DNA from: Massilia rhizosphaerae
Lineage (GTDB): Bacteria; Pseudomonadota; Gammaproteobacteria; Burkholderiales; Burkholderiaceae_D
DNA: 64,000 nt
NCBI RefSeq assembly: GCF_016093545.1
Contig: NZ_JADKYX010000003.1
Location: 124,001-188,000 of the forward strand
Reading direction: 5' to 3'
The notes beneath the pieces are model-generated. The model ran no database searches, was not told the DNA's origin, and saw only the letters and a program-made list of their open reading frames with translations. Made by a program: the position numbers and the translations under genes. Of the stretch, positions 1 through 64,000 are shown piece after piece. The stretch's first letter is position 1. Every line of letters begins with the position of its first letter.

Positions 1-217
1 GGAGGCCGCCCAGCGCGCGCAATGGGATCGACCGGCGCATGCGGGATGCCAGCAGGGCGATGTACAGGAAGCTTCCCGAGATCAAGCCGATGCCGAACAG
101 GCCGCCCAGTACGGGCCAGCCGGGCAGGCCCCGGGTGCTGATGTCGGACAGGACCAGCGCAGGCACCATCGGGATGGCGATGGCGATCAGGAAAGACAGG
201 AACCGCAGGAAAATCAT
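1..217 (-). CDS. Small membrane protein, cut by the window edge
   Basis: The reading frame runs leftward off the window, so only the N-terminal 72 residues are visible. They form two hydrophobic stretches: residues 2-20, rich in Leu/Ile/Phe, and roughly 33-58, Gly/Leu-rich, followed by a basic Arg-Met-Arg-Arg turn. This fits a small inner-membrane protein. Two in-frame ATGs lie at 223 and 217. I chose 217 because the strong ribosome binding site GGAGG (complement of 225-229) is then about seven bases upstream, while it nearly touches the ATG at 223. No family is recognisable from this fragment. Its presence as a gene is fairly likely; its function is unknown. Confidence 0.55.
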   Translation of the reverse strand, partial: MIFLRFLSFLIAIAIPMVPALVLSDISTRGLPGWPVLGGLFGIGLISGSFLYIALLASRMRRSIPLRALGGL

Positions 218-357
218 GCGCATACCTCCAAGCGGTTCTGGATTGCGGATCGATAAGTCATGCAGCGCCATGTCCGGTGAATGAACTATTCACCAGATTA
301 GCATAGCGCCACCGGATCTGGCGCGCACAATACGCAAACGTTGTCTTTACAATTGTC

Positions 358-813
358 CTATTCCTGGCGTAGCCAGACTTGCGAGCGGCCGAACATCGGC
401 ACGCCGACATAGCCCCGTACTTCGATCTTCCGGCCGCCTTCGTGGACGCTCAGTTTGCTCTTGTAAACCTTGCCGTTCTTGGGGTCGAGGATCTCGCCGC
501 CCGTGTACTCGTCGCCGTCCTTCCTGAGCCCGGAGAGGATCGTCATGCCGATGATCGGCTGGTCCTTGCGCGCATCCCGGCACGAGGTGCATTTCGGATT
601 CTGGTCCTGGTCGGGAGTGCGGAACAGTTTTTCGATCTTGCCCTGCAGTTCGCCCTGGTTCTCCGTGATGCGGATCAAGGCGGTCGGCTTGCCGGAAGCG
701 TCGTCGATGGTCTTCCACAAGCCGACCGGCGAGGCGTCCTGGGCCCAGGCAAGCGGGGTGGCGAGGGCGGTGGCGAAGGCCGCGAGGGCGGCGGCGCGGA
801 TCAGGGGGCGCAT
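358..813 (-). CDS. DUF2147 family secreted protein
   Basis: A 151-residue protein with a clear signal peptide (basic MRPLIR, hydrophobic Ala-rich core, cleavage near AWAQ-DAS), so it is probably periplasmic or exported. The mature part has DUF2147 features: a start of the form SPVGLWKTIDD, a central pair of cysteines in KCTSC followed by DQPIIGM, then ILDPKNGKVYK and a C-terminal GYVGVPMFGRSQVW. Length and motif order match the family. DUF2147 proteins are small beta-rich periplasmic proteins of unknown biochemical role. It stands alone, downstream of the DinB-like gene on the same strand with a gap of about 90 bases. Confidence 0.85.
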   Translation of the reverse strand: MRPLIRAAALAAFATALATPLAWAQDASPVGLWKTIDDASGKPTALIRITENQGELQGKIEKLFRTPDQDQNPKCTSCRDARKDQPIIGMTILSGLRKDGDEYTGGEILDPKNGKVYKSKLSVHEGGRKIEVRGYVGVPMFGRSQVWLRQE

Positions 814-904
814 AGTGTCTCCTTATTGGATTATCGGTGTCGTGTTCTCCCAGTGTAGCAAACTGCACGGTCGTGCGGTAAACGTCGGCATCCCTGTGGC
901 CGCG

Positions 905-1441
905 TCACGCCACGTCCGGCAGCAACAGCAGGATATCCGTCGGCCCGACGTCGACGCCCAGTTGCGAGAACAAGGTCGTGGCCTGGCCCCGGTGGTGCGT
1001 CTGGTGGTTGAACACGTGCAGCAGGACGTCGCCCAGCAGTTTCGTGCTGGCGACGCCCTTGATCGACGTCCAGCTGAACGGCTCTTCCAGCTGCGCCGGC
1101 CGGACTTCGGCGGCGAAGGCGATGATGGCCGCGTCCAGCTTCGCGCGCATCGCCTGCAGCTCGTCCAGGGTGGCGCACAGGTACTGGTCCAGCGACGTCG
1201 GCCGCGGCAAGTCGTCCAGGCAGCGCAGCGACGTGAAGCCGGGCCGGTTGGCACCGATGCGCTTGAACCAGATGAGGTCCGCGATCACGATGTGGACGAG
1301 CGTCCCGAACACGGAACCGAAGAACGCGCCGCGGTCTTCGTGCAGCCGGTCCGCCGGCAAGGTGGCGGCCGCGTCGTACAACTTGCGGTTCATCCATTGG
1401 TTGTAGGCGGCCAGATGGGCAAAGTGGGAAGTCATGGTCAT
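905..1441 (-). CDS. DinB/YfiT-like four-helix metalloprotein
   Basis: A 178-residue all-helical protein of the DinB/YfiT-like superfamily, with no signal peptide. The three histidines that normally bind one metal ion can be placed at H50 (TLVHIVIADLIW), H146 and H150 (FNHQTHHRGQ). N-terminal AYNQWMNRKLYD and the HHRGQ..T.....G block are typical of the family. Members include damage-inducible proteins and thiol-dependent S-transferases, but most are uncharacterised, so no substrate is assigned. It starts downstream of valS and is separated from it by a terminator hairpin, so it is probably transcribed on its own. Confidence 0.85.
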   Translation of the reverse strand: MTMTSHFAHLAAYNQWMNRKLYDAAATLPADRLHEDRGAFFGSVFGTLVHIVIADLIWFKRIGANRPGFTSLRCLDDLPRPTSLDQYLCATLDELQAMRAKLDAAIIAFAAEVRPAQLEEPFSWTSIKGVASTKLLGDVLLHVFNHQTHHRGQATTLFSQLGVDVGPTDILLLLPDVA

Positions 1442-1453
1442 TCGGGCTCCGAT

Positions 1454-1482
1454 AAAAAAACGCGCCGGTGTGAACCGGCGCG
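1454..1482 (-). terminator. Rho-independent terminator of valS
   Basis: A perfect 9-bp stem, CGCGCCGGT/ACCGGCGCG with a GTGA loop (1461-1482), is followed on the minus strand by seven T (A-run 1454-1460). It lies 34 bases past the valS stop and just before the DinB-like gene. Confidence 0.9.
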
Positions 1483-1515
1483 TCGTTCAGGGTGCGCAGG
1501 GCAGTGCGCGCGGCA

Positions 1516-4314
1516 TCAGGCCGGCGGCAGCTTGGCGAACTGCTCGTTCAGCTTGGACAGGGTGGCGCTGAAGTTTTCCAGGCGCTCGCGTTCCTGGGCG
1601 ACGACGGCCGCCGGTGCGCGGGCGACGAAGCTTTCGCTGGACAGCTTGGCCGTAGCCTTGCCGATCTCGCCTTCGATGCGCGCGATCTCCTTTTTCAGGC
1701 GTTCGCGTTCGGCGGCGACGTCGATCTCCACCTTCAGCATCAGCTTCGTCGTGCCGACGATGGCGACGGCGGCCGGCGAATCCGGCAGCGCGTCGACGAT
1801 CTGCACTTCCGACAGCTTGGCCAGCAGCGCGACGTACGGTGCGAAGCCGGCGGCGGCAGCGCGGTCTGCGTCGTTCGCCGGCTCGACGATCAGCGGCACG
1901 CGCACGGACGGCGCCAGCTTCATTTCGCCGCGCAGGTTGCGGGTGGCGTCGGTGACCTTCTTGAACTGCTCCATCCAGGCTTCCGCGTCCGGGTCGATCA
2001 GCGACTCGTCGGCGATCGGGTAGGGCTGCAGCATGATCGTGTCGCCCGTTTTACCCGCCAGCGGCGCGACGGCCTGCCACAACGCTTCCGTGACGAACGG
2101 GATGATCGGATGCGCGAGACGCAGCACGACTTCCAGCACGCGCAGCAGCGTGTGGCGGGTGGCGCGTTGCTGCGCTTCCGTGCCTTGCTGGACCTGCACC
2201 TTGGCCAGCTCCAGGTACCAGTCGCAGTACTCGTCCCACACGAAGCTGTAGATGCTGTTCGCGATGTTGTCGAAGCGGTAGTCTTCGAAGCCCTTCGCCA
2301 CGTCCAGTTCGACGCGGTTCAGGCGCGAGATGATCCAGCGGTCGGCTGGCGAGTAATCGGCGGCGCCCGGCTTGCCGCAGTCCTTGCCTTCCGTGTTCAT
2401 CAGCACGAAGCGGGTGGCGTTCCACAGCTTGTTGCAGAAGTTGCGGTAGCCTTCGCAGCGGCCCAGGTCGAAGTTGATGTTGCGGCCCAGCGAGGCGTAG
2501 CTCGCCATCGTGAAGCGCACGGCGTCCGTGCCGAACGCCGGGATCCCGTCCGGGAATTCCTTGCGCGTCGCTTTCTCGATCTTCGGCGCGCTGCGCGGGT
2601 CCATCAGGCCCGTGGTGCGCTTGGCGACGAGCGCGTCGATGCTGATGCCGTCGATCAGGTCGATCGGGTCGAGCGTGTTGCCCTTCGACTTGGACATCTT
2701 CTGGCCCGTCGAATCGCGCACGAGGCCGTGCACGTACACGGTCTTGAACGGGACCTTGCCGGTGAAGTGCGCCGTCATCATGACCATGCGCGCGACCCAG
2801 AAGAAGATGATGTCGAAGCCGGTGACGAGCACGGAAGAGGGCAGGAACAGGTCCATGTCCTTCGTCTGTTCCGGCCAGCCGACCGTCGAGAACGGGACGA
2901 GCGCGGACGAGAACCACGTGTCGAGCACGTCGTCGTCGCGTTTCAGTTCGCCGTTGACGCCGGCCGCCTTGGCCTTCTGCTGCGCGTCTTCCTCGTTGCG
3001 GGCGACGACGACTTCGCCGTTCGGACCGTACCAGGCCGGGATGCGGTGGCCCCACCACAGCTGACGCGAGATGCACCAGTCCTGGATGTTGTTCAGCCAC
3101 TGGTTGTACGTGGTCGTCCAGTTCTCCGGGACGAACTTGATCTCGCCGCTCGCGACTTTGTCGAGCGCCACTTCGGTGATCGATTTGCCCGGATTGTGCG
3201 TGCCTTCCGGCGCCGGCTTGCTCATCGCGACGAACCACTGGTCGGTCAGCATCGGCTCGATGATGACGCCCGTGCGGTCGCCGCGCGGCACCATCAGCTT
3301 GTGCGGTTTCACCTGTTCCAGCAGGCCTTGCGCTTCCAGGTCGGCGACGATCTTCTTGCGCGCGACGAAGCGATCGAGGCCGCGGTAGGCTTCCGGCGCG
3401 TCGTCGACGATTTTCGCCTCTAACGTCATGATGCTCGGCATGGCGAGGTTGTGGCGCTGGCCGACGGCGTAGTCGTTGAAATCGTGCGCCGGCGTGATCT
3501 TCACGCAGCCGGTGCCGAACGCTTTGTCGACGTAGGTGTCGGCGATGACGGGGATCTCGCGGCCGACCAGGGGCAGCGTGAGCATCTTGCCGTGCAGGTG
3601 CGCATAGCGTTCGTCGGTCGGGTCGACGGCGACGGCGACGTCGCCCAGCATCGTTTCCGGACGCGTCGTCGCGACCGTCAGGTGGCCGCTGCCGTCCGCC
3701 AGCGGATAGCGGATGTACCACATCGAACCGTCTTCTTCCTGCGAATCGACTTCGAGGTCGGAGACGGCCGTGCCCAGCACCGGGTCCCAGTTGACGAGGC
3801 GCTTGCCGCGATAGATCAGGCCTTGTTCGAACAGGCGCACGAAGACTTCGGTGACGGTTTTCGAGCGCGGCTCGTCCATCGTGAAGTATTCGCGCGCCCA
3901 GTCGGCGGAGGCGCCCAGGCGCCGCATCTGGCCCGTGATCGTGCTGCCCGATTTTTCCTTCCACTCCCACACCTTCTCGACGAAGGCTGCGCGGCCCAGG
4001 TCGTGGCGCGAGACTTTTTGCGCGTCGAGCTGGCGCTCCACGACGATCTGCGTGGCGATGCCGGCGTGGTCGGTGCCCGGGATCCACGCCGTGTTAAAGC
4101 CACGCATGCGGTAGTAGCGGGTCAGGCCATCCATGACGGTCTGGTTGAAGGCGTGCCCCATGTGCAGGGTGCCCGTCACGTTCGGCGGCGGCAGCTGGAT
4201 GCTGAACGACGGCTTCCCGTCGTCCATGGAGGCGGCGAAGTAACCGCGCTGTTCCCATTCCGTGCGCCAGAATTGTTCGATGTCGGCTGGCTCGAAAGAC
4301 TTGGCTAATTCCAT
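1516..4314 (-). CDS. valS: Valine-tRNA ligase
   Basis: Class I aminoacyl-tRNA synthetase of 932 residues that charges tRNA-Val in the cytoplasm. The N-terminal Rossmann half carries the HIGH signature as HMGH in [13 protein letters not shown]. The large CP1 editing domain follows, then the KMSKS loop in [10 protein letters not shown]. An anticodon-binding helical domain comes next, and the C-terminal 65 or so residues form the charged ValS coiled coil ([19 protein letters not shown]). Length fits bacterial ValRS. I chose the ATG at 4314 (MELAKSFEP) over the ATG at 4401: the 29 extra residues have no family counterpart and their start lies inside a palindromic repeat. A terminator follows directly. 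Confidence 0.97.
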
Positions 4315-4367
4315 GATGTGGCTGTGATGGCGTGATTTGCGAAAACGATCATTATAGATGACGGCGT

Positions 4368-4441
4368 GTAGGGTGGACGGGTTTCCCGTCCACGCGTTCA
4401 TGCGCCGGTTGAACGCGTGGACGGCGAGCCGTCCACCCTAC
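4368..4441. repeat. REPIN-like palindromic repeat upstream of valS
   Basis: Two inverted copies of one short palindromic unit face each other. GTAGGGTGGACGG (4368-4380) pairs with CCGTCCACGCG further in, and the mirror unit ends in CCGTCCACCCTAC (4429-4441). The inner arms CGCGTTCA and TGAACGCG (4393-4417) pair too. The same GTAGGGTGG...CCACCCTAC ends occur at 15025-15127. This is the shape of REP doublets (REPINs). It lies between the promoter side of valS and the terminator of the protease gene. Confidence 0.7.
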
Positions 4442-4461
4442 CCGTGACGCGGCCGTTAACG

Positions 4462-4485
4462 AAAAAGGGCGCGGCAGCGCCCTTT
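4462..4485 (-). terminator. Rho-independent terminator of the S8 protease gene
   Basis: Stem AAAGGGCGC/GCGCCCTTT (4464-4472 and 4477-4485) with a GGCA loop is followed on the minus strand by a T-run. It lies just beyond the protease stop codon at 4506. Confidence 0.9.
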
Positions 4486-4505
4486 GCCGTACGAGCGGCC
4501 GTGGA

Positions 4506-6080
4506 TTACTTGCCGCAGCCCAGCGCCCTGATGCGATCGTATGCCGCCTTGGCCTGCACGAGACCGTAGCCGTACCTGGTGTCGCGGCCGGCCGCGCCCA
4601 GGTCGAGCGCGCTGTTGTCCAGCGACGTGCGGATCTGGGCGCCCGTGCAGCTCGGGAAGTAGCTCCACACCAGCGCGGCGACGGCCGACACGTGCGGCGT
4701 CGCCATCGACGTGCCGTCGAAGTAGGCGTAGTTCGACGCCTTCACGGTCACCGTCGCGCTCTGCCCCAGCTGGGTCTTCATCGCGGCGCCGTCCGTGTCG
4801 GATGCGGTCAGCGACGGGATCGTCGTCACGGTCGTGCCCAGCGTGCCGCTGAAGCTGCCGGCCACGTTGTTGTAGACGATGGCGCCTACGCCGCCGCTGT
4901 TCTGGCAGTTGGTGACCTTGGTCGCGAAGTCGATCGTGCCGCGCTGGATCAGGCAGATCTTGCCGGAGACGGTCGTGTCGACCGTGTCGCCGATGCCGAA
5001 GTCGGCCAGCGGCGCGGTCGCGGTCTTGACGGGCGAGCCGTCCATCGCCGACGACGCATAGTTGGTCGAGCCGACCGTCAGCGCCGTGTCGACGCCGGTG
5101 CCCATCGGGACGGTGGACAGCACGGACACGCCCGGTCCCGCGATCTCGACGTCCTTGTTGTATTGCGAGAACGAGGCGACGACCTTGTTCTCGTCCACGG
5201 CCGCCACCGACATCACGCTGCCGTAGCCGGCCGGGTACGACGTCTTCGAATTGCCGTCGTTGCCGGCCGCGGCGATCGACAGCACGCCCTTGGTCTGCAG
5301 GCTGTCGAAGGCGCGCTGCTCGGTGATGCTGCGCGCGCCGCCGCCCAGCGACATCGTGATGACGTTGGCCCCCGCCGCGCCGCACTTGTTGGCCGCGTTG
5401 GCCAAGGTCGACGAGTAGGTCCACGCGCCGTCCTGGCCGAACACTTTCACGATGTGCAGCTTGAGCTGCTTGTTCGGATTCACGCCGACGACGCCGAGGC
5501 CGTTGTCGACGGCCGCGATGGTGCCGAACACGTGGGTGCCGTGGTGGGTCTCGTCCGTGTACCACCAGCCGGTGCCGGAATCGTATTCGCCGGTGACGTT
5601 GGCGCCGTTGTCCTTCAGGTCTTCATGGCTGAAGTCGACGCCCGAGTCGATGATGCAGATCTTGCGGTTGCTCGCATTCGCATCCGATAACTGGTCGGCC
5701 TGCACGAGCTTGATCCCGTACGGGACCAGCTGTCCGGTCGTGTACGGCACGCCGGTGGAGGGCGTCGTCAGCGCGAACGGCTTGCGGATGACGTCTTCCT
5801 CGACGTACTCGACGTTCGGATTGTGCTGCAGGCCGGCCAGCGCGGCCGTCGGCACTTCGATCGCCATCGCGTTCATGTTGAAGATGTCCAGCTTGACCGC
5901 CCCCCTGGCGGCCGCGACGGCGGACTTGACGTTGGCGGCCGTTCCCGGCTTGAATGCGACGATCACGCGGGTGGTGCCGGGCGCGGCCGACGCACTGCCC
6001 GCAAACGCGACGGCAAGGGCCGCCACGCACAGGCCGAGGGCCGGGATCATCGTCGATGCGCGAGTGTGTTTCTGATTCAT
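4506..6080 (-). CDS. Secreted subtilisin-like serine protease (S8)
   Basis: A 524-residue preproprotein. Residues 1-33 are a signal peptide (cleavage near ASA-APG). Residues 36-100 resemble an inhibitor I9 propeptide (TTRVIVAFKPG to VEYVEEDVI). The catalytic domain follows with D145 (IIDSGVD), H180 (HHGTHVFG), oxyanion N274 (AAGNDG) and S458 (DGTSMATPH). Between N274 and S458 sits an insert of about 90 residues (370-440) with GKICLIQRGTIDF and GGVGAIVYNN, which are the hallmarks of a PA (protease-associated) domain. The likely role is extracellular protein breakdown after autocatalytic removal of the propeptide. No C-terminal sorting tail is seen. A GGAG ribosome site precedes the ATG, and the gene has its own terminator, so it is monocistronic. 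Confidence 0.93.
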   Translation of the reverse strand: MNQKHTRASTMIPALGLCVAALAVAFAGSASAAPGTTRVIVAFKPGTAANVKSAVAAARGAVKLDIFNMNAMAIEVPTAALAGLQHNPNVEYVEEDVIRKPFALTTPSTGVPYTTGQLVPYGIKLVQADQLSDANASNRKICIIDSGVDFSHEDLKDNGANVTGEYDSGTGWWYTDETHHGTHVFGTIAAVDNGLGVVGVNPNKQLKLHIVKVFGQDGAWTYSSTLANAANKCGAAGANVITMSLGGGARSITEQRAFDSLQTKGVLSIAAAGNDGNSKTSYPAGYGSVMSVAAVDENKVVASFSQYNKDVEIAGPGVSVLSTVPMGTGVDTALTVGSTNYASSAMDGSPVKTATAPLADFGIGDTVDTTVSGKICLIQRGTIDFATKVTNCQNSGGVGAIVYNNVAGSFSGTLGTTVTTIPSLTASDTDGAAMKTQLGQSATVTVKASNYAYFDGTSMATPHVSAVAALVWSYFPSCTGAQIRTSLDNSALDLGAAGRDTRYGYGLVQAKAAYDRIRALGCGK

Positions 6081-6389
6081 CGGTGTCTTCTCCGTTTAGG
6101 GTATCGTTTCGCAGCTGGCCTTGTGGGCCGCATGCTTGTGGTAAATGCTCCTCGAACAACCGAACCATCTCGCTGCCCAGATCGGGCAGCGCGGTTCAGT
6201 TTATTTTGGGAACTTATACATATGCAATTGCATTTCAATCGTGCGCGCCCCGTGTTGCGCTCGCATCGCAATGGCGTTGCGCCATCACGGAAATTGTGAA
6301 TTTATTTGACGAGGCTGCTTGTCAGTGTGATATATTTTTGGCGCGCCGCAGCGGGCGCGTTCCCCCTCATCGCAGCGAGAACCATCACA
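6081..6389. promoter_or_regulatory. Divergent intergenic region with a 12-bp palindrome
   Basis: About 310 bases separate the divergent protease and REC-ANTAR genes, and no gene is seen in them. The stretch is AT-richer than its surroundings from about 6195 to 6300 and contains the perfect palindrome ATGCAATTGCAT (6222-6233), a plausible regulator site. Promoters for both genes must lie here, but I cannot place the boxes with confidence. Confidence 0.45.
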
Positions 6390-7028
6390 ATGAGCGCGCA
6401 CCTTCCGCCCCGCCGCCTGATCCTGCTCGTCGACGACGATCCTCTCCTGCTCGACTACCTGGCGACCGTGCTGGGCCATGCCGGCTACGACACCCTGGCC
6501 GCCGCGTCGGCTGCGGAAGCCTTGCAGCGCGTGGCCGAACGCGAAGCCGACATCGCGCTGGCGCTGCTCGACGTCAGCATGCCCGGCATGTCCGGCCTCG
6601 ACCTGGCGCGCCGCCTCAAGGACCATACATCGGTCGCCTTCATGTTCCTGTCGTCCGTCGACGATGCCGAAACGGCCCGCCAGGCGGCCAGCCACGGCGC
6701 CGTCGGCTTCGTCGTCAAGCCGGTCGATGCGACGCGGCTGCTGCCGGCCTTCGAGTCCGCGCTCGCGCGCGCGGACGAGATCCGCCAGCTGCGCCGCACG
6801 GAAGCGAACCTGAACGCCGCGCTGGCGGCGGGCAGGGAGACGAGCCTGGCCGTGGGCCTCCTGATGACGCGCTTCCAGACCGACCGCAACACGGCGTTCG
6901 AGGTGCTGCGCGACCACGCCCGGTCGAGCCGGCGCAAGGTCAACGAAGTCGCCGACCAGCTTGTCGCTGCCGAGGAATTGCTCAACAGCCTGCATGGGGC
7001 GTTCGCGGCGCGCTTGAAAGGGAAGTAG
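6390..7028 (+). CDS. Orphan REC-ANTAR response regulator
   Basis: A 212-residue cytoplasmic regulator. Residues 10-125 are a receiver domain with the acidic pair in LLVDDDP, the phospho-acceptor Asp in ALLDVSMPGMSG, Thr/Ser in FLSSVD and Lys in FVVKPVD. After a short coiled linker comes an ANTAR domain (about 145-200), recognised by AVGLLMTRFQTDRNTAFEVL and the following K-V-N-x-V-A. ANTAR domains bind paired stem-loops in nascent mRNA and block termination, as in AmiR and NasR. No histidine kinase gene is adjacent, so the partner is unknown. I chose the ATG at 6390 because the 28 residues upstream look non-coding and lack receiver homology. The next gene starts 63 bases on and is probably independent. 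Confidence 0.88.
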   Translation: MSAHLPPRRLILLVDDDPLLLDYLATVLGHAGYDTLAAASAAEALQRVAEREADIALALLDVSMPGMSGLDLARRLKDHTSVAFMFLSSVDDAETARQAASHGAVGFVVKPVDATRLLPAFESALARADEIRQLRRTEANLNAALAAGRETSLAVGLLMTRFQTDRNTAFEVLRDHARSSRRKVNEVADQLVAAEELLNSLHGAFAARLKGK

Positions 7029-7091
7029 GCTGCCGCCCGCGGCTTGGTATCATGCCGAACTTTCTTTCATCATTTTCCGGGGACAGACACC

Positions 7092-8198
7092 ATGAAAACC
7101 AAGGCTGCGATCGCTTGGCAGGCAGGGAAACCGCTGACGATCGAAGAGGTCGAGCTCGAGGGCCCGAAGGCCGGCGAAGTGCTGGTCGAAGTCAAGGCGA
7201 CGGGCATCTGCCATACGGACTGGTACACGTTGTCCGGCGCCGACCCGGAAGGCATCTTTCCGGCCATCCTGGGCCATGAGGGCGCGGGCGTCGTCGTCGA
7301 CGTCGGCCCCGGCGTGACCAGCCTGCGCAAGGATGACCACGTCATCCCGCTGTACACGCCGGAATGCCGCCAGTGCAAGTTCTGCCTGTCGCAGAAGACC
7401 AATCTGTGCCAGGCCATCCGCGCCACGCAGGGCCGCGGCCTGATGCCGGATGCGACGTCGCGCTTCTCGCTGGACGGCAAGCCCATCTATCACTACATGG
7501 GGACGTCGACCTTTTCGAACTACATCGTGGTGCCGGAAATCGCGCTGGCGAAAGTCCGTTCGGACGCGCCATTCGACAAGATCTGCTACATCGGCTGCGG
7601 CGTGACGACCGGCATCGGCGCCGTCATCTTCACGGCGAAGGTGGAGGCGGGCGCGAACGTCGTCGTGTTCGGCCTGGGCGGCATCGGCCTGAACGTGATC
7701 CAGGCGGCGAAGATGGTCGGCGCCGACAAGATCATCGGCGTGGACATCAACCCGGGCCGCGAGGACATGGCGCGCAAGTTCGGCATGACCCACTTCGTCA
7801 ATCCGAAAGAGGTCGAGAACGTCGTCGACACCATCGTCCAGCTGACGGACGGCGGCGCGGATTACTCGTTCGAATGCATCGGCAATGTGCAGACGATGCG
7901 CCAGGCGCTGGAGTGCTGCCACAAGGGCTGGGGCCAGTCCATCATCATCGGTGTGGCGGAAGCGGGCAAGGAGATTGCGACGCGTCCGTTCCAGCTGGTC
8001 ACGGGCCGCGTGTGGAAGGGTTCCGCGTTCGGCGGCGCGCGCGGCCGCACGGACGTGCCGAAGATCGTCGACTGGTACATGGAAAACAAGATCAACATCG
8101 ACGACCTGATCACGCATCACCTGACGCTCGAGCAGATCAACGACGGCTTCGACCTCATGAAGAAGGGCGAGTCGATCCGCTCCGTCGTCGTGTACTGA
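7092..8198 (+). CDS. frmA: S-(hydroxymethyl)glutathione dehydrogenase (class III ADH)
   Basis: A 368-residue zinc-dependent medium-chain dehydrogenase that oxidises the formaldehyde-glutathione adduct to S-formylglutathione with NAD. Catalytic zinc ligands are C40 (GICHTDWY), H62/E63 (GHEGAG) and C169 (YIGCGVTTG). Structural zinc ligands are C92, C95, C98 and C106. The NAD-binding turn GLGGIG is at 194-199. Length and near-complete conservation point to class III rather than other alcohol dehydrogenases. The ATG at 7092 follows GGGGACAG. The usual partner, S-formylglutathione hydrolase, is not next door, and no FrmR-like repressor is present. It may also reduce S-nitrosoglutathione, a known side activity of the family. 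Confidence 0.96.
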   Translation: MKTKAAIAWQAGKPLTIEEVELEGPKAGEVLVEVKATGICHTDWYTLSGADPEGIFPAILGHEGAGVVVDVGPGVTSLRKDDHVIPLYTPECRQCKFCLSQKTNLCQAIRATQGRGLMPDATSRFSLDGKPIYHYMGTSTFSNYIVVPEIALAKVRSDAPFDKICYIGCGVTTGIGAVIFTAKVEAGANVVVFGLGGIGLNVIQAAKMVGADKIIGVDINPGREDMARKFGMTHFVNPKEVENVVDTIVQLTDGGADYSFECIGNVQTMRQALECCHKGWGQSIIIGVAEAGKEIATRPFQLVTGRVWKGSAFGGARGRTDVPKIVDWYMENKINIDDLITHHLTLEQINDGFDLMKKGESIRSVVVY

Positions 8199-8210
8199 GT
8201 CCGCCGTTTC

Positions 8211-8240
8211 CGCGGCGCCGTGCGGCGCCGTGCGGCGCCG
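8211..8240. repeat. Three tandem 10-bp units
   Basis: The unit NGCGGCGCCG is repeated three times just after the frmA stop. Each unit contains the palindrome GGCGCC. It is probably slippage-prone non-coding DNA. Confidence 0.7.
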
Positions 8241-8296
8241 CTTGTCGCTCATCCCGCTATCGTCTTCCGAATCGCAATACGCAGAAGTCTAGAACA

Positions 8297-8326
8297 AACT
8301 TCCTAGATAAAATTTTCTAGGAAGTT
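8297..8326. promoter_or_regulatory. Perfect 11-bp inverted repeat
   Basis: AACTTCCTAGA (8297-8307) and TCTAGGAAGTT (8316-8326) are exact inverted copies around an 8-base AT loop. There is no T-run on either side, so an operator or an mRNA stem-loop is as likely as a terminator of frmA. It lies about 55 bases before a TATAAT box of the next gene. Confidence 0.6.
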
Positions 8327-8379
8327 CATATTGCGTCACGAAAGGCACAGTCGGCGCCGAAGGCATAAGTTGTTTCTTG

Positions 8380-8385
8380 TATAAT
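8380..8385 (+). promoter_or_regulatory. Consensus -10 box for the outer-membrane protein gene
   Basis: An exact TATAAT lies 28 bases before the ATG at 8414. No convincing -35 hexamer is seen at 17 bases spacing, so this promoter may need an activator. Confidence 0.5.
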
Positions 8386-8413
8386 TTCTAGCCCTCAAAG
8401 ATCGGAAATTTTT

Positions 8414-8908
8414 ATGTTCAAGAAACTCGCAATCGCCGCCACCCTGGCACTGGCGGCATCCTTGTCGTTCGCGGCCGCACCGACCGGCTATTACGGCGGC
8501 CTGGACGTCGGCTCCGCCAAGATCGACAACTTCAAGGACAGCAAAGCCGGCGCCGGCGGCTTCCTGGGCTACGGCTTCAACCGTTTCGTCGCGATCGAGC
8601 TGGGCTATCGCCAACTCGGCAGCTGGAACATCGGCGGCGCCGACGTGACCGCCACGCAAGCGCACGTTTCCGTCGTCGGCTTCTTTCCGCTGGCCCCGCA
8701 ATTCGATATCTACGGCCGCCTCGGCTATAACTCGCTGCGCGCCAAAGCGTCGTATGGCGGTTTCTCGTACGGCGACGATACCAATGGCGGCCTGTATGGC
8801 GTCGGCCTGAACTACGACTTCACCCCGACCGTTTCCGGTCGTGCCGAAGTGCAGAAGCCGTCCAGCGATTCGACCTATTACGGCGTCGGTATCGTCGTTA
8901 AATTCTGA
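8414..8908 (+). CDS. OmpA-like outer-membrane beta-barrel protein
   Basis: A 164-residue protein with a standard signal peptide (MFKKLAIAATLALAASLSF, cleavage near AAA). The mature part alternates polar and aromatic residues in roughly eight strands (YYGGLDVG, FLGYGFN, VAIELGYRQL, ARLGY-like repeats) and ends in a terminal Phe (VGIVVKF), the signal for BAM-mediated outer-membrane insertion. No periplasmic OmpA peptidoglycan-binding domain follows, so it is a small eight-stranded barrel of the OmpA/OmpW/PagP-like kind. Function is unknown. It has a consensus -10 box and a strong terminator, so it is a single-gene unit and probably well expressed. Confidence 0.85.
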   Translation: MFKKLAIAATLALAASLSFAAAPTGYYGGLDVGSAKIDNFKDSKAGAGGFLGYGFNRFVAIELGYRQLGSWNIGGADVTATQAHVSVVGFFPLAPQFDIYGRLGYNSLRAKASYGGFSYGDDTNGGLYGVGLNYDFTPTVSGRAEVQKPSSDSTYYGVGIVVKF

Positions 8909-8941
8909 TCGGTGCGCCGGCGTGCCCGGCAGCGATCATGG

Positions 8942-8978
8942 CGGCATATGTTCCGGAAACGGAATATATGCCGTTTTT
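8942..8978 (+). terminator. Strong Rho-independent terminator after the barrel gene
   Basis: A 14-bp stem (8942-8955 with 8960-8973, one G-U pair, GAAA tetraloop) is followed by TTTTTAT. The outer arms CGGCATAT/ATATGCCG are the same as in the palindrome at 11781-11800. Confidence 0.93.
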
Positions 8979-9103
8979 ATTGATGGAATGCCGAAGCCTA
9001 TTCGGCTGCGGACGCTGCGATAGCAGGTGTCTATTGCTGCGCCAATTCGTGTGTGGCACGATGCCGAATCGACCTTTGACATTCTATCAATCCGGAACCC
9101 CGC

Positions 9104-11194
9104 ATGCGCCCAGTCCGCCTAGCAATTCTCCTGGCTTTTGCCGGCACCACGTTCCTGGCCAAGGCCCAGGAGCATCCCGCCGCGGCCGCGCCGGCCGCCG
9201 ACCGTCCCGCCACGTCCTTCCCGTACACGCCCGGCCTGGACGTGAATTCGATGGACCGTACTGCCGACCCGTGCGTCGACTTTTACCGGTATGCCTGCGG
9301 CGGCTGGATCAAGAACAACCCGATCCCGGCCGACCAGGCGCGCTGGTCGGTGTACGGCAAGCTGGCGCTGGACAACCGCCGCTACCTGTGGGGCATCCTC
9401 GACGACCTGGCCAAGCGCCAGGACGGCCGCAACGCGAACCAGCAAAAGATCGGCGACTACTTCGGGGCCTGCATGGACGAGAAAGCGATCGAAGCGCGCG
9501 GCGCCGCGCCGTTGACGCCATACTTCGACGAGATCGCGACCTTGCACTCGATGCGCGACCTGCCGCGCGTGCTCGCGCGCCTGCAACTGGCGCTGGCCGA
9601 CCGGGGCCTGTTCTTCGGCTTTTCGTCGAGCCAGGACTTCGCCGATTCCTCGCGCGTGATCGCGTTCGCCGTCGCCGGCGGCCTGGGCCTGCCGGACCGC
9701 GATTCGTACCTGAAGACGGACGCCAAGTCGAAGGCCATCCGCGCCAAGTACGTCACCCACATCGCGAACACGTTCAAGCTGCTGGGCGACGCGCCCGCGC
9801 AAGCACAGCGCAACGCCGAGCGCGTGATGCAGATGGAAACGACGCTCGCCAAGGCATCGCTGTCGACCGTCGACAAGCGCGATCCGTACAAGCTGTTTCA
9901 TAAAGTCGACGCGCAAGGCCTGCAGGCGCTGACGCCGGGCTTCGACTGGCACGCCTACCTGGACGCGCTGGGCGAGGGCGGCTTGACGACGTTCAACGTG
10001 ACGGAGCCCGCGTTCTTCAAGGCGCTCGGCAAGATGTGGAAGACGAGCGGCGTCGACGCCACGCGCACCTATTTGCGCTGGCAGGTGGCGCGCAATCTGT
10101 CGCCGATGCTGGCGTCGAATTTCGACAACGAACACTTCGATTTCTTCAGCAAGACGTTGCGCGGCGTGCAGCAGCAGCAACCGCGCTGGAAGCGTTGCGT
10201 GGCGCTCGTCGACCACCAACTGGGCGAGGCGCTGGGCCAGGAATTCGTCAGCCGCGCATTCTCGCCCGCGCTGAAGGAGAAAGCGTTGCACATGACGCGC
10301 CAGATCGAAGACGCGATGAAGAAGGACATCGACGAACTCGACTGGATGAGCGCGGAAACGAAGCAGCAGGCGCAAAAGAAGCTGGCCGCCATCGTCAACA
10401 AGATCGGCTACCCGGACAAGTGGCGCGACTACAGCGCCTACGTCGTCAAGCCGGGCGACTTCGCCGGCAACGTCGAGCGCGGCAACGAATTCGAGGCGCG
10501 CCGCCAGCTCGCCAAGATCGGCAAGCCGCTGGACCGCACGGAATGGGGCATGACGCCGCCGACGGTGAACGCCTATTTCGACCCGCAGATGAACGACATC
10601 AACTTCCCGGCCGGCGTGCTGCAGCCGCCGCTGTTCGACCCGAAGATGGACGACGCGCCCAACTACGGCAACACGGGCGGCACCATCGGCCACGAACTCA
10701 CGCATGCCTTCGACGACGAGGGCCGGCAGTTCGACGCCAACGGCAACCTCAAGGACTGGTGGACGAAGAAGGACGCCAAGGCGTTCGAGGAACGGGCCCA
10801 GTGCATCGTCGACCAGTACGCGCAATACACGGTCGTCGACGACATCAAGATCAACAGCAAGCTGACCTTGGGCGAAGACGTCGCCGACCTGGGCGGCCTG
10901 ATTCTCGGCTGGATGGCGTGGCAGACGGAGATGGCCAGCATGCCGGAGAAAGCCCAGCCGCAGCCATTGCGCGACGGCTTGACGCCGGAACAGCGCTTCT
11001 TTGTCGGTTACGCGCAATGGGCCTGCGAAAACGATCGCCCGGAAAACCTGCGCGTGAACGCGATGACGGACCCGCACTCGCCGGGCCGCTACCGCGTCAA
11101 CGGGCTGATGGTGAACATGCCGCAATTCCAGCAGGCGTTCCAGTGCAAGGCGGGGCAGCCGATGGTGAAGGAGAAGCGCTGCCGCGTGTGGTGA
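9104..11194 (+). CDS. M13 family (neprilysin-like) metallopeptidase
   Basis: A 696-residue zinc endopeptidase with a signal peptide (residues 1-22, cleavage near AKA-QEH), so it acts in the periplasm or outside. The zinc site is HELTH (H530, E531, H534) plus the third ligand E591 in GEDVADLGG. The M13 N-terminal marker DPCVDFYRYACGGWIKNNP and the substrate-binding VNAYFDP-type motif are present, as is the C-terminal CRVW ending, with the conserved final Trp and nearby Cys. Length fits bacterial members of the neprilysin/PepO family, which cut peptides of limited size. It stands alone, convergent with the hemerythrin gene. Confidence 0.95.
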   Translation: MRPVRLAILLAFAGTTFLAKAQEHPAAAAPAADRPATSFPYTPGLDVNSMDRTADPCVDFYRYACGGWIKNNPIPADQARWSVYGKLALDNRRYLWGILDDLAKRQDGRNANQQKIGDYFGACMDEKAIEARGAAPLTPYFDEIATLHSMRDLPRVLARLQLALADRGLFFGFSSSQDFADSSRVIAFAVAGGLGLPDRDSYLKTDAKSKAIRAKYVTHIANTFKLLGDAPAQAQRNAERVMQMETTLAKASLSTVDKRDPYKLFHKVDAQGLQALTPGFDWHAYLDALGEGGLTTFNVTEPAFFKALGKMWKTSGVDATRTYLRWQVARNLSPMLASNFDNEHFDFFSKTLRGVQQQQPRWKRCVALVDHQLGEALGQEFVSRAFSPALKEKALHMTRQIEDAMKKDIDELDWMSAETKQQAQKKLAAIVNKIGYPDKWRDYSAYVVKPGDFAGNVERGNEFEARRQLAKIGKPLDRTEWGMTPPTVNAYFDPQMNDINFPAGVLQPPLFDPKMDDAPNYGNTGGTIGHELTHAFDDEGRQFDANGNLKDWWTKKDAKAFEERAQCIVDQYAQYTVVDDIKINSKLTLGEDVADLGGLILGWMAWQTEMASMPEKAQPQPLRDGLTPEQRFFVGYAQWACENDRPENLRVNAMTDPHSPGRYRVNGLMVNMPQFQQAFQCKAGQPMVKEKRCRVW

Positions 11195-11244
11195 TGACAC
11201 AGCGCCGCTCCCCCGGGTGGCGCGGTCGTCTGGGCCGGCCGCGT

Positions 11245-11757
11245 TCAGTGCCGTGCCGCCCGGTCGCTGAGCTGCGCCTGCATGTGCACGAGATTCGCCT
11301 CGAAGGCCTGCATCTCCAGGCCGAGCGCCGTCAGGTCGAGTGCCGCCTGCTTGAGTTCCGGGAACAGCTGCGTTTCTTCCTGGCGGATGTGGCTCAGGAC
11401 GGCGTCTATCAATTCGCGCACCAAGGGCTCGGCGCGGGCCTCGTCCATCGATATGCCTTGCAGCGTGGCCAGCAGGTCGTCGACGGCGAGGTGGTCTTCC
11501 TCGTAGCGGGCGATCAGGTTCGGGTCGACCCGGCGCACGCCCGGATAAAACACGCCTTCCTCGAGGCGCGAATGCATGTGGATGGCCTGGATCAGCTGGG
11601 TTGCCGCCTGCTTCTTGACGTCGGCGCTTTGGGTGTTCTTGTATTTGTCGGCGAGCTTGCGGACCAGGTCGTGGTCGCGCAGCAGGGCCTGGACTGGATT
11701 GTCGACCGGGAACGCGTCATGCGCTCCCGGTCTCACGGGGTCGGCTGTGGTTGCCAT
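11245..11757 (-). CDS. Hemerythrin-domain protein
   Basis: A 170-residue cytoplasmic four-helix protein with ligands for a di-iron site: H29 (LLRDHDLV), H62 and E66 (HSRLEEGVFYP), H89 (EEDHLAVD), and H123/E127 (SHIRQEETQLFP). Such stand-alone hemerythrin-like proteins bind O2 or NO, or help repair iron centres; the exact job is not shown here. The ATG at 11757 follows GGAGG at a spacing of six bases and is better placed than the ATG 15 bases upstream. A palindrome 24 bases upstream may control it. Confidence 0.9.
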   Translation of the reverse strand: MATTADPVRPGAHDAFPVDNPVQALLRDHDLVRKLADKYKNTQSADVKKQAATQLIQAIHMHSRLEEGVFYPGVRRVDPNLIARYEEDHLAVDDLLATLQGISMDEARAEPLVRELIDAVLSHIRQEETQLFPELKQAALDLTALGLEMQAFEANLVHMQAQLSDRAARH

Positions 11758-11780
11758 GGGAGTCCTCCTCAACGGTTGTC

Positions 11781-11800
11781 CGGCATATTCCGATATGCCG
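11781..11800. promoter_or_regulatory. Palindrome upstream of the hemerythrin gene
   Basis: CGGCATAT (11781-11788) and ATATGCCG (11793-11800) form a perfect 8-bp inverted repeat with a TCCG spacer. It lies just upstream of the gene start on the minus strand and could be an operator. The arms recur in the terminator at 8942-8973. Confidence 0.5.
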
Positions 11801-11878
11801 TCAGGATTTCATCCTACACCCCGTCATCCGTGCGGCATGTTCGCCAACGCACCCAAGGCCAACGGTAACGTCCGCTTC

Positions 11879-11908
11879 AAAAAAAACGCCGCCTCCGTGG
11901 GCGGCGTT
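11879..11908 (-). terminator. Rho-independent terminator of the SRPBCC gene
   Basis: Stem AACGCCGCC/GGCGGCGTT (11885-11893, 11900-11908) is followed on the minus strand by eight T (A-run 11879-11886). Confidence 0.9.
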
Positions 11909-11924
11909 CGTGCGGCGGATGGCG

Positions 11925-12467
11925 TCAATGCTGGGAGATGCTGCCGCGCCATGCGCCCGTTTCCTTGCCGCGTTTCTCGAGCATGTCCTTGAACTTCTGC
12001 AGGTTGCCGCGGGCTTCCAGGCGCACGGCGCCGAGGGCGTCGCCGATCTTCTCGGCCGGGCCTTCCGGCTGGTAATCCATCTGCAGCGTGACGCGGGTGA
12101 CGTCGTCGGACAGCTTGTGGAACGTCACCACGCCGCCGTTCGGGACACCGCTCGTGCTGCGCCACGCGATGCGCTTGTCCGGCACCTGTTCCGTGATCTC
12201 GGCATCCCATTCCTTTTCCTCGCCGGCCACGTTGGCCTTCCAGTGCAGGCGCTTGTCGTCCAGCTGGCGGACTTCATGCACGCTGCCCATGAATTGCGGG
12301 AAATCCTCGAACTGGGTCCACTGGTTGTAGGCGGACCGCACGGGGACGTTGACCTCGATGGTTTCGACGATCGACGAGTCCATGCCCGATTTATTGCCTT
12401 TGAGTTTTTTCGACAGCATCATGCCGCCGACGGCCAGCGCGGCGACCGTCACTACACGGTTCAGCAT
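11925..12467 (-). CDS. Membrane-anchored SRPBCC (cyclase/dehydrase-like) protein
   Basis: A 180-residue protein. Residues 4-22 form a single N-terminal membrane helix (VVTVAALAVGGMML). Residues 33-165 match the SRPBCC/START-like polyketide cyclase fold: IEVNVPVRSAYNQWTQFEDFPQFM at the start, a central HWKANVAGEEKEWDAEITEQ, and the long C-terminal helix that closes the ligand pocket. Family members bind hydrophobic ligands; members with this motif set are common next to stress genes, but no ligand can be named. The ATG at 12467 follows AAGGAGGGAAAA; the 28-residue upstream extension has no homologous features and is rejected. It has its own terminator. Confidence 0.85.
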   Translation of the reverse strand: MLNRVVTVAALAVGGMMLSKKLKGNKSGMDSSIVETIEVNVPVRSAYNQWTQFEDFPQFMGSVHEVRQLDDKRLHWKANVAGEEKEWDAEITEQVPDKRIAWRSTSGVPNGGVVTFHKLSDDVTRVTLQMDYQPEGPAEKIGDALGAVRLEARGNLQKFKDMLEKRGKETGAWRGSISQH

Positions 12468-12627
12468 TTTTCCCTCCTTATCCCAGAGCGTTCGGTTGCG
12501 ATACACAAAAAACCAATCTGTCGCTAAAACTACGTGAAAAGCGTTCATCATGGCGCCCGCGAGCCGTGCGGAAACATTGAAAGTTCCGTAATTTATCTTG
12601 CGCAGGGTCGTCCCGCGACTGTTGTGA

Positions 12628-12647
12628 TACTGTATATATATTCAGTA
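12628..12647 (+). promoter_or_regulatory. LexA (SOS) box upstream of uvrD
   Basis: The core CTGTATATATATTCAG (12630-12645), flanked by TA on both sides, differs at one core position from the E. coli-type LexA consensus CTGT-N8-ACAG. It ends 52 bases before the helicase start codon, a usual position for SOS repression. Confidence 0.85.
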
Positions 12648-12699
12648 AAAATGCCGCCGCGGCGATGCCGAGGGCGGGTCGCGACGTTATAATGCCCGA

Positions 12700-15018
12700 A
12701 TGAATCTCCTCGACAATCTGAACCCCGAACAACTGGCTGCCGTCACGCTGCCGTCCCAGAGCGCCCTCATTCTCGCGGGCGCCGGGTCCGGCAAGACGCG
12801 GGTGCTGACGACCCGTATCGCCTGGCTGATCCAGACCGGGCAGGTGTCGCCGGCCGGCATCATGGCCGTGACTTTCACCAACAAGGCCGCCAAGGAGATG
12901 CTCACGCGCCTGTCGGCGATGCTGCCGGTGAACACGCGCGGCATGTGGATCGGCACGTTCCACGGCCTGTGCAACCGCCTGCTGCGCACGCATCACCGCG
13001 ACGCGGCGCTGCCGCAGACGTTCCAGATCCTCGATTCGCAGGACCAGCTGTCGATGATCAAGCGCATGCTCAAGGCCCTGAACGTCGACGACGAGAAGTA
13101 CCCGGCGAAGGACTTGATGTACTTCATCAACAACGCCAAGGAGCGGGGCCAGCGCGCGCACGAGGTCGAAGCGTACGACCACGTCCAGCGGCGCATGGCC
13201 GAGCTGTACGATTTCTATGACCAGCAATGCCAGCGCGAAGGCGTCGTCGACTTCGCCGAGCTGCTGCTGCGCTCGTACGAACTGCTGCAGCGCAACCACC
13301 CGCTGCGCCAGCATTACCAGATGCGCTTCCGTCACATCCTCGTCGACGAGTTCCAGGACACCAACGACCTGCAATACAACCTGCTGAAACTGCTGGCCGG
13401 CCACGGCGAGCCGCGCGGCGGCGCCATCTTCGCCGTCGGCGACGACGACCAGAGCATCTACGCGTTCCGCGGCGCCAACGTGGGCAATATGCAGGCGTTC
13501 GAGCGCGACTTCGAAGTCAAGAATCTCATCAAGCTGGAGCAGAACTACCGCTCGCACGGCAACATCCTCGACAGCGCCAACCACCTCATCTCGAACAACG
13601 CCAAGCGCCTCGGCAAGAACCTGCGCACGGATGCGGGGCAGGGCGAGCCGGTGCGCATCTACGAGGCGTCGTCCGACCTCGAAGAGGCGCAGTGGATCAT
13701 CGACGAAGCCAAGAGCCTGATGGCGGAGGGCGTGAGCAAGAGCGAGATCGCCGTGCTGTACCGGTCCAACGCGCAGAGCCGCGTGATCGAGCACGCGCTG
13801 TTCGCGGCCGGCCTGCCGTACACGGTGTACGGCGGCCTGCGCTACTTCCAGCGCGCCGAGGTCAAGCACGCCATCGCCTACCTGCAGCTGATGGACAACC
13901 CGCACAACGATTCCGCGTTCCTGCGCGTCGTGAATTTCCCCACGCGCGGCATCGGTGCCCGCTCGATCGAGCAGTTGCAGATGGCGGCGGAATCCTATCG
14001 CGTGTCGCTGTACGCCGCGGTGCCCTACATGACGGGCAAGGCCGGCACGGCGCTCGGCAACTTCGTCAAGCTGATCGAGAGCGCGCGTTTCGAGACGCAG
14101 CAGTTGCCGCTGCCGGAAATGGTGCGCGTCGTGCTCGAGCGCAGCACCCTGCTGGCGCACTATGGCAACGAGAAAGAGGGCCAGGAGCGCATCGAGAACT
14201 TGCAGCAGATGGTCGGCGCCGCCACCCAGTTCGTGCAGGAAGAAGGCTTCGGCACGCACGCACCGGCGCACCTCGGCCCGCAGGCGCAGGCCGCGAGCGG
14301 CACGGCGATCGTCGACGGCGACGGTGTCGACGTGCTCGACGCGGACGCGCCGCTGTCGGCCGTGATGTCGCCGTTGTCGGCCTTCCTCGCGCACGCGTCG
14401 CTGGAGGCGGGCGACGCCCAGGCGCAGGCCGGGCAGGAAGCGCTGCAGCTCATGACCGTGCACTCGGCCAAGGGCCTGGAGTTCGACGCCGTGTTCATCA
14501 CGGGCCTGGAAGAAGGGTTATTCCCGCACGAGAGCAGCGCCCGCGAGATGGATGGCGTCGACGAGGAGCGCCGCCTGATGTACGTGGCGATCACGCGCGC
14601 GCGCCAGCGCTTGTACATGAGCTTCACGCAGCAGCGCATGCTGCACGGCCAGACCCGCTTCAACATGAAGTCGCGCTTCTTCGACGAGCTGCCGGAACAC
14701 GCGCTGAAATGGCTGACGCCGCGCGTGCAGACGAACTGGTTCGCCGGCCGCAAGTCGACGACGGCGTGGGACGACGCCGTTTTCCGCGAAGGCGGCAGCG
14801 ACAACCAGATCGCCAAGCAGATCGCGCAGAAGTCGAGCAGCGGCAACGGCACCGGGTGGCGCATCGGCGAGTCGGTGAGTCACGCGCGCTTCGGCGAGGG
14901 CGTGATCGTCAACATCGAGGGCGGCGCGGGCAGCGCGCGCGCCCAGATCAATTTTGGCGCGGCGGGGATGAAGGTGCTCGACCTGTCGGTGGCAAAGTTG
15001 GAGCGGGTGGGACGATGA
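12700..15018 (+). CDS. uvrD: UvrD/PcrA-type 3'-5' DNA helicase
   Basis: A 772-residue superfamily 1 helicase for nucleotide excision and mismatch repair. Motif I is AGAGSGKTR with Walker lysine K32. Motif Ia lies in VTFTNKAAKEM, motif II in DEFQDTNDLQY, motif III in GDDDQSIYAFRGA, motif IV in LEQNYRS, motif V in LMTVHSAKGLEFD and motif VI in MYVAITRARQRLY. The C-terminus (SHARFGEGVIVNIEG...) is the Tudor-like domain that binds RNA polymerase in UvrD/PcrA. Length and this tail favour UvrD over Rep. The upstream LexA box indicates SOS induction. It is followed by a REPIN-like repeat. Confidence 0.95.
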   Translation: MNLLDNLNPEQLAAVTLPSQSALILAGAGSGKTRVLTTRIAWLIQTGQVSPAGIMAVTFTNKAAKEMLTRLSAMLPVNTRGMWIGTFHGLCNRLLRTHHRDAALPQTFQILDSQDQLSMIKRMLKALNVDDEKYPAKDLMYFINNAKERGQRAHEVEAYDHVQRRMAELYDFYDQQCQREGVVDFAELLLRSYELLQRNHPLRQHYQMRFRHILVDEFQDTNDLQYNLLKLLAGHGEPRGGAIFAVGDDDQSIYAFRGANVGNMQAFERDFEVKNLIKLEQNYRSHGNILDSANHLISNNAKRLGKNLRTDAGQGEPVRIYEASSDLEEAQWIIDEAKSLMAEGVSKSEIAVLYRSNAQSRVIEHALFAAGLPYTVYGGLRYFQRAEVKHAIAYLQLMDNPHNDSAFLRVVNFPTRGIGARSIEQLQMAAESYRVSLYAAVPYMTGKAGTALGNFVKLIESARFETQQLPLPEMVRVVLERSTLLAHYGNEKEGQERIENLQQMVGAATQFVQEEGFGTHAPAHLGPQAQAASGTAIVDGDGVDVLDADAPLSAVMSPLSAFLAHASLEAGDAQAQAGQEALQLMTVHSAKGLEFDAVFITGLEEGLFPHESSAREMDGVDEERRLMYVAITRARQRLYMSFTQQRMLHGQTRFNMKSRFFDELPEHALKWLTPRVQTNWFAGRKSTTAWDDAVFREGGSDNQIAKQIAQKSSSGNGTGWRIGESVSHARFGEGVIVNIEGGAGSARAQINFGAAGMKVLDLSVAKLERVGR

Positions 15019-15024
15019 CCGGTC

Positions 15025-15127
15025 GTAGGGTGGGCGGGGGGGGGTGATGCCGGGGGCATTGCCCCCGCCCACGCGAACGCCAAACATGACGCATACGTCA
15101 CGCGTGGGCACGGGGTGCCCACCCTAC
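15025..15127. repeat. REPIN-like palindromic repeat after uvrD
   Basis: GTAGGGTGGGCGGGG at the left and GGGTGCCCACCCTAC at the right are inverted partners. Inner arms GCCCACGCG and CGCGTGGGC also pair. The ends match those of the repeat at 4368-4441. It sits between the 3' ends of convergent uvrD and the BPSS1780-type gene, so it may also act as a hairpin in both transcripts. Confidence 0.7.
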
Positions 15128-15136
15128 CGCCGAACA

Positions 15137-15904
15137 TCACGCCGGCTGCGGCGCCTCGTCGACCGGCTTGCCGAAGATGGTGCGGTAGCCCGCATACATC
15201 GCACACTGCAGCAGCAGCACGAACAGGAAGATCAGCCACATGAGCACGACCCGCCCCAGCGTGGCGTCGCCGAACAGCAGGGTGGCCACGATGCACACGC
15301 CGAAGAAGATGGCGAACCAGGCCGCCAGCAGCACGAGGAACGGGCGCGCCGTGCGGACGACGGCGAAGAAGCTGTAGAACGTGGCCTTGCCCGGCCCCAT
15401 GTGCTTCCAGTAGGTGAGCGGCGCGGCGAAGCACAGCGTCACCAGCACGGCCACGTCCAGCAGGAACACCCCGAACAAGGCCAGCATGTGCGACGTCTGG
15501 ATGTCAGGCGGCGTCGACGTGTCGGGCCGGGGCATCATCTGCACCAGCACCTCGGGCGGGATCGCCAGGCGCGTGACGACCATCATCAGCAGCGACACGC
15601 CCAGGTAGACGAGTCCCAGCTTGCACAGCGCGGCCAGCGCCGGCCGGCGGAAGCCCGTCAGCAGCACGGCCGGGGTGACCCGGTCGCCGTTCTCGATCAT
15701 CAGGCAGGCCTGCATGAAGGCCATCGAGAACGACGGAATCAGCACGACCGCAAGTACCGAACCCAAAATCGGCACGGCCGACAGGCCGATGCTGAACAGG
15801 ATGTTGGCGAACAGGAGCGTCGTCAGGGCGGCGGGCTGTTTGCGGAACAGGCCGATGCCTTGCTTCAGCCACTCCCATCCGGTACGTGCGGGTAAATCGT
15901 TCAT
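15137..15904 (-). CDS. BPSS1780 family membrane protein
   Basis: A 255-residue inner-membrane protein with about five or six hydrophobic helices: 25-48, 50-70, 90-110, 140-165, 185-210 and 215-240. The N-terminal [19 protein letters not shown] is the hallmark of the BPSS1780/YciC-like family of betaproteobacteria, whose function is unknown. It overlaps the upstream thrB stop by four bases (ATGA), so the two are translationally coupled. Context with homoserine kinase is conserved in related genomes as far as I recall, but a role in threonine metabolism is not shown. Confidence 0.87.
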
Positions 15905-16860
15905 GCTGTGAGGTCGGGGGCGCCGTGTGCGATGCGTTCGCGCAGGACTCGTTCGAAGTGGGTGGGATCGTGCGGGGTCAGCATCTCGGCCTCGCGCGGA
16001 CGGTAGAAATCATACAGGCGCGACAGCCAGAAGCGCAGCGCCGCGGCGCGCAGCATCGGCAACCATGCGGCCCGGTCGGCGGCCGTGAACGGTCGAACCG
16101 CGTGATAGGCGCGCGTCAGCGCCAGGACGCGCGCGTCGTCGAGGCGGCCGCTGTCCAGGTCGATGCACCAGTCGTTGACGGTGACGGCCAGGTCGAACAG
16201 CCACGTGTCGCAGCCCGCGAAATAAAAATCGAAGCAGCCGGACAGGCGTTCGCCGACGAACATCACGTTGTTGCGGAACAGGTCGGCGTGGACGGGGCCG
16301 CGTTCCAGTTGCGCATACGTGCTGCCTGCCGCGAAGTCGCGCTGGAATGCCAGTTCCGATTGCAGCAGCGCGGCCGTCCCGGCATCGAGCCAGGGCAGCA
16401 CCTTCGGCACCGTCTCGACCCACCAGTCCAGCCCGCGCAGATTCGGCTGGGACAGGGGAAAGTCGCGGCCGGCCAGGTGCATCTTCGCCAGCATCGTGCC
16501 CACTTCGGCGCAATGCACGGGTTGCGGGTCCATTTGCGAGCTGCCGTCGAGCTTGCTGACGATGGCGGCCGGCTTGCCGTGCAGCGCCACCACCAGCTCG
16601 CCCGCGTCGTTCGGCACGGGCGCGGGTACGGGAATGCCGCGCTCGGCCAGATGGCGCATCAGCTTCACGTAGAAGGGCAATTGCTCGAAGTCGAGGTTTT
16701 CGAAGATGGTGAGGACGTATTCGCCGCGTTCCGTCGTCAGGAAGAAATTACTGTTTTCGATGCCGCTCGGGATACCCTTGAGCGCGACGGCTTTACCAAG
16801 AGGAAACTGCTTGATCCACTGGGAGAGGTCATCCAGCGTGACCGGGGTGAAGACTGCCAT
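15901..16860 (-). CDS. thrB: Homoserine kinase, type II
   Basis: A 319-residue kinase of the aminoglycoside-phosphotransferase-like fold, the form of homoserine kinase found in beta- and many alphaproteobacteria. It phosphorylates homoserine in threonine synthesis. The start [16 protein letters not shown] and the nucleotide-loop region [11 protein letters not shown] are typical. The catalytic loop is [11 protein letters not shown] (base Asp, then Asn), and the metal-binding Asp is in GCFDFYFAG. The ATG at 16860 is chosen because the 61 residues upstream in frame are low-complexity Arg/Pro with no family match and overlap the upstream gene. It is the middle gene of DUF2782-thrB-BPSS1780. Confidence 0.95.
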
Positions 16861-16921
16861 TGTGTAAGAAAGAAAAGTCGCTGTAGCGGCCACGCTCGGC
16901 GGCCGGTCCTGTTGACGGCTG

Positions 16922-17365
16922 TTACTTCTTCTCGGGCGCGGCGGTAGCCGGCATGGGAGGAGGAGGCGGCGCGTCGGCCGTCGTCGGGGCGTTGGTACCG
17001 GATTCGCTCGTGGCTTTCCGCTTGCCCGACAGGTCGAACTCACCCACCTTCCACTGCGGCGCGCGGATCGAATTCGTCTGCGCGTTGCCGGGCTGGGTGT
17101 TCGGTTTCATGTAGTAATGGCTGCCACCGGGCGTGGTGACTTCGACTTCGGTGACCTGGCCGCCACTCCGCGTTTCCTTGATCTGGGTGCCGCGCTTGGG
17201 CGGAATATTGGTCGCCGGAATGTCGCTGCCCGGTTCGATACGCTCGAGCTTGGGCGGCGCCGGGCTGGGCGTCGGCTGCGTGGCCGATTGCTGGGCCGCG
17301 GCCAATCCGGCATGAAAAGCCAGGAACAGCGCGAGGGGGGCGAGGCGGGAAGAGGTACGCGGCAT
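16922..17365 (-). CDS. DUF2782 family exported protein
   Basis: A 147-residue protein with a signal peptide ([20 protein letters not shown], cleavage near AAA-QQS). A Pro/Thr-rich linker leads to the DUF2782 core: [39 protein letters not shown]. The end is Pro/Ala-rich and disordered. The family is restricted mainly to betaproteobacteria and has no known function. The ATG at 17365 is eight bases after AAAGG; a GTG nine bases upstream overlaps that site. It begins the three-gene unit with thrB and is divergent from polA. Confidence 0.82.
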
Positions 17366-17539
17366 GATGATCACCTTTGTCGTTTAGTCCATTGTAACAA
17401 ACAGCGCCACTTCCCTGTGAAAAGTGTGGTTGGATCCCCATATTCCGGACATCGCCCGCTCATCTTTTTTCCACTCCCGATTCTGCGATAATGGCGCACG
17501 TTTCGCCGTGCCGCCGCGGCCCACTTTCGATTCTGCCCT

Positions 17540-20299
17540 ATGGACAATACCCTGCTTCTCGTCGACGGTTCCAGCTATCTCTATCGCGCCTTCCACGCGC
17601 TGCCCGACCTGCGCAGCCCGGACGGCTACCCGACCGGCGCGATGCACGGCATGGTCAACATGCTGCGCCGCCTGCGCGCGGACTTCCCGGCCGCCTACAT
17701 CGCCTGCGTGTTCGACGCCAAGGGCAAGACGTTCCGCGACGACCTGTACCCGGAATACAAGGCGACGCGCGCGTCGATGCCGGAAGACCTGGCCAAGCAG
17801 ATCGAGCCGATCCACGAAGTCGTGCGCCACATGGGATGGCCGATCCTGATGGTGGAGGGCGTCGAAGCGGACGACGTCATCGGCACCCTGGCCGCGCAGG
17901 CGACGGCGCGCGGCCTCTCTACCGTCGTCTCGACGGGCGACAAGGACCTCGCCCAGCTCGTGAACGACAAGGTCATGCTGATCAACACGATGAGCAACGA
18001 GAAGCTCGACGAAGCGGGCGTGCTGGCCAAGTTCGGCGTGCCGCCGAACCGCATCATCGACTACCTGACCCTGATCGGCGACACCGTCGACAACGTCCCC
18101 GGCGTCACCAAGTGCGGCCCGAAGACGGCCGTCAAATGGCTCACCCTGCACGGGTCGCTGGACGGCGTGATCGAAAACGCCCACGCCATCACGGGCGCCG
18201 TCGGCGAGAACCTGCGCGCCGCGCTGGAGTGGCTGCCGAAGGGCCGTGAACTGATCACGGTGAAGACGGACTGCGACCTGGTGGGCCACGTCGTGTCGAT
18301 CGAGGAAACCCTCATCGGCCGCCCGGAAGACAAGGAGGCGCTGCGCGACTTCTTCCAGCGCTACGGCTTCAAGACCATGCTGCGCGAGATCGGACCGGGC
18401 AACGCGGCCAAGTACGGCACGCCCGGCGCGCCGGCTCCCGCGCTCAACTCGCCGGAAGGCGCGGCCGGCACGCAGCCCGGCATGCCGATCATCAAAGGCG
18501 AGTACGAGACCGTCACGACGATGGAAGACTTCGAGCGCTGGCTGGCCCTGATCGACAAGGCCGCGCTGACGTCGGTCGACACGGAGACGACGTCGCTCGA
18601 TCCGATGACGGCCGAGATGGTCGGCATCTCGCTGTCGGTGGAGGAAGGCAAGGGCGCGTACATTCCGCTGGCGCACCGCTACGCCGGCGTGCCCGCGCAG
18701 CTGAACCGCGAGGAAGTCCTCGCGCGCATGAAGCCGTGGCTGGAAAACCCGGACAAGCCCAAGCTGGGACAGAACCTCAAGTACGACAGCCACATCTTCG
18801 AAAACCACGGCGTGAAACTGCGCGGCATCGTGCACGACACCTTGCTGCAGTCGTACGTGTTCGAATCGCACAAGCCGCACGACATGGACACGATGGCGCT
18901 GCGCCACCTGGGCTATACGACGATCCCGTACGTCGACGTGTGCGGCAAGGGCGCGAACCAGATCTGCTTCGACCAGGTCGAGCTGGAGCGAGCGACCGAG
19001 TACGCGGCCGAGGATTCCGACATCACCCTGCGCCTGCACCACGCCATGGTCAAGCACGTCGAAAGCGACGAGGGCCTGAACTTCATCTACCGCAAGATCG
19101 AGCTGCCCACGTCCGTCGTGCTGCAGAAGATCGAGCGCAACGGCGTGCTGATCGACGCCGATAAACTGGCCGCGCAGTCGAACGAACTGGCCGCGCGCAT
19201 CATGGAACTGGAGCAGCAGGCGTACGAGCTGGCCGGCGGCCCGTTCAACCTCGGGTCGCCCAAGCAGATCGGCGAGATCTTCTTCGGCAAGCTGCAGCTC
19301 CCCGTCATCAAGAAGACGGCGACCGGCGCGCCGTCGACGGACGAGGAAGTCCTGCAAAAGCTGGCCGAGGACTACCCGCTGCCGAAGATCCTGCTGGAGC
19401 ACCGCGGGCTGTCGAAACTGAAGTCGACATACACCGACAAGCTGCCGAAGATGGTCAATGCGCGCACGGGCCGCGTGCACACGAATTACGCGCAGGCCGT
19501 GGCGATCACGGGCCGCCTCGCGTCCAACGATCCGAACCTGCAGAACATCCCCGTGCGCACCGCCGAGGGCCGCCGCATCCGCGAAGCATTCGTGGCGCCG
19601 CAAGGCAGCGTGATCGTGTCGGCCGACTATTCGCAGATCGAGCTGCGCATCATGGCCCACATCTCGGAAGACGAGGCGATGCTGCGCGCGTTCGCGGCCG
19701 GCGAGGACATCCACCGCGCCACCGCCGCCGAGATCTTCGGCGTGCAACCCGAGGAGGTGCAGAGCGAGCAGCGGCGCTACGCGAAGGTCATCAACTTCGG
19801 TCTGATCTACGGGATGAGCGCGTTCGGCCTCGCGCAGAACCTGGGCATCGAGCGGGGCGCGGCCAGCAACTACATCGAGCGCTACTTCCAGCGCTTCGCG
19901 GGCGTCAAGCGCTACATGGACGAGACCCGGCTGCTCGCCAAGGAGCGCGGCTATGTCGAGACGGTGTTCGGCCGGCGCCTGTGGCTCCCGGAGATCAATT
20001 CGCCGAACGGCCCGCGCCGCGCCGGCGCCGAACGCGCCGCGATCAACGCGCCGATGCAGGGCACGGCGGCGGACCTGATCAAGCTGGCGATGATCGCCGT
20101 GCAGGACTGGATCGAGAAGGACGCCCTGCGCACCCGCATGGTCATGCAGGTGCACGACGAACTGGTGCTGGAAGTGCCGCAGGACGAGCTCGAACTCGTC
20201 AAGCGGAAGCTGCCGGAACTGATGGGCGGCGTGGCCACGCTCAAGGTGCCGCTCGTGGCCGAAACCGGTGTGGGCGCGAACTGGGAAGAGGCCCATTAA
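17540..20299 (+). CDS. polA: DNA polymerase I
   Basis: A 919-residue three-domain polymerase for Okazaki fragment maturation and repair. Residues 1-290 are the 5'-3' exonuclease (LLVDGSSYLYRAFHALP, VFDAKGKTFRDDLYPEYKA). Residues 325-510 are the 3'-5' proofreading domain with D347 and E349 in DTETTS, so it appears active. The polymerase domain has motif A DYSQIELR (D696), motif B RRYAKVINFGLIYG and motif C VHDELVLE (D873). Length matches the E. coli enzyme. It is monocistronic, divergent from DUF2782, and ends at a small hairpin shared with the convergent hydrolase. Confidence 0.97.
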   Translation: MDNTLLLVDGSSYLYRAFHALPDLRSPDGYPTGAMHGMVNMLRRLRADFPAAYIACVFDAKGKTFRDDLYPEYKATRASMPEDLAKQIEPIHEVVRHMGWPILMVEGVEADDVIGTLAAQATARGLSTVVSTGDKDLAQLVNDKVMLINTMSNEKLDEAGVLAKFGVPPNRIIDYLTLIGDTVDNVPGVTKCGPKTAVKWLTLHGSLDGVIENAHAITGAVGENLRAALEWLPKGRELITVKTDCDLVGHVVSIEETLIGRPEDKEALRDFFQRYGFKTMLREIGPGNAAKYGTPGAPAPALNSPEGAAGTQPGMPIIKGEYETVTTMEDFERWLALIDKAALTSVDTETTSLDPMTAEMVGISLSVEEGKGAYIPLAHRYAGVPAQLNREEVLARMKPWLENPDKPKLGQNLKYDSHIFENHGVKLRGIVHDTLLQSYVFESHKPHDMDTMALRHLGYTTIPYVDVCGKGANQICFDQVELERATEYAAEDSDITLRLHHAMVKHVESDEGLNFIYRKIELPTSVVLQKIERNGVLIDADKLAAQSNELAARIMELEQQAYELAGGPFNLGSPKQIGEIFFGKLQLPVIKKTATGAPSTDEEVLQKLAEDYPLPKILLEHRGLSKLKSTYTDKLPKMVNARTGRVHTNYAQAVAITGRLASNDPNLQNIPVRTAEGRRIREAFVAPQGSVIVSADYSQIELRIMAHISEDEAMLRAFAAGEDIHRATAAEIFGVQPEEVQSEQRRYAKVINFGLIYGMSAFGLAQNLGIERGAASNYIERYFQRFAGVKRYMDETRLLAKERGYVETVFGRRLWLPEINSPNGPRRAGAERAAINAPMQGTAADLIKLAMIAVQDWIEKDALRTRMVMQVHDELVLEVPQDELELVKRKLPELMGGVATLKVPLVAETGVGANWEEAH

Positions 20300-20318
20300 G
20301 TAGGGCGCACACCCTACT
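20299..20318. terminator. Small hairpin between convergent polA and hydrolase genes
   Basis: AGTAGGG and CCCTACT pair over a six-base loop. No T-run follows, so it may be a weak bidirectional terminator or a relic of the GTAGGG...CCCTAC repeat family seen at 4368 and 15025. It overlaps the hydrolase stop region. Confidence 0.4.
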
Positions 20319-21099
20319 CGAGGAATTCGTCGGCCAGCCGCGCCACGGCCGTCGTGCCCAGGATGTCGTAATGCGTCTTCCCGGGCACGATGGCCAGGCG
20401 CGCGGCGGCGCGCAGCGAGCCGTCCAGGCCCGCGTCGCGCTGCCCGCCGCCGAGGGCCTGGTAGCACTCGGTGATGTGGTCCAGCGTGACCGCGTCGGCA
20501 TCCGCGAACACCAGCATCGTCCGCGCCCCGATCGCGCCGGCCTGCGGCGTCCAGTCGTAATCGCGGCTTTGCAGCTCGCCCATCTTGCGCAGCGACGTCT
20601 CCCAGTTCACTTCCGGGTACAGCGCGGCCAGCGGCGACCTGGCCAGCTGCGCGCCGATTTGCGCTGCGTTCACGTCCATGTGGTCGAAGGCCGTGCGCAC
20701 TTCCGGATAGAAGCCGGCGCGCTTGAACGGCGCGCTGACGACGATCAGCCGGTCGACGACGTCCGGATGGCGGATCGCCGTCTGCAGCGCGACGCCGCCG
20801 CCGAACGAATAGCCCAGCAGGTCGGCCTTGCCCAGGTCGAGTGCGCGGATCACGGCCGCCACGTCGTCCGCCAGCGTTTCGAAGCGCAGCGGGCGGTCCA
20901 CGTCCGGCGTGTGGCCGTGGCCCTGCAGGTGGATGGCGATCACGCGGCGGCCGGCGGCCAGCGCGGCGATGTTCGGGCCGAACGCTTCGCTCGCCATGAT
21001 CCCTCCATGCAGCAGCACGAGCGGCTTGCCGGCGCCTTGTTCTTCCACGTGGATCTGCATGCCATTGACGGTGACGCGTTGCTGTTTGCTGGTGTTCAT
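20314..21099 (-). CDS. Alpha/beta hydrolase
   Basis: A 261-residue cytoplasmic hydrolase. The oxyanion-strand motif is LVLLHGGIMAS, the nucleophile elbow LLGYSFGGGVA (Ser), an acidic residue lies in TMLVFADADAV, and the catalytic His in PGKTHYDIL. This is the usual Ser-Asp-His set of esterases/haloperoxidase-like enzymes; the substrate cannot be predicted. Its start overlaps the stop of the upstream TetR gene by four bases (ATGA), so it is the target-operon partner of that repressor and probably induced by the repressor's ligand. Confidence 0.9.
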   Translation of the reverse strand: MNTSKQQRVTVNGMQIHVEEQGAGKPLVLLHGGIMASEAFGPNIAALAAGRRVIAIHLQGHGHTPDVDRPLRFETLADDVAAVIRALDLGKADLLGYSFGGGVALQTAIRHPDVVDRLIVVSAPFKRAGFYPEVRTAFDHMDVNAAQIGAQLARSPLAALYPEVNWETSLRKMGELQSRDYDWTPQAGAIGARTMLVFADADAVTLDHITECYQALGGGQRDAGLDGSLRAAARLAIVPGKTHYDILGTTAVARLADEFLE

Positions 21100-21725
21100 G
21101 ACGGCTCCTTGGGTGAGTGAGGTGAGGGGAAATTTCCGAACAGGTGGACGAGGTAGCGGTGCAAGTGGCGCAGGCTCTCCACGGCCACCTGCGGATCCTG
21201 CTGCGATTTCGCGAGCACGAAGCTACCCTGGATGACGGCCTGGATGTGCAAAGCCAGGCTTTCCGGCGACCAGTCGGCGTCGGGCACCAGCGCGGCGCGG
21301 GCGGCGCGGATGTCCGGCACGAGGGTCGCGGCATGGTCGCGGATGTGCGTGCCGCCGGCCGCCGCCAGGCCGGGGTGGGTGGCGAACGTCTCCTGCGACA
21401 CCATGCCGAGCAGGCAGGTGAAGTCGGCCAGCTCGCCCGCGATCATCCGCGCGCGGAATTCCACGTAGCCGAGCAGGCGCGCGAGCGGCGTCGGCGCGGT
21501 GTGGTAGGGCGCGTTGGCGAACAGTGCGTCGGCCCGGTCGGCGAAGCGTTGCGCGGCGGCGTGGGCCAGGTCTTCCTTCGTCTTGAAGTGGTGGAAAAAG
21601 CTGCCCTTGGTGACGCCGGCCGCCGCGCACACGTCGTCCACGCGGGTGGCTTCGTAGCCGCGCGTGCGGATCAGGGTGACGGCTGCGTCGAGCAGCTTGT
21701 TGCGTGAATCGCTGTGCGGTGCCAT
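21096..21725 (-). CDS. TetR/AcrR family repressor
   Basis: A 209-residue regulator. Residues 8-55 are the TetR helix-turn-helix: LLDAAVTLIRTRGYEATRVDDVCAAAGVTKGSFFHHFKTKEDL. The C-terminal half is all-helical, as in ligand-binding dimer domains, and includes the TetR_C motif region GMVSQETFATHPGL. The start at 21725 is chosen because GGAG is six bases upstream; two earlier ATGs in frame lie at or beyond a palindromic operator. The operator directly before the gene and coupling to the hydrolase indicate autoregulation of a two-gene unit. Confidence 0.9.
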   Translation of the reverse strand: MAPHSDSRNKLLDAAVTLIRTRGYEATRVDDVCAAAGVTKGSFFHHFKTKEDLAHAAAQRFADRADALFANAPYHTAPTPLARLLGYVEFRARMIAGELADFTCLLGMVSQETFATHPGLAAAGGTHIRDHAATLVPDIRAARAALVPDADWSPESLALHIQAVIQGSFVLAKSQQDPQVAVESLRHLHRYLVHLFGNFPSPHSPKEPS

Positions 21726-21731
21726 GTGTTT

Positions 21732-21757
21732 CTCCATACCGACTGGTTGGTATGGAG
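21732..21757. promoter_or_regulatory. TetR-type operator
   Basis: CTCCATACC (21732-21740) and GGTATGGAG (21749-21757) are perfect 9-bp inverted arms around GACTGGTT. The centre ATACCGACTGGTTGGTAT resembles the ACCGACC/GGTCGGT operators of TetR-family repressors. It lies immediately upstream of the ribosome site of the TetR gene. Confidence 0.8.
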
Positions 21758-21771
21758 AATACACGGCCATA

Positions 21772-22500
21772 TTATGTTGTCAAACATATCTTGCGGCGCC
21801 GCCGCGCCCAACCGGCGACGAGCGCGAGGCCGCCGGCCAGCATGGCGGCGGGCGCGGGTTCCGGCACCGGCGGCGCATAGACATTGGCCGTCGTGCCGGC
21901 GAGGAAGGTGACGGTGCCCTGGGCCACGTCGGCGCCGGATATCGTGCTCACCGACAGCGTGGCATGGCGGGTGCCGGTGTCGATGGACACCATGTCCTCG
22001 GAGCCGGGCGTGCCGAATATCGCGCTGAACAGGTCCCCGCTCGCGCCGGCGACTTCGTCCGGGCCGGCTGAAGCCGACAGCGACGCATCGATGCCAAAGA
22101 TGACTTCCGTGTGCGGCGACAGCGTGAAGAACAGCGTGTGCGCGGACTGGGCGCTGACGGTGCCGATGAGCGTGTCGAGACTGAGGCTGGTCGAATCGTA
22201 CTGCACGTTGAAGTGCCCGAAGCCGTCCGCCGTGTCGTAGTTGGCCGTGCCGAACGTGTTGAGGCCCGCATAGCCGGTGATGGTGTCCTGGTTGTACAGC
22301 GTGCCGAAGGCGTAGGCGTAATAGCTGGTCAGGTTGAGCGACGGCGCGATGCCGTCGTCGGGCGCCAGGTCCACGAGCCGGTAATGGAAATCGGCGAGCG
22401 CGGCGTTGGCCGTGGCCTCGGCTCGCGCCGGTCCGGATGCCATGCCGCACATGGCAAGGACGACGAGCAGGACCGCCGTGATGGATGAGTTGACACGCAT
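21772..22500 (-). CDS. PEP-CTERM sorted exoprotein A
   Basis: A 242-residue secreted protein. Residues 1-28 are a signal peptide (hydrophobic AVLLVVLAMCGMA). The C-terminus is a PEP-CTERM sorting tail: VPEP, then a hydrophobic helix LAGGLALVAGWA, then RRRRK. Such tails are recognised by exosortase EpsH/XrtA and link the protein to extracellular polysaccharide or the surface; the exosortase is not in the window. The mature region is Ser/Thr/Gly-rich with YRLVDLAPDDGIAPSL and LSPHTEVIFGIDASLS. It is a paralogue of the protein at 23916-24668. The ATG at 22500 follows GGGAGAAACCA. No enzyme motif is visible. Confidence 0.88.
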   Translation of the reverse strand: MRVNSSITAVLLVVLAMCGMASGPARAEATANAALADFHYRLVDLAPDDGIAPSLNLTSYYAYAFGTLYNQDTITGYAGLNTFGTANYDTADGFGHFNVQYDSTSLSLDTLIGTVSAQSAHTLFFTLSPHTEVIFGIDASLSASAGPDEVAGASGDLFSAIFGTPGSEDMVSIDTGTRHATLSVSTISGADVAQGTVTFLAGTTANVYAPPVPEPAPAAMLAGGLALVAGWARRRRKICLTT

Positions 22501-22729
22501 TGGTTTCTCCCGCGCGGCGTTATGCCGCATGGGTTACTGTAAATGCCCGCATTCTCAGCCGTTTTGATCGTGCTCTACCCATCCGGCATGACGATTCCTT
22601 TGTGCAACAACAAAGTGCTAAAGGTGTAAGCAAAGGTTTCAATGTGCGTTGGCTAACATAAAAGTTTCCAGCCGGAACGTATATTGACATCACCGCCCCA
22701 CATCGGCGTCATTTCAAAAAGGTACGATC

Positions 22730-23932
22730 ATGAACAAGACCCTCCATCAAATCGGGCTGCTCGCCGGCAGCGCCATCACCGCCGTGTCCCTCGTCGCCTG
22801 TGGCGGCGGCGGGGGCGGAAGCGGCACCGGGACGACGCCGACGACCACGGCCGGCACCCTGAGCGTCGCGCTGACCGACGCCCCGGCCTGCGGTTTCGAC
22901 GCCGTCAACGTCACCGTCAACAAGGTCCGCGTCAACGCCAGCGCCAGCGCGAGCGACACGGACGCGGGCTGGACCGACATCACGCTGAATCCGGCCAGGA
23001 AGATCAATCTGCTGAACCTGACCAATGGCGTGCTCGACAGCCTGGGCCAGACGGCGCTGCCCGCCGGCCATTACTCGCAACTGCGCCTCGTGCTGGATGC
23101 GAACGCCAACACCGTCGTGCCGACGGGCGGCACCGAACAGCCGCTGACGACGCCGAGCGCCATCCAGAGCGGCATCAAGCTGAACAATGAATTCGACGTC
23201 GCGGCGGGCCAGCAGGTCGACCTCGTGCTCGACTTCAACGCCTGCAAGTCGGTCGTCACGCAAGGCAATGGCCGTTACCTGCTGAAACCCGTCGTGAAAG
23301 TGGTGCCGACGGCGGCCGTCGGGATTTCCGGCGTCGTCGCGACGACGCTGCTGGGCAGCCATGTGACCGTGTCGGCGCAGCAGAACGGCGTCGTGATCGG
23401 CTCGACCGTACCGAATGCGACGACGGGCGAATTCTTCTTGTCGCACCTTGCTACGGGTAACTACGACGTCGTGATCACGGCCGACGGCCATGCGGCCGGC
23501 GTGGTCGGCGCCGTGCCGGTGGCGGCCAGCGGCAGCACCGTGCTGAGCACGGCCACTGCGCCGCTCGACCTGCCCGTCAGCACGATGGGCTCGATCGCGG
23601 GCACCGTGACCTTGCCGGCGAACGCCACCGAGGCGGCCTATGTGTCGGCGAAACAGACGTTCGCGGCGGGTCCGACCGTGACCGTCAAGTATGCGGGTGC
23701 CGATATCTCGACCGGCGCCTACACGATCGCGAATCTGCCGATCGCGGCGCCCCAGTACGCGGCCTACAGCGCGACCTTGCCCTTGACCTTCGCGGCGGCC
23801 ACGACCGTCCTGCCGGGCGCCGGCAAGTACCGCGTCGAGGCGGCCGGCACGGGCTACACGACCAAGGCCATCGACCTGGTCGACATCTCGACGGGCAATG
23901 CGACCAAGGTCGACTTCACGCTGACGCCGTAA
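22730..23932 (+). CDS. DUF4382 lipoprotein with carboxypeptidase-like repeat
   Basis: A 400-residue lipoprotein. The signal peptide ends in the lipobox LVAC-GGGG, so Cys24 is probably acylated, followed by a Gly/Ser/Thr linker. Residues 42-190 are a DUF4382 domain: GTLSVALTDAPACGFDAVNVTVNKVRV and LPAGHYSQLRLVLD. The rest (195-400) resembles carboxypeptidase-regulatory-like beta-sandwich repeats (GISGVVATTLLG, GSIAGTVTLPAN, YTIANLPIA). DUF4382 proteins are surface lipoproteins of unknown function. Its 3' end overlaps the convergent PEP-CTERM gene by 17 bases. It sits between two PEP-CTERM paralogues, so a shared cell-surface role is likely but unproven. Confidence 0.9.
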   Translation: MNKTLHQIGLLAGSAITAVSLVACGGGGGGSGTGTTPTTTAGTLSVALTDAPACGFDAVNVTVNKVRVNASASASDTDAGWTDITLNPARKINLLNLTNGVLDSLGQTALPAGHYSQLRLVLDANANTVVPTGGTEQPLTTPSAIQSGIKLNNEFDVAAGQQVDLVLDFNACKSVVTQGNGRYLLKPVVKVVPTAAVGISGVVATTLLGSHVTVSAQQNGVVIGSTVPNATTGEFFLSHLATGNYDVVITADGHAAGVVGAVPVAASGSTVLSTATAPLDLPVSTMGSIAGTVTLPANATEAAYVSAKQTFAAGPTVTVKYAGADISTGAYTIANLPIAAPQYAAYSATLPLTFAAATTVLPGAGKYRVEAAGTGYTTKAIDLVDISTGNATKVDFTLTP

Positions 23933-24668
23933 GCGTCCGCGCCCGCCGCCGCCGGCGCGCCGCCCCGGCGACCAGCACCAGGCCGCCGCCGAGCATGGCG
24001 ACGGCCGGCGGCTCCGGCACCGGCGGCGTGAAGGATTCGGACGAGGCGCTCGTCCGGATGCTCAGCGTGCCGGTGGTTGCCGCGTCGCCCGCGTTCGCGA
24101 CGGCGGACAGCACGCCGGATTCGTCGCCCAGGTACGTGTAATCGACTGCGTCGAAGCGCGTGCCGTGGCTGATGAAGGGCGTCGTGATTTCCCCGTGCAG
24201 GCCGGCCTCGGCATACGTGAACCCGTGCACAGGCTGGGCGCTCACGGCGGCGTCGGCGGAAAAGATGACGCGCGTGTGCGGCGACAAATCGAACTGCAAG
24301 TCGAGCCGGGTCCCGGAACGGGCCGAATACGCCTCCGCGTCGGCCGCCGAGCTCGAACTGTAGTCGGGCGCCAGTGTCGCGCTGCCGCTGCCGTAGGCGT
24401 TCTCGACGTGAATCTTTCCGAAGGTATTGGTCGACGCCTGCGTCGTGGGATAGGAAAACGATCCCAGGTACAGGTCTGTTTCTCCATAAATATCGGTCAG
24501 CGTGAGCGTCAGGGACGGCGTCACGCCGTCGGCCGGGGCGAGGTCGACCAGTTCATATCCAAAGTTCTCGATGCCGGCGCTGCTGTGCGCCTGTGCCCGC
24601 GCCGCGCCCGCCGCCAGCAGCAGAAGGGCTGCGCACGCGCCGGTCCGGATCGATCGTGCGGTTGCCAT
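23916..24668 (-). CDS. PEP-CTERM sorted exoprotein B
   Basis: A 250-residue secreted protein, paralogue of the product of 21772-22500. Shared blocks are YELVDLAPADGVTPSLTLT near the mature start and LSPHTRVIFSADAAVSA in the middle. It has a signal peptide (LLLLAAGAARAQA) and a PEP-CTERM tail VPEP-x10-LGGGLVLVAGAARRRRR with a further short extension. No cysteine pairs or catalytic motifs are seen, so a structural or matrix role is the best guess. The ATG at 24668 follows AAGGAGATTCAC. Its last codons overlap the end of the DUF4382 gene on the other strand. Confidence 0.88.
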   Translation of the reverse strand: MATARSIRTGACAALLLLAAGAARAQAHSSAGIENFGYELVDLAPADGVTPSLTLTLTDIYGETDLYLGSFSYPTTQASTNTFGKIHVENAYGSGSATLAPDYSSSSAADAEAYSARSGTRLDLQFDLSPHTRVIFSADAAVSAQPVHGFTYAEAGLHGEITTPFISHGTRFDAVDYTYLGDESGVLSAVANAGDAATTGTLSIRTSASSESFTPPVPEPPAVAMLGGGLVLVAGAARRRRRARTLTASA

Positions 24669-24829
24669 GTGAATCTCCTTGACGATGCGCCTACTCTGCG
24701 CGCCTTCTTGCGAGGTCGGTTTGTGCGCGGTCAAAAAGGCGGGAAGACGTTTGTGCTTGGTAACGGCAAGCGTGTCGCGGACGGCGCTGCTAAGATAGCA
24801 GGCCTGTCATCAGCGAACGAAAGAGGGAC

Positions 24830-25636
24830 ATGAACGACAACGCAAGCGGTTTTGCGGCGGCTGCCCAGCCCATCGCGGCCCAGTCCGTCATCCGCACGGA
24901 TACCGCGGGCCTGGCCGACGGCCTGGTCAAGCTGACGGTCGGCGGCCAGGAAGTGCCGGTCTATTACGCCCGCCCGGCCGGGCAGGACAAGCGCCCCGTG
25001 ATGATCGTCGTGTCCGAGATCTTCGGCCTGCACGAGCACATCGCCGATGTGGCGCGCCGCTTCGCGAAACAGGGTTATCTGGCGCTGGCGCCCGATTTCT
25101 TCGTGCGCCAGGGCGACCCGTCGATCCTGCCCGACATGGCGACGATCATGGCGCAGATCATCCGCAAGGTGCCGGACGCGCAGGTGATGGGCGACATCGA
25201 CGCCTGCATGGCCTGGGCCGCCGACAACGGCGGCGACGTCGACCGGCTCGGCGTCAACGGCTTTTGCTGGGGCGGGCGCATGACGTGGCTGTACGCGGCG
25301 CACAACCCGCGCGTGAAAGCGGCCGTGGCGTGGTACGGCAAGCTGGTGGCCGATCCGAATCCGCCCCGCCAGCCGCGCCATCCCATCGACGTCGCGCCGA
25401 CGCTCACCGTGCCCGTGCTCGGCCTGTACGGCGCGAAGGACGCCGGCATTCCGCTGGCGACGGTCGAACGGATGACGGCCGCGCTGGGCACGGGCCCGAG
25501 CGATTCCGCGATCGTCGTCTACCCGGACGCCGGCCACGCCTTCCACGCCGACTACCGCCCGAGCTACAACGCAAAGGATGCCCGCGACGGCTTCGCCCGC
25601 GCGCTGGCCTGGTTCCGCGAACACGGCGCCGGCTGA
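24830..25636 (+). CDS. Dienelactone hydrolase family protein
   Basis: A 268-residue alpha/beta hydrolase of the carboxymethylenebutenolidase family. The family signature EIFGLHEHI lies near residue 65, the cysteine nucleophile in NGFCWGGRM, the Asp in GAKDAGIPL, and the His in AGHAFHADYRPSY. These match Cys-Asp-His dienelactone hydrolases, which open dienelactones in chloroaromatic breakdown. Many chromosomal members act on other esters, and no aromatic pathway genes are adjacent. It has no signal peptide. GAGG precedes the ATG closely. Confidence 0.92.
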   Translation: MNDNASGFAAAAQPIAAQSVIRTDTAGLADGLVKLTVGGQEVPVYYARPAGQDKRPVMIVVSEIFGLHEHIADVARRFAKQGYLALAPDFFVRQGDPSILPDMATIMAQIIRKVPDAQVMGDIDACMAWAADNGGDVDRLGVNGFCWGGRMTWLYAAHNPRVKAAVAWYGKLVADPNPPRQPRHPIDVAPTLTVPVLGLYGAKDAGIPLATVERMTAALGTGPSDSAIVVYPDAGHAFHADYRPSYNAKDARDGFARALAWFREHGAG

Positions 25637-25771
25637 CGCCGCCGCGCCGGGAGGTTACAATCTCCGGTTTGCGTCCGGCGGCGTGCGCATGCACGCGCTC
25701 CAAGAACAACAAGAGGCTTTTAAATCGACCCGATTCTCATTTCCATCCTGCTGGCCACCGGCCTGGCGGGC

Positions 25772-26497
25772 GTGGTCAGCATCACGGCCGCCGCGGTGTT
25801 TTCCTTTGCGCTGCTGGCGAAAGTCGTCGAGCGCATGGTCAGCCTGTCGGTCGGCATCATGCTGTCGACGTCGCTGCTGCACGCGCTGCCGGAAGCCTTC
25901 GAGTCGAAGGCCGACACGCATGCGCTGTTCGCCACCCTGCTGGGCGGCCTGCTCGCGTTCTTCCTGCTGGAGAAGGCGGCCCTGCTGCGCCATTCGCACC
26001 ACCACGAGGGCGACGGGCACCATCACGCGCACGGCCACGACGCCATGCAGGCGGGCCGCGCCGGCTGGATGATCCTGATCGGCGACGGCATGCACAACTT
26101 CACGGACGGCATCCTGATCGCGGCGGCCTTTCTCGCCAATCCGCAACTGGGGATCGTCACGGGTGTGGCCATCATCGCCCACGAGATTCCGCAGGAGATC
26201 GGCGACTTCATCGTGCTGCTGAACGCCGGTTTCTCGCGCGTGCGTGCCTACGTGTTCAATCTGTTGTGCAGCCTCCTGGCCGTGCTGGGCGGGGTGCTTG
26301 GGTATGCGACCTTGGACCGCGCCAGCAACCTGATTCCCTACGTGCTGGTGTTCGCGTCGTCCGGCTTCATCTACATCGCGGTGAGCGACCTGATGCCGCA
26401 GATGCAGCGCCGCGCCACCGTGCGCGAATCCATCCCGCAGGTGCTCTTGATCGGGCTCGGCGTCGTCATCGTGCTGTTGCTGACGCACGGCCACTGA
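25772..26497 (+). CDS. ZIP family divalent metal transporter
   Basis: A 241-residue inner-membrane transporter, probably for zinc or other divalent metals. About eight helices are visible. The His-rich loop between helices 3 and 4 (HSHHHEGDGHHHAHGHD, near residue 75-95) and the metal-site motifs DGMHNFTDGI and AIIAHEIPQEIGDF are diagnostic. The GTG at 25772 is the first standard start, but the frame stays open upstream to a stop at 25721-25723 and encodes the missing half of helix 1 (DPILISILLATGLAG). Only ATC at 25724, with AAGAGG seven bases before it, is well placed, so either a rare start or a sequence change is possible. Convergent with the sulfurtransferase gene. Confidence 0.9.
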   Translation: MVSITAAAVFSFALLAKVVERMVSLSVGIMLSTSLLHALPEAFESKADTHALFATLLGGLLAFFLLEKAALLRHSHHHEGDGHHHAHGHDAMQAGRAGWMILIGDGMHNFTDGILIAAAFLANPQLGIVTGVAIIAHEIPQEIGDFIVLLNAGFSRVRAYVFNLLCSLLAVLGGVLGYATLDRASNLIPYVLVFASSGFIYIAVSDLMPQMQRRATVRESIPQVLLIGLGVVIVLLLTHGH

Positions 26498-26502
26498 CCG
26501 CG

Positions 26503-27366
26503 TTATGTGGCGCCAGTCGCCACCGCGCGTTTCGGGTCGGAGGTCCACTCGCTCCACGATCCCGGATACAGCGCCGCCCCCGGCATCCCCGCCACTTCCA
26601 GCGCCAGCAGGTTGTGGCACGCGGTCACGCCGGAACCGCATTGCATGATGGCGTCCTTCGGATCGCCCACCGCCACGCCCAGTTCCGCCTTGAGTTGATC
26701 CGGCGCCTTGAAGCGGCCGTCGGCCTGCAGATTGTCCTTGAAGAAGCGGTTCTTCGCGCCCGGGATGTGGCCGCCGACGGGGTCGATGGTCTCGTTCTCG
26801 CCGCGGAAGCGGTCCGGCGCGCGCGCGTCGACGACGGTCTTGCCGCCGTGTTCCACGTTGTGCAGCACCGCGGCCACGTCCACCGTCGTCACGAGGGCGG
26901 GGCGCGCGGCGATGTGGCCGCGCGCGCGCGGGGCCGGCACGTCGGTGGCGACGGGCTGCCCGGCCGCCTGCCACGCGGGCAGGCCGCCATCCAGCACGGC
27001 GACCGCATCATGGCCGACCCAACGCAGCATCCACCACAGGCGCGCGCAATACATGCCGCCGTGCGCGTCGTAGGCGACGACCTGGGTGTCGTCGTTCACG
27101 CCCCAGCCGCGCAGCAGCTCGATGAACGCGTCCTTGTCGGGCAGCGGATGGCGGCCGCGGAAGTTCCCGGCCGCGTCGCGCTTGGCGCCCGACAGTTCCG
27201 TCTCCATGTCGGCGAACACGGCGCCCGGGATGTGGCCGGCGGCATAGGCTTCACGGCCGGCGGCGAGGTTCATGAGGTCGTGGCGGCAGTCGACGACGAC
27301 CCAGGTCGGGTCGTTGACGTGCGCTGCCAGTGCGGCGGATTCGATCAGGGTCGTGTACGTGGACAT
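26503..27366 (-). CDS. sseA: Two-domain sulfurtransferase (mercaptopyruvate type)
   Basis: A 287-residue protein with two rhodanese folds. The N-terminal one (about 10-140) is inactive and carries HIPGAVFADMETELSG. The C-terminal one (155-280) has the active cysteine in QCGSGVTACHN; the CGSGVT loop is that of 3-mercaptopyruvate sulfurtransferases rather than CRKGVT thiosulfate enzymes. It transfers sulfur from mercaptopyruvate or thiosulfate to thiols or cyanide. It is the last gene of a tight unit: Rieske oxygenase, EamA exporter (gap 13), then this gene (gap 16). The symbol is by family; E. coli-like function is inferred. Confidence 0.9.
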   Translation of the reverse strand: MSTYTTLIESAALAAHVNDPTWVVVDCRHDLMNLAAGREAYAAGHIPGAVFADMETELSGAKRDAAGNFRGRHPLPDKDAFIELLRGWGVNDDTQVVAYDAHGGMYCARLWWMLRWVGHDAVAVLDGGLPAWQAAGQPVATDVPAPRARGHIAARPALVTTVDVAAVLHNVEHGGKTVVDARAPDRFRGENETIDPVGGHIPGAKNRFFKDNLQADGRFKAPDQLKAELGVAVGDPKDAIMQCGSGVTACHNLLALEVAGMPGAALYPGSWSEWTSDPKRAVATGAT

Positions 27367-27382
27367 CTGCGGGGGCTCCTCG

Positions 27383-28294
27383 TTATTCGCTGGCGATGGG
27401 GTCGGTTTCCTTGACGACGGCGCCGCGCGCCGTGCGCGTCGTATTGTAGAACGTCGCGGCGATTCCCGAGGCGAGGATCACGCCCATGCCCAGCCACACG
27501 TGCCAGTCGAACGTGTCTTTCCACAGGATCATCCCCCACAGGCTGGAAAAGATGATGCCCGTGTACTGCAGGTTGGCGACGACGAGCACCTTGCCGATGC
27601 GGTAGGCGCGCGTCATCGCGATCTGGGCGAACAGGCCGAAGGCGGCGATCCCCAGCAGCAGGGCCTGGCCGTGCCACGATTGCGAGCGGAAGGTGTTCAT
27701 GCCGTTGCCCAGCAGCGAGCCGACGAGGCCGGCGATGCCCATCGTGACGGAAAAATAGAACACGACGCGGTATTCCGGTTCGCCCATCTGGCCCAGGCGG
27801 CGCACCTGCAGATAGGCCATCGCGGCGATCACGGACGAGGCGATGGCGACGACGCCGCCCACCCACTCATGGGTTTCGACGGCCGGCCGCAGCACGAGCG
27901 TCACGCCGACGAAGCTCATCGTGATGGCGAGGGCCAGCGGCCACTCGGGCAAGCCCTTGCCGCGCCACCAGCCGATGAAGAACATGTACGTGGCGAGCCA
28001 GATCGGCGCCATGTAGTTGAGGGTGACGGCCGTCGCCAGCGGCAGCTTCGCGATCGCGTAGAACCACAGCCACAGCGACAGGACGCCGACGACGCTGCGC
28101 CAGAGGTGTTCTTTCGGGAAGGACGTCTTGAACGATCCGCCCTGGAGGCGGATCATCGGCAGCAGCATCAGGCTGCCGATGAAACCCCGGTACATCACGA
28201 TTTCCGAGGTCGAGTAGAGCGAGGAAGCCAGCTTCACGCACGCGCCCATGGCGGCGAACAGGAAGCTGGCGCACAACATCCAGAGTGGCGCCAT
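27383..28294 (-). CDS. DMT superfamily (EamA) transporter
   Basis: A 303-residue inner-membrane protein with ten predicted helices arranged as two EamA repeats (about 5-135 and 150-285). The first repeat opens with LWMLCASFLFAAMGACVKL and YRGFIGSLMLLPM; the second ends in GMGVILASGIAATFYN. Drug/metabolite transporters of this type usually export amino acids, nucleosides or toxic metabolites. Substrate is unknown. It lies between a Rieske oxygenase and a sulfurtransferase, on the same strand with 13- and 16-base gaps, so the three are probably one operon. Confidence 0.92.
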   Translation of the reverse strand: MAPLWMLCASFLFAAMGACVKLASSLYSTSEIVMYRGFIGSLMLLPMIRLQGGSFKTSFPKEHLWRSVVGVLSLWLWFYAIAKLPLATAVTLNYMAPIWLATYMFFIGWWRGKGLPEWPLALAITMSFVGVTLVLRPAVETHEWVGGVVAIASSVIAAMAYLQVRRLGQMGEPEYRVVFYFSVTMGIAGLVGSLLGNGMNTFRSQSWHGQALLLGIAAFGLFAQIAMTRAYRIGKVLVVANLQYTGIIFSSLWGMILWKDTFDWHVWLGMGVILASGIAATFYNTTRTARGAVVKETDPIASE

Positions 28295-28307
28295 CAGAGA
28301 ACAACCA

Positions 28308-29423
28308 TCACATCCCCGGAGGAATATTGTCGAGCTTGCTGCGATACCACTCGTGGAAATGCTGCATGCCGTCTTCCATCGGCGACTGGTACGGACCCGC
28401 CTCGGTGACGCCGCGCTCCATCAGCGCCTTGCGGCCGGCGTCCATGCGCAGGCCGATCTCGTCGTCCTCGACGCACGTTTCCATGTAGGCGGCGCGCTCC
28501 GCTTCGACGAATTCGCGCTCGAACAGGACGATTTCTTCCGGATAGTAGAACTCGACCACGTTGCGCGTCTTCTGCGGACCCATGGGCCACAGCGTGGACA
28601 CGACGAGCACGTTCGGATACCACTCGACCATGATGTTCGGATACAGCGTGAGCCAGATCGCGCCGTATTTCGGTACCTGGCCGTTGTTGAACTTCAGGAC
28701 CTGTTCCTGCCATTTCCGGTACGCGGGCGAGCCGGACTTCTGCAGGCCGCGGTGCACGCCCACGGTCTGGACGCTGTAGTCCGGCCCGAATTCCCAGCGC
28801 AGGTCGTCGCAGCTGACGAAGTTGCCCAGGCCCGGGTGGAACGGCTCGACGTGGTAATCCTCCAGGTAGACTTCGATGAAGGTCTTCCAGTTGTAGTCGC
28901 AGTCGTGCACCTCGACGTGGTCGAACATATAGCCCGAGAAATCCAGGTCTTTGGTCACGGACAGCTTGGCGAGCTTGTCCATCACGTCGTAGCCGTTCTG
29001 CTCGAACAGCAGGCCGTTCCAGTTCTGCAGCGGCGTCCTGGACAGGTTCAGGCAAGGCGTGTCCGCGAAATGCGGCGCGCCGATCAGTTCGCCCTTGAGG
29101 TCGTAGGTCCAGCGGTGCAGGGGGCAGACGATGTTCTTGGCATTGCCGCGCCCATTGAACATCAGCGCCTGGCGGTGGCGGCAGACGTTCGACAGCAGTT
29201 CGATGCCTTGCGCATTGCGCACCAGCATGCGGCCCTCGTTCTCCGATTTCAGGGTCGCGAAATCGCCCGCCTCGGGCACCATCAACTCATGCCCGACGTA
29301 GCGGGGGCCCTTGAGAAACAATTGCTGCAATTCGCGCTGCAGCAGCGCGTTGTCGAAGTAAACATTTACCGGAAGCTGGGCGAGCGAACGCGCCAGCTTG
29401 GCGTGGGTAGCCAGATCGGACAT
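28308..29423 (-). CDS. Rieske aromatic-ring-hydroxylating-type oxygenase, alpha subunit
   Basis: A 371-residue oxygenase component. The Rieske 2Fe-2S ligands are C81, H83, C100 and H103 (NVCRHRQA and VCPLHRW). The catalytic domain has the mononuclear iron histidines H191 and H196 in EDYHVEPFHPG, preceded by NWKTFIEVYLE. Family members dihydroxylate aromatics or remove N- or O-methyl groups; this shorter single-subunit style also resembles carnitine and choline monooxygenases, so the substrate is open. No ferredoxin or reductase gene is nearby. The ATG at 29423 follows AAGGGGGGTTGGG. It heads the operon with the exporter and sulfurtransferase. Confidence 0.92.
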   Translation of the reverse strand: MSDLATHAKLARSLAQLPVNVYFDNALLQRELQQLFLKGPRYVGHELMVPEAGDFATLKSENEGRMLVRNAQGIELLSNVCRHRQALMFNGRGNAKNIVCPLHRWTYDLKGELIGAPHFADTPCLNLSRTPLQNWNGLLFEQNGYDVMDKLAKLSVTKDLDFSGYMFDHVEVHDCDYNWKTFIEVYLEDYHVEPFHPGLGNFVSCDDLRWEFGPDYSVQTVGVHRGLQKSGSPAYRKWQEQVLKFNNGQVPKYGAIWLTLYPNIMVEWYPNVLVVSTLWPMGPQKTRNVVEFYYPEEIVLFEREFVEAERAAYMETCVEDDEIGLRMDAGRKALMERGVTEAGPYQSPMEDGMQHFHEWYRSKLDNIPPGM

Positions 29424-29903
29424 CCCAACCCCCCTTTTACACAATATTCAGCCAAAGAAGAGAAAGAATCCGAGAACAGTATTTTGTTTGGAGCGTCGAC
29501 CAACCTGCTGCGCGTTGCATTGTCGGTTTGCGATGCTCACCGTACTGATGTACGGTTGCGCTTCTCAACCAACACTGCGGCCGCTCGCGACGGTTGTTCT
29601 CGCTCCATAAAGAGCGGAATACGGTATTTCGGAGACAGAACCGGAGATTATAGCCTGTAACGAGCTCTACAGTCCCGGACCTGCTCGCGGTTGTGGTACA
29701 TGAATGTTCAAAAATTGCCTAAACGGCATCGTTTTCATGAATCCCGAGGCGCTTTGCGATAAAATGTATCCTTGCTTGCAAGCTGGCGGCGACGAGCGCA
29801 CCCTTCGTGTCGAAGCAGGATTGTTTAGAATAAGCGATTAGACTGGCGCGCCGTGCACAGGTTGCGCGTGGTGCTGCCCGGCCCCGAATCGATCAAACTC
29901 ATT
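29424..29903. other. 480-base gene-free region between divergent operons
   Basis: No supported gene. The stretch is clearly AT-richer than its neighbours. Visible structures are ACCGTAC/GTACGGT around TGAT (29537-29554), CGCTC/GAGCG near 29600-29617, and TGCC/GGCA near 29716-29728. Promoters for the Rieske operon (left) and xseB-ispA-dxs (right) must lie here; GATAAAAT near 29757 is a possible -10 for the latter. I see no tRNA or known RNA fold. Confidence 0.4.
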
Positions 29904-30176
29904 ATGCCAAATAAAACAAACGCGGAGAGCGCCGCAGCGGCGGCGCCCGCGCAGCCGCCGGAATCCTTCGAGCAGGCGATGGCCGAACTGGCCCAACTCG
30001 TGACGCAAATGGAAAGTGGGCAATTGCCCCTGGAAGCTTCGGTTGCCGCGTATGCACGTGGTTCCGAGCTCGTACGCTATTGTGCTGCCCAGCTGGAAAA
30101 GGTCGAATCCCATGTGAAGGTCCTGGAAGGCGAGATGCTGAAGCCGTTCAGCGCCGACGGCGAGGACGACGTATGA
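29904..30176 (+). CDS. xseB: Exodeoxyribonuclease VII small subunit
   Basis: A 90-residue subunit of exonuclease VII, which with XseA degrades single-stranded DNA. After an Ala/Pro-rich N-terminus, the helical hairpin [39 protein letters not shown] matches the XseB family closely, followed by [12 protein letters not shown]. The ATG at 29904 is taken because the 17 residues upstream lack family similarity. Its stop overlaps the ispA start by four bases. The xseB-ispA-dxs order is widely conserved in Proteobacteria. xseA is elsewhere. Confidence 0.95.
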
Positions 30177-31069
30177 GCGCGCCCCAGGCGTTCCCGGCCT
30201 GGATGAAGGCCGTGCAGGCGGACGCCGAGTCCGCCCTCGACCGCTTCCTGCCGCCGGCAAGCCAGGTGCCGGCCAAGCTGCACGAAGCAATGCGCTACAC
30301 GGTGCTCGGCGGCGGCAAGCGCGTGCGCCCGCTGCTCGTGCACGCGAGCGGCGCCCTGTTCGGCGCGGAATCCGACGCGCTGGCGCGCAGCGCCTGCGCC
30401 GTCGAAATGATCCACGCCTATTCGCTCGTGCACGACGACATGCCGTGCATGGACGACGACGCCCTGCGCCGCGGCAAGCCGACCGTGCACGTGGCGTATG
30501 ACGAAGCGACGGCGCTGCTCGTCGGCGACGCGCTGCAGGCCCAGGCCTTCGAGGTGCTGGCCGCAACGACCACCGTGCCGCCCATCCGCCTCGTGCACAT
30601 GGTGCGGCTGCTGGCCGAGGCGGCCGGTTCGGCCGGCATGTGCGGCGGCCAGGCGATCGACCTGGACAGCGTCGGCATCAGCCTCACGCTCGAGCAACTG
30701 GAGCGCATGCACCAGCTCAAGACCGGCGCCATGCTGCGCGTGTCCGTGCTGCTGGGCGCCCTGGCCGGGCGCGACCTCGCGTCGCACGAGCTGGAAGCGC
30801 TGGGCGCGTACGCGCGCGCGATCGGCCTCGCGTTCCAGGTCGTGGACGACGTCCTCGATGCGACCGAGGACTCGGCCACGCTGGGCAAGACGGCCGGCAA
30901 GGACGCGGCCGACAACAAGCCGACCTATGTGTCGATTCTGGGGCTGGAGCCGTCCAGGGCGCTGGCCGAACAACTGCGGCGGCAGGCGCACGACGCGCTG
31001 GCGCCGTTCGGAGAACAAGCACTGCGGCTGCGCGAGATCGCGGACCTGATCGTGCAGCGGAAGGCATAA
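30173..31069 (+). CDS. ispA: Farnesyl diphosphate synthase (polyprenyl synthetase)
   Basis: A 298-residue enzyme that condenses IPP with DMAPP and GPP to make farnesyl diphosphate. It has the first Asp-rich motif DDMPCMDDD, with the extra pair of residues between the Asp clusters usual in bacterial type [14 protein letters not shown] for IPP binding, the GQAIDL motif, KTGAML, and the second Asp-rich motif FQVVDDVLD. Translation is coupled to xseB through ATGA, and dxs begins at the base after its stop. Products feed ubiquinone, undecaprenyl phosphate and other isoprenoids. Confidence 0.96.
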
Positions 31070-32938
31070 ATGAAACTGCTAGATACCATCAACGACCCGG
31101 CCGACCTGCGCAAGCTCCCGCGCACCCAGCTCACGCCGCTGGCCCACGAGCTGCGCCAGTTCCTGCTCGATTCCGTGTCCAAGACGGGCGGCCACCTGTC
31201 GTCCAACCTCGGCACCGTCGAGCTGACGATCGCGCTGCACTACGTGTTCAACACGCCGGAAGACCGCATCGTGTGGGACGTGGGCCACCAGACGTATTCG
31301 CACAAGATCCTCACGGGCCGGCGCGCGCGCATGCCCACCTTGCGCCAGCTGAACGGCCTGTCCGGCTTCCCCAAGCGCGACGAGAGCGAATACGACACGT
31401 TCGGCACGGCGCACTCGTCGACGTCGATCTCGGCCGCCCTCGGCATGGCGCAGGCCGCGAAGATCAAGGGCGAAAAGCGCAAGGCCATCGCCGTCATCGG
31501 CGACGGCTCCATGACCGCGGGCATGGCGTTCGAGGCGCTGAACAATGCGGGCGTCGAGGACGACGTCGACCTGCTCGTCGTCCTGAACGACAACGACATG
31601 TCGATCTCGCCGCCGGTCGGCGCGTTGAACCGCTACCTGGCGCGCCTGATGTCGGGCCAGTTCTACGCGGCCGCCAAGAACGTCGGCAAGACCATGCTGC
31701 CCGGACCCATGCTGGAACTGGCGAAGAAGCTGGAAGAGCATGCGAAGGGCATGGTGGTCCCGGCCACGATGTTCGAGGAATTCGGCTTCAACTACATCGG
31801 CCCCATCGACGGCCACGACCTCGATTCGCTGATCCCGACGCTGGAAAACATCAAGCGCCTGAAGGGTCCGCAATTCCTGCACGTCGTGACGAAGAAGGGG
31901 CAGGGCTACAAGCTGGCCGAGGCCGAACCGGTCCTGTACCACGGCACCGGCAAGTTCAACCCGAGCGAAGGCTACAAGCCGGCCAAGGCGTCGAAGATCA
32001 CGTACACCGAGGTGTTCGGCGACTGGCTGTGCGACATGGCGTCGGTGGATAAACGCCTGGTCGGCATCACGCCGGCGATGCGCGAAGGCTCGGGCATGGT
32101 GCGCTTCAACCAGGAATACCCGGACCGTTACTTCGACGTCGGCATCGCCGAGCAGCATTCCGTGACGTTCGCGGGCGGCTTGGCAACGGAAGGCATGAAA
32201 CCCGTCGTCGCCATCTACTCGACGTTCCTGCAGCGCGGCTACGACCAACTGATCCACGACGTGGCGCTGCAGAACCTGGACGTGACGTTCGCGCTGGACC
32301 GCGCGGGCCTCGTCGGCGCCGACGGCGCCACGCACGCCGGCAACTACGACATCGCCTACCTGCGCTGCATCCCGAACATGGTCGTGATGGCGCCGTCGGA
32401 CGAGAACGAGTGCCGCAAGATGCTGACGACCGCGTACCGCTACCCGGGCCCGGCCGCCGTGCGCTATCCGCGCGGCGCCGGCGTCGGCGCGGCCATCGAC
32501 CCGGCGCTCGACGTCCTCGAGATCGGCAAGGGCATCGTCCGCCGCGAAGGCACGGGCGTCGCGATCCTCGCCTTCGGCTCGATGGTGGCGCCGAGCCTTG
32601 CCGCCGCCGAGGGCCTGAACGCGACCGTCGCCGACATGCGCTTCGTGAAGCCGCTGGACGTCGACCTGGTCCGGCAGCTGGCGCAGGACCACGACTACCT
32701 GGTGACCGTGGAAGAGGGCTGCACGATGGGCGGCGCCGGTTCCGCCGTCGCCGAGGCGCTGGCGGCCGAAGGGATCGTCAAGCCCCTGTTGATCCTGGGC
32801 CTGCCGGACCGCTTCATCGACCATGGCGATCCGGCGCTGCTGCTGGCGTCGGTCGGCCTGGATGCGCACGGCATCGGCAAGTCCATCCGCGAACGCTTCG
32901 GCGTCGGCGAACCGCGGCTGGTGGTCAACAATAACTGA
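31070..32938 (+). CDS. dxs: 1-deoxy-D-xylulose-5-phosphate synthase
   Basis: A 622-residue thiamine-diphosphate enzyme, first step of the MEP isoprenoid pathway (pyruvate plus glyceraldehyde 3-phosphate). The ThDP motif is GDGSMTAG with downstream NDND; the transketolase-like middle domain has [15 protein letters not shown] with the catalytic Glu, and [15 protein letters not shown]. Residues near 510-610 form the C-terminal transketolase domain ([14 protein letters not shown]). The gene begins directly after the ispA stop. Length is standard. It completes a three-gene operon ending in a hairpin. Confidence 0.97.
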
Positions 32939-32949
32939 CCTTGGGCGCA

Positions 32950-32983
32950 GCCGATTCGGGCGCTTCATGCGCTTCGAATCGGC
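32950..32983 (+). terminator. Hairpin after dxs
   Basis: GCCGATTCG and CGAATCGGC pair (9 bp), with an inner GCGC/GCGC stem. There is no good T-run, and a second stem GCCGCC/GGCGGC follows to 33002. It is probably a transcript-end structure. Confidence 0.6.
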
Positions 32984-33043
32984 CGCCGCGTTTATGGGCG
33001 GCATCCTATAATGTCGTTTCGTCCATTACAGGAAGCACGACCC

Positions 33044-34960
33044 ATGCTTTCTCCCGCCCTGTTCGAAGCCGTATTCAACAGTTCCCCGATCGGGCACTAC
33101 CTGCTGTCGCCCACGCCGGAGGCGATCATCCTCGCCGTCAACGATACCTTCCTCGCGGCCTCCGGCCGCAAGCGCGAGGAACTGGTCGGCCGCAGCCTGT
33201 TCGAGGCCTTCCCGCGCAACCCCGACGATCCGGCCGACACCGGCGAAACGGACTTGCGGCGCTCCCTCGCCCGCGTCGTCGAAACGGGCCTGCCGGACCG
33301 GCTGCCGGCCCAGCGCTATCCGATCCCCGTGACCCTGCCGAACGGCGAGCCCGGTTTCGAGGAGCGGTTCTGGAGCGCCGTCAGCACGCCGATCTTCGCC
33401 GCGGACGGCAGTCTCCTGTGCATCTCGCACACGACCAACGACGTGACGGAGCAGGTGCGCTCGGAGGCGGCGCTGCGCGACAGCGAGGTGCGCTACCGGG
33501 CGCTGACGAATGCGACGGCGGACGTCGTGTACCGCATGAGCCCCGACTGGAGCCAGTTGCGCCAGCTCGATGGCCGCGGCTACCTCAAGGACACGTCCGA
33601 CGCGAGCCGCTACTGGATCGACGACTACATCCCGGCGCAAGACCAGGAACGGATCCACCAGGCGATCGCCGCGGCGATCCGCGCCAAGGCCGTGTTCGAG
33701 CTCGAACACCGCGTGCGCCGCCTCGACGGCAGCGTGGGCTGGACGTATTCGCGGGCCGTGCCGATGCTCGACGCGCGCGGCGAGATCCACGAGTGGATCG
33801 GCGCCGCCAGCGACATCACGGAGCGCAAGCTGGCCGAGGAAAAGCTGCGGGAGTCGGACCGCCGCAAGGACGAATTCCTCGCGATGCTGGCGCACGAGCT
33901 GAGGAATCCGCTGGCGCCGATCGGCGCGGCGGCCGCGCTGCTGCAGCGCGCGCGGCTGGACGAGGGCCTCGTGCGCAAGACGAGCCAGATCATCGGGCGC
34001 CAGGTGGCCCACATGACGGAACTGATCGACGACCTGCTGGACGTTTCGCGCGTGACCCGCGGCCAGGTCGAACTGGACGAGGCGGCGCTGGACATGCGCG
34101 AGATCGTGACGGACGCGGTGGAACAGGTCATGCCGCTCGTCCGCGCGCGCGGCCAGCAGCTGGACGTGGACGTGCCGGCGCACGACATGCCGGTGATGGG
34201 CGACAAGAAGCGCCTCGTGCAGGTGCTCGCGAACCTCCTCAACAACGCTGCCAAATACACGCAGGAGGGTGGCCGGCTGCACCTGCGCGCCCGCCTGCGC
34301 GACGGCGCGGTGACCGTCGACGTGGTCGACAACGGCATCGGCATGGCGCCGGAGCTGGCGGCGCGGGCGTTCGACCTGTTCGCGCAGGCCGAGCGCACGT
34401 CCGACCGCGCGTCCGGCGGACTTGGACTGGGACTGGCGCTCGTCAAGAGCCTCGTCGAGCTGCACGGCGGCACCGTGACGTGCGCCAGCGACGGACCGGG
34501 CCGGGGCAGCCGCTTCACGGTGACCCTGCCGCGCCGCGCGGCGCCGGCCGCTCCGGCGGCCCCGCGGCACGACACGCGGGCGGCGGCGTCGGACGGCGGC
34601 GTCTCCATCATGGTCGTGGACGACAACGTCGACGCGGCCTCGACCCTCGCCATGTTGCTGGAAGCGTCGGGGCACCGCGTGATGGTCGAGCACGAGCCGC
34701 TGCACGCGCTCGAGCGCGCCCGCAAGGAGCAGCCCCGGGTCTGCCTGCTCGATATCGGCCTGCCCGGCATGGACGGCTACGAGCTGGCGCGGCATCTGCG
34801 CGCGCAGCCGGAAACGTCGCGCGCGCTGCTCGTCGCCATCACCGGCTATGGCCAGGACAGCGACCGACTGCTCGCCACCGAGGCCGGATTCGACCGGCAC
34901 CTCGTCAAGCCGATCGATCTCGATACCCTGCAGGCCGCGCTGGCCGGCCTGCCCGGATGA
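33044..34960 (+). CDS. Hybrid sensor histidine kinase (PAS-PAS-HisKA-HATPase-REC)
   Basis: A 638-residue soluble sensor kinase with no membrane helix. Two PAS domains (about 5-130 and 145-270; the second ends in the PAC-like WIGAASDITERK) precede HisKA with the phospho-acceptor H284 in LAHELRNPLAP. The ATPase domain has N-box NLLNNAAKYT, G1 DNGIGM and G2 GGLGLGLALV. A C-terminal receiver (about 520-638) has D570 in CLLDIGLPGMDG. The input is unknown; cytoplasmic PAS suggests redox, light or a small ligand. The start at 33044 is preferred (AGGAAG eight bases before it) to 33011, where a TATAAT promoter box overlaps the ATG. No separate response regulator is adjacent. Confidence 0.93.
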   Translation: MLSPALFEAVFNSSPIGHYLLSPTPEAIILAVNDTFLAASGRKREELVGRSLFEAFPRNPDDPADTGETDLRRSLARVVETGLPDRLPAQRYPIPVTLPNGEPGFEERFWSAVSTPIFAADGSLLCISHTTNDVTEQVRSEAALRDSEVRYRALTNATADVVYRMSPDWSQLRQLDGRGYLKDTSDASRYWIDDYIPAQDQERIHQAIAAAIRAKAVFELEHRVRRLDGSVGWTYSRAVPMLDARGEIHEWIGAASDITERKLAEEKLRESDRRKDEFLAMLAHELRNPLAPIGAAAALLQRARLDEGLVRKTSQIIGRQVAHMTELIDDLLDVSRVTRGQVELDEAALDMREIVTDAVEQVMPLVRARGQQLDVDVPAHDMPVMGDKKRLVQVLANLLNNAAKYTQEGGRLHLRARLRDGAVTVDVVDNGIGMAPELAARAFDLFAQAERTSDRASGGLGLGLALVKSLVELHGGTVTCASDGPGRGSRFTVTLPRRAAPAAPAAPRHDTRAAASDGGVSIMVVDDNVDAASTLAMLLEASGHRVMVEHEPLHALERARKEQPRVCLLDIGLPGMDGYELARHLRAQPETSRALLVAITGYGQDSDRLLATEAGFDRHLVKPIDLDTLQAALAGLPG

Positions 34961-34969
34961 CGCCGTCGA

Positions 34970-35986
34970 TCACGCGTTCCTGCGCTCCGCCGGCACGTGC
35001 AGCGAGCGCGCCAGCAAATGACCGGCCAGCCACCCGCCGGCCAGGCCGCCGATGTGCGCCGCGTTGTCCGTGTGGGGATATAAAAAGCCCGCCGCCAGGT
35101 TGAACACCAAAAACGGCAGCAGCGAGCCGCGCAGGTCCTGCACGACGGTGGGTGGCACGCCGCTGTTCTCGCGCTGCATGAAGGCGAACAGCCCGCCCAC
35201 GATGCCGAAGATCGCGCCGGACGCGCCCACGCTGTTCACGTGCGCGTTCCACATCACGCTGGCGACGCTGCCGCACACGCCGGCGATCATGTACAGCGCG
35301 GTGAAGCGCAGGCTGCCGAACAGGCGCTCCACCAACTGGCCCACCTGCCACAGGGCGAGCATGTTGAACGCGAGGTGCAGGATGCTCCCGTGCAGGAACA
35401 GCGACGTGACGAGGCGCCACCACTGGCCGTGCAAGGTCAGGCGGCCCACGTTCGAGCCCCATTCGACCAGTTGCACCGAGCGCAGCATCGCGTCGTAGTG
35501 CGAATTCCAGCCCCAGCCCAGCATCGATCCCATCGCCCCGCCGGGCAGGCTGCGGCGCACGAGCCACATGAGGAAGTAGATGCCGATGTTGAGCGCCAGC
35601 AGGGTCCACAGCACGGGCGTGGACGGGCTCCAGTAATCGATGCGGTCGTGGAATTCGTTGCGCTCCGCATGGGCGATCACGAAGGCTTCCGTGCGGCGCG
35701 CCGGCAGCAGGGCGGCGATCTGCTGCGCCGTCGCCGCGTCCGGCGCGGCAAAGCCGACCTGCAGGTTTTCGCGCACGCCCAGCACGTGGAAGGTCACGTT
35801 CGCGCCGTCCGTGTGGACGTTGACGATGTCGACCATGCGCAGCCGGTGCTCCGCGCGCGCGGCCAGGCGGAACGTACGGTGGATCTTGCCGCGCACGAGC
35901 ACGAAGTCCGGTTCGACGACGACCCGGCCGTTGCTTTGGAAGTGGAATGAATTCGCGTGGAAGCGGACGTCGAAGGTTGCCGTCAT
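34970..35986 (-). CDS. Rhomboid family intramembrane serine protease
   Basis: A 338-residue protein. Residues 1-120 are a soluble, beta-rich cytosolic N-domain of unknown fold. From about 125 there are six to seven membrane helices. The catalytic dyad is S256 in NSVGASGAIFG and H311 in NAAHIGGLAGG, with the conserved H199 and N208 in HGSILHLAFN. It cleaves transmembrane segments of client proteins; the client is unknown. It follows the cobalamin adenosyltransferase by ten bases on the same strand, so the two share a transcript. Confidence 0.94.
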   Translation of the reverse strand: MTATFDVRFHANSFHFQSNGRVVVEPDFVLVRGKIHRTFRLAARAEHRLRMVDIVNVHTDGANVTFHVLGVRENLQVGFAAPDAATAQQIAALLPARRTEAFVIAHAERNEFHDRIDYWSPSTPVLWTLLALNIGIYFLMWLVRRSLPGGAMGSMLGWGWNSHYDAMLRSVQLVEWGSNVGRLTLHGQWWRLVTSLFLHGSILHLAFNMLALWQVGQLVERLFGSLRFTALYMIAGVCGSVASVMWNAHVNSVGASGAIFGIVGGLFAFMQRENSGVPPTVVQDLRGSLLPFLVFNLAAGFLYPHTDNAAHIGGLAGGWLAGHLLARSLHVPAERRNA

Positions 35987-35996
35987 CCGCGCTCCG

Positions 35997-36551
35997 TCAG
36001 GTGCGCTTGCGTTCGTGCTGCCACAGCACGTCCGTGCCGCCCGCGTGGCGGTTCAGCACGCGCGCCAGCACGAACATCAGGTCCGACAGGCGATTGACGT
36101 ACTGGCGCGGTTCCGCATTGATCGTTTCCGTCTTCGACAGCGCGACGATGGCGCGCTCGGCGCGGCGGCACACGGTGCGGCACACGTGCGCGAGCGACGC
36201 GGCGCGCGAGCCGGCCGGCAGGATGAATTCCTTCAGCACCGGCAGGTCCGCATTGTATTTCTCGAGGAGGGCGTCGAGGCGCGCCACCTGCTCGGTCTTG
36301 ATCAGCTGGTAGCCGGGGATGCACAGCTCGCCGCCCAGGTCGAACAGGTCGTGCTGCACGGTGACGAGTTCCTCGCGCAGGTCGGCCGGCAGGTCTTCGC
36401 ACAGCAGCAGGCCGACGAAGGAATTCAGTTCGTCGACGTCGCCCAGCGCCGCGATGCGCGCGCTGTCTTTACCGGTGCGGCTGCCGTCGCCCAGGCCGGT
36501 GCTGCCGTCGTCGCCCGTGCGGGTCGCGATCTTCGAAAGTCGATTGCCCAT
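35997..36551 (-). CDS. Cob(I)alamin adenosyltransferase, PduO type
   Basis: A 184-residue ATP:corrinoid adenosyltransferase that makes coenzyme B12. The family's ATP-binding N-terminus is IATRTGDDGSTGLGDGSR; further markers are GDVDELNSFVG, FILPAGS, the helix HVCRTVCRRAERA and the C-terminal YVNRLSDLMFVLAR. No other cobalamin genes are near. The start at 36551 is chosen because AGGA precedes it and the 15 residues upstream are unlike the family. It is divergent from glcD and lies first in a pair with the rhomboid gene. Confidence 0.94.
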   Translation of the reverse strand: MGNRLSKIATRTGDDGSTGLGDGSRTGKDSARIAALGDVDELNSFVGLLLCEDLPADLREELVTVQHDLFDLGGELCIPGYQLIKTEQVARLDALLEKYNADLPVLKEFILPAGSRAASLAHVCRTVCRRAERAIVALSKTETINAEPRQYVNRLSDLMFVLARVLNRHAGGTDVLWQHERKRT

Positions 36552-36625
36552 GCTGATATCCTGCCCATGAAAAAAGATAGGCGGAGCATACGCCAAATCC
36601 CGGGGATTGTGCTTACAATCGCCTT

Positions 36626-38107
36626 ATGATGCCCCCGATTGCAGTCGACCCCGAGCGTAGGCGGCAAGTCGCCGCCGCCCTGCGCGCCGTGCTCCCCGAG
36701 CGCGCCGTCCTCGCCGATCCCGAAGACACCCGTCCCTACGAATGCGACGGCCTGGCCGCCTACCGCCAGCTGCCGCTGGTGGTGACCTTGCCCGACGACG
36801 AGGCGCAGGTGCTCGCCATCCTCGAGGTGTGCCGCAAACTGAACGTGCCCATCGTGCCGCGCGGCGCGGGCACGGGCCTGTCCGGCGGCGCGCAGCCGCT
36901 GGCGGACGGCGTCGTGATCTCGACCGCGCGTTTGAACCGCATCCTGCGCGTGGACGAATACGCGCGCACGGCCGTCGTGCAGCCGGGCGTGCGCAACCTC
37001 GCCATCTCGGAAGCGGCCGCGCCGTTCGACCTGTACTACGCGCCGGACCCGTCGTCGCAGATCGCCTGTACGATCGGCGGCAACGTGGCCGAGAACTCGG
37101 GCGGCGTGCATTGCCTGAAGTACGGCCTCACCGTGCACAATGTGCTGCGCGTGCGCGTCTGCACGATCGAAGGCGACGTCATCGAGCTCGGCGGCAACGC
37201 GCTGGACGCGCCCGGCCTCGACCTGCTGGCCGTGTTCATCGGCTCGGAAGGCATGCTGGGCATCGTGACGGAAGTGACCGTCAAACTCGTGCCCAAGCCC
37301 GCGCAGGCCCAGGTGATCATGGCGTCGTTCGACGACGTGGCGACGGGCGGCAATGCCGTCGCGAGCGTGATCGCGGCCGGCATCATCCCGGCCGGCCTGG
37401 AGATGATGGACCGCACGTCGTCGCGCATGGTCGAACCGTTCGTGAAAGCCGGCTACGACCTCGACGCCGCCGCCATTTTGCTGTGCGAGGCGGACGGCAC
37501 GGCGCTCGAAGTGGCGGAGGAAATCGCGCGCATGACGGAGGTGCTGCGCGATGCGGGCGCCAGCGCGATCGCGGTGTCGCAAAGCGAGGCCGAGCGCCTG
37601 CGCTTCTGGTCCGGCCGCAAGAACGCGTTCCCGGCCGCGGGCCGCATCTCGCCCGACTACTACTGCATGGACGGGACCATCCCGCGCAAGCAGCTCGCCC
37701 ACGTGCTGGCGCGCATCGAGGAGATGGAGACGACGTTCGGCCTGCGCTGCGCGAACGTGTTTCACGCGGGCGACGGCAATATGCACCCGCTGATCCTGTT
37801 CGACGCCAACCGGCCGGGCGAGCTGGATCGCGCGGAAGCGTTCGGCGCCGCCATCCTCGCGCTGTGCGTGGAAGTGGGCGGCACCATCACGGGCGAACAC
37901 GGCGTGGGCGTGGAAAAGATCGATTCGATGTGCGTGCAGTTCGGTGCGCGCGAACTCGACGCCTTCTTCGCCGTCAAGCGCGCGTTCGACCCAAGCATGC
38001 TCCTGAATCCCAACAAGGCCATTCCCACCTTGAACCGCTGCGCGGAACTGGGCCGCATGCGCGTGTCCGGCGGCGCGCTGCCGTTTGCCCATCTGCCGCG
38101 ATTTTGA
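36626..38107 (+). CDS. glcD: Glycolate oxidase FAD-binding subunit GlcD
   Basis: A 493-residue FAD-linked oxidase of the VAO/PCMH fold. The FAD-binding loop is VPRGAGTGLSGGA, followed by CTIGGNVAENSGG. The C-terminal FAD-linked oxidase domain has NVFHAGDGNMHPLILFD and the closing ITGEHGVGVEKI with catalytic His-type residues. It oxidises glycolate or D-lactate to the 2-oxo acid; with GlcE and GlcF downstream, glycolate is the likely substrate. A second ATG follows immediately (36629); either may be used. First gene of glcDEF. No GlcC-like regulator is adjacent. Confidence 0.95.
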   Translation: MMPPIAVDPERRRQVAAALRAVLPERAVLADPEDTRPYECDGLAAYRQLPLVVTLPDDEAQVLAILEVCRKLNVPIVPRGAGTGLSGGAQPLADGVVISTARLNRILRVDEYARTAVVQPGVRNLAISEAAAPFDLYYAPDPSSQIACTIGGNVAENSGGVHCLKYGLTVHNVLRVRVCTIEGDVIELGGNALDAPGLDLLAVFIGSEGMLGIVTEVTVKLVPKPAQAQVIMASFDDVATGGNAVASVIAAGIIPAGLEMMDRTSSRMVEPFVKAGYDLDAAAILLCEADGTALEVAEEIARMTEVLRDAGASAIAVSQSEAERLRFWSGRKNAFPAAGRISPDYYCMDGTIPRKQLAHVLARIEEMETTFGLRCANVFHAGDGNMHPLILFDANRPGELDRAEAFGAAILALCVEVGGTITGEHGVGVEKIDSMCVQFGARELDAFFAVKRAFDPSMLLNPNKAIPTLNRCAELGRMRVSGGALPFAHLPRF

Positions 38108-38109
38108 TC

Positions 38110-39171
38110 ATGCAGGATATCGTCGAACACTTCCGGGACCACGTGCGCGCCGCCGCCCGCGACCAACGCGCCTTGCGCATCCGCGGCGGCGGCACCAAGG
38201 ATTGGTATGGGCAGCGGCTCGAGGGCGACGTCCTCGACACGCGCGGCCATGCCGGGGTTGTCGACTACGAGCCGACGGAACTCGTGATCACGGCGCGCTG
38301 CGGCACGCCGCTCGCCGACGTGGAAGCGCTGCTCGCGCGGCAGGGACAGATGCTGGCGTTCGAACCGCCGCATTTCGGCGCCGGCGCGACGCTGGGCGGC
38401 GCCATCGCGGCCGGCCTGTCCGGCCCCCGCCGCGCGGCCAGCGGCGCCGCGCGCGACTTCGTCCTCGGCTGCACTCGGCTGGACGGCAAGGGCGACGTGT
38501 TGCGCTTCGGCGGCCAGGTGATGAAGAACGTGGCCGGCTACGACGTGTCGCGCCTGCTGGCCGGATCGCTCGGCACGCTGGGCCTGCTGCTGGACGTCTC
38601 CGTGAAAGTGCTGCCGCGCGCGCCGCGCGAGGCGACGCTCGTGTTCGACGGCGTGGCCGAGGTGGACGCCATCCGCCGCCTGAACGAATGGGGCGGCCGG
38701 CCGTTGCCCGTGTCCGCGAGCTGCTGGCACGACGGCGTGCTGGCGCTGCGGCTGTCCGGCGCCAATGCGGCCGTCGACGCGGCCATCCGCGCGCTGGGCG
38801 GCGCCGTGATGCCGGGCTGCGCGCGCTTCTGGGCCGGCCTGCGCGAGCAGCGGCATGGTTTTTTTGACGGTGACATGCCGTTGTGGCGCCTGTCCGTGCC
38901 GTCGACCGTCGGCGCCATCGTGCTCGGGAGCCCGCAACTGATCGAGTGGGGCGGCGCGCAGCGCTGGCTGCGCGCGCCGGGCGATGCCGCGACGGCGCAG
39001 CGCATCCGCGCGACCGTCGCCGCCACAGGTGGCCACGCGACGCTGTTCCGTGGCGGCGACAAGGGCGTCGGCGTGTTCCAGCCGCTGGCGCCCGCCGTCG
39101 CGCGCATCCACGCGCGCCTGAAGGCCGGGTTCGATCCGGCCGGCATCTTCAACCCCGGCCGGATGTATTAA
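38110..39171 (+). CDS. glcE: Glycolate oxidase subunit GlcE
   Basis: A 353-residue FAD-binding companion of GlcD. It has the short PCMH-type FAD domain (LRIRGGGTKDWYG, GATLGGAIAAGLSGPRR, VMKNVAGYDVSRLLAGSLGTLG) but not the full catalytic C-domain, as usual for GlcE. It ends in AGIFNPGRMY, the typical family ending. The start lies two bases after the glcD stop. All three subunits are needed for activity in E. coli. Confidence 0.95.
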   Translation: MQDIVEHFRDHVRAAARDQRALRIRGGGTKDWYGQRLEGDVLDTRGHAGVVDYEPTELVITARCGTPLADVEALLARQGQMLAFEPPHFGAGATLGGAIAAGLSGPRRAASGAARDFVLGCTRLDGKGDVLRFGGQVMKNVAGYDVSRLLAGSLGTLGLLLDVSVKVLPRAPREATLVFDGVAEVDAIRRLNEWGGRPLPVSASCWHDGVLALRLSGANAAVDAAIRALGGAVMPGCARFWAGLREQRHGFFDGDMPLWRLSVPSTVGAIVLGSPQLIEWGGAQRWLRAPGDAATAQRIRATVAATGGHATLFRGGDKGVGVFQPLAPAVARIHARLKAGFDPAGIFNPGRMY

Positions 39172-39176
39172 GAACC

Positions 39177-40412
39177 ATGCAAACGAATCTCGCCGATTTC
39201 ATCAAGGGCACGCGCGAGGGCGACGAGGCCGAGACGATCCTGCGCGCCTGCGTGCACTGCGGCTTCTGCACCGCCACGTGTCCGACGTATCAGCTGCTGG
39301 GCGACGAGCTGGATGGCCCGCGCGGCCGCATCTACCTGATCAAGCAGGTGCTGGAAGGGGAGACGCCGACGCGCAAGACGCAGCTGCACCTGGACCGCTG
39401 CCTCACGTGCCGCAACTGCGAAACCACGTGCCCGTCCGGCGTGAAGTACGGGCGTCTCGTCGACATCGGGCGCAAGGTGGTCGAAGCGCGCGTGCCCCGT
39501 CCGTTCGCCGACAGGGTCAAGCGCACGACCCTGAAGGCGTTCCTGCCGCGCGCCGGCCTGTTCAAGCCCGCGTTCGAGCTCGGGCAGATGGTACGGCCGC
39601 TGCTCCCGCCCGCGTTGCGGGACAAGCTGCAACCCGTGCCCGCGCCCGGCCGCCGGCCCACGCGCGAGCACGCGCGCAAGATGCTCGTGCTTGGCGGCTG
39701 CGTGCAGCCGGCGATGGCGCCGAACATCAATGCGGCGACGGCGCGCGTGCTCGACGCGCTGGGCATCCAGCTCGTGTCCGCGCCGCGTGCCGGCTGCTGC
39801 GGCGCCGTGCGCTTCCACATGAACGACCAGGACGGCGGCCTGGCCGACATGCGCCGCAACGTCGACGCGTGGTGGCCGTACGTCGAGAGCGGCGAGGTCG
39901 AGGCCATCGTGATGACGGCGTCCGGCTGCGGCGTGACGGTCAAGGATTATGGCCACCTGCTCGCGCACGACGATGCGTATGCGGACAAGGCCGCGCGCAT
40001 CGCGGCGCTGACGAAGGACTTGTCGGAAGTGATGTGCGACGTCGAAGACGAGATCGCGCGGCTGCTGGCGGGCCGCATCCGCGAGCGTGTCGCGTTCCAC
40101 CCGCCATGCACCCTGCAGCACGGCCAGCAGATCCGCGGCAAGGTCGAGGGCGTGCTGCGCGCGGCGGGCGTCGACGTCGTGCTTTGCGCGGAGAGCCATT
40201 TGTGCTGCGGTTCGGCCGGCACCTATTCGGTGCTGCATCCGCACATCGCGCACGCGCTGCGCGACCGCAAGCTGGCCAACCTCGAGGCGACGGGCGCGCA
40301 AGAATACGTCTCGGCCAACGTCGGCTGCATCGCGCATCTGCAGTCGGGAACGGCGACGCCCGTGACGCACTGGATCGAGCTCGTCGACCGCGCGCTGGCG
40401 GGCGTGCCGTGA
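39177..40412 (+). CDS. glcF: Glycolate oxidase iron-sulfur subunit GlcF
   Basis: A 411-residue electron-transfer subunit. Two 4Fe-4S motifs sit in the first 80 residues: CVHCGFCTATCP and CLTCRNCETTCP. Two CCG (cysteine-rich) domains follow, with GCCGAVRFHM and HLCCGSAGTYS, as in heterodisulfide-reductase-like proteins. It passes electrons from GlcDE to the membrane quinone pool. The start is five bases past the glcE stop. Last gene of the glcDEF operon. Confidence 0.95.
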   Translation: MQTNLADFIKGTREGDEAETILRACVHCGFCTATCPTYQLLGDELDGPRGRIYLIKQVLEGETPTRKTQLHLDRCLTCRNCETTCPSGVKYGRLVDIGRKVVEARVPRPFADRVKRTTLKAFLPRAGLFKPAFELGQMVRPLLPPALRDKLQPVPAPGRRPTREHARKMLVLGGCVQPAMAPNINAATARVLDALGIQLVSAPRAGCCGAVRFHMNDQDGGLADMRRNVDAWWPYVESGEVEAIVMTASGCGVTVKDYGHLLAHDDAYADKAARIAALTKDLSEVMCDVEDEIARLLAGRIRERVAFHPPCTLQHGQQIRGKVEGVLRAAGVDVVLCAESHLCCGSAGTYSVLHPHIAHALRDRKLANLEATGAQEYVSANVGCIAHLQSGTATPVTHWIELVDRALAGVP

Positions 40413-40440
40413 TAGCATCGGCGCCCCGTTTCAAGATTCG

Positions 40441-40767
40441 ATGGAGTTGCCCGTGAGTTTCGTGTTTCGGCTGATATCCCAGGACGAGGATGCGGCGCCG
40501 TCCGTCGCCTTCCAGGACAGCATCAGTCCGGGCTATGTACCGCTGTGGGAAGAGGTCGGCGTGTACGATGCCTTGTACAACAGCGACGGCCGCGAGGCGC
40601 GCGACATTTCGCGTGCGGTCGCGTATGGCGTGGACCGCATCGCCGACGACGAATCGCTGGGCCGCCTGCTGCCGTCGTCGTGCCGGCAGGAGGAAGCGTT
40701 GCGCTTCCTGGAAAACGTCCACCGCGGCTGCACGATCCACGCGTCGGCGCGCGTCGAGACGCGCTGA
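40441..40767 (+). CDS. Uncharacterised 108-residue protein
   Basis: A short acidic protein with no signal peptide or membrane helix. I do not recognise the family. Aromatic and acidic residues are spread through VPLWEEVGVYDALYNSDG and the C-terminal half looks helical (EEALRFLENVHRG). An alternative GTG start lies 12 bases downstream (SFVFRLISQ). It follows glcF by 28 bases on the same strand, and its codon use matches the neighbours, which supports it as a real gene. A link to glycolate use is possible but not shown. Confidence 0.6.
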   Translation: MELPVSFVFRLISQDEDAAPSVAFQDSISPGYVPLWEEVGVYDALYNSDGREARDISRAVAYGVDRIADDESLGRLLPSSCRQEEALRFLENVHRGCTIHASARVETR

Positions 40768-40849
40768 CCCACGCCGACCCGCGCTCGATATCGAATCGGA
40801 TATGGCGCACGACATAAATACGATTAGTGCGTCCCGTTGCCGCTGAGTA

Positions 40850-40865
40850 GACTGCAAGTGCAGTC
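40850..40865. promoter_or_regulatory. Palindrome upstream of the arabinanase unit
   Basis: GACTGCA and TGCAGTC are perfect 7-bp arms around AG. It lies 46 bases before the short leader ORF and 132 bases before the GH43 gene. It is a candidate operator; no matching regulator gene is nearby. Confidence 0.45.
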
Positions 40866-40911
40866 AATACCCGCCGCCAGTGCGGGAATCGCCAACGACA
40901 ACGGAGATTAC

Positions 40912-41001
40912 ATGAAGAACGCCACATTGGCCGGCGCGCGCGCTCCGATTGCCCTGGCAATCGCGCAATGGTTCATCACCTTTTCAGTGGAGACTCCATG
41001 A
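40912..41001 (+). CDS. 29-residue leader ORF coupled to GH43
   Basis: A short frame with a GGAG ribosome site at correct spacing (GGAGATTAC-ATG). It encodes 29 residues, moderately hydrophobic in the middle (APIALAIAQWFITF), and its TGA overlaps the ATG of the GH43 gene (ATGA). The arrangement suggests translational coupling or a leader peptide, or it may be the left-over N-terminus of a lost gene. No known peptide family is recognised. Confidence 0.4.
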   Translation: MKNATLAGARAPIALAIAQWFITFSVETP

Positions 41002-42518
41002 AACGTCTATTTTCATGCCTCGTCATGCTGGCCGGCCTGGCCGGCGCGGCGCTGTCGGCGCAGGCCGCCATCACCGTCAACACGAGCGTGCAGTACAAGA
41101 TCAAGAACGTCAACAGTGGGCTGGTGCTGGGGATCGACGGCGCCAGCCAGGCCGCGGGCGCTAAAGTGATCCAGTGGACCGACAACGGCACGGCCGACCA
41201 CCTGTGGCACTTCATGCCGATGGGGAATGGGCAGTACAACATCGAGAACATGCTGACGCACCAGGTGCTGGGCGTGGCCAGCGCCTCCACCGCCGACGGC
41301 GCGCAGATCGTGCAATGGGCCGACAACGGCACGTCCGATCACCTGTGGACCGTCACGCAGGCCGCGGACGGGAACTTCCTGATCCAGAACGTCAACAGCG
41401 GCAAGTACCTGGAAGTGTACATGGCGAGCACGTCGACCGCGGCCACCATCGACCAGTGGGGGCTGACCAACTGCGCGTGCCAGGAATGGCAGCTGGTGAA
41501 CACCAAGGTGAGCCCGTATCCGGCACCACGCGCCGTCGCCGGCAACGGCATCTACGTGCACGATCCGTTCATGCTGCGCGACGGCAGCGGCAAGTACTGG
41601 CTGTACGGTTCGCACCAGACGGTGGCCACGTCGACCGACGGCACCAACTTCACGATGTACACCAACTGCACCAGCGCGCAGATGGGCGGCTATGCGCCGA
41701 ACTGCCCGTCGATCGGCCCGGACTTCAGTTCCTGGAGCGGCCTGCAGACGCCGAAGGGCTGGAACAACGGCGCCAACACGGACGTGTGGGCGCCCAGCAT
41801 GCTGGTCTCGAACGGCACGTATTACCAGTACTATTCGATTCCCTACCTGCCCAGCAGCGGGGCGGAAGCGGTGATCGGCGTGGCGACCAGCTCGTCGCCG
41901 GCCGGTCCGTGGACCGACAAGGGTTTCGTCACCAAGTCGTGGACCAGCACGACCACGCAGCCGGCGTCCGGCTTCTGGGCCACCACCGACAACGCCATCG
42001 ACCCCGCGCCGTTCAAGGACGCCAGCGGCAACTGGTGGATGGCCTGGGGTTCGTGGAGCGACGGCACGCACCTGATGCAGCTGGACCCGAGCACCGGCCT
42101 GCAATCGAAGACGAATACCACCGTGGTCACGCTGGCCCGGCGCGGCAATCCGTCGGCGGGCGAGGAAGGACCGTTCATCTACTACTACAACGGCTACTAC
42201 TATTACTTCGCGCCGATTAACCTCTGCTGCAACGGCACGACCAGCACCTATCGCACCATCGTGGGCCGCTCCACCAGCGTGACCGGGCCTTACGTGGACC
42301 GCGGCGGCGTCGCGCTGACGGCCGGCGGCGGCACCATCCTGCTCAGCACCCACGGCAATATCATCGGCCCGGGCGGCGGCAGCGTGTTCACCGACGCCGG
42401 CAACAACAACGCGCCGACCTATGTGTACCACTACTACGACGGCAACAACGGCGGCCGCGCCACGCTGGGCATCAACACGCTCGGCTTCACCGCGGACGGC
42501 TGGCCCTACGTCAAGTAA
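40998..42518 (+). CDS. Secreted lectin-GH43 arabinanase-like enzyme
   Basis: A 506-residue secreted glycosidase. Residues 1-24 are a signal peptide. Residues 26-168 are a ricin-type beta-trefoil (CBM13-like) with three Q-x-W repeats: QWTDNGTADHLW, QWADNGTSDHLW and DQWGLTN..EW. Residues 185-505 are a five-bladed GH43 propeller: base D189 in VHDPFMLRD, pKa-tuning D336 in NAIDPAPFKD, acid E391 in GEEGPFIYY. The active-site wording is closest to arabinan endo-1,5-alpha-L-arabinosidases, so arabinan from plant pectin is the likely substrate; xylan-side activity is the alternative. GGAG lies five bases before the ATG. Confidence 0.93.
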   Translation: MKRLFSCLVMLAGLAGAALSAQAAITVNTSVQYKIKNVNSGLVLGIDGASQAAGAKVIQWTDNGTADHLWHFMPMGNGQYNIENMLTHQVLGVASASTADGAQIVQWADNGTSDHLWTVTQAADGNFLIQNVNSGKYLEVYMASTSTAATIDQWGLTNCACQEWQLVNTKVSPYPAPRAVAGNGIYVHDPFMLRDGSGKYWLYGSHQTVATSTDGTNFTMYTNCTSAQMGGYAPNCPSIGPDFSSWSGLQTPKGWNNGANTDVWAPSMLVSNGTYYQYYSIPYLPSSGAEAVIGVATSSSPAGPWTDKGFVTKSWTSTTTQPASGFWATTDNAIDPAPFKDASGNWWMAWGSWSDGTHLMQLDPSTGLQSKTNTTVVTLARRGNPSAGEEGPFIYYYNGYYYYFAPINLCCNGTTSTYRTIVGRSTSVTGPYVDRGGVALTAGGGTILLSTHGNIIGPGGGSVFTDAGNNNAPTYVYHYYDGNNGGRATLGINTLGFTADGWPYVK

Positions 42519-42612
42519 AGCTTGAAGGCAGGCACTTCGCGTTGCACGAGATAGTCTGCCGTGCGCCGGTTCGTGCGATGATCGCGGCTTCGATCCACTT
42601 TGAAGGCCGCGC

Positions 42613-43617
42613 ATGAACCGACGCATCCAGCAATTCCTCGCATTCGCTTGCGGCATCCTGCTCGCCATCCCGGCGATCCGCGCCGCGCCCGCCGAGCGGC
42701 AGGAAGCGCTGGCACTCGGCAAGGCGGCCGCCGTGCGCTTCACGCTGCCGCGCGCCGGCGCGCCGGATGTCCGCTACGTCATCTCCAAGCCTGCGCACAA
42801 GGCGCCGCTCGTGCTGTTCGTGCAGGGATCGGGCTGCATCCCGCCCTTCGTCGGCCTGGGCACGCCGCACCGTTACTCGACCGTCTTCGGCTTCGTGCCG
42901 CTGGCGCAGCAGGGCGCCTACGCCGTGATGGTGGTCGACAAGCCGTTCCAGCCGGATGCGCCCCCGCAGGGACAGCCGGGCGTGGCGACGGCATGCCCGG
43001 CCGCGTTCAACGCTTATTTTTCCTACGACAGCTGGCTGGCCGCATTGCGCGACGCACTGCGCCATGCGCTCGCATTGCCCTGGGTCGACGACAGCCGCGT
43101 GCTGGTGTTCGGCGTGTCGGAAGGCGCGGCGATGGCGGCCGGCCTCGCGCGCACGGTGCCGGCCGTGACACACGTGGCGCTGGTCGGCGGCACCGGCACG
43201 AGCCAGCTGTTCGACTTCGCAGCCAATGCCTACCGCGCCGGGAACAGCGACGACGACACGCTGGCGCGCCTCGCGGACGTCGACGCGACCGTCGACGCCA
43301 TCAACGCCGATCCGCGCAGCACCGGCAAATTCGCGTGGGGCCACACCTACCTGCGCTGGAGCACCTTCTTCGCGCAGGCACCCGGCGAGAACCTCGTCCA
43401 GTCGAAGGCGCGCGTCTACCTGGCCAGCGGCATGCGGGACGACAGCGTGCCGATCCTGTCGACCGAGGTCGCGTACGCGCGCCTGCGCGCGCTCGGGCGC
43501 GACGTCACGTTCCGGCGCGTGCGGCGCGCGGGCCACGCGCTGGTGCCGGAAGGCGGCACGATGGCGGACGTGCAGAAGGACTACGACGCCATCATGGCGT
43601 GGTTCGACCGGCGCTGA
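42613..43617 (+). CDS. Exported alpha/beta hydrolase
   Basis: A 334-residue protein with a signal peptide (LAFACGILLAIPAIRA-APA). The oxyanion region is LVLFVQGSGCIPPF, the nucleophile elbow VFGVSEGAAMA, an acidic residue lies in YLASGMRDDSVPI, and the His in RRAGHALVPEGG. These fit an esterase or peptidase-like periplasmic hydrolase of unknown substrate. It starts 94 bases after the GH43 gene on the same strand and could share its transcript, for example as a deacylase for plant polymers; that is only a guess from position. Confidence 0.85.
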   Translation: MNRRIQQFLAFACGILLAIPAIRAAPAERQEALALGKAAAVRFTLPRAGAPDVRYVISKPAHKAPLVLFVQGSGCIPPFVGLGTPHRYSTVFGFVPLAQQGAYAVMVVDKPFQPDAPPQGQPGVATACPAAFNAYFSYDSWLAALRDALRHALALPWVDDSRVLVFGVSEGAAMAAGLARTVPAVTHVALVGGTGTSQLFDFAANAYRAGNSDDDTLARLADVDATVDAINADPRSTGKFAWGHTYLRWSTFFAQAPGENLVQSKARVYLASGMRDDSVPILSTEVAYARLRALGRDVTFRRVRRAGHALVPEGGTMADVQKDYDAIMAWFDRR

Positions 43618-43629
43618 GCGGCTGCCGGC

Positions 43630-44112
43630 TTACTGCTGCAACGCCTTCTCGATATCGCCCGCGATGTCTTCCGGTTTGGTCTGCGGCGCATAGCGGTGCA
43701 GGACCGTGCCGTCGCGGTCGACGAGGAATTTGGTGAAGTTCCACTTGATGCCTTCCGTGCCCAGCACGCCCGGCGCCGCTTTTTTCAGGTGCTGGAACAG
43801 CGGATGGGCGGCATCGCCGTTGACGTCGACCTTGGCGAACATCGGGAACGAGACGCCGTAGTTCTTTTCGCAGAACGCGCCGATCTCCGCCTCGCTGCCC
43901 GGTTCCTGGCCGCCGAACTGGTTGCAGGGGAAGCCCAGCACTTCCAGGCCGCGCGCGTGCAGCTCGCGGTACAGCGATTCGAGGCCCTGGTATTGCGGCG
44001 TGAAGCCGCATTTGCTGGCGGTATTGGCGATGAGGAGGACCTTGCCGCGGTACCGGGCCAGGTCGACCGGCTTGCCGTCGAGGGAAGTGGCCTGGAAGTC
44101 GAACACGTTCAT
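43630..44112 (-). CDS. Glutathione peroxidase (Cys type)
   Basis: A 160-residue thiol peroxidase with no signal peptide. The peroxidatic cysteine is C35 in NTASKCGFTPQY, with Q69 (NQFGGQEPG), W124 and N125 (KWNFTKFLV) completing the tetrad. It reduces hydroperoxides with thioredoxin or glutathione; bacterial Cys forms usually prefer thioredoxin. It is convergent with the hydrolase gene and downstream of the receptor gene at 44315, separated by a terminator. Confidence 0.95.
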   Translation of the reverse strand: MNVFDFQATSLDGKPVDLARYRGKVLLIANTASKCGFTPQYQGLESLYRELHARGLEVLGFPCNQFGGQEPGSEAEIGAFCEKNYGVSFPMFAKVDVNGDAAHPLFQHLKKAAPGVLGTEGIKWNFTKFLVDRDGTVLHRYAPQTKPEDIAGDIEKALQQ

Positions 44113-44205
44113 GAGAGGCTCCTGTCAGCTGCGTGAATCCGGAGGCGACAGTGTAAGGCAAAGGCGCGCGGCATGCAGCCGTTGCGGGCCGCCGGACGGT
44201 GGATG

Positions 44206-44233
44206 AAAAAACGCCCTGCGCGGGGCAGGGCGT
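44206..44233 (-). terminator. Rho-independent terminator of receptor gene 1
   Basis: Stem ACGCCCTGC/GCAGGGCGT (44211-44219, 44225-44233) is followed on the minus strand by a run of six T. Confidence 0.9.
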
Positions 44234-44314
44234 CGAAAGGTTCGCGCCGACTGGCGGCGGCGCGAACCGGGAGACGCCCGGGGCGGCCGCCCCGGGGCAT
44301 CGATGGAGAGACGG

Positions 44315-46966
44315 TCAGTACTTCCAGTTCAGCGACAGGCCGACGGTGCGGTCGTAGCGGCGGGTGTCGCGCGGGTACAGGTTCTGGTCGTTCCAGTAGT
44401 CCACGTACTTGTAGTTCAGCAGGTTCGTGCCGGTCAGGGTGACCGACAGGTCCGGCGTGATCTTGTAGCTGAGCGAACCGTCCAGCGTCGACATCGGCGC
44501 GGCGATCAGGTTCATCGCCGGCGACGTGCCCGCGTTGCCCGGACGGTCGCCGTACGTCTGCACGAACTTCGAACGCCAGTTGTACGCGAGGCGGGCCGAC
44601 ACACCATACTTTTCGTACAGGGCGACGAGGTTGTAGGCGTTCTTCGACAGGCCCGGGAACGTCAGGGTCGGAACCGAGGAGCCGCCCGATTCCGTGATGC
44701 CGCCTTCCATGTAGGTGTAGTTGGCTTCCATGCCGAAGCCGCCCAGCCAGCCCGGCAGCTTGTCGAAGAACTGGCGGTACGAGAATTCCAGACCCTGCAG
44801 GTGGCCCTTGTCCGTGTTGAACGGACGGGTGGTGTCGTAGTTCACGCCCTGGTAGGTCTCCGGCACGGCCTTGTACAGGATGTAGCCGTCGAAGTTGTGG
44901 CGGAACGCGGCGACGCTGACCATGCCGGTCGGTGCGAAATACCATTCCAGCGAGGTGTCGAAGTTCACACCCTTGATCGGCTTCAGGTTCGGGTTGCCGC
45001 CGGATGCCGTCGCCTGGACCGTCGTGCCGTTCGAGTTCACGTACGCGGTGCCCGGGTTCAGCTGGGCGAAGTCCGGACGGGCCAGCGTCTTGCCGTAGGC
45101 GAAGCGGGCCAGCAGGTCGCGGCGCAGGTGCGCGGTGAAGTTGGCGCTCGGCAGCACGTCGGTATGGCTGGTGCTGACCGGCGTGTCGACGTAGTTGCCG
45201 TTCACGACGTTCTTGCCGGTCAGGTCGGAGTCGGTCTTGGTCACGCGCACGCCCACCACGCCGTCCACCGGCACCTTGGCGAGGTCGAAGCCGACGCGCG
45301 ATTTCAGGTAGACCGCGTAGTTCTTCTCGGTCTCCTTGAAGAACGATCCCGGATCCAGTGCCTTGGCGGCCGAGTTGCCGGTGACGGCCTGGCGCACGGT
45401 GCCCGTGCTGTCGAGCATGAAGCTGGCGCACGGCGTGTACCAGTTCTGCGTGCCGTAGTTGACCGACGTCGACGGCACCGTGCAGGCCATCGCCGGCAGG
45501 GTCGAGGCCTTCACGTTGGCCGGGGCGGGCACGCTGCCTTCGAACGACTTGATCGATTCGGCCGAACGGTTGGACGCGCGCACGCCGGCCGTGAAGTCCT
45601 TGAAGAAGCCGTCGCTGTCCGGGGTGTAGGTCGCGTCGGCGCGGAAGTCGGTCGAGCTGCCCTTGTCGTTGCCGTAGCGGTCGAACAGCTGGAACAACGT
45701 CGCGTTGTTCGCGCTGCCCATGTCGATGCCGCCGTAGCGCATGAACGACGAGCCGTCGACGTTGGTCTTCACGAAGACGTCGGGCACGTTCATCAAGGTG
45801 TCGAGGATCGGGTTGCGCCAGTCGTAGTGCGACGTGGTCTGCGCGATCTCGGCGTTGGCGCGCAGGTTTTCGTTCACGCGCCACTTGCCGCCGACGGCGT
45901 ATTGCGACGTCCGGTTCTCGGAGGCGCGCGCCTGCGTCGACAGGATGGTGTTGGCGTTCTTCGACGTCAGCGTGTCGAGCTGGTTGGTGCCGGGGATCTT
46001 GGTGCCCTTGATGCCGGCGCCGTCCGCCCACCACGGCAGGCCGACGAAGAAGTCGGTCTCGTCGCGGTTCTGGTAGTGCGAGGCCAGGCCTTCCGCATAC
46101 AGTTCGACGTCGCGGTTCGGACGGTACTGGAAGGCGAAGTTGGCGCCGGTGCGCTTGCGCTGGCCGTAGATGGCTTCGATGCCGACCAGGTCCGGGCCGG
46201 TCAGGTTGGGTAGCAGCCAGTCCTTCTGGATCGGGAAGGTGTTGAAGTCGCGCTCTTCCCAGAAGTGGTCCTTGACGAACGACACGCCGACCAGCGCGCC
46301 GAATTCGCCGGCGGCCGTCTTCCAGCGGTTCGAGTACATCGCGCTGCCTTCCGGATCGGTCTTGCCGGCCTTGTCCTTGTTGCGCATGCCGACGTTGACG
46401 GACGCCGTCTGGCCCTTGAAGTCGAACGGACGGTTGGTGCGCACGTCGACCACGCCGGCGATGCCGCCTTCGATCTGGTCGGCGGCCTGCGATTTGTAGA
46501 CGTCCACGCGCTGCAGCATGGTCGACGGGATGTCGGCCAGCTGGATGTAGCGGCCCGTGGTCGTGAACATTTCGCGGCCGTTGAGCATCGTGGCGATGCC
46601 CGGCAGGCCGCGGATCAGCACGGAGTTCGCTTCGCCGGCGTCGCGGCGCACCTGGATGCCGGACACGCGGGCGATCGTCTCGGCCACGTTCGTGTCCGGG
46701 AATTTGCCGATGTCGTCGGCGACGATCGAGTCGACGATGTTGTCGGCATCCTCCTTGATCTTCTGGGCGCTCTGGGCGGCGCGGCGCAAGCCGGTCACGA
46801 CGACGACGCTGTCCGGCTTGGCGGCGTCACCGGCTGGTGCGGCGTCCTGCGCGAAGGCCGGGACGGCGGCCAGCAGGCCGGCGCCGGTCAGGGCGAGGAC
46901 GCTCAATTTCAGTTGGAGAGGGGGGATGGCCGTGTTCCGGCGGCCTTTGGGGGTACGAGTAGACAT
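44315..46966 (-). CDS. TonB-dependent receptor 1
   Basis: An 883-residue outer-membrane transporter. The signal peptide (about residues 1-39) carries a long basic N-region (MSTRTPKGRRNT) and LSVLALTGAGLLAAVPAFA. The plug domain (about 70-190) begins after the TonB-box-like stretch SVVVVTGLR and has NVAETIARVSGIQVRR and SVLIRGLPG. The 22-strand barrel fills the rest and ends in the sorting signal GLSLNWKY. The TonB energy link imports large or scarce ligands; near two glycosidases an oligosaccharide is likely. The ATG at 46966 follows AGGAGACAAT. It has its own upstream region, nearly duplicated from receptor 2, and its own terminator. Confidence 0.94.
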   Translation of the reverse strand: MSTRTPKGRRNTAIPPLQLKLSVLALTGAGLLAAVPAFAQDAAPAGDAAKPDSVVVVTGLRRAAQSAQKIKEDADNIVDSIVADDIGKFPDTNVAETIARVSGIQVRRDAGEANSVLIRGLPGIATMLNGREMFTTTGRYIQLADIPSTMLQRVDVYKSQAADQIEGGIAGVVDVRTNRPFDFKGQTASVNVGMRNKDKAGKTDPEGSAMYSNRWKTAAGEFGALVGVSFVKDHFWEERDFNTFPIQKDWLLPNLTGPDLVGIEAIYGQRKRTGANFAFQYRPNRDVELYAEGLASHYQNRDETDFFVGLPWWADGAGIKGTKIPGTNQLDTLTSKNANTILSTQARASENRTSQYAVGGKWRVNENLRANAEIAQTTSHYDWRNPILDTLMNVPDVFVKTNVDGSSFMRYGGIDMGSANNATLFQLFDRYGNDKGSSTDFRADATYTPDSDGFFKDFTAGVRASNRSAESIKSFEGSVPAPANVKASTLPAMACTVPSTSVNYGTQNWYTPCASFMLDSTGTVRQAVTGNSAAKALDPGSFFKETEKNYAVYLKSRVGFDLAKVPVDGVVGVRVTKTDSDLTGKNVVNGNYVDTPVSTSHTDVLPSANFTAHLRRDLLARFAYGKTLARPDFAQLNPGTAYVNSNGTTVQATASGGNPNLKPIKGVNFDTSLEWYFAPTGMVSVAAFRHNFDGYILYKAVPETYQGVNYDTTRPFNTDKGHLQGLEFSYRQFFDKLPGWLGGFGMEANYTYMEGGITESGGSSVPTLTFPGLSKNAYNLVALYEKYGVSARLAYNWRSKFVQTYGDRPGNAGTSPAMNLIAAPMSTLDGSLSYKITPDLSVTLTGTNLLNYKYVDYWNDQNLYPRDTRRYDRTVGLSLNWKY

Positions 46967-47166
46967 ATTGTCTCCTGAGAAAGTTATTGTTATGCCGAGC
47001 ACTGAAACCCATCTTATGGACGAGTAGCCTAAACAATCCAATGACTTTTTCCCGGACTTTGATATCGATTTTCGTATGAAAAGCGCTAACATTCGTGGCG
47101 CTCATAGGGCTAATGCAATCGATTCCGTATTGAGGTAGCGCAAATTCTAGATTTTGAGCGTGGTTG
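46967..47166 (-). promoter_or_regulatory. Upstream region of receptor 1 with LacI/GalR-type site
   Basis: This 200-base stretch is conserved with 50205-50407. It contains GAAAAGCGCTAACA (47078-47091), a half-perfect version of the LacI/GalR operator TGACAGCGCTAACA found before receptor 2, and GATATCGAT (47061-47069). A regulator-controlled promoter is likely. Confidence 0.65.
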
Positions 47167-47244
47167 CCGGACAACGGTGGGGGCGGGCGAATCGATCCGC
47201 AGGTGTCGCGCGTTGGCCGGCACTCGGCATCCACGAGTGAAATG

Positions 47245-47280
47245 AAAAAGGGCGCTGCCGGTGTGAACCGGGCAACGCCC
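47245..47280 (-). terminator. Rho-independent terminator of receptor gene 2
   Basis: GGGCG(CT)GCCGG...CCGGGC(AA)CGCCC forms a long imperfect stem (47250-47280), followed on the minus strand by five T. Confidence 0.88.
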
Positions 47281-47315
47281 TGTGTGGCTAACGGGGGCTT
47301 CTTGACCGCCGGGGA

Positions 47316-50204
47316 TTACATCTTCCAGCGCAAGGCAGCCGAGACCGAACGTCCGATCTGGAGCGTACCGAAATTGCTCACCTGCGCATTACCCGCATCG
47401 CCGAAGTGGTAGTACTGCTGCTGCATTTCGTTGGTCAAGTTGACGCCGCTGATATCGACCGACATGTTGTCGTTGATTTTGTAGGAGACTTGCATGTCCA
47501 CGCTCTTTTCCGGATGTCGCCAGATACCGATCGGATTTGCAAACAAGGCGGCTTCGTTGGCGGCCAGGAAGCCGGAGCGCCAGACATAGGACAGGCGCGC
47601 GCTGACCGGGCCCTTTTCGTAAGCCAGGGTGGCGTTGTAGGAGTGGTTGGACACGCCGAAGAACGGTGTCTCGAGCTGGGAGACGATGACGCCGGCATCA
47701 TTGGCGTCGGGCACGTTCTGCGACGAGGTGAGCTGCGTATAGCTGCCCTGGACGCCCAGACCGTTCAGCGCGCTCGGCAGCCACTTCGGGAAGTAGATAA
47801 AGCCGAGCTCGGCGCCACTGATCGTGCCGTTGGAGGCGTTGACCGGCGAGTTGATGACGTAGTCATAGCCGTTCGTATGGTCGCCGCCCGAGGTCGAGTT
47901 GCGGAACGGGTCGTTCGCCGGATCGACGTGAACCCTGTGACGCAAGCCCACGACCAGGCCGTCGATCTTGCGCTTGAACAGCGTGCCGTAGAGTGCGCTG
48001 TCCTTCTGGAAATACCACTCGGCCGTCAGGTCGAGGTTCTTGGAGCGCGTCGGTTTCAGGTCCGGGTTGCCGCCGCTGCCCGAGCCATAACCCACCTTCG
48101 ACACGTCGTCACCGAGTTGCAGGACAGGATTCAGGTCACCGAAGTTCGGGCGGCGCAGGGTTTCACCATAGTTGGCGCGCAGCACGACGTCCCGGGATGG
48201 GTCGTAAATCAGGGTCATGCTGGGCAGGACCTTGTGGGTCGACTTGCTGGCAGTGGTCGGCGTGACCGCCTTGGTGGTGGCATCGACCTTATAGAAGGTC
48301 ATGCCGGTATTGACCTTGACGTAGCGCACACCGAAATTGCCGCGCAGGCGATGGCCGAACAGTTCGTTCTGGGTATTCCCCATCAGGAAAAGGTTGGTCG
48401 TCTTTTCATCGACCTCGAACGTCTTCTGCAGGCTCAGTTTGTCCGTCGTCAGGAAGTTCGGATCGGCCGCGTTATAGAGCGAACGCCAGTCGTCGATGTG
48501 GTCGCGGATGTAGTAGGCATTGGGCTCCACCCATGAGCGCGGAACGTCCGAGATGTCCGTGCCGAAGTTCGAGTTGTTGGAGGCATACCCCGAACCCAGC
48601 GAGGCAAGGTTGCGGCCCAAGTAGGCCGATTGCGTCCGGTTGGCCTCCGACGCCTTGCGGTCGTCGAAGCGCACGCCGAACTGGAGCGTCTGCAGCGCAC
48701 CCCAGTCGGCATCGTAGACGCCCGACAGATTGGCCGTCGCGGCGCTGCCCTTGTTGCGGTTGGCGTTATCGTAGAACTGCGCAACGTTCCACTTGGACGG
48801 GTCGGTCAGGTCGGCATCGTTGTTGAAATGGAACGACGTGTTGTTGCTGCCGTCATTGAAGTTGACGTTGATGGACGGTGCAACGCGATCGATCCGGGTG
48901 GCCGTGAATTCCGAGTGATAGGTGCTGGTCTGGTACGACAGGTCACCGTCCAGCTTCAGATTGTCGCCCACGAACCACTTGCCGTTCAGGGCATAAACGT
49001 AGGAATCGGTTGCCGACGTGGTGTAGTCGCCGCTGTTGAAGCCATAGACGCTACCGACCGTACGGCTCTTGATGACGTTCGTTCCCGGGTACGTGGTAAT
49101 CGATCCCGCAGGGTCGTTGCCGAGCGCCCCCCACCAGTCGACGAAGCTGAACAGCAAGCGGTTGAAGGACTTGTCGCGATAGCCGTTGTACATCGATTCG
49201 AAGGTGTAGACCGAATCGCTGTTCGGTTTCCACTGCAAGGCGATATTGGCGGCAGGACGCTTGCGCTCGCCGTGAACGTCGCTCTGGAAAACGGCGTCAC
49301 GCGACAGGTAATACGGATAGGCCTTGCCGTCGAAATTCAGCGTCGAACCCGCTGCCATCGGCAGGCCGGTATGGGTACCAGGCGTCCAGATATTGTTGTC
49401 GAAGATGCGCTGCAAGGGCGTGTAGCCTTGGGGATCTTCGGCGGCATTGGGGCTGACGAACGGCACCATGGCACCCGGCGTCACGCTTTCATTGCGGTAG
49501 CTCGTCTTGGTGTCCGCCAGATTGACCAGGGCGCCGAATTCGCCGGCGCCGGTTTTCCAGCGGTTGCTCAACATGGCGCTGAGCTGCGGGTTCGCCTTTT
49601 TCGCGGGATCGAGATAGGTTTCACGCGCCGACAGCGAAACTTGCTTGCCCTTGAAATCGAACGGCCGCAGCGACTTGACGTCGACCTGGCCTGCGATTCC
49701 GGTTTCCAGCTGGCTGGCGTCGCGCGTCTTGTAGACGTCGATCTGGCGCACCAGGGTCGAGGGAATGTCCTGAAGCGCGACCTGCGTGCCGGACGCGGTA
49801 AAAATATTGCGGCCGTTCCAGGTCGTTTCGACGTCGGGCAGACCGCGGATGGACAAGGTGCCGACTTCGCCGCCGGCGCGGTTGGTGACCTGGATACCCG
49901 TGACGCGCTGCAGCGCTTCGACGACGTTGTTGTCGGGCAGCTTGCCGATGTCTTCGGCAACGACCGATTCCACGACCTGGTCGTTGGTGCGCTTGATCGC
50001 CAGGCTCTTGATCAGCGATGCCCTGACGCCTGTGACGACGACAACGTTATCGCTCTTGGCGGCGTCACCGGATGCCGCGGCGTCCTGCGCCAGGGCCGGG
50101 ACGGCGGCCAACAGGCCGGCGCCGATCAGGGCGAGGACGCTCAATTTCAGTTGAAGCGGGGGCTGGGCCGTGTTCCGGCGGCCATTGGGGGCATGAATCG
50201 ACAT
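47316..50204 (-). CDS. TonB-dependent receptor 2
   Basis: A 962-residue outer-membrane receptor. The leader (MSIHAPNGRRNTAQPPLQLK...) is nearly the same as that of receptor 1. The plug (about 70-190) has NVVVVTGVRASL, NVVEALQRVTGIQVTNRAGG and TLSIRGLPDVET. The barrel ends in SAALRWKM. Outside the leader the two receptors differ markedly, so their ligands probably differ. The ATG at 50204 follows AGGAGACCAC. The gene has its own promoter region with a consensus LacI/GalR-type site and its own terminator. The expected substrate is an oligosaccharide, from context. Confidence 0.94.
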   Translation of the reverse strand: MSIHAPNGRRNTAQPPLQLKLSVLALIGAGLLAAVPALAQDAAASGDAAKSDNVVVVTGVRASLIKSLAIKRTNDQVVESVVAEDIGKLPDNNVVEALQRVTGIQVTNRAGGEVGTLSIRGLPDVETTWNGRNIFTASGTQVALQDIPSTLVRQIDVYKTRDASQLETGIAGQVDVKSLRPFDFKGKQVSLSARETYLDPAKKANPQLSAMLSNRWKTGAGEFGALVNLADTKTSYRNESVTPGAMVPFVSPNAAEDPQGYTPLQRIFDNNIWTPGTHTGLPMAAGSTLNFDGKAYPYYLSRDAVFQSDVHGERKRPAANIALQWKPNSDSVYTFESMYNGYRDKSFNRLLFSFVDWWGALGNDPAGSITTYPGTNVIKSRTVGSVYGFNSGDYTTSATDSYVYALNGKWFVGDNLKLDGDLSYQTSTYHSEFTATRIDRVAPSINVNFNDGSNNTSFHFNNDADLTDPSKWNVAQFYDNANRNKGSAATANLSGVYDADWGALQTLQFGVRFDDRKASEANRTQSAYLGRNLASLGSGYASNNSNFGTDISDVPRSWVEPNAYYIRDHIDDWRSLYNAADPNFLTTDKLSLQKTFEVDEKTTNLFLMGNTQNELFGHRLRGNFGVRYVKVNTGMTFYKVDATTKAVTPTTASKSTHKVLPSMTLIYDPSRDVVLRANYGETLRRPNFGDLNPVLQLGDDVSKVGYGSGSGGNPDLKPTRSKNLDLTAEWYFQKDSALYGTLFKRKIDGLVVGLRHRVHVDPANDPFRNSTSGGDHTNGYDYVINSPVNASNGTISGAELGFIYFPKWLPSALNGLGVQGSYTQLTSSQNVPDANDAGVIVSQLETPFFGVSNHSYNATLAYEKGPVSARLSYVWRSGFLAANEAALFANPIGIWRHPEKSVDMQVSYKINDNMSVDISGVNLTNEMQQQYYHFGDAGNAQVSNFGTLQIGRSVSAALRWKM

Positions 50205-50315
50205 GTGGTCTCCTGAGAAAGTTATTGTTATGCCTGGCACTGGTTACCATCTTATGGACGAGTAGCCAGAACAATCCAATGATTTTTTCCCGGAGTGCGA
50301 TATCGATTTTGACAT

Positions 50316-50329
50316 TGACAGCGCTAACA
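50316..50329. promoter_or_regulatory. LacI/GalR-type operator before receptor 2
   Basis: TGACAGCGCTAACA fits the TGWNANCGNTNWCA operator pattern exactly and lies 112 bases upstream of the receptor start. GATATCGAT lies at 50299-50307. Similar sites control sugar-uptake receptors in other Proteobacteria. Confidence 0.7.
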
Positions 50330-50453
50330 TCGTTCGCGCTCAGAGATTTATGCAATCGATATCGTGTTGAGATTGCGCAAACTTTGGATTTTGAACGTGG
50401 TTGCGTGACAACGACGGGGAGGTTGTTGTTGTTCGGCTGCCACGCATTGGAGA

Positions 50454-51590
50454 TCAAACGAGACCGAGCGATTCCGTGCCCGCCGAGAAATCGCGGTTCT
50501 TCGCGTGCTTGCTGTTGAGCTTGATGTTGAGACGCAGGTCGTTCACGGAGTCCGCGTTGCGCAGCGCGTCCTCGTAGGTGATCTTGTCGGCCTCGTACAG
50601 GTCGAACAGGGCCTGGTCGAAGGTCTGCATGCCCAGCTCGCGCGACTTCTTCATGATCTCCTTGATCTCGTGGACTTCGCCCTTGAAGATCAGGTCCGAG
50701 ATCAGCGGCGAATTCAGCATGATCTCCATCGCCACCACGCGGCCCTTCGCTTCCTTCTTCGGAATCAGGCGTTGTGAGATCAGGCCCTTCAGGTTCAGCG
50801 ACAAGTCCATCAGGAGCTGCTGGCGGCGCTCTTCCGGGAAGAAGTTGATGATGCGGTCCAGCGCCTGGTTCGAGCTGTTGGCGTGCAGGGTGGCCAGGCA
50901 CAGGTGGCCCGTCTCGGCGAACGCGATCGCGTGTTCCATCGTGTCGCGGTCGCGGATCTCGCCGATCTGGATCACGTCCGGCGCCTGGCGCAGGGAGTTC
51001 TTCAGCGCGGCCTCGAAGCTGTCCGTGTCGACGCCGACCTCGCGCTGCGTGATCACGCAGTTCTTGTGCGGGTGGACGAATTCGACCGGGTCTTCGATCG
51101 TGATGATGTGGCCGTGGCTGTTCTCGTTGCGGTAGCCGACCATCGTCGCGAGCGTCGTCGATTTGCCGGAGCCCGTGGCGCCGACCATGATCACGAGGCC
51201 GCGCTTGGTCATGATCACATCCTTCAGCACTTCCGGCAGGTCGAGGTCCTCGAACTTCGGGATCGTCGTCGTGATCACGCGCAGCACCATGCCCACGGCG
51301 CCCATCTGCATGAAGGCGGAGACGCGGAAGCGTCCCAGGTCGCCCGGGCTGATGGCGAAGTTGGCTTCCTTCGTCAGCTCGAAGCCGGCCGCCTGCTTGT
51401 CGTTCATGATGGCGCGCGCGAGGTCGGACGTGTGCGAGGCCGTCAGGGCCTGGCTCGAGACGGGCGTCATGCGCCCGTCGATCTTCATCGCGGGCGGGAA
51501 GCCGGACGTGATGAACAGGTCGGAACCGCCCTTGCTGACCATCAGGCGCAGCAGGTCGAACATGAATTTGGAGGCCTGGTCGCGTTCCAT
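50454..51590 (-). CDS. pilU: Type IV pilus retraction ATPase PilU
   Basis: A 378-residue hexameric ATPase, accessory motor for pilus retraction. Walker A is GATGSGKSTT, the Asp box ITIEDPVEFVH, Walker B IQIGEIRD, and the His box ETGHLCLATLHANS. The C-terminus lacks the AIRNLIRE motif of PilT and is longer, which marks PilU. The ATG at 51590 is 20 bases past the pilT stop; a longer frame upstream overlaps pilT and is not used. Cytoplasmic, at the base of the pilus machine. Confidence 0.95.
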   Translation of the reverse strand: MERDQASKFMFDLLRLMVSKGGSDLFITSGFPPAMKIDGRMTPVSSQALTASHTSDLARAIMNDKQAAGFELTKEANFAISPGDLGRFRVSAFMQMGAVGMVLRVITTTIPKFEDLDLPEVLKDVIMTKRGLVIMVGATGSGKSTTLATMVGYRNENSHGHIITIEDPVEFVHPHKNCVITQREVGVDTDSFEAALKNSLRQAPDVIQIGEIRDRDTMEHAIAFAETGHLCLATLHANSSNQALDRIINFFPEERRQQLLMDLSLNLKGLISQRLIPKKEAKGRVVAMEIMLNSPLISDLIFKGEVHEIKEIMKKSRELGMQTFDQALFDLYEADKITYEDALRNADSVNDLRLNIKLNSKHAKNRDFSAGTESLGLV

Positions 51591-51610
51591 CGTCGTGGTC
51601 TTTTCGAGGA

Positions 51611-52654
51611 TTAGCCGGGGAAGTTTTCCGGGATCTTGGCGGCGGCGCGCGCGGCTGCGGGCGAGATCACGTTGCGGCGCACGAGGTCCGTCAGGTTCTG
51701 GTCCAGCGTCTGCATGCCGACGTTGGAACCGGTCTGGATCGACGAATACATCTGCGCGATCTTCGCTTCGCGGATCAGGTTGCGGATCGCCGGCGTGCCG
51801 ATCATGATCTCGTGCGCGGCCACGCGGCCGGAACCGTCCTTGGTCTTCAACAGCGTCTGCGAGATCACGGCCTGCAGCGATTCCGACAGCATCGCGCGCA
51901 CCATCTCCTTTTCCTCGGCGGGGAACACGTCGACGATACGGTCGATCGTCTTCGCGGCCGACGACGTGTGCAGCGTGCCGAACACGAGGTGGCCCGTCTC
52001 GGCGGCGGACAGCGCCAGGCGGATCGTCTCCAGGTCGCGCAGCTCGCCGACGAGGATCGCGTCCGGGTCTTCGCGCAGCGCCGAGCGCAGCGCGTTGTTG
52101 AAGGACAGCGTGTGCGGGCCCACTTCGCGCTGGTTGATCAGGCACTTCTTCGATTCGTGCACGAACTCGATCGGGTCCTCGATGGTGAGGATGTGGCCGT
52201 ATTCGTTTTCGTTCAGGTGGTTGATCATCGCGGCGAGCGTCGTCGACTTGCCGGAGCCGGTCGGACCCGTCACCAGCACGAGGCCGCGCGGCTTCATCGC
52301 CAGTTCGGTGAAGATCTTCGGCGCGTTCAGCTCTTCCAGCGAGAGGATCTTCGACGGGATCGTCCGCATCACGGCGGCGGCGCCGCGTTCCTGGTTGTAG
52401 GCGTTGACGCGGAAGCGCGCGAGGCCGGGGATCGCGAACGAGAAGTCGCACTCCAGCATCTCTTCGTACTGCTTGCGCTGGCCGTCGTTCATGATGTCAT
52501 AGATCATGCCGTGCACGTCCTTGTGCTCCAGCGGCGGCAGGTTGATGCGGCGCACGTCGCCGTGCACGCGGATCATCGGCGGCAGGCCGGCCGACAGGTG
52601 CAGGTCCGAGGCTTTGTTCTTTACGGAGAAGGCCAAGAGTTCCGAAATGTCCAT
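51611..52654 (-). CDS. pilT: Type IV pilus retraction ATPase PilT
   Basis: A 347-residue ATPase that powers pilus retraction for twitching motility and DNA uptake. The start MDISELLAFSVKNKASDLHLS is typical. Walker A is GPTGSGKSTT, the Asp box ILTIEDPIEFVH, Walker B ILVGELRD, the His box TGHLVFGTLHTSS, and the retraction motif AIRNLIRE is intact. It is first of pilT-pilU and divergent from yggS-proC, a common arrangement in beta- and gammaproteobacteria. Confidence 0.97.
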   Translation of the reverse strand: MDISELLAFSVKNKASDLHLSAGLPPMIRVHGDVRRINLPPLEHKDVHGMIYDIMNDGQRKQYEEMLECDFSFAIPGLARFRVNAYNQERGAAAVMRTIPSKILSLEELNAPKIFTELAMKPRGLVLVTGPTGSGKSTTLAAMINHLNENEYGHILTIEDPIEFVHESKKCLINQREVGPHTLSFNNALRSALREDPDAILVGELRDLETIRLALSAAETGHLVFGTLHTSSAAKTIDRIVDVFPAEEKEMVRAMLSESLQAVISQTLLKTKDGSGRVAAHEIMIGTPAIRNLIREAKIAQMYSSIQTGSNVGMQTLDQNLTDLVRRNVISPAAARAAAKIPENFPG

Positions 52655-52716
52655 TTATAATCCTTGGGCTTTGCAGCACGTGTCTAACCGAAAAATATTT
52701 CCTGTAGAAAACCATT

Positions 52717-53418
52717 ATGTCCACAATCGCAGCCAACTTGCAAGCTGTCGAAGCGACAATCCAGGCCGCCTGCGAGGCCGCGCAACGCCCCCGTTCCACG
52801 GTCCAGTTGCTGGCGGTTTCAAAGACGTTTCCCGCGGACGCCGTGCTGGAAGCGATCGATGCGGGCCAGCGCGCGTTCGGCGAAAACTATGTGCAGGAAG
52901 GCGTCGACAAGATCGCCGCTGTGGCAAAAGCGCGACCGCACGCGGTGTTGGAGTGGCATTTCATAGGACCAATCCAGAGCAACAAGACGCGCCCCATCGC
53001 GTCCAGCTTCCAGTGGGTGCACACGGTCGATCGCCTGAAGATCGCGCAGCGCCTGTCCGAGCAGCGCCCGCCAGAACTGGGCCCGCTCGACATCTGCCTG
53101 CAAGTGAACATCAGCGGCGAAGCCACCAAAAGTGGCGTGAAGCCGGAGGAGCTGGAGGGCCTGGCCAGGGCCGTCGTCCAGCTGCCGAACCTGCGCCTGC
53201 GCGGGCTGATGGCGATCCCGGAGCCGCAGGCCGATCCGGCCCTGCAGCGCGCCCCGTTCGCGCGCCTGCGCGCGCTCGCGCAGGACCTCGGCCGCGCCGG
53301 CATCCAGCTCGACACGCTGTCGATGGGCATGTCGGGCGACCTGGAATCGGCCGTGCTCGAAGGCGCGACCATCGTACGCATCGGCAGCGCGATCTTCGGC
53401 GCGCGCCACTACGAATAA
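52717..53418 (+). CDS. yggS: PLP homeostasis protein (YggS/PROSC family)
   Basis: A 233-residue cytoplasmic TIM-barrel protein binding pyridoxal 5'-phosphate. The PLP lysine is in LLAVSKTFPAD, with GENYVQEG, EWHFIGPIQSNK and the C-terminal phosphate site LSMGMSGDLESAVLEGATIVRIGSAIFG. It buffers free PLP and has no enzyme activity known. proC follows by 15 bases. Confidence 0.96.
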   Translation: MSTIAANLQAVEATIQAACEAAQRPRSTVQLLAVSKTFPADAVLEAIDAGQRAFGENYVQEGVDKIAAVAKARPHAVLEWHFIGPIQSNKTRPIASSFQWVHTVDRLKIAQRLSEQRPPELGPLDICLQVNISGEATKSGVKPEELEGLARAVVQLPNLRLRGLMAIPEPQADPALQRAPFARLRALAQDLGRAGIQLDTLSMGMSGDLESAVLEGATIVRIGSAIFGARHYE

Positions 53419-53433
53419 CCATCAAGGATACGC

Positions 53434-54252
53434 ATGAAGATCAGTTTCATCGGCGGCGGCAACATGGCCACCGCCCTCATCGCCGGCCTGGCCGGCAAGG
53501 TCGCGCAAGCCGCGGACATCCACGTCGTCGATCCGAACGCGGAAGCGCTCGAGCGCCTGCGCACGCAGTACGGCGTGACGACGTCGCCCGACATCGGCGC
53601 GGCCGTCGCCGCCAGCGACGTCATCGTGCTCGCCGTGAAGCCGCAGCAGATGCGCGACGTCGCGGTCCACCTGCAATCGCAGTTGGCGAACCAGCCGCTG
53701 CTGTTGTCGATCGCGGCCGGCATCCGCGGCGCCGACCTGTCGCGCTGGCTCGGCGGCTACGGCGCCATCGTGCGCACGATGCCGAACACGCCGGCATTGA
53801 TTGGCCAGGGCATCACGGGGATGGTGGCGATGGCCGGCGTCGGCGCTGCGCAAAAGGACGCCGCCGACAGCATCATGCGCGCAGTCGGCCAGACCGTGTG
53901 GCTCGACGAAGAGAGCCTGATCGATCCGGTGACGGCGGTGTCGGGCAGCGGTCCGGCCTATGTGTTCTACTTCCTCGAGGCGATGGAACAGGCGGCCGTC
54001 GAACTGGGCCTGTCCGCGGAGCAGGGCAAGGCGCTCGCGCTGGCCACGTTCACGGGCGCGGCCCAGCTGGCGGCGGAGTCCAGCGAACCGGTCGACGTGC
54101 TGCGCCAGCGCGTGACGTCGAAGGGCGGCACGACGCACGCGGCCATCACCAGCATGGAGGCCGCCGGCGTCAAGCAGGCGATCGTCGCGGCGATGAAGGC
54201 GGCCGCCGCGCGCGGGCGCGAGCTGGGCGACGAAATGGGGCGCGACGCCTGA
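53434..54252 (+). CDS. proC: Pyrroline-5-carboxylate reductase
   Basis: A 272-residue NAD(P)H enzyme, last step of proline synthesis. The Rossmann turn is FIGGGNMATAL; VKPQQM and the signature RTMPNTPALIGQGITGM are present. The C-terminal dimer domain has VSGSGPAYVFYFLEAME and SKGGTTHAAITSME. It forms an operon with yggS. A 34-base internal segment (53863-53896) recurs at 56167-56200 with one mismatch. Confidence 0.97.
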   Translation: MKISFIGGGNMATALIAGLAGKVAQAADIHVVDPNAEALERLRTQYGVTTSPDIGAAVAASDVIVLAVKPQQMRDVAVHLQSQLANQPLLLSIAAGIRGADLSRWLGGYGAIVRTMPNTPALIGQGITGMVAMAGVGAAQKDAADSIMRAVGQTVWLDEESLIDPVTAVSGSGPAYVFYFLEAMEQAAVELGLSAEQGKALALATFTGAAQLAAESSEPVDVLRQRVTSKGGTTHAAITSMEAAGVKQAIVAAMKAAAARGRELGDEMGRDA

Positions 54253-54270
54253 GGGCCGGCGCGCCTTGCG

Positions 54271-56004
54271 TCACGGTCGGCCTGAACCTGCCGCGGTCAC
54301 CGGCTTTGCCGCCAGGTCGACCCGGGTGAACTTCAGGTTGCGCGCTCTTGCGGTGCCCAGCGTGAAACCGGTGCAGCCATCCTGCGCATTGCACTGGTAT
54401 TGGATGGTGCCGAAGCCGGTCTCATAGGGGCCCGCGCCGTTAAAGCCGAGTACGACCGTGCCGCCCGGGTAGGTCAGCACGACGTCGCCGTCCTTGCCGT
54501 CGACCGTGTACAGCACGTGCAACTCGTCGCTATAGAATTCGCCTTCGAGACGCTTCAACTCGTCCCCGCGCGGTATCGGACGCGGGCCACGCTTCGCCGG
54601 CAAGTCGCGCCCGCCCCGGTGCAGGACGCCGCCCGCGACCACGCCGTCCTTGCCGGGTGCGTCGAAAGTGAACTGCGCGTCGGTCGCCCTGGCGAAGAAA
54701 TCCCGTTTGCCGTAGGCGAATGCCCGGATCCTGGGCTGCCCAACGCCCATCGCCATCAACCGGCCGTCCTCCTTGGTGAAGACGATGCCCGCTTGCGGGG
54801 ACAGGGCGTAATAGCCGACCAGCGCGTCCAGCTGCGCCGGATCGAGAGCGATTTCCTTGAACACCTTGGCGGGCACCGCGGGCGCGGCCGGTTCCGCGCC
54901 GGGTACGTTGTCGAGATACATGTCGGCGATGCGCCTGACGGCCTCGTAGATGTTCACGTCGGACGCGTTGGCGAGCACCACGACCGACAAATGCTGGTCC
55001 GGGAAGCGCGACAGCAAGGCGCCGTAGCCGCTGATCATGCCGCTATGCTCGACCAGCCGCAAGCCACGGTAAGTGTAGACGAACAGGCCCGATGCGTAGT
55101 CGTTCGGTTTGCCGTCATTGAACACGCCGGTTGCCTGCATCTGCCTGACCACGTCCATGCCGCCGACGCGCCCATCGTAGAAATTGCGGTCCCATAGGGC
55201 CAGGTCGCCCGCCGTCGTCAACACGCCGCCGTCGCCGACCGTGGAAATGTCGACGGACACGTATCGATAGCCGCCGCCGTCGGCGGGTTGGTACGATGAC
55301 GCGCGTCCGGACACCAGATTGCCGTAGCCATGCTGGAACAGCGTGTGCTTCATGCCGAGCGGTTCGAAGATGCGTTCGCGCGCAAACTCGGGCAGCGGTT
55401 TGCCGGACACGCGTTTCACGATCTGCGCGAGCAGCATGTAACCGGTGTTGCAGTAGTCCCATTCCTGGCCGGGGTCGAAGTTGAGCGCGCGTTGGCGCTT
55501 GACGAGGGCCAGGGCCATGTCCTCGGTGATGACGTCGTCGATACGCAAGCCGGCCATCTCTACCATCGACAGGTAGTCGCGCAGACCGCTGGTGTGGTGC
55601 AGCAGATGGCGGATGGTGATGGTCTTGCCGAAGTCGGGCACTTCCGGCAGGTATTTGTGGATGTCGTCGTCGAGCGACAGCTTGCCGGCCTGCGCCAGCA
55701 GGTGAATGGCAAACGCGGTGAACTGCTTGGACATCGAGCCGATGAAGAATTCGGTGGCGGGCGACATGGGCATGCGGCGCTCGATGTCGGCCATGCCATA
55801 ACTTTTCGTGAACAGGACCTTGCCGTCGCGGATCACCTCGACCACGGCGCCCGGCGTGTCCGGGCGGTTCCAGTTGGCGAACAGCGCATCGATCTGCCGT
55901 TCCGGCGACGGGGATGGGTGCGAGGTGACCGCCGTGGCCGCAGCGGCCGTTTCCGCCTGCGGCAAGATGGCCAGCGCGGCCGCGAATAACACGATTCGAT
56001 GCAT
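54271..56004 (-). CDS. Exported serine hydrolase (beta-lactamase class C-like)
   Basis: A 577-residue protein with a signal peptide (residues 1-22). The penicillin-binding-protein-like domain (about 35-380) has S90-x-x-K93 (GSMSKQF), Y184-x-N186 (DYCNTGY) and the third-box HSGMISG. A C-terminal beta domain of about 190 residues, with VGYYALSPQAGIVFTKEDGRLMA, resembles the DUF3471-like extension seen in many esterase or D-aminopeptidase-like members. It could be an esterase, peptidase or carboxypeptidase; beta-lactam resistance is not implied. Convergent with proC. Confidence 0.9.
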   Translation of the reverse strand: MHRIVLFAAALAILPQAETAAAATAVTSHPSPSPERQIDALFANWNRPDTPGAVVEVIRDGKVLFTKSYGMADIERRMPMSPATEFFIGSMSKQFTAFAIHLLAQAGKLSLDDDIHKYLPEVPDFGKTITIRHLLHHTSGLRDYLSMVEMAGLRIDDVITEDMALALVKRQRALNFDPGQEWDYCNTGYMLLAQIVKRVSGKPLPEFARERIFEPLGMKHTLFQHGYGNLVSGRASSYQPADGGGYRYVSVDISTVGDGGVLTTAGDLALWDRNFYDGRVGGMDVVRQMQATGVFNDGKPNDYASGLFVYTYRGLRLVEHSGMISGYGALLSRFPDQHLSVVVLANASDVNIYEAVRRIADMYLDNVPGAEPAAPAVPAKVFKEIALDPAQLDALVGYYALSPQAGIVFTKEDGRLMAMGVGQPRIRAFAYGKRDFFARATDAQFTFDAPGKDGVVAGGVLHRGGRDLPAKRGPRPIPRGDELKRLEGEFYSDELHVLYTVDGKDGDVVLTYPGGTVVLGFNGAGPYETGFGTIQYQCNAQDGCTGFTLGTARARNLKFTRVDLAAKPVTAAGSGRP

Positions 56005-56166
56005 GGGGTCTCCCGTACGTAATTCAGCGATTCGTCATGGGACTTCGCGTCGGCTCACCCGACAGTTGTCAGTATGGCAGATATTGAACCCGTTGCTTCC
56101 ATTTTGTGGAAATTATTTTTCCATCAAAAGGAAGCTATATGTTCCATGCATCGGTATGTGCGTGCG

Positions 56167-56200
56167 GCCGACAGCATCATGCGCGCCGTCGGCCAGACCG
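56167..56200. repeat. Micro-duplication of a proC internal segment
   Basis: 34 bases match proC 53863-53896 with a single mismatch, and even the reading frame (ADSIMRAVGQT) is kept. The flanks do not match. It lies in the gap between two genes, near the end of the GH43-like gene. Confidence 0.75.
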
Positions 56201-56246
56201 CTTGCGGCAGGCAGCCGCGGATCGCGCTGGCCGCGACGCCCGAGCG

Positions 56247-57260
56247 TCAGGGCGACGGCGGCGCCAGCCGGAACGCGACATCCTTGTCGCGATCGGCGCC
56301 GAGCCAGCCGTCCTTGAACACCAGCTCCGCCACCTGGATGACCGTGCGCTGGTTCCAACGTGGGTCCGTGGCCGCTTCGGGCTCGTTTCCCTGGTGGACG
56401 AAATAGTAGATGAATGCGCGGTCGCCATCGACGACGACGTCCGCGTGCTGTCCCTTGGCGCGGTCGGTCGCATGGTGGCCCGGTTCGCCCAGGATGTAGC
56501 CTGGCTGCTCCGTCCAGTGGGTCGCATCGTCGGACCGCAGCACCATCAGGCCCTTCCACACGTCGACGACCATCCAGTAATACCCCTTGAAGCGGAACAC
56601 CTTCGGTCCCTCGCCATGGGTGGGATTGACCGGTTCGTCGCTCGTCTTCTTCCACGTGCGCAGGTCCCGGCTGTCGGCGGCGAGGATGCGGCTGCCGGCG
56701 CGCTCGTCCTTGTACCACATGCGGTAGCCCGGTCCGATCTTGATGACGGTCGGGTCGATCATGCGGCCGGTGTCCAGCTTGACGGTGCTCTCGCACTCCC
56801 ATTTGGACAGGTCGGTGCTGGTCAGGTGCACGATGCGGCCGTCCGCCCCGGGGCCGCCCCACCGGTGGAAGATGCCCGGCACGACCGTCAGCCACATGTG
56901 GTACGTGCCGTTTTCGTACAGGATCTCGGGCGCCCAGGACGTCACGTCCGTGCACGCCTTGGGAAAATCGGCCGTGCCCTGGTAGCGCCAATGCACGCCG
57001 TCCGGGGACGCGGCGATCCCGATGGCCGTGCCGTGAACCCATGCGACGTCTTTCGGATCGGGCAGCTTCAGGGTTGCCCGGCGATTCGTATAAAACATCT
57101 TCCACAGTTTGGCGGCGCGGTCGTACACGATGGATACGTCCGCCGCGCCGTCGAACACCGGGTCGCGGTACAGTGGTTTGGGCGCCGTGTCGGCGGCATA
57201 TGCCCAGCTCGACAGGGCCAGCGGCACCGCAATGGCCAGGGTAGTGAGGATGGATTTCAT
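56247..57260 (-). CDS. Secreted five-bladed propeller glycosidase (GH43-like)
   Basis: A 337-residue protein with a signal peptide (LALSSWAYA-ADT). The rest fits a GH43/GH62-type beta-propeller: an Asp cluster near the start (D33, D37, D41 in YRDPVFDGAADVSIVYD), D169 in MIDPTVIK and E217 in HGEGPKVFRFKGYYW stand where base, tuning Asp and acid are expected. The first motif is unusual for GH43, so a related family (for example GH117-like) or unknown specificity is possible. The ATG at 57260 follows GGAGACCC. GATATCGAT at 57324-57332 upstream is shared with both receptor promoters, which suggests common control. Confidence 0.75.
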   Translation of the reverse strand: MKSILTTLAIAVPLALSSWAYAADTAPKPLYRDPVFDGAADVSIVYDRAAKLWKMFYTNRRATLKLPDPKDVAWVHGTAIGIAASPDGVHWRYQGTADFPKACTDVTSWAPEILYENGTYHMWLTVVPGIFHRWGGPGADGRIVHLTSTDLSKWECESTVKLDTGRMIDPTVIKIGPGYRMWYKDERAGSRILAADSRDLRTWKKTSDEPVNPTHGEGPKVFRFKGYYWMVVDVWKGLMVLRSDDATHWTEQPGYILGEPGHHATDRAKGQHADVVVDGDRAFIYYFVHQGNEPEAATDPRWNQRTVIQVAELVFKDGWLGADRDKDVAFRLAPPSP

Positions 57261-57451
57261 AGGGTCTCCAGTGGGTTTCGCACGTCGGCGCAATGATTTG
57301 TTCCGAGATCATAGCAAGTTTGAGATATCGATAACAAAAATGGCTGGCCTACCGCAAATTTTTTTTCGCGCGCGTGTCGAATCCGCGCGCCGTCGATCGT
57401 CGTCAGAATGCAGGACCCGTCATCCCAACCAACATTCGACACGAGGACATC

Positions 57452-57850
57452 ATGAACAAGCAGATCATCTTCAACCTGCCGGTCAAGGACCTGGACAAAT
57501 CGAAAGCCTTCTTCGCCGCGCTCGGCTTCGGCTTCAACCCGGCGTTCAGCAACGAGAGTTCGGCGTTCATGGACGTCGTCGACGGCACGCTCCACGTCAT
57601 GCTGATGACGGAAGCCTTTTTCAACTCGTTCACGAACAAGCCCGTCGTGCACGCCAAGGAGGCCAACGAAGTCATCATCTGCCTGAGCTGCGAGAGCCGG
57701 GACGAAGTGGACAGCCTGATCGCCAAGGCCACCGCGGCCGGCGCCCGCATCCCGCATCCGCCGGAAGACCACGACATCATGTACGACCAGGGGTTCGAGG
57801 ATCTCGACGGCCACCTGTGGAACCTTGTCTGGATGGCGCCCCAGGCCTGA
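57452..57850 (+). CDS. VOC (glyoxalase/bleomycin-resistance fold) protein
   Basis: A 132-residue protein with two beta-alpha-beta-beta-beta units: IIFNLPVKDLDKSKAFFAALGF at the start and EDLDGHLWNLVWM at the end, the latter carrying the usual final metal-ligand region. It resembles the YybH/PhnB-like VOC proteins often named lactoylglutathione lyase-like; real substrate unknown. The ATG at 57452 is taken because GAGG lies before it and the 26 residues upstream lack family similarity. Confidence 0.88.
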   Translation: MNKQIIFNLPVKDLDKSKAFFAALGFGFNPAFSNESSAFMDVVDGTLHVMLMTEAFFNSFTNKPVVHAKEANEVIICLSCESRDEVDSLIAKATAAGARIPHPPEDHDIMYDQGFEDLDGHLWNLVWMAPQA

Positions 57851-57895
57851 TGCGGCCGGAATGGTAGGATAGCGGTCCGCAACAAGGAGGACGCC

Positions 57896-58123
57896 ATGAC
57901 CGTATTCGCCATGCCCGTATTCGACGCCACCGTCATCTACGACGGCAAGGAGCTGTTCAAGGGCCAGGGGGCCGCGCGCGGCTGGGCCGAGAAGCTGGCC
58001 AAGGAAATCGAGACCGACGTCACGGTCGAGAAGATCGGCACCGGCTGGGCGCTGTGCGCCCGGCTGGACGGCGCCGATTGCCGCTGGGGCATCCTGGGCC
58101 AGCGGCTCAAGCGGCTGGACTGA
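57896..58123 (+). CDS. Uncharacterised 75-residue protein
   Basis: A small cytoplasmic protein preceded by AAGGAGGACGCC, a very strong ribosome site. It has a beta-rich start (FDATVIYDGKELFKG) and an amphipathic helix (RGWAEKLAKEI). No family is recognised. The stop is directly followed by the ATG of the metallo-hydrolase gene with no gap, so the two are co-translated. Confidence 0.7.
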   Translation: MTVFAMPVFDATVIYDGKELFKGQGAARGWAEKLAKEIETDVTVEKIGTGWALCARLDGADCRWGILGQRLKRLD

Positions 58124-59473
58124 ATGGCCGCGCTGACGGTCTCGCGCATCCTGCACGCGGGCTATGTGTTCGAGTGCGACGGTACGCGCATCGCCTTCGA
58201 TACCATCTTCGAAAACCCGTTCAGCCGCAACTGCCACGCCTTCCCTGACGTGCGGTTCGACGCGGCGCGGATCCGGCAGCAGCGCTTCGACGCGGTGTTC
58301 ATCTCGCACTTCCACGACGACCACTGCTCGCTCGAGAGCCTGGACCTGCTGGACCGCGCCACGCCGCTGTACCTCTACTGCCTGTTTGACGAGCTGTTCG
58401 ACATGGTGCGCCAGCTCGGCTTCACGCGCGTGCACGCGCTGCGCCTGGACGAGCCGGTGGACGTCGGCCCGTTCCACGTCGTGCCGCGCGAAGCGATGGA
58501 TGCGGACGTCGATTCGATGTTCCAGATCCGCGCCGCCGGGCTGAACGTGCTGAACGTGGTCGATTCCTGGATCGACGACGCAGCGCTCGCGCGGCTGGTC
58601 GCGCAGAAGCCGTGGGACCTGGTTTTGTGGCCGTTCCAGACCATGCGCGAAATCGAAGTGCTGGCCCCGTCGCGCGCCGCGCCCGCGCCGCCCGCGTTGC
58701 CGGAAGACTGGTTGACCCAGCTGCGCGCGCTGGCGCCGCGCCACGTCGTGCCGAGCTCCTGCCAGTTCGCGCTCGAGCCGTGGTCGTGGTACAACCGCGC
58801 GTTCTTCCCGATTTCGTATGCGCGGTTCGCGCAGGAAGTCGAGGCGGCGCTGCCGCAGGCGCGGGTGATGCGCATGGATCCGTCGGTGTCGATGCGGCTC
58901 GATGCCGACGGGCTGCATCCGGCGCCGCCGCTCGACTGGGTGATCCCCGTCGGCCCGCAGGACGTCGACTACGGCTATGCCGGCAATGCCGATGCGCCGC
59001 CCACGAGCGAGATCGCGCGCCATTTTCCGGCGCTGACGGACGCCCAATGGACGCGCGTGCTGGACTACTGCCGCACCGGCCTGGCGGACGTCTACGCGGA
59101 CCTCGATGCGGCCGGCGACTATTTCGACGAGCCCCGCGTGTGGCAATTGTCGCTCTACGATCACGCGGGCGCGGTCACGTGCTTCCGCTACCGGCTGGAA
59201 CCGGGCGGCGCGGCACGCGTCGGCGACGACGGCGGCCCGCTGGGCTGGACCACCGACATCCCCGCCATCAAGCTGTACGCGGCGTTGGCGCTGGGCGAGT
59301 CGCTGACGTCGATGTACATGCGGATCAACGATGCCGTGTTCGACGCCGCCACGGAACGCGAGCTGGCGGAGGCCGACGTGGTGGACGACCCACTGATCCG
59401 CTGCCTGTTCAGCGAAGGCTTCGGCGCCTACCAGCGGGCGCAGTTGCGGCGCCTGCAGGGCCTTGCGGACTGA
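58124..59473 (+). CDS. Metallo-beta-lactamase-fold hydrolase with long C-domain
   Basis: A 449-residue protein with no signal peptide. The first 250 residues form an MBL fold: SHFHDDHC provides H62, H64, D66 and H67, with IAFDTIFENP before it and later HVVPSSCQF. The last 200 residues (from about VIPVGPQDVDYGYAG) form a domain I cannot name; it ends in a helical LFSEGFGAYQRAQLRRLQG. MBL members include nucleases, lactonases and phosphodiesterases; no substrate is inferred. It begins at the base after the stop of the 75-residue protein. Confidence 0.85.
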   Translation: MAALTVSRILHAGYVFECDGTRIAFDTIFENPFSRNCHAFPDVRFDAARIRQQRFDAVFISHFHDDHCSLESLDLLDRATPLYLYCLFDELFDMVRQLGFTRVHALRLDEPVDVGPFHVVPREAMDADVDSMFQIRAAGLNVLNVVDSWIDDAALARLVAQKPWDLVLWPFQTMREIEVLAPSRAAPAPPALPEDWLTQLRALAPRHVVPSSCQFALEPWSWYNRAFFPISYARFAQEVEAALPQARVMRMDPSVSMRLDADGLHPAPPLDWVIPVGPQDVDYGYAGNADAPPTSEIARHFPALTDAQWTRVLDYCRTGLADVYADLDAAGDYFDEPRVWQLSLYDHAGAVTCFRYRLEPGGAARVGDDGGPLGWTTDIPAIKLYAALALGESLTSMYMRINDAVFDAATERELAEADVVDDPLIRCLFSEGFGAYQRAQLRRLQGLAD

Positions 59474-59485
59474 ACGACGTTCAGT

Positions 59486-60385
59486 TCAGGACGTGCGCCG
59501 CGCGAGGCCGGCGATGACGTGCTCCAGCGGCGTCGTGCCGGCCCGTTCGACCGCGCAGGGATCGCTCTTCATGTCGATGTGCGGGCCGTTGAGGCCGCGC
59601 GTCATTTCCGTGAAACCGGCCAGCGCGGCCGGCGAGAAACCGGCATCCGCCAGCGCGTCCGGCCACGCCGCTTCCGGCACGACGGCCACGTCGACGGGGC
59701 GTCCGACCGTGGCCGCGACGATGGCCGCGACGTCGTTCGGGGTGTAACCCCTGGGGCCGGAAAGCGTGACGATGCGGTTCCCTGTCCATGCGTCCTGCAG
59801 CAACGCGGCCGCGGCGCTGCCGACGTCCGCCGTCGCCACCATCGGGATGGGACGCCGCGCCGGCGCCAGGAACGACGGCAAGGTGCCGCTCTGCACGGCG
59901 TGGCCGACCAGCGGCGTCCAGTTCTCCATGAAATAGGCCGCGCGCAGGAAGGTGGCGGGAATGCCCGTGTCTTCCAGGCGCTGCTCGAACGTCCGGTTCA
60001 TCCCGATCCATCCCGTCCCGCTCGTGCGATCGGCGCCCACCGAGGACAGCGCGACGAGCTTGGGCACCTGAGCCGCGACCGCCGCGCGCGCCGTCGTGGA
60101 TGCAATCAAGCCGGCGTGCTCGAACAGGTCGTCGCGCCCGTAGTGCTGCGGACAGACGACGTAGGCGCCGCGGGCGCGGCCGAGCGCGCTGGTCATCGCG
60201 TCCGGATCGGTGAGGTCGGCGACGGCGACGTCGGCGCCGCGTGCGGCCCACGGGCGGCCCTGGGTCGGGTCGCGCACGACGACGCGCACGGGGCGGCCGG
60301 CGCGCAACAATGTATCGGCCGCGGCGGCGCCGGTGCGGCCGGTCACGCCGAACACGACGTAGGGGAGAGGCGAGGAAGCAGTCAT
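59486..60385 (-). CDS. NmrA-like NAD(P)-binding protein
   Basis: A 299-residue atypical short-chain dehydrogenase. The dinucleotide loop is VVFGVTGRTGAAAAD. Other parts fit the NmrA/QorB-type family (VVRDPTQGRPWAARGADVAVADLTDP, FMENW-like AAYFMENWTPLV, TLSGPRGYTPNDVAAI). Such proteins sense redox cofactors or reduce quinones. It is divergent from the LysR gene 60466-61386, which is its probable regulator. The ATG at 60385 is preferred; GGAG precedes it (ACAGGAGATTTTGCC), and the 17 upstream residues overlap the regulator's promoter. Confidence 0.88.
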   Translation of the reverse strand: MTASSPLPYVVFGVTGRTGAAAADTLLRAGRPVRVVVRDPTQGRPWAARGADVAVADLTDPDAMTSALGRARGAYVVCPQHYGRDDLFEHAGLIASTTARAAVAAQVPKLVALSSVGADRTSGTGWIGMNRTFEQRLEDTGIPATFLRAAYFMENWTPLVGHAVQSGTLPSFLAPARRPIPMVATADVGSAAAALLQDAWTGNRIVTLSGPRGYTPNDVAAIVAATVGRPVDVAVVPEAAWPDALADAGFSPAALAGFTEMTRGLNGPHIDMKSDPCAVERAGTTPLEHVIAGLARRTS

Positions 60386-60442
60386 GGCAAAATCTCCTGT
60401 CAAGTTGAAGGAGAAGCGTGCATCATTGGCGGACATGCATCA

Positions 60443-60458
60443 ATGACATGAAAGTCAT
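60443..60458. promoter_or_regulatory. Inverted repeat between LysR and NmrA genes
   Basis: ATGAC and GTCAT are inverted around ATGAAA. It sits in the short divergent region and could be the LysR-type recognition site. Confidence 0.4.
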
Positions 60459-60465
60459 AGCCAAC

Positions 60466-61386
60466 ATGCGTCAAGTGGATTTGTCTGCCGTCGACCTCAA
60501 TCTGTTGAAACTGTTCGAGGCACTCGTGCGCGAGCGCAGCGTCACCCAGGCGGGCCTGCGCCTGGGCTTGAGCCAGCCGGCCGCCAGCCGCGCGCTGGGA
60601 CGGCTGCGCAACATGCTGGGCGACCGCCTCGTCGTGCGCGGCAAGCTCGGGCTGGAGTTGACGCCGCGCGGCGAAGCGCTGGTGGGGCCGGTGGCACGGC
60701 TGCTGGACGATGCCCGCGGCCTCGTGGCGCCGGCCATCTTCGATCCGGCCTCGGCGACGGGGCGCATCACGATCGCCGCGCATGACCACCTGAGCCTCGT
60801 GGTCCTGGCCGGCCTGGTCGCCCGCCTCGAGCGACAGGCGCCGGCGCTCAGCCTCCACATCGCGCAACCCGCCGGGGACAACGTGCGGCTCGTCGAGCAG
60901 GGGCTGGTGGATCTCGCGTTGGGCATCTTCGCGGACCTGCCGGGCAGCCTCTATCGGCGCGGCCTGTACACCGATCGCTACGTGTGCATCGCGCGGGCCG
61001 GCCATCCCTGCGTGGCGGCGGGCCTCGGCCTGGAACGGTATGTGAGCCTGCGCCACGTCGCCGTGACGATTTCCGGCCTGGGGGAGAGTGCGGTCGACAC
61101 CGCGTTGTCGGCACTGGGGCTCACCCGCCGCGTCGCGCTGCGCGTGCCCCACTTCATTGCCGGCGCGATGCTGGTGGCCGACAGCGACATGATGCTCACC
61201 TTGCCGAGCCACCTGGCGCGCCGGCTGGCGGACAAGCTGCCGATCGTGCTTTTGGACTTGCCGCTGCAGGTCGCGCCGTTGGCGCCGGCCATGATCTGGC
61301 ACGAGCGCTTCCAGGGCGACCCTGCCCATGCGTGGGTCAGGCAACAGTTGGTGGACGTCGTCGCGGCGTTCGAACCGGCCGGGTGA
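60466..61386 (+). CDS. LysR family transcriptional regulator
   Basis: A 306-residue regulator. The winged helix-turn-helix is at 5-62: VDLSAVDLNLLKLFEALVRERSVTQAGLRLGLSQPAASRALGRLR. The substrate-binding domain fills 90-300 (TGRITIAAHDHLSLVVL, LVDLALGIF). ATGs at 60448 and 60466 and a GTG at 60418 are in frame; 60466 leaves the usual short N-terminus, but no start has a good ribosome site. Divergence from the NmrA-like gene suggests it controls that gene and itself. Confidence 0.9.
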   Translation: MRQVDLSAVDLNLLKLFEALVRERSVTQAGLRLGLSQPAASRALGRLRNMLGDRLVVRGKLGLELTPRGEALVGPVARLLDDARGLVAPAIFDPASATGRITIAAHDHLSLVVLAGLVARLERQAPALSLHIAQPAGDNVRLVEQGLVDLALGIFADLPGSLYRRGLYTDRYVCIARAGHPCVAAGLGLERYVSLRHVAVTISGLGESAVDTALSALGLTRRVALRVPHFIAGAMLVADSDMMLTLPSHLARRLADKLPIVLLDLPLQVAPLAPAMIWHERFQGDPAHAWVRQQLVDVVAAFEPAG

Positions 61387-61405
61387 AGCCGGCCGGCGCT
61401 CCGCT

Positions 61406-61699
61406 TCAGCGCCGCAGCTGCGCCACGACGCCGAGCGCGCCGCGCGCCATCTTCCACACGGACAGCGCTGACGTGGCCAGGCCGGCCAGGCGCTTGCGGC
61501 GCATGAGGACGAGCCCCAGCGCGGCGCCGGCCGCGCCCAGCACGACCTTGCGGTTGGCGGCGACGACGCCGGCCAGCGGCAGCCCGGCCAGGGCCCTGGA
61601 TGGCCGCAGCGCGTCCAGCTCGTAGGCCAGGCCCACGCGCTGCTCGGCGCATTGCTCGATCAGCGCGGCGCGGCGCGCGGCGAAGTTGGACTTATTCAT
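61406..61699 (-). CDS. YqjK-like membrane-associated protein
   Basis: A 97-residue basic protein. The N-terminal helix is charged (RRAALIEQCAEQR), a hydrophobic stretch follows (ANRKVVLGAAGAALGLVLM), then a second weaker helix. It lies last in a DUF883-YqjE-YqjK unit and overlaps the preceding gene by eight bases, the same order as E. coli yqjD-yqjE-yqjK. The family match is by position and composition; function is unknown. Confidence 0.72.
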   Translation of the reverse strand: MNKSNFAARRAALIEQCAEQRVGLAYELDALRPSRALAGLPLAGVVAANRKVVLGAAGAALGLVLMRRKRLAGLATSALSVWKMARGALGVVAQLRR

Positions 61700-62084
61700 C
61701 GGCCGCTCCCGTGCGATGCGCCGCCGCGTGACGCAGATAGTCGATGTCGTTGCGCAGCTCGGCCAGCGTGGACGACAGCAGCGGCGCCTCCGCGTTCATG
61801 CTGGCGCGTACCTTCATGAGGATGATGGCGGCCGCCGCGCCGAACAGGACGGCCATGCCGCCGACGGCCTGCAGGCGGTAGGTGTCCCAGAAGAGGGCGA
61901 TGACGAACAGCGCGGCCAGCAGCAGGGCGCCGGCCGCCAGGAACACGGCCAGCAGGGTCCACGCGAGGTGGCCCAGCAGGCGGCGTGCGTCTTCCTGGAA
62001 TTCGACGGCGGCCAGTTCCAGGCGCGTGCCGGCCATGGCGACGAGCGTCGCCGCGATGCGTCCCGCCGTCGCGAGGAACGTCAT
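61692..62084 (-). CDS. YqjE / phage-holin-III-like membrane protein
   Basis: A 130-residue protein with two close membrane helices (WTLLAVFLAAGALLLAALFVIALFW and AVGGMAVLFGAAAAIILM) flanked by amphipathic helices, as in the Holin-X/YqjE family. Despite the family name it is a chromosomal stress-related protein, not a phage lysis gene. It overlaps the DUF883 stop by four bases (ATGA). Confidence 0.85.
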   Translation of the reverse strand: MTFLATAGRIAATLVAMAGTRLELAAVEFQEDARRLLGHLAWTLLAVFLAAGALLLAALFVIALFWDTYRLQAVGGMAVLFGAAAAIILMKVRASMNAEAPLLSSTLAELRNDIDYLRHAAAHRTGAADE

Positions 62085-62401
62085 TTACGGGCGATCAGCA
62101 TGCCGATCACGACGCCGACGGCGGTGCCGAGGCCGACGGCCTTCCATGGGTTTTCCTTCACGTATTCGTCGGTGGCCTTGGCGGCGACCTTGGCTTTTTC
62201 GACGGCGGCTTCTTCCAGGCGGACGATGTCTTCCTTGGCCTTGACCAGGGTGCGCTCGAACTTCACCTTGGCGGCCTTGAACTCTTCGCCGGTCAGGTGG
62301 CCGCTGTGGCGCAGCCAGGCTTCCGCGTCCTGGATGACGGTCTTCAGGTCGGACAGCAACTGGTCGCGGGCACCGGTCTGGGTCGGGATTTTTTCCATCA
62401 T
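62081..62401 (-). CDS. DUF883 (YqjD/ElaB-like) protein
   Basis: A 106-residue protein. A long charged helix (about 15-75, LLSDLKTVIQDAEAWL to VEKAKVAAKATDEYV) precedes a C-terminal membrane anchor NPWKAVGLGTAVGVVIGMLIARK. E. coli relatives tie ribosomes to the inner membrane in stationary phase. The ATG at 62401 is eight bases after GAGAGG. First gene of the three-gene unit; only 62 bases separate its start from the left end of the TnpB element, so its promoter must be short or partly inside the element. Confidence 0.9.
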   Translation of the reverse strand: MMEKIPTQTGARDQLLSDLKTVIQDAEAWLRHSGHLTGEEFKAAKVKFERTLVKAKEDIVRLEEAAVEKAKVAAKATDEYVKENPWKAVGLGTAVGVVIGMLIARK

Positions 62402-62465
62402 GGGTTGAACCTCTCGTTATCTGATGTTTCGATTATGTTACGAACAATACTATCTGGCAGCGCGT

Positions 62466-63689
62466 AAAACCCCTTCCTTCAGGGCGGGGATATAAGCGCG
62501 GGGAGGCAACGCGTCCCTTGCTTTTCTTGCCACCGCTGATAAACTGTTCATCCATACAGTATCCGGTTGCGCAAGACGATGGGCAAGTCAACGGAACGGA
62601 AGGCGGTGCGCGTGCTTCGGCTAAGGCTGAAGGACAAGCACGCGCGCATTCTGTGCGAAAAAGCCTACTGGGTCAATCAAGTCTGGAACTATTCAAACGA
62701 GCTTTCGTACAAGGTCTGGGAGCGCGAGAGAAAATTCCTGTCCGGGTATGACTTCGCCAAGTACACGAAGGGCGCCAGCAAAGCCGGCATTCCGCTCCAC
62801 TCCCAGACCATCCGGGCAATCTCCGAAGAATACGCCATCCGGCGCAAGCAGGCTGGCAAGGTAAAGCTGCGGTGGAGGAAGTCTACCGGCGCACGGCGAT
62901 TGCTCGGCTGGATCCCGTTCAAGGCCTCGGCGCTCAGTACCGTAATGGCCGGCTATGGATGTCGGGCATCGATACGCCGCTTGGACTCTGGGACAGCCAT
63001 GGACTCGGCGGCTACGAGCTTGGGGCTGGCAACCTTGCCGAGGATTCCCGCGGCCGCTGGTACATCAATATCTGCGCCACGCCCAAGGTCAAGCCGATGC
63101 AGCAACTGCAACTGTTCAATGACACGGTTGGCGTCGACCTGGGTCTGAAGGATTTCGCTGCCACCAGCGATGGCGCCGTGATCGAGACGCAGCAGGTGTA
63201 TCGCGCGCTGGAAGAGAAGCTTGGCATTGCCCAGCGTGCAAACAAGAAAGCCCGGGTGAAGGCGATCCATGCGAAGATCGCCAATCGCCGCAAGGATTTT
63301 CACCACAAACTCAGCCGCAAGCTGGTTCACAGCTACGCGGCGATTTTCATTGGCAATGTGAACGCATCAGCCCTCGCTAAGACACGGATGGCAAAATCCG
63401 TGCTGGACGCCGGCTGGTCGCAGTTCCGAACCCAGGTGCGGTACAAGAGCGATGACGCTGGCAACTGGTTCGATGAGGTCAATGAAGCGTTTTCAACCGT
63501 GACCTGTTCTGCATGCGGTGCACGCAGCGGCCCTGGCGGGCTGAAAGAGTTGCGAATAAGGGAATGGACCTGTCCGGATTGCGGCGCGAAACACCATCGC
63601 GATGTCAACTCCGGCAAGAACATCGCCGCGGCGGGACGTCGTCGCCTGGAAGCAGGAATCCTCGTCCTTTGGGGCGGGGAGGACGTCAA
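62466..63689 (+). mobile_element. TnpB-only IS605-group (IS1341-like) element, decayed
   Basis: The left end has CCCCTTCCTTCAGGGCGGGG (62470-62489), a subterminal hairpin usual for this group. The right end has CCTCGTCC...GGGGAGGACGTCAA (63659-63689), also a hairpin. A single tnpB frame fills the middle and no tnpA is present. Ends are placed by resemblance to related elements from memory, so a few bases of error are possible. The 3' part should encode the omega RNA if intact. Confidence 0.75.
62579..63672 (+). pseudogene. tnpB: Frameshifted tnpB (RNA-guided nuclease family)
   Basis: TnpB of the IS605 OrfB type in two frames. Frame one (from ATG 62579) gives the N-terminal helical part to GWIPFKASAL. 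Frame two continues as QYRNGRLWMSGIDTPLGLWD. A single missing base near 62936 explains the break. The second part has RuvC-I VGVDLGLKD, a zinc finger CSACG...CPDCG, and RuvC-III RDVNSGKN. At RuvC-II, where Glu is expected, the sequence is FIGNVNASAL. The frame then runs past the likely old stop: CTT-TGG at 63667-63672 stands where related elements have CTT-TAG. The open frame now ends at 63753, outside the element. Confidence 0.85.
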
Positions 63690-64000
63690 CCTAATGCATA
63701 GTCTAGCGCGACGCCAGCAAACACGGCCGCACCCAACCAGTTGTTATGGTTGAAGGCGGCAAAGCATTTCATGCGGTCGCGGCCGCGGATCAGCGTGTAG
63801 TGCCAGGCCGCCATCCCGGCCGCCACCGCGATGCCGGCCACGAACCACCCGCGTAGGCCCAGCATCCAGCCGCAGGCGAGGTCGATGCCGAGCGCCGCCG
63901 CGTAGCACACCATGATGGCGAATACGTCGTAGCGGCCGAACGTGATGGCCGACGTGCGGATGCCGATCCTGAGGTCGTCGTCGCGGTCGACCATCGCGTA
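63686..64000 (-). CDS. ubiA: 4-hydroxybenzoate polyprenyltransferase, C-terminal part
   Basis: The last 104 or so residues of UbiA, an inner-membrane prenyltransferase for ubiquinone; the N-terminal part lies beyond the right edge. The second Asp-rich motif [14 protein letters not shown] is clear, followed by SAITFGRYD and three membrane helices. It ends VALDYALG. The final stop TGA and part of the Gly codon lie in the terminal sequence of the TnpB element, so the present C-terminus is probably shaped by that insertion. It runs in the same direction as the DUF883 unit downstream. Confidence 0.9.

What the first reader, a model, noticed from the sequence alone, without database searches (positions are those of the whole stretch)
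63340..63520. TnpB family with an unusual RuvC-II site
The block that normally carries the catalytic Glu reads FIGNVNASAL, with Asn in its place. A Glu does occur shortly before the zinc finger (EVNEAFSTVTCSACG). TnpB groups with moved or lost catalytic Glu are known, and nuclease-dead relatives act as RNA-guided repressors. Whether this subfamily is active is an open question.
Basis: partly seen in the sequence, partly recalled or inferred. Interest (0 to 1): 0.55.

Follow-up and report, generated by a model that had tools for sequence, protein, structure and literature searches.

The report
TnpB with relocated catalytic glutamate
This is a broken copy of a common bacterial jumping gene whose RNA-guided DNA-cutting enzyme keeps its third catalytic acid at a second, already described position, so its intact relatives are most likely active nucleases and the finding is mostly ordinary.

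Summary
Of 67 aligned rows covering the site, 67 have that Gly, and the same 67 have Asp189, Glu305 and Asp344. This is the arrangement published as "Ealt" for DxG prokaryotic TnpBs and Fanzors (PMC10711439), so the site is moved rather than lost. A model of an intact relative (pLDDT 88.4) places Glu305 right after the strand next to the usual one. The family is more compact than the search pattern printed in that paper (109-114 residues between DxG and Glu; the pattern fits 1 of 68 rows), so membership in the published clade is untested.

The window copy is broken (frame shift near 62,935, lost stop). It lies in a 1,236-bp TnpB-only IS200/IS605-type insertion absent from the site in 11 of 11 congener loci read. 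Its right-end RNA keeps the family stems.

Cleavage was not tested. Side result: Rfam HgcC matches many TnpB right-end RNAs.

The parts
62454..63689 (+). TnpB-only IS200/IS605-type element, 1236 bp (ends ambiguous by one base), no target duplication
   Evidence: 11 of 11 congener loci read (L044-L054) have an uninterrupted site, in most AATATTAT|CCTAATGCATAG, with small differences in L044, L052, L053 and L054
62450..62453 (+). Tetranucleotide just left of the element (CTAT here; TTAT in 9 and TTAA in 2 of the 11 empty sites); inferred target / TAM
   Evidence: Empty sites; L008 and L026 have TTTTAT before a similar left end; TAM role is inference
62470..62489 (+). Left-end hairpin CCCCTTCCTTCAGGGCGGGG
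   Evidence: Sequence; similar left ends in L008 and L026
62579..62934 (+). tnpB, N-terminal part, first frame
   Evidence: Translation; 76% identical to L004
62935..63753 (+). tnpB, C-terminal part (RuvC, zinc finger), other frame; reads past the family stop
   Evidence: ORF 62872-63753; one base fewer than L004 near 62,935; guided_TnpB NF040570 176.7 bits
63136..63138 (+). RuvC-I Asp (DLG motif)
   Evidence: D189 of L004, 67 of 67 rows
63352..63354 (+). Gly at the canonical RuvC-II Glu position
   Evidence: Opposite the Glu of ISDra2 TnpB; G261 of L004, 67 of 67 rows
63355..63357 (+).
   Evidence: N262 of L004: Asn 51, Asp 16 of 67 rows
63484..63486 (+). Relocated RuvC-II Glu (Ealt), six residues before the first zinc-finger Cys
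   Evidence: E305 of L004, 67 of 67 rows
63505..63582 (+). Zinc finger CxxC...CxxC
   Evidence: Sequence; Pfam PF07282 72.9 bits
63601..63603 (+). RuvC-III Asp
   Evidence: D344 of L004, 67 of 67 rows
63670..63672 (+). TGG where many relatives have the TAG stop, in the right-end hairpin loop
   Evidence: Right-end comparison
63628..63689 (+). 3' part of the predicted omega RNA scaffold / right end: two main stem-loops, ends in GTCAA
   Evidence: 36 right ends aligned, stems covary, window keeps all 18 consensus pairs
63690..63709 (+). Predicted guide (flanking DNA); equals the right half of the empty site
   Evidence: Position after GTCAA; empty sites; length assumed

Best explanation
The window holds a broken copy of a TnpB-only IS200/IS605-type element. 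Its intact relatives most likely are working RNA-guided DNA nucleases in which the RuvC-II glutamate has moved one strand along the RNase H fold: from the end of the strand that normally carries it (now Gly) to just after the next strand, six residues before the zinc finger. There it would complete the metal site with the RuvC-I and RuvC-III aspartates. As in other TnpB elements, RNA from the right end would carry the flanking DNA as guide and aim the nuclease at the empty site, so that the element is kept. Shown here: the swap and its invariance, the predicted fold, the insertion boundaries, the RNA stems. Inferred: metal binding, cleavage, the TAM and the retention role.
For: D189, G261, E305 and D344 in 67 of 67 covering rows. 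A wider set of 131 scored rows, near-copies included, split into 105 with D-G-E-D and 24 with D-E-x-D; the last 2 (L068, L032) proved to be misaligned canonical proteins with LEDL/IEDL. In a tree of 77 rows with both trait columns removed, the 51 Ealt rows used (of 105) lie on one side of a branch, SH-aLRT 99. Model of L004: pLDDT 88.4, pTM 0.66; D189 in strand 185-190, G261 in strand 257-262, E305 directly after strand 299-304, D344 in helix 343-360. Structural matches ISDra2 TnpB Z 25.2 (rmsd 2.9, 306 aligned) and mimivirus Fanzor2 Z 24.7 (rmsd 3.6, 339 aligned), tied. Fanzor2 L79 reads NVNEYLTTKTCSNCG opposite EVNEAYTTQTCSCCG (E 6.8: motif level only). Published: Fanzors and a clade of DxG TnpBs have Ealt; in SpuFz1, E541, D383, N385 and D606 coordinate two Mg ions. 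dN/dS 0.06-0.27 in 10 of 10 pairs tried.
Against: No cleavage data for this subgroup. The window copy cannot make one intact protein. The tree is a quick one with several long branches. Most viral rows were fetched with a pattern set that includes the Glu. The spacing from DxG to the Glu (109-114 residues) is shorter than the 120-160 of the published search pattern. In the peptide search the better-scoring chain, Cas12f1 9i8y (E 4.8), has Pro, not Glu, at that place.
Confidence: 0.87

Rival explanations
1. The family is nuclease-dead and acts as an RNA-guided repressor, like TldR.
For: The usual RuvC-II Glu is absent in 67 of 67 rows.
Against: The two Asp and the relocated Glu are invariant in the same rows, and the four zinc-finger Cys too; transposon-type right ends; a Y1 transposase beside tnpB in two loci. 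Loss of acids, as I recall for TldRs, is not seen.
Confidence: 0.04
2. The substitution in the window is decay of a pseudogene.
For: The window gene has a frame shift and a lost stop.
Against: The same Gly and new Glu are in the relatives; the window frame gives dN/dS 0.18 against L004.
Confidence: 0.01
3. The two frames are joined by programmed frameshifting, so the window gene still works.
For: Both parts are otherwise open and conserved.
Against: L004, L007 and L008 are in one frame here; the family stop is lost as well.
Confidence: 0.03
4. The relocated Glu does not reach the metal site; these TnpBs work with two acids and cut weakly, nick, or not at all.
For: Distances not measured; no assay of this subgroup seen; the subgroup is more compact than the published pattern.
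Against: E305 is invariant and follows the neighbouring strand; the Glu at the same place counts as the RuvC2 catalytic Glu in Fanzors.
Confidence: 0.05

Closest known systems
D(hydrophobic)G / Ealt prokaryotic TnpBs (NAR 2023, PMC10711439)
   Same: DLG at RuvC-I; Glu six residues before the first CxxC; the Glu-plus-zinc-finger part of the printed pattern fits the window protein
   Different: 109-114 residues between DxG and Glu against 120-160 printed; the full pattern fits 1 and its zinc-finger part 17 of 68 rows. Whether the paper's tree holds this subgroup, and which Glu its tested IS607 protein ISXfa1 has, I could not establish
Fanzor2 / pro-Fanzor (for example mimivirus L79, 9b0l)
   Same: Glu at the same place before the zinc finger, same fold
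   Different: Fanzors have DPG at RuvC-I; this family has DLG in 67 of 67 rows
ISDra2 TnpB (8exa, 8h1j)
   Same: Whole fold (Z 25), RuvC-I and RuvC-III Asp, zinc finger
   Different: Canonical Glu; no Glu at the Ealt place (VSPYFPSSQLC)
TldR nuclease-dead TnpB-like repressors
   Same: TnpB kinship and guide RNA (recalled; only a search listing with abstract of PMC13418256 was seen)
   Different: TldRs lack catalytic acids (recalled); here all three are kept

Membership tests
TnpB (NCBIfam guided_TnpB, NF040570) | Model match over the curated cut-off | tested here: met
   L004 219.6 bits, window C-terminal part 176.7 bits, cut-off 100; window N-terminal part no match
Ealt TnpB arrangement | Glu six residues before the first CxxC and none at the canonical site | tested here: met
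   67 of 67 covering rows
Ealt TnpB arrangement | D-hydrophobic-G at RuvC-I | tested here: met
   DLG in 67 of 67 rows
Ealt TnpB arrangement | Full search pattern of PMC10711439 (120-160 residues between DxG and Glu; zinc-finger spacing 12-18); a search device, not the definition | tested here: not met
   1 of 68 rows fits; spacing 109-114; window row does not fit
Ealt TnpB clade of PMC10711439 | Place in the published tree | not tested
   Its sequences were not at hand
Ealt TnpB arrangement | RNA-guided DNA cleavage | not testable with these tools
   Needs an assay
Fanzor / pro-Fanzor | DPG at RuvC-I | tested here: not met
   DLG in 67 of 67 rows
TldR | Loss of RuvC catalytic acids (definition recalled) | tested here: not met
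   D189, E305, D344 in 67 of 67 rows
IS200/IS605 element | Insertion 3' of a short target without duplication, hairpins at the ends | tested here: met
   Empty sites in 11 of 11 congener loci read; hairpins
IS200/IS605 element | Own Y1 transposase gene | tested here: not met
   None among the ORFs of the window element; TnpB-only. Related loci L113 and L094 have one beside tnpB; the host genome has four Y1 matches elsewhere

The most novel reading that the evidence does not exclude
The right-end guide RNAs of this family and of canonical TnpBs are relatives of an RNA that Rfam holds under another name, HgcC (RF00062). Right ends of this kind also occur where no TnpB domain was found, so guide RNAs may outlive their nuclease and could be served in trans.
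Probability: 0.55. Interest if true: 0.4.

Novelty: new member of a known kind. Interest (0 to 1): 0.25.

Why it matters
People who mine TnpBs for editors or for dead repressors should look for the relocated Glu first, and should know that the published search pattern passes over nearly all rows of this compact family (1 of 68 fits).

Tried and rejected
Dead-repressor reading: set aside on the invariant acids. Two of 131 scored rows first seemed to lack both Glu positions (L068, L032); reading them showed LEDL/IEDL and a local misalignment. 13 of 144 alignment rows were dropped there as too incomplete. The first fold, with 10 sequences, was poor (pLDDT 66.6) and was replaced by one with 68. 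A left-end pattern found only three left ends, one of them the window's own. 5 of 41 right ends (L004, L007, L101, L133, L153) were dropped before the RNA alignment by a sequence filter; two that stayed, L100 and L143, fit the first stem badly. 6 of 80 viral loci had internal stops and 9 more were duplicates, so 65 went into A3. The genome-contig scan gave one relative. Y1 transposases were sought beside family members by a short motif only (3 hits, one beside a canonical TnpB), so their number is a lower bound. The ISXfa1 protein was not obtained. The PNAS 2023 TnpB classification paper, which I recall as also treating moved active-site residues, is not held.

Full report
What is there. The window end holds a tnpB gene in two frames: 62579-62934 and about 62935-63753. 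DNA alignment with the intact relative L004 (Noviherbaspirillum galbum, 71% identical protein) shows one base fewer near 62,935. Many relatives end at a TAG inside the right-end hairpin; the window reads TGG there. In the 7.0-Mb host genome it is the only match above 40% identity; the other two TnpBs (L001, L002) are canonical.

The observation. FIGNVNASAL is as described, but the Gly, not the Asn, is opposite the canonical Glu. In A2, 22 of 22 rows have Gly-Asn and the later Glu. In A3, 67 of 67 rows covering the sites have D189, G261, E305, D344 and the four zinc-finger Cys; the residue after the Gly is Asn in 51 and Asp in 16. The one row without letters there is the window's N-terminal piece. 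Because one of two fetching patterns for most viral rows contains this Glu, I also scored a wider set: of 144 alignment rows 131 were complete enough, 105 had D-G-E-D, 24 had D-E-x-D and 2 were misaligned canonical proteins. That set holds near-copies and loci fetched twice. With both trait columns left out, a tree of 77 rows (72 different; 51 of the 105 Ealt rows, thinned) put the Ealt rows on one side of a branch, SH-aLRT 99, by the quick method and with some long branches.

What the moved Glu does. A model of L004 built on 68 sequences has mean pLDDT 88.4. D189 is in the first RuvC strand, G261 in the strand that normally carries the Glu, E305 directly after the next strand, D344 at the start of the last RuvC helix. 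In an RNase H fold these strand ends lie side by side (recalled), so E305 can plausibly fill the same site; distances were not measured. The model matches ISDra2 TnpB (Z 25.2, rmsd 2.9, 306 aligned) and mimivirus Fanzor2 (Z 24.7, rmsd 3.6, 339 aligned) over nearly its whole length. In a 21-residue query Fanzor2 reads NVNEYLTTKTCSNCG opposite EVNEAYTTQTCSCCG (E 6.8), while the better-scoring Cas12f1 9i8y (E 4.8) has Pro at that place.

What is known. Sections 23 and 28 and passages of PMC10711439 name the two arrangements Ecan and Ealt, define Ealt as the Glu six residues before the zinc finger, and report that Ealt proteins split into a D(hydrophobic)G and a DPG clade, the latter with Fanzors. 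Passages of PMC10432273 report E541, D383, N385 and D606 holding two Mg ions in SpuFz1. Passages of PMC11423790 report that one Fanzor works with Asn as its third triad residue, so triads vary. The family here has the Ealt Glu and DLG, but 109-114 residues between DxG and Glu where the printed pattern of PMC10711439 asks for 120-160 (printed as x(120160)); that pattern fits 1 of 68 rows. The arrangement is therefore known; membership in the published clade is likely but untested. Passages of PMC11870625 describe TnpB cutting plasmids that lack the element.

The element. The right flank matched in 61 of 61 genomes searched, the host included. Of the 60 congeners, 11 loci were fetched, and 11 of 11 have the site uninterrupted; the window insert runs from 62454 to 63689 without duplication. 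The four bases left of the site are TTAT in 9 and TTAA in 2. L044 has other extra sequence further left. The predicted guide, CCTAATGCATAG onwards, is the right half of the empty site, as a retention model expects. 41 distinct right ends were found beside 110 Ealt protein matches (repeats included); 36 were aligned and share stems with pair changes on both sides; the window keeps all 18 consensus pairs. L113 and L094 have a Y1 transposase beside tnpB; the window element has none.

Selection. Ten pairs, two of them with the window frame, give NG86 dN/dS of 0.06-0.27; dS is near or above 1 in several, so values are rough. The window value, 0.18 against L004, suggests that most of that divergence came before the break.

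Side result. Rfam HgcC (RF00062) matched the right end in 7 of 8 family loci at 23-28 bits (gathering 50; L026 had none). In the host genome the model gave 6 matches at E up to 10; the first, second and fourth lie at the 3' ends of its three tnpB genes. In 20 genomes chosen because they hold TnpB relatives, 30 of 74 matches at E up to 1 begin within 150 bases of a TnpB domain end on the same strand, against 0.01 expected at random; 30 of 58 domain places have one; by E-value band the shares are 9 of 15, 9 of 17, 5 of 11 and 7 of 31. Six stretches holding 8 of the other matches were read: 7 of the 8 coincide with a right-end-like hairpin that ends in TCAA, the minus-strand match at G396 C4:44712 does not by that pattern. 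No TnpB domain was found on those contigs, but the G144 C7 match begins at the contig edge and some may be remnants. Against: matches stay below gathering; of 6 control genomes that ring at E up to 1, three (Caulobacter, Thermus, Corynebacterium) have no TnpB domain match. A search for papers holding both HgcC and TnpB found none in the open-licence library. Two Rfam families (RF02656, RF02657) are stated to be omega RNAs in PMC12558985 (passages); RF02656 weakly matched L093.

Verdict. Largely ordinary: a broken member of a family with a known active-site arrangement, predicted active in intact relatives, in a compact form that the published pattern misses.

Noticed in passing
window 63584-63702; G000 C34:84780-84862, C57:258397-258523; 20 further genomes: Rfam HgcC (RF00062) matches right-end RNAs of canonical and Ealt TnpBs alike, below its gathering score but far from randomly placed (30 of 74 matches at TnpB domain ends). 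Three of 6 control genomes that ring have no TnpB domain match.
   Followed up: partly
L176, L177, L178, L179, L180, L181: Right-end-like hairpins ending in TCAA on contigs where no TnpB domain was found: possible solo right ends or remnants.
   Followed up: partly
L093:2397-2564: Weak match to Rfam sot0042 (RF02656), an archaeal tnpB-overlapping RNA.
   Followed up: no
G000 C57:259666-259845, in L002: A partial Y1 transposase match (profile positions 63-121) lies next to one of the host's canonical tnpB genes.
   Followed up: no
L113: A second Ealt TnpB frame lies downstream of the first in the same viral locus (row L113_p2861).
   Followed up: no
A3 rows: The family has only 109-114 residues between DxG and the moved Glu, shorter than the published search pattern.
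   Followed up: partly
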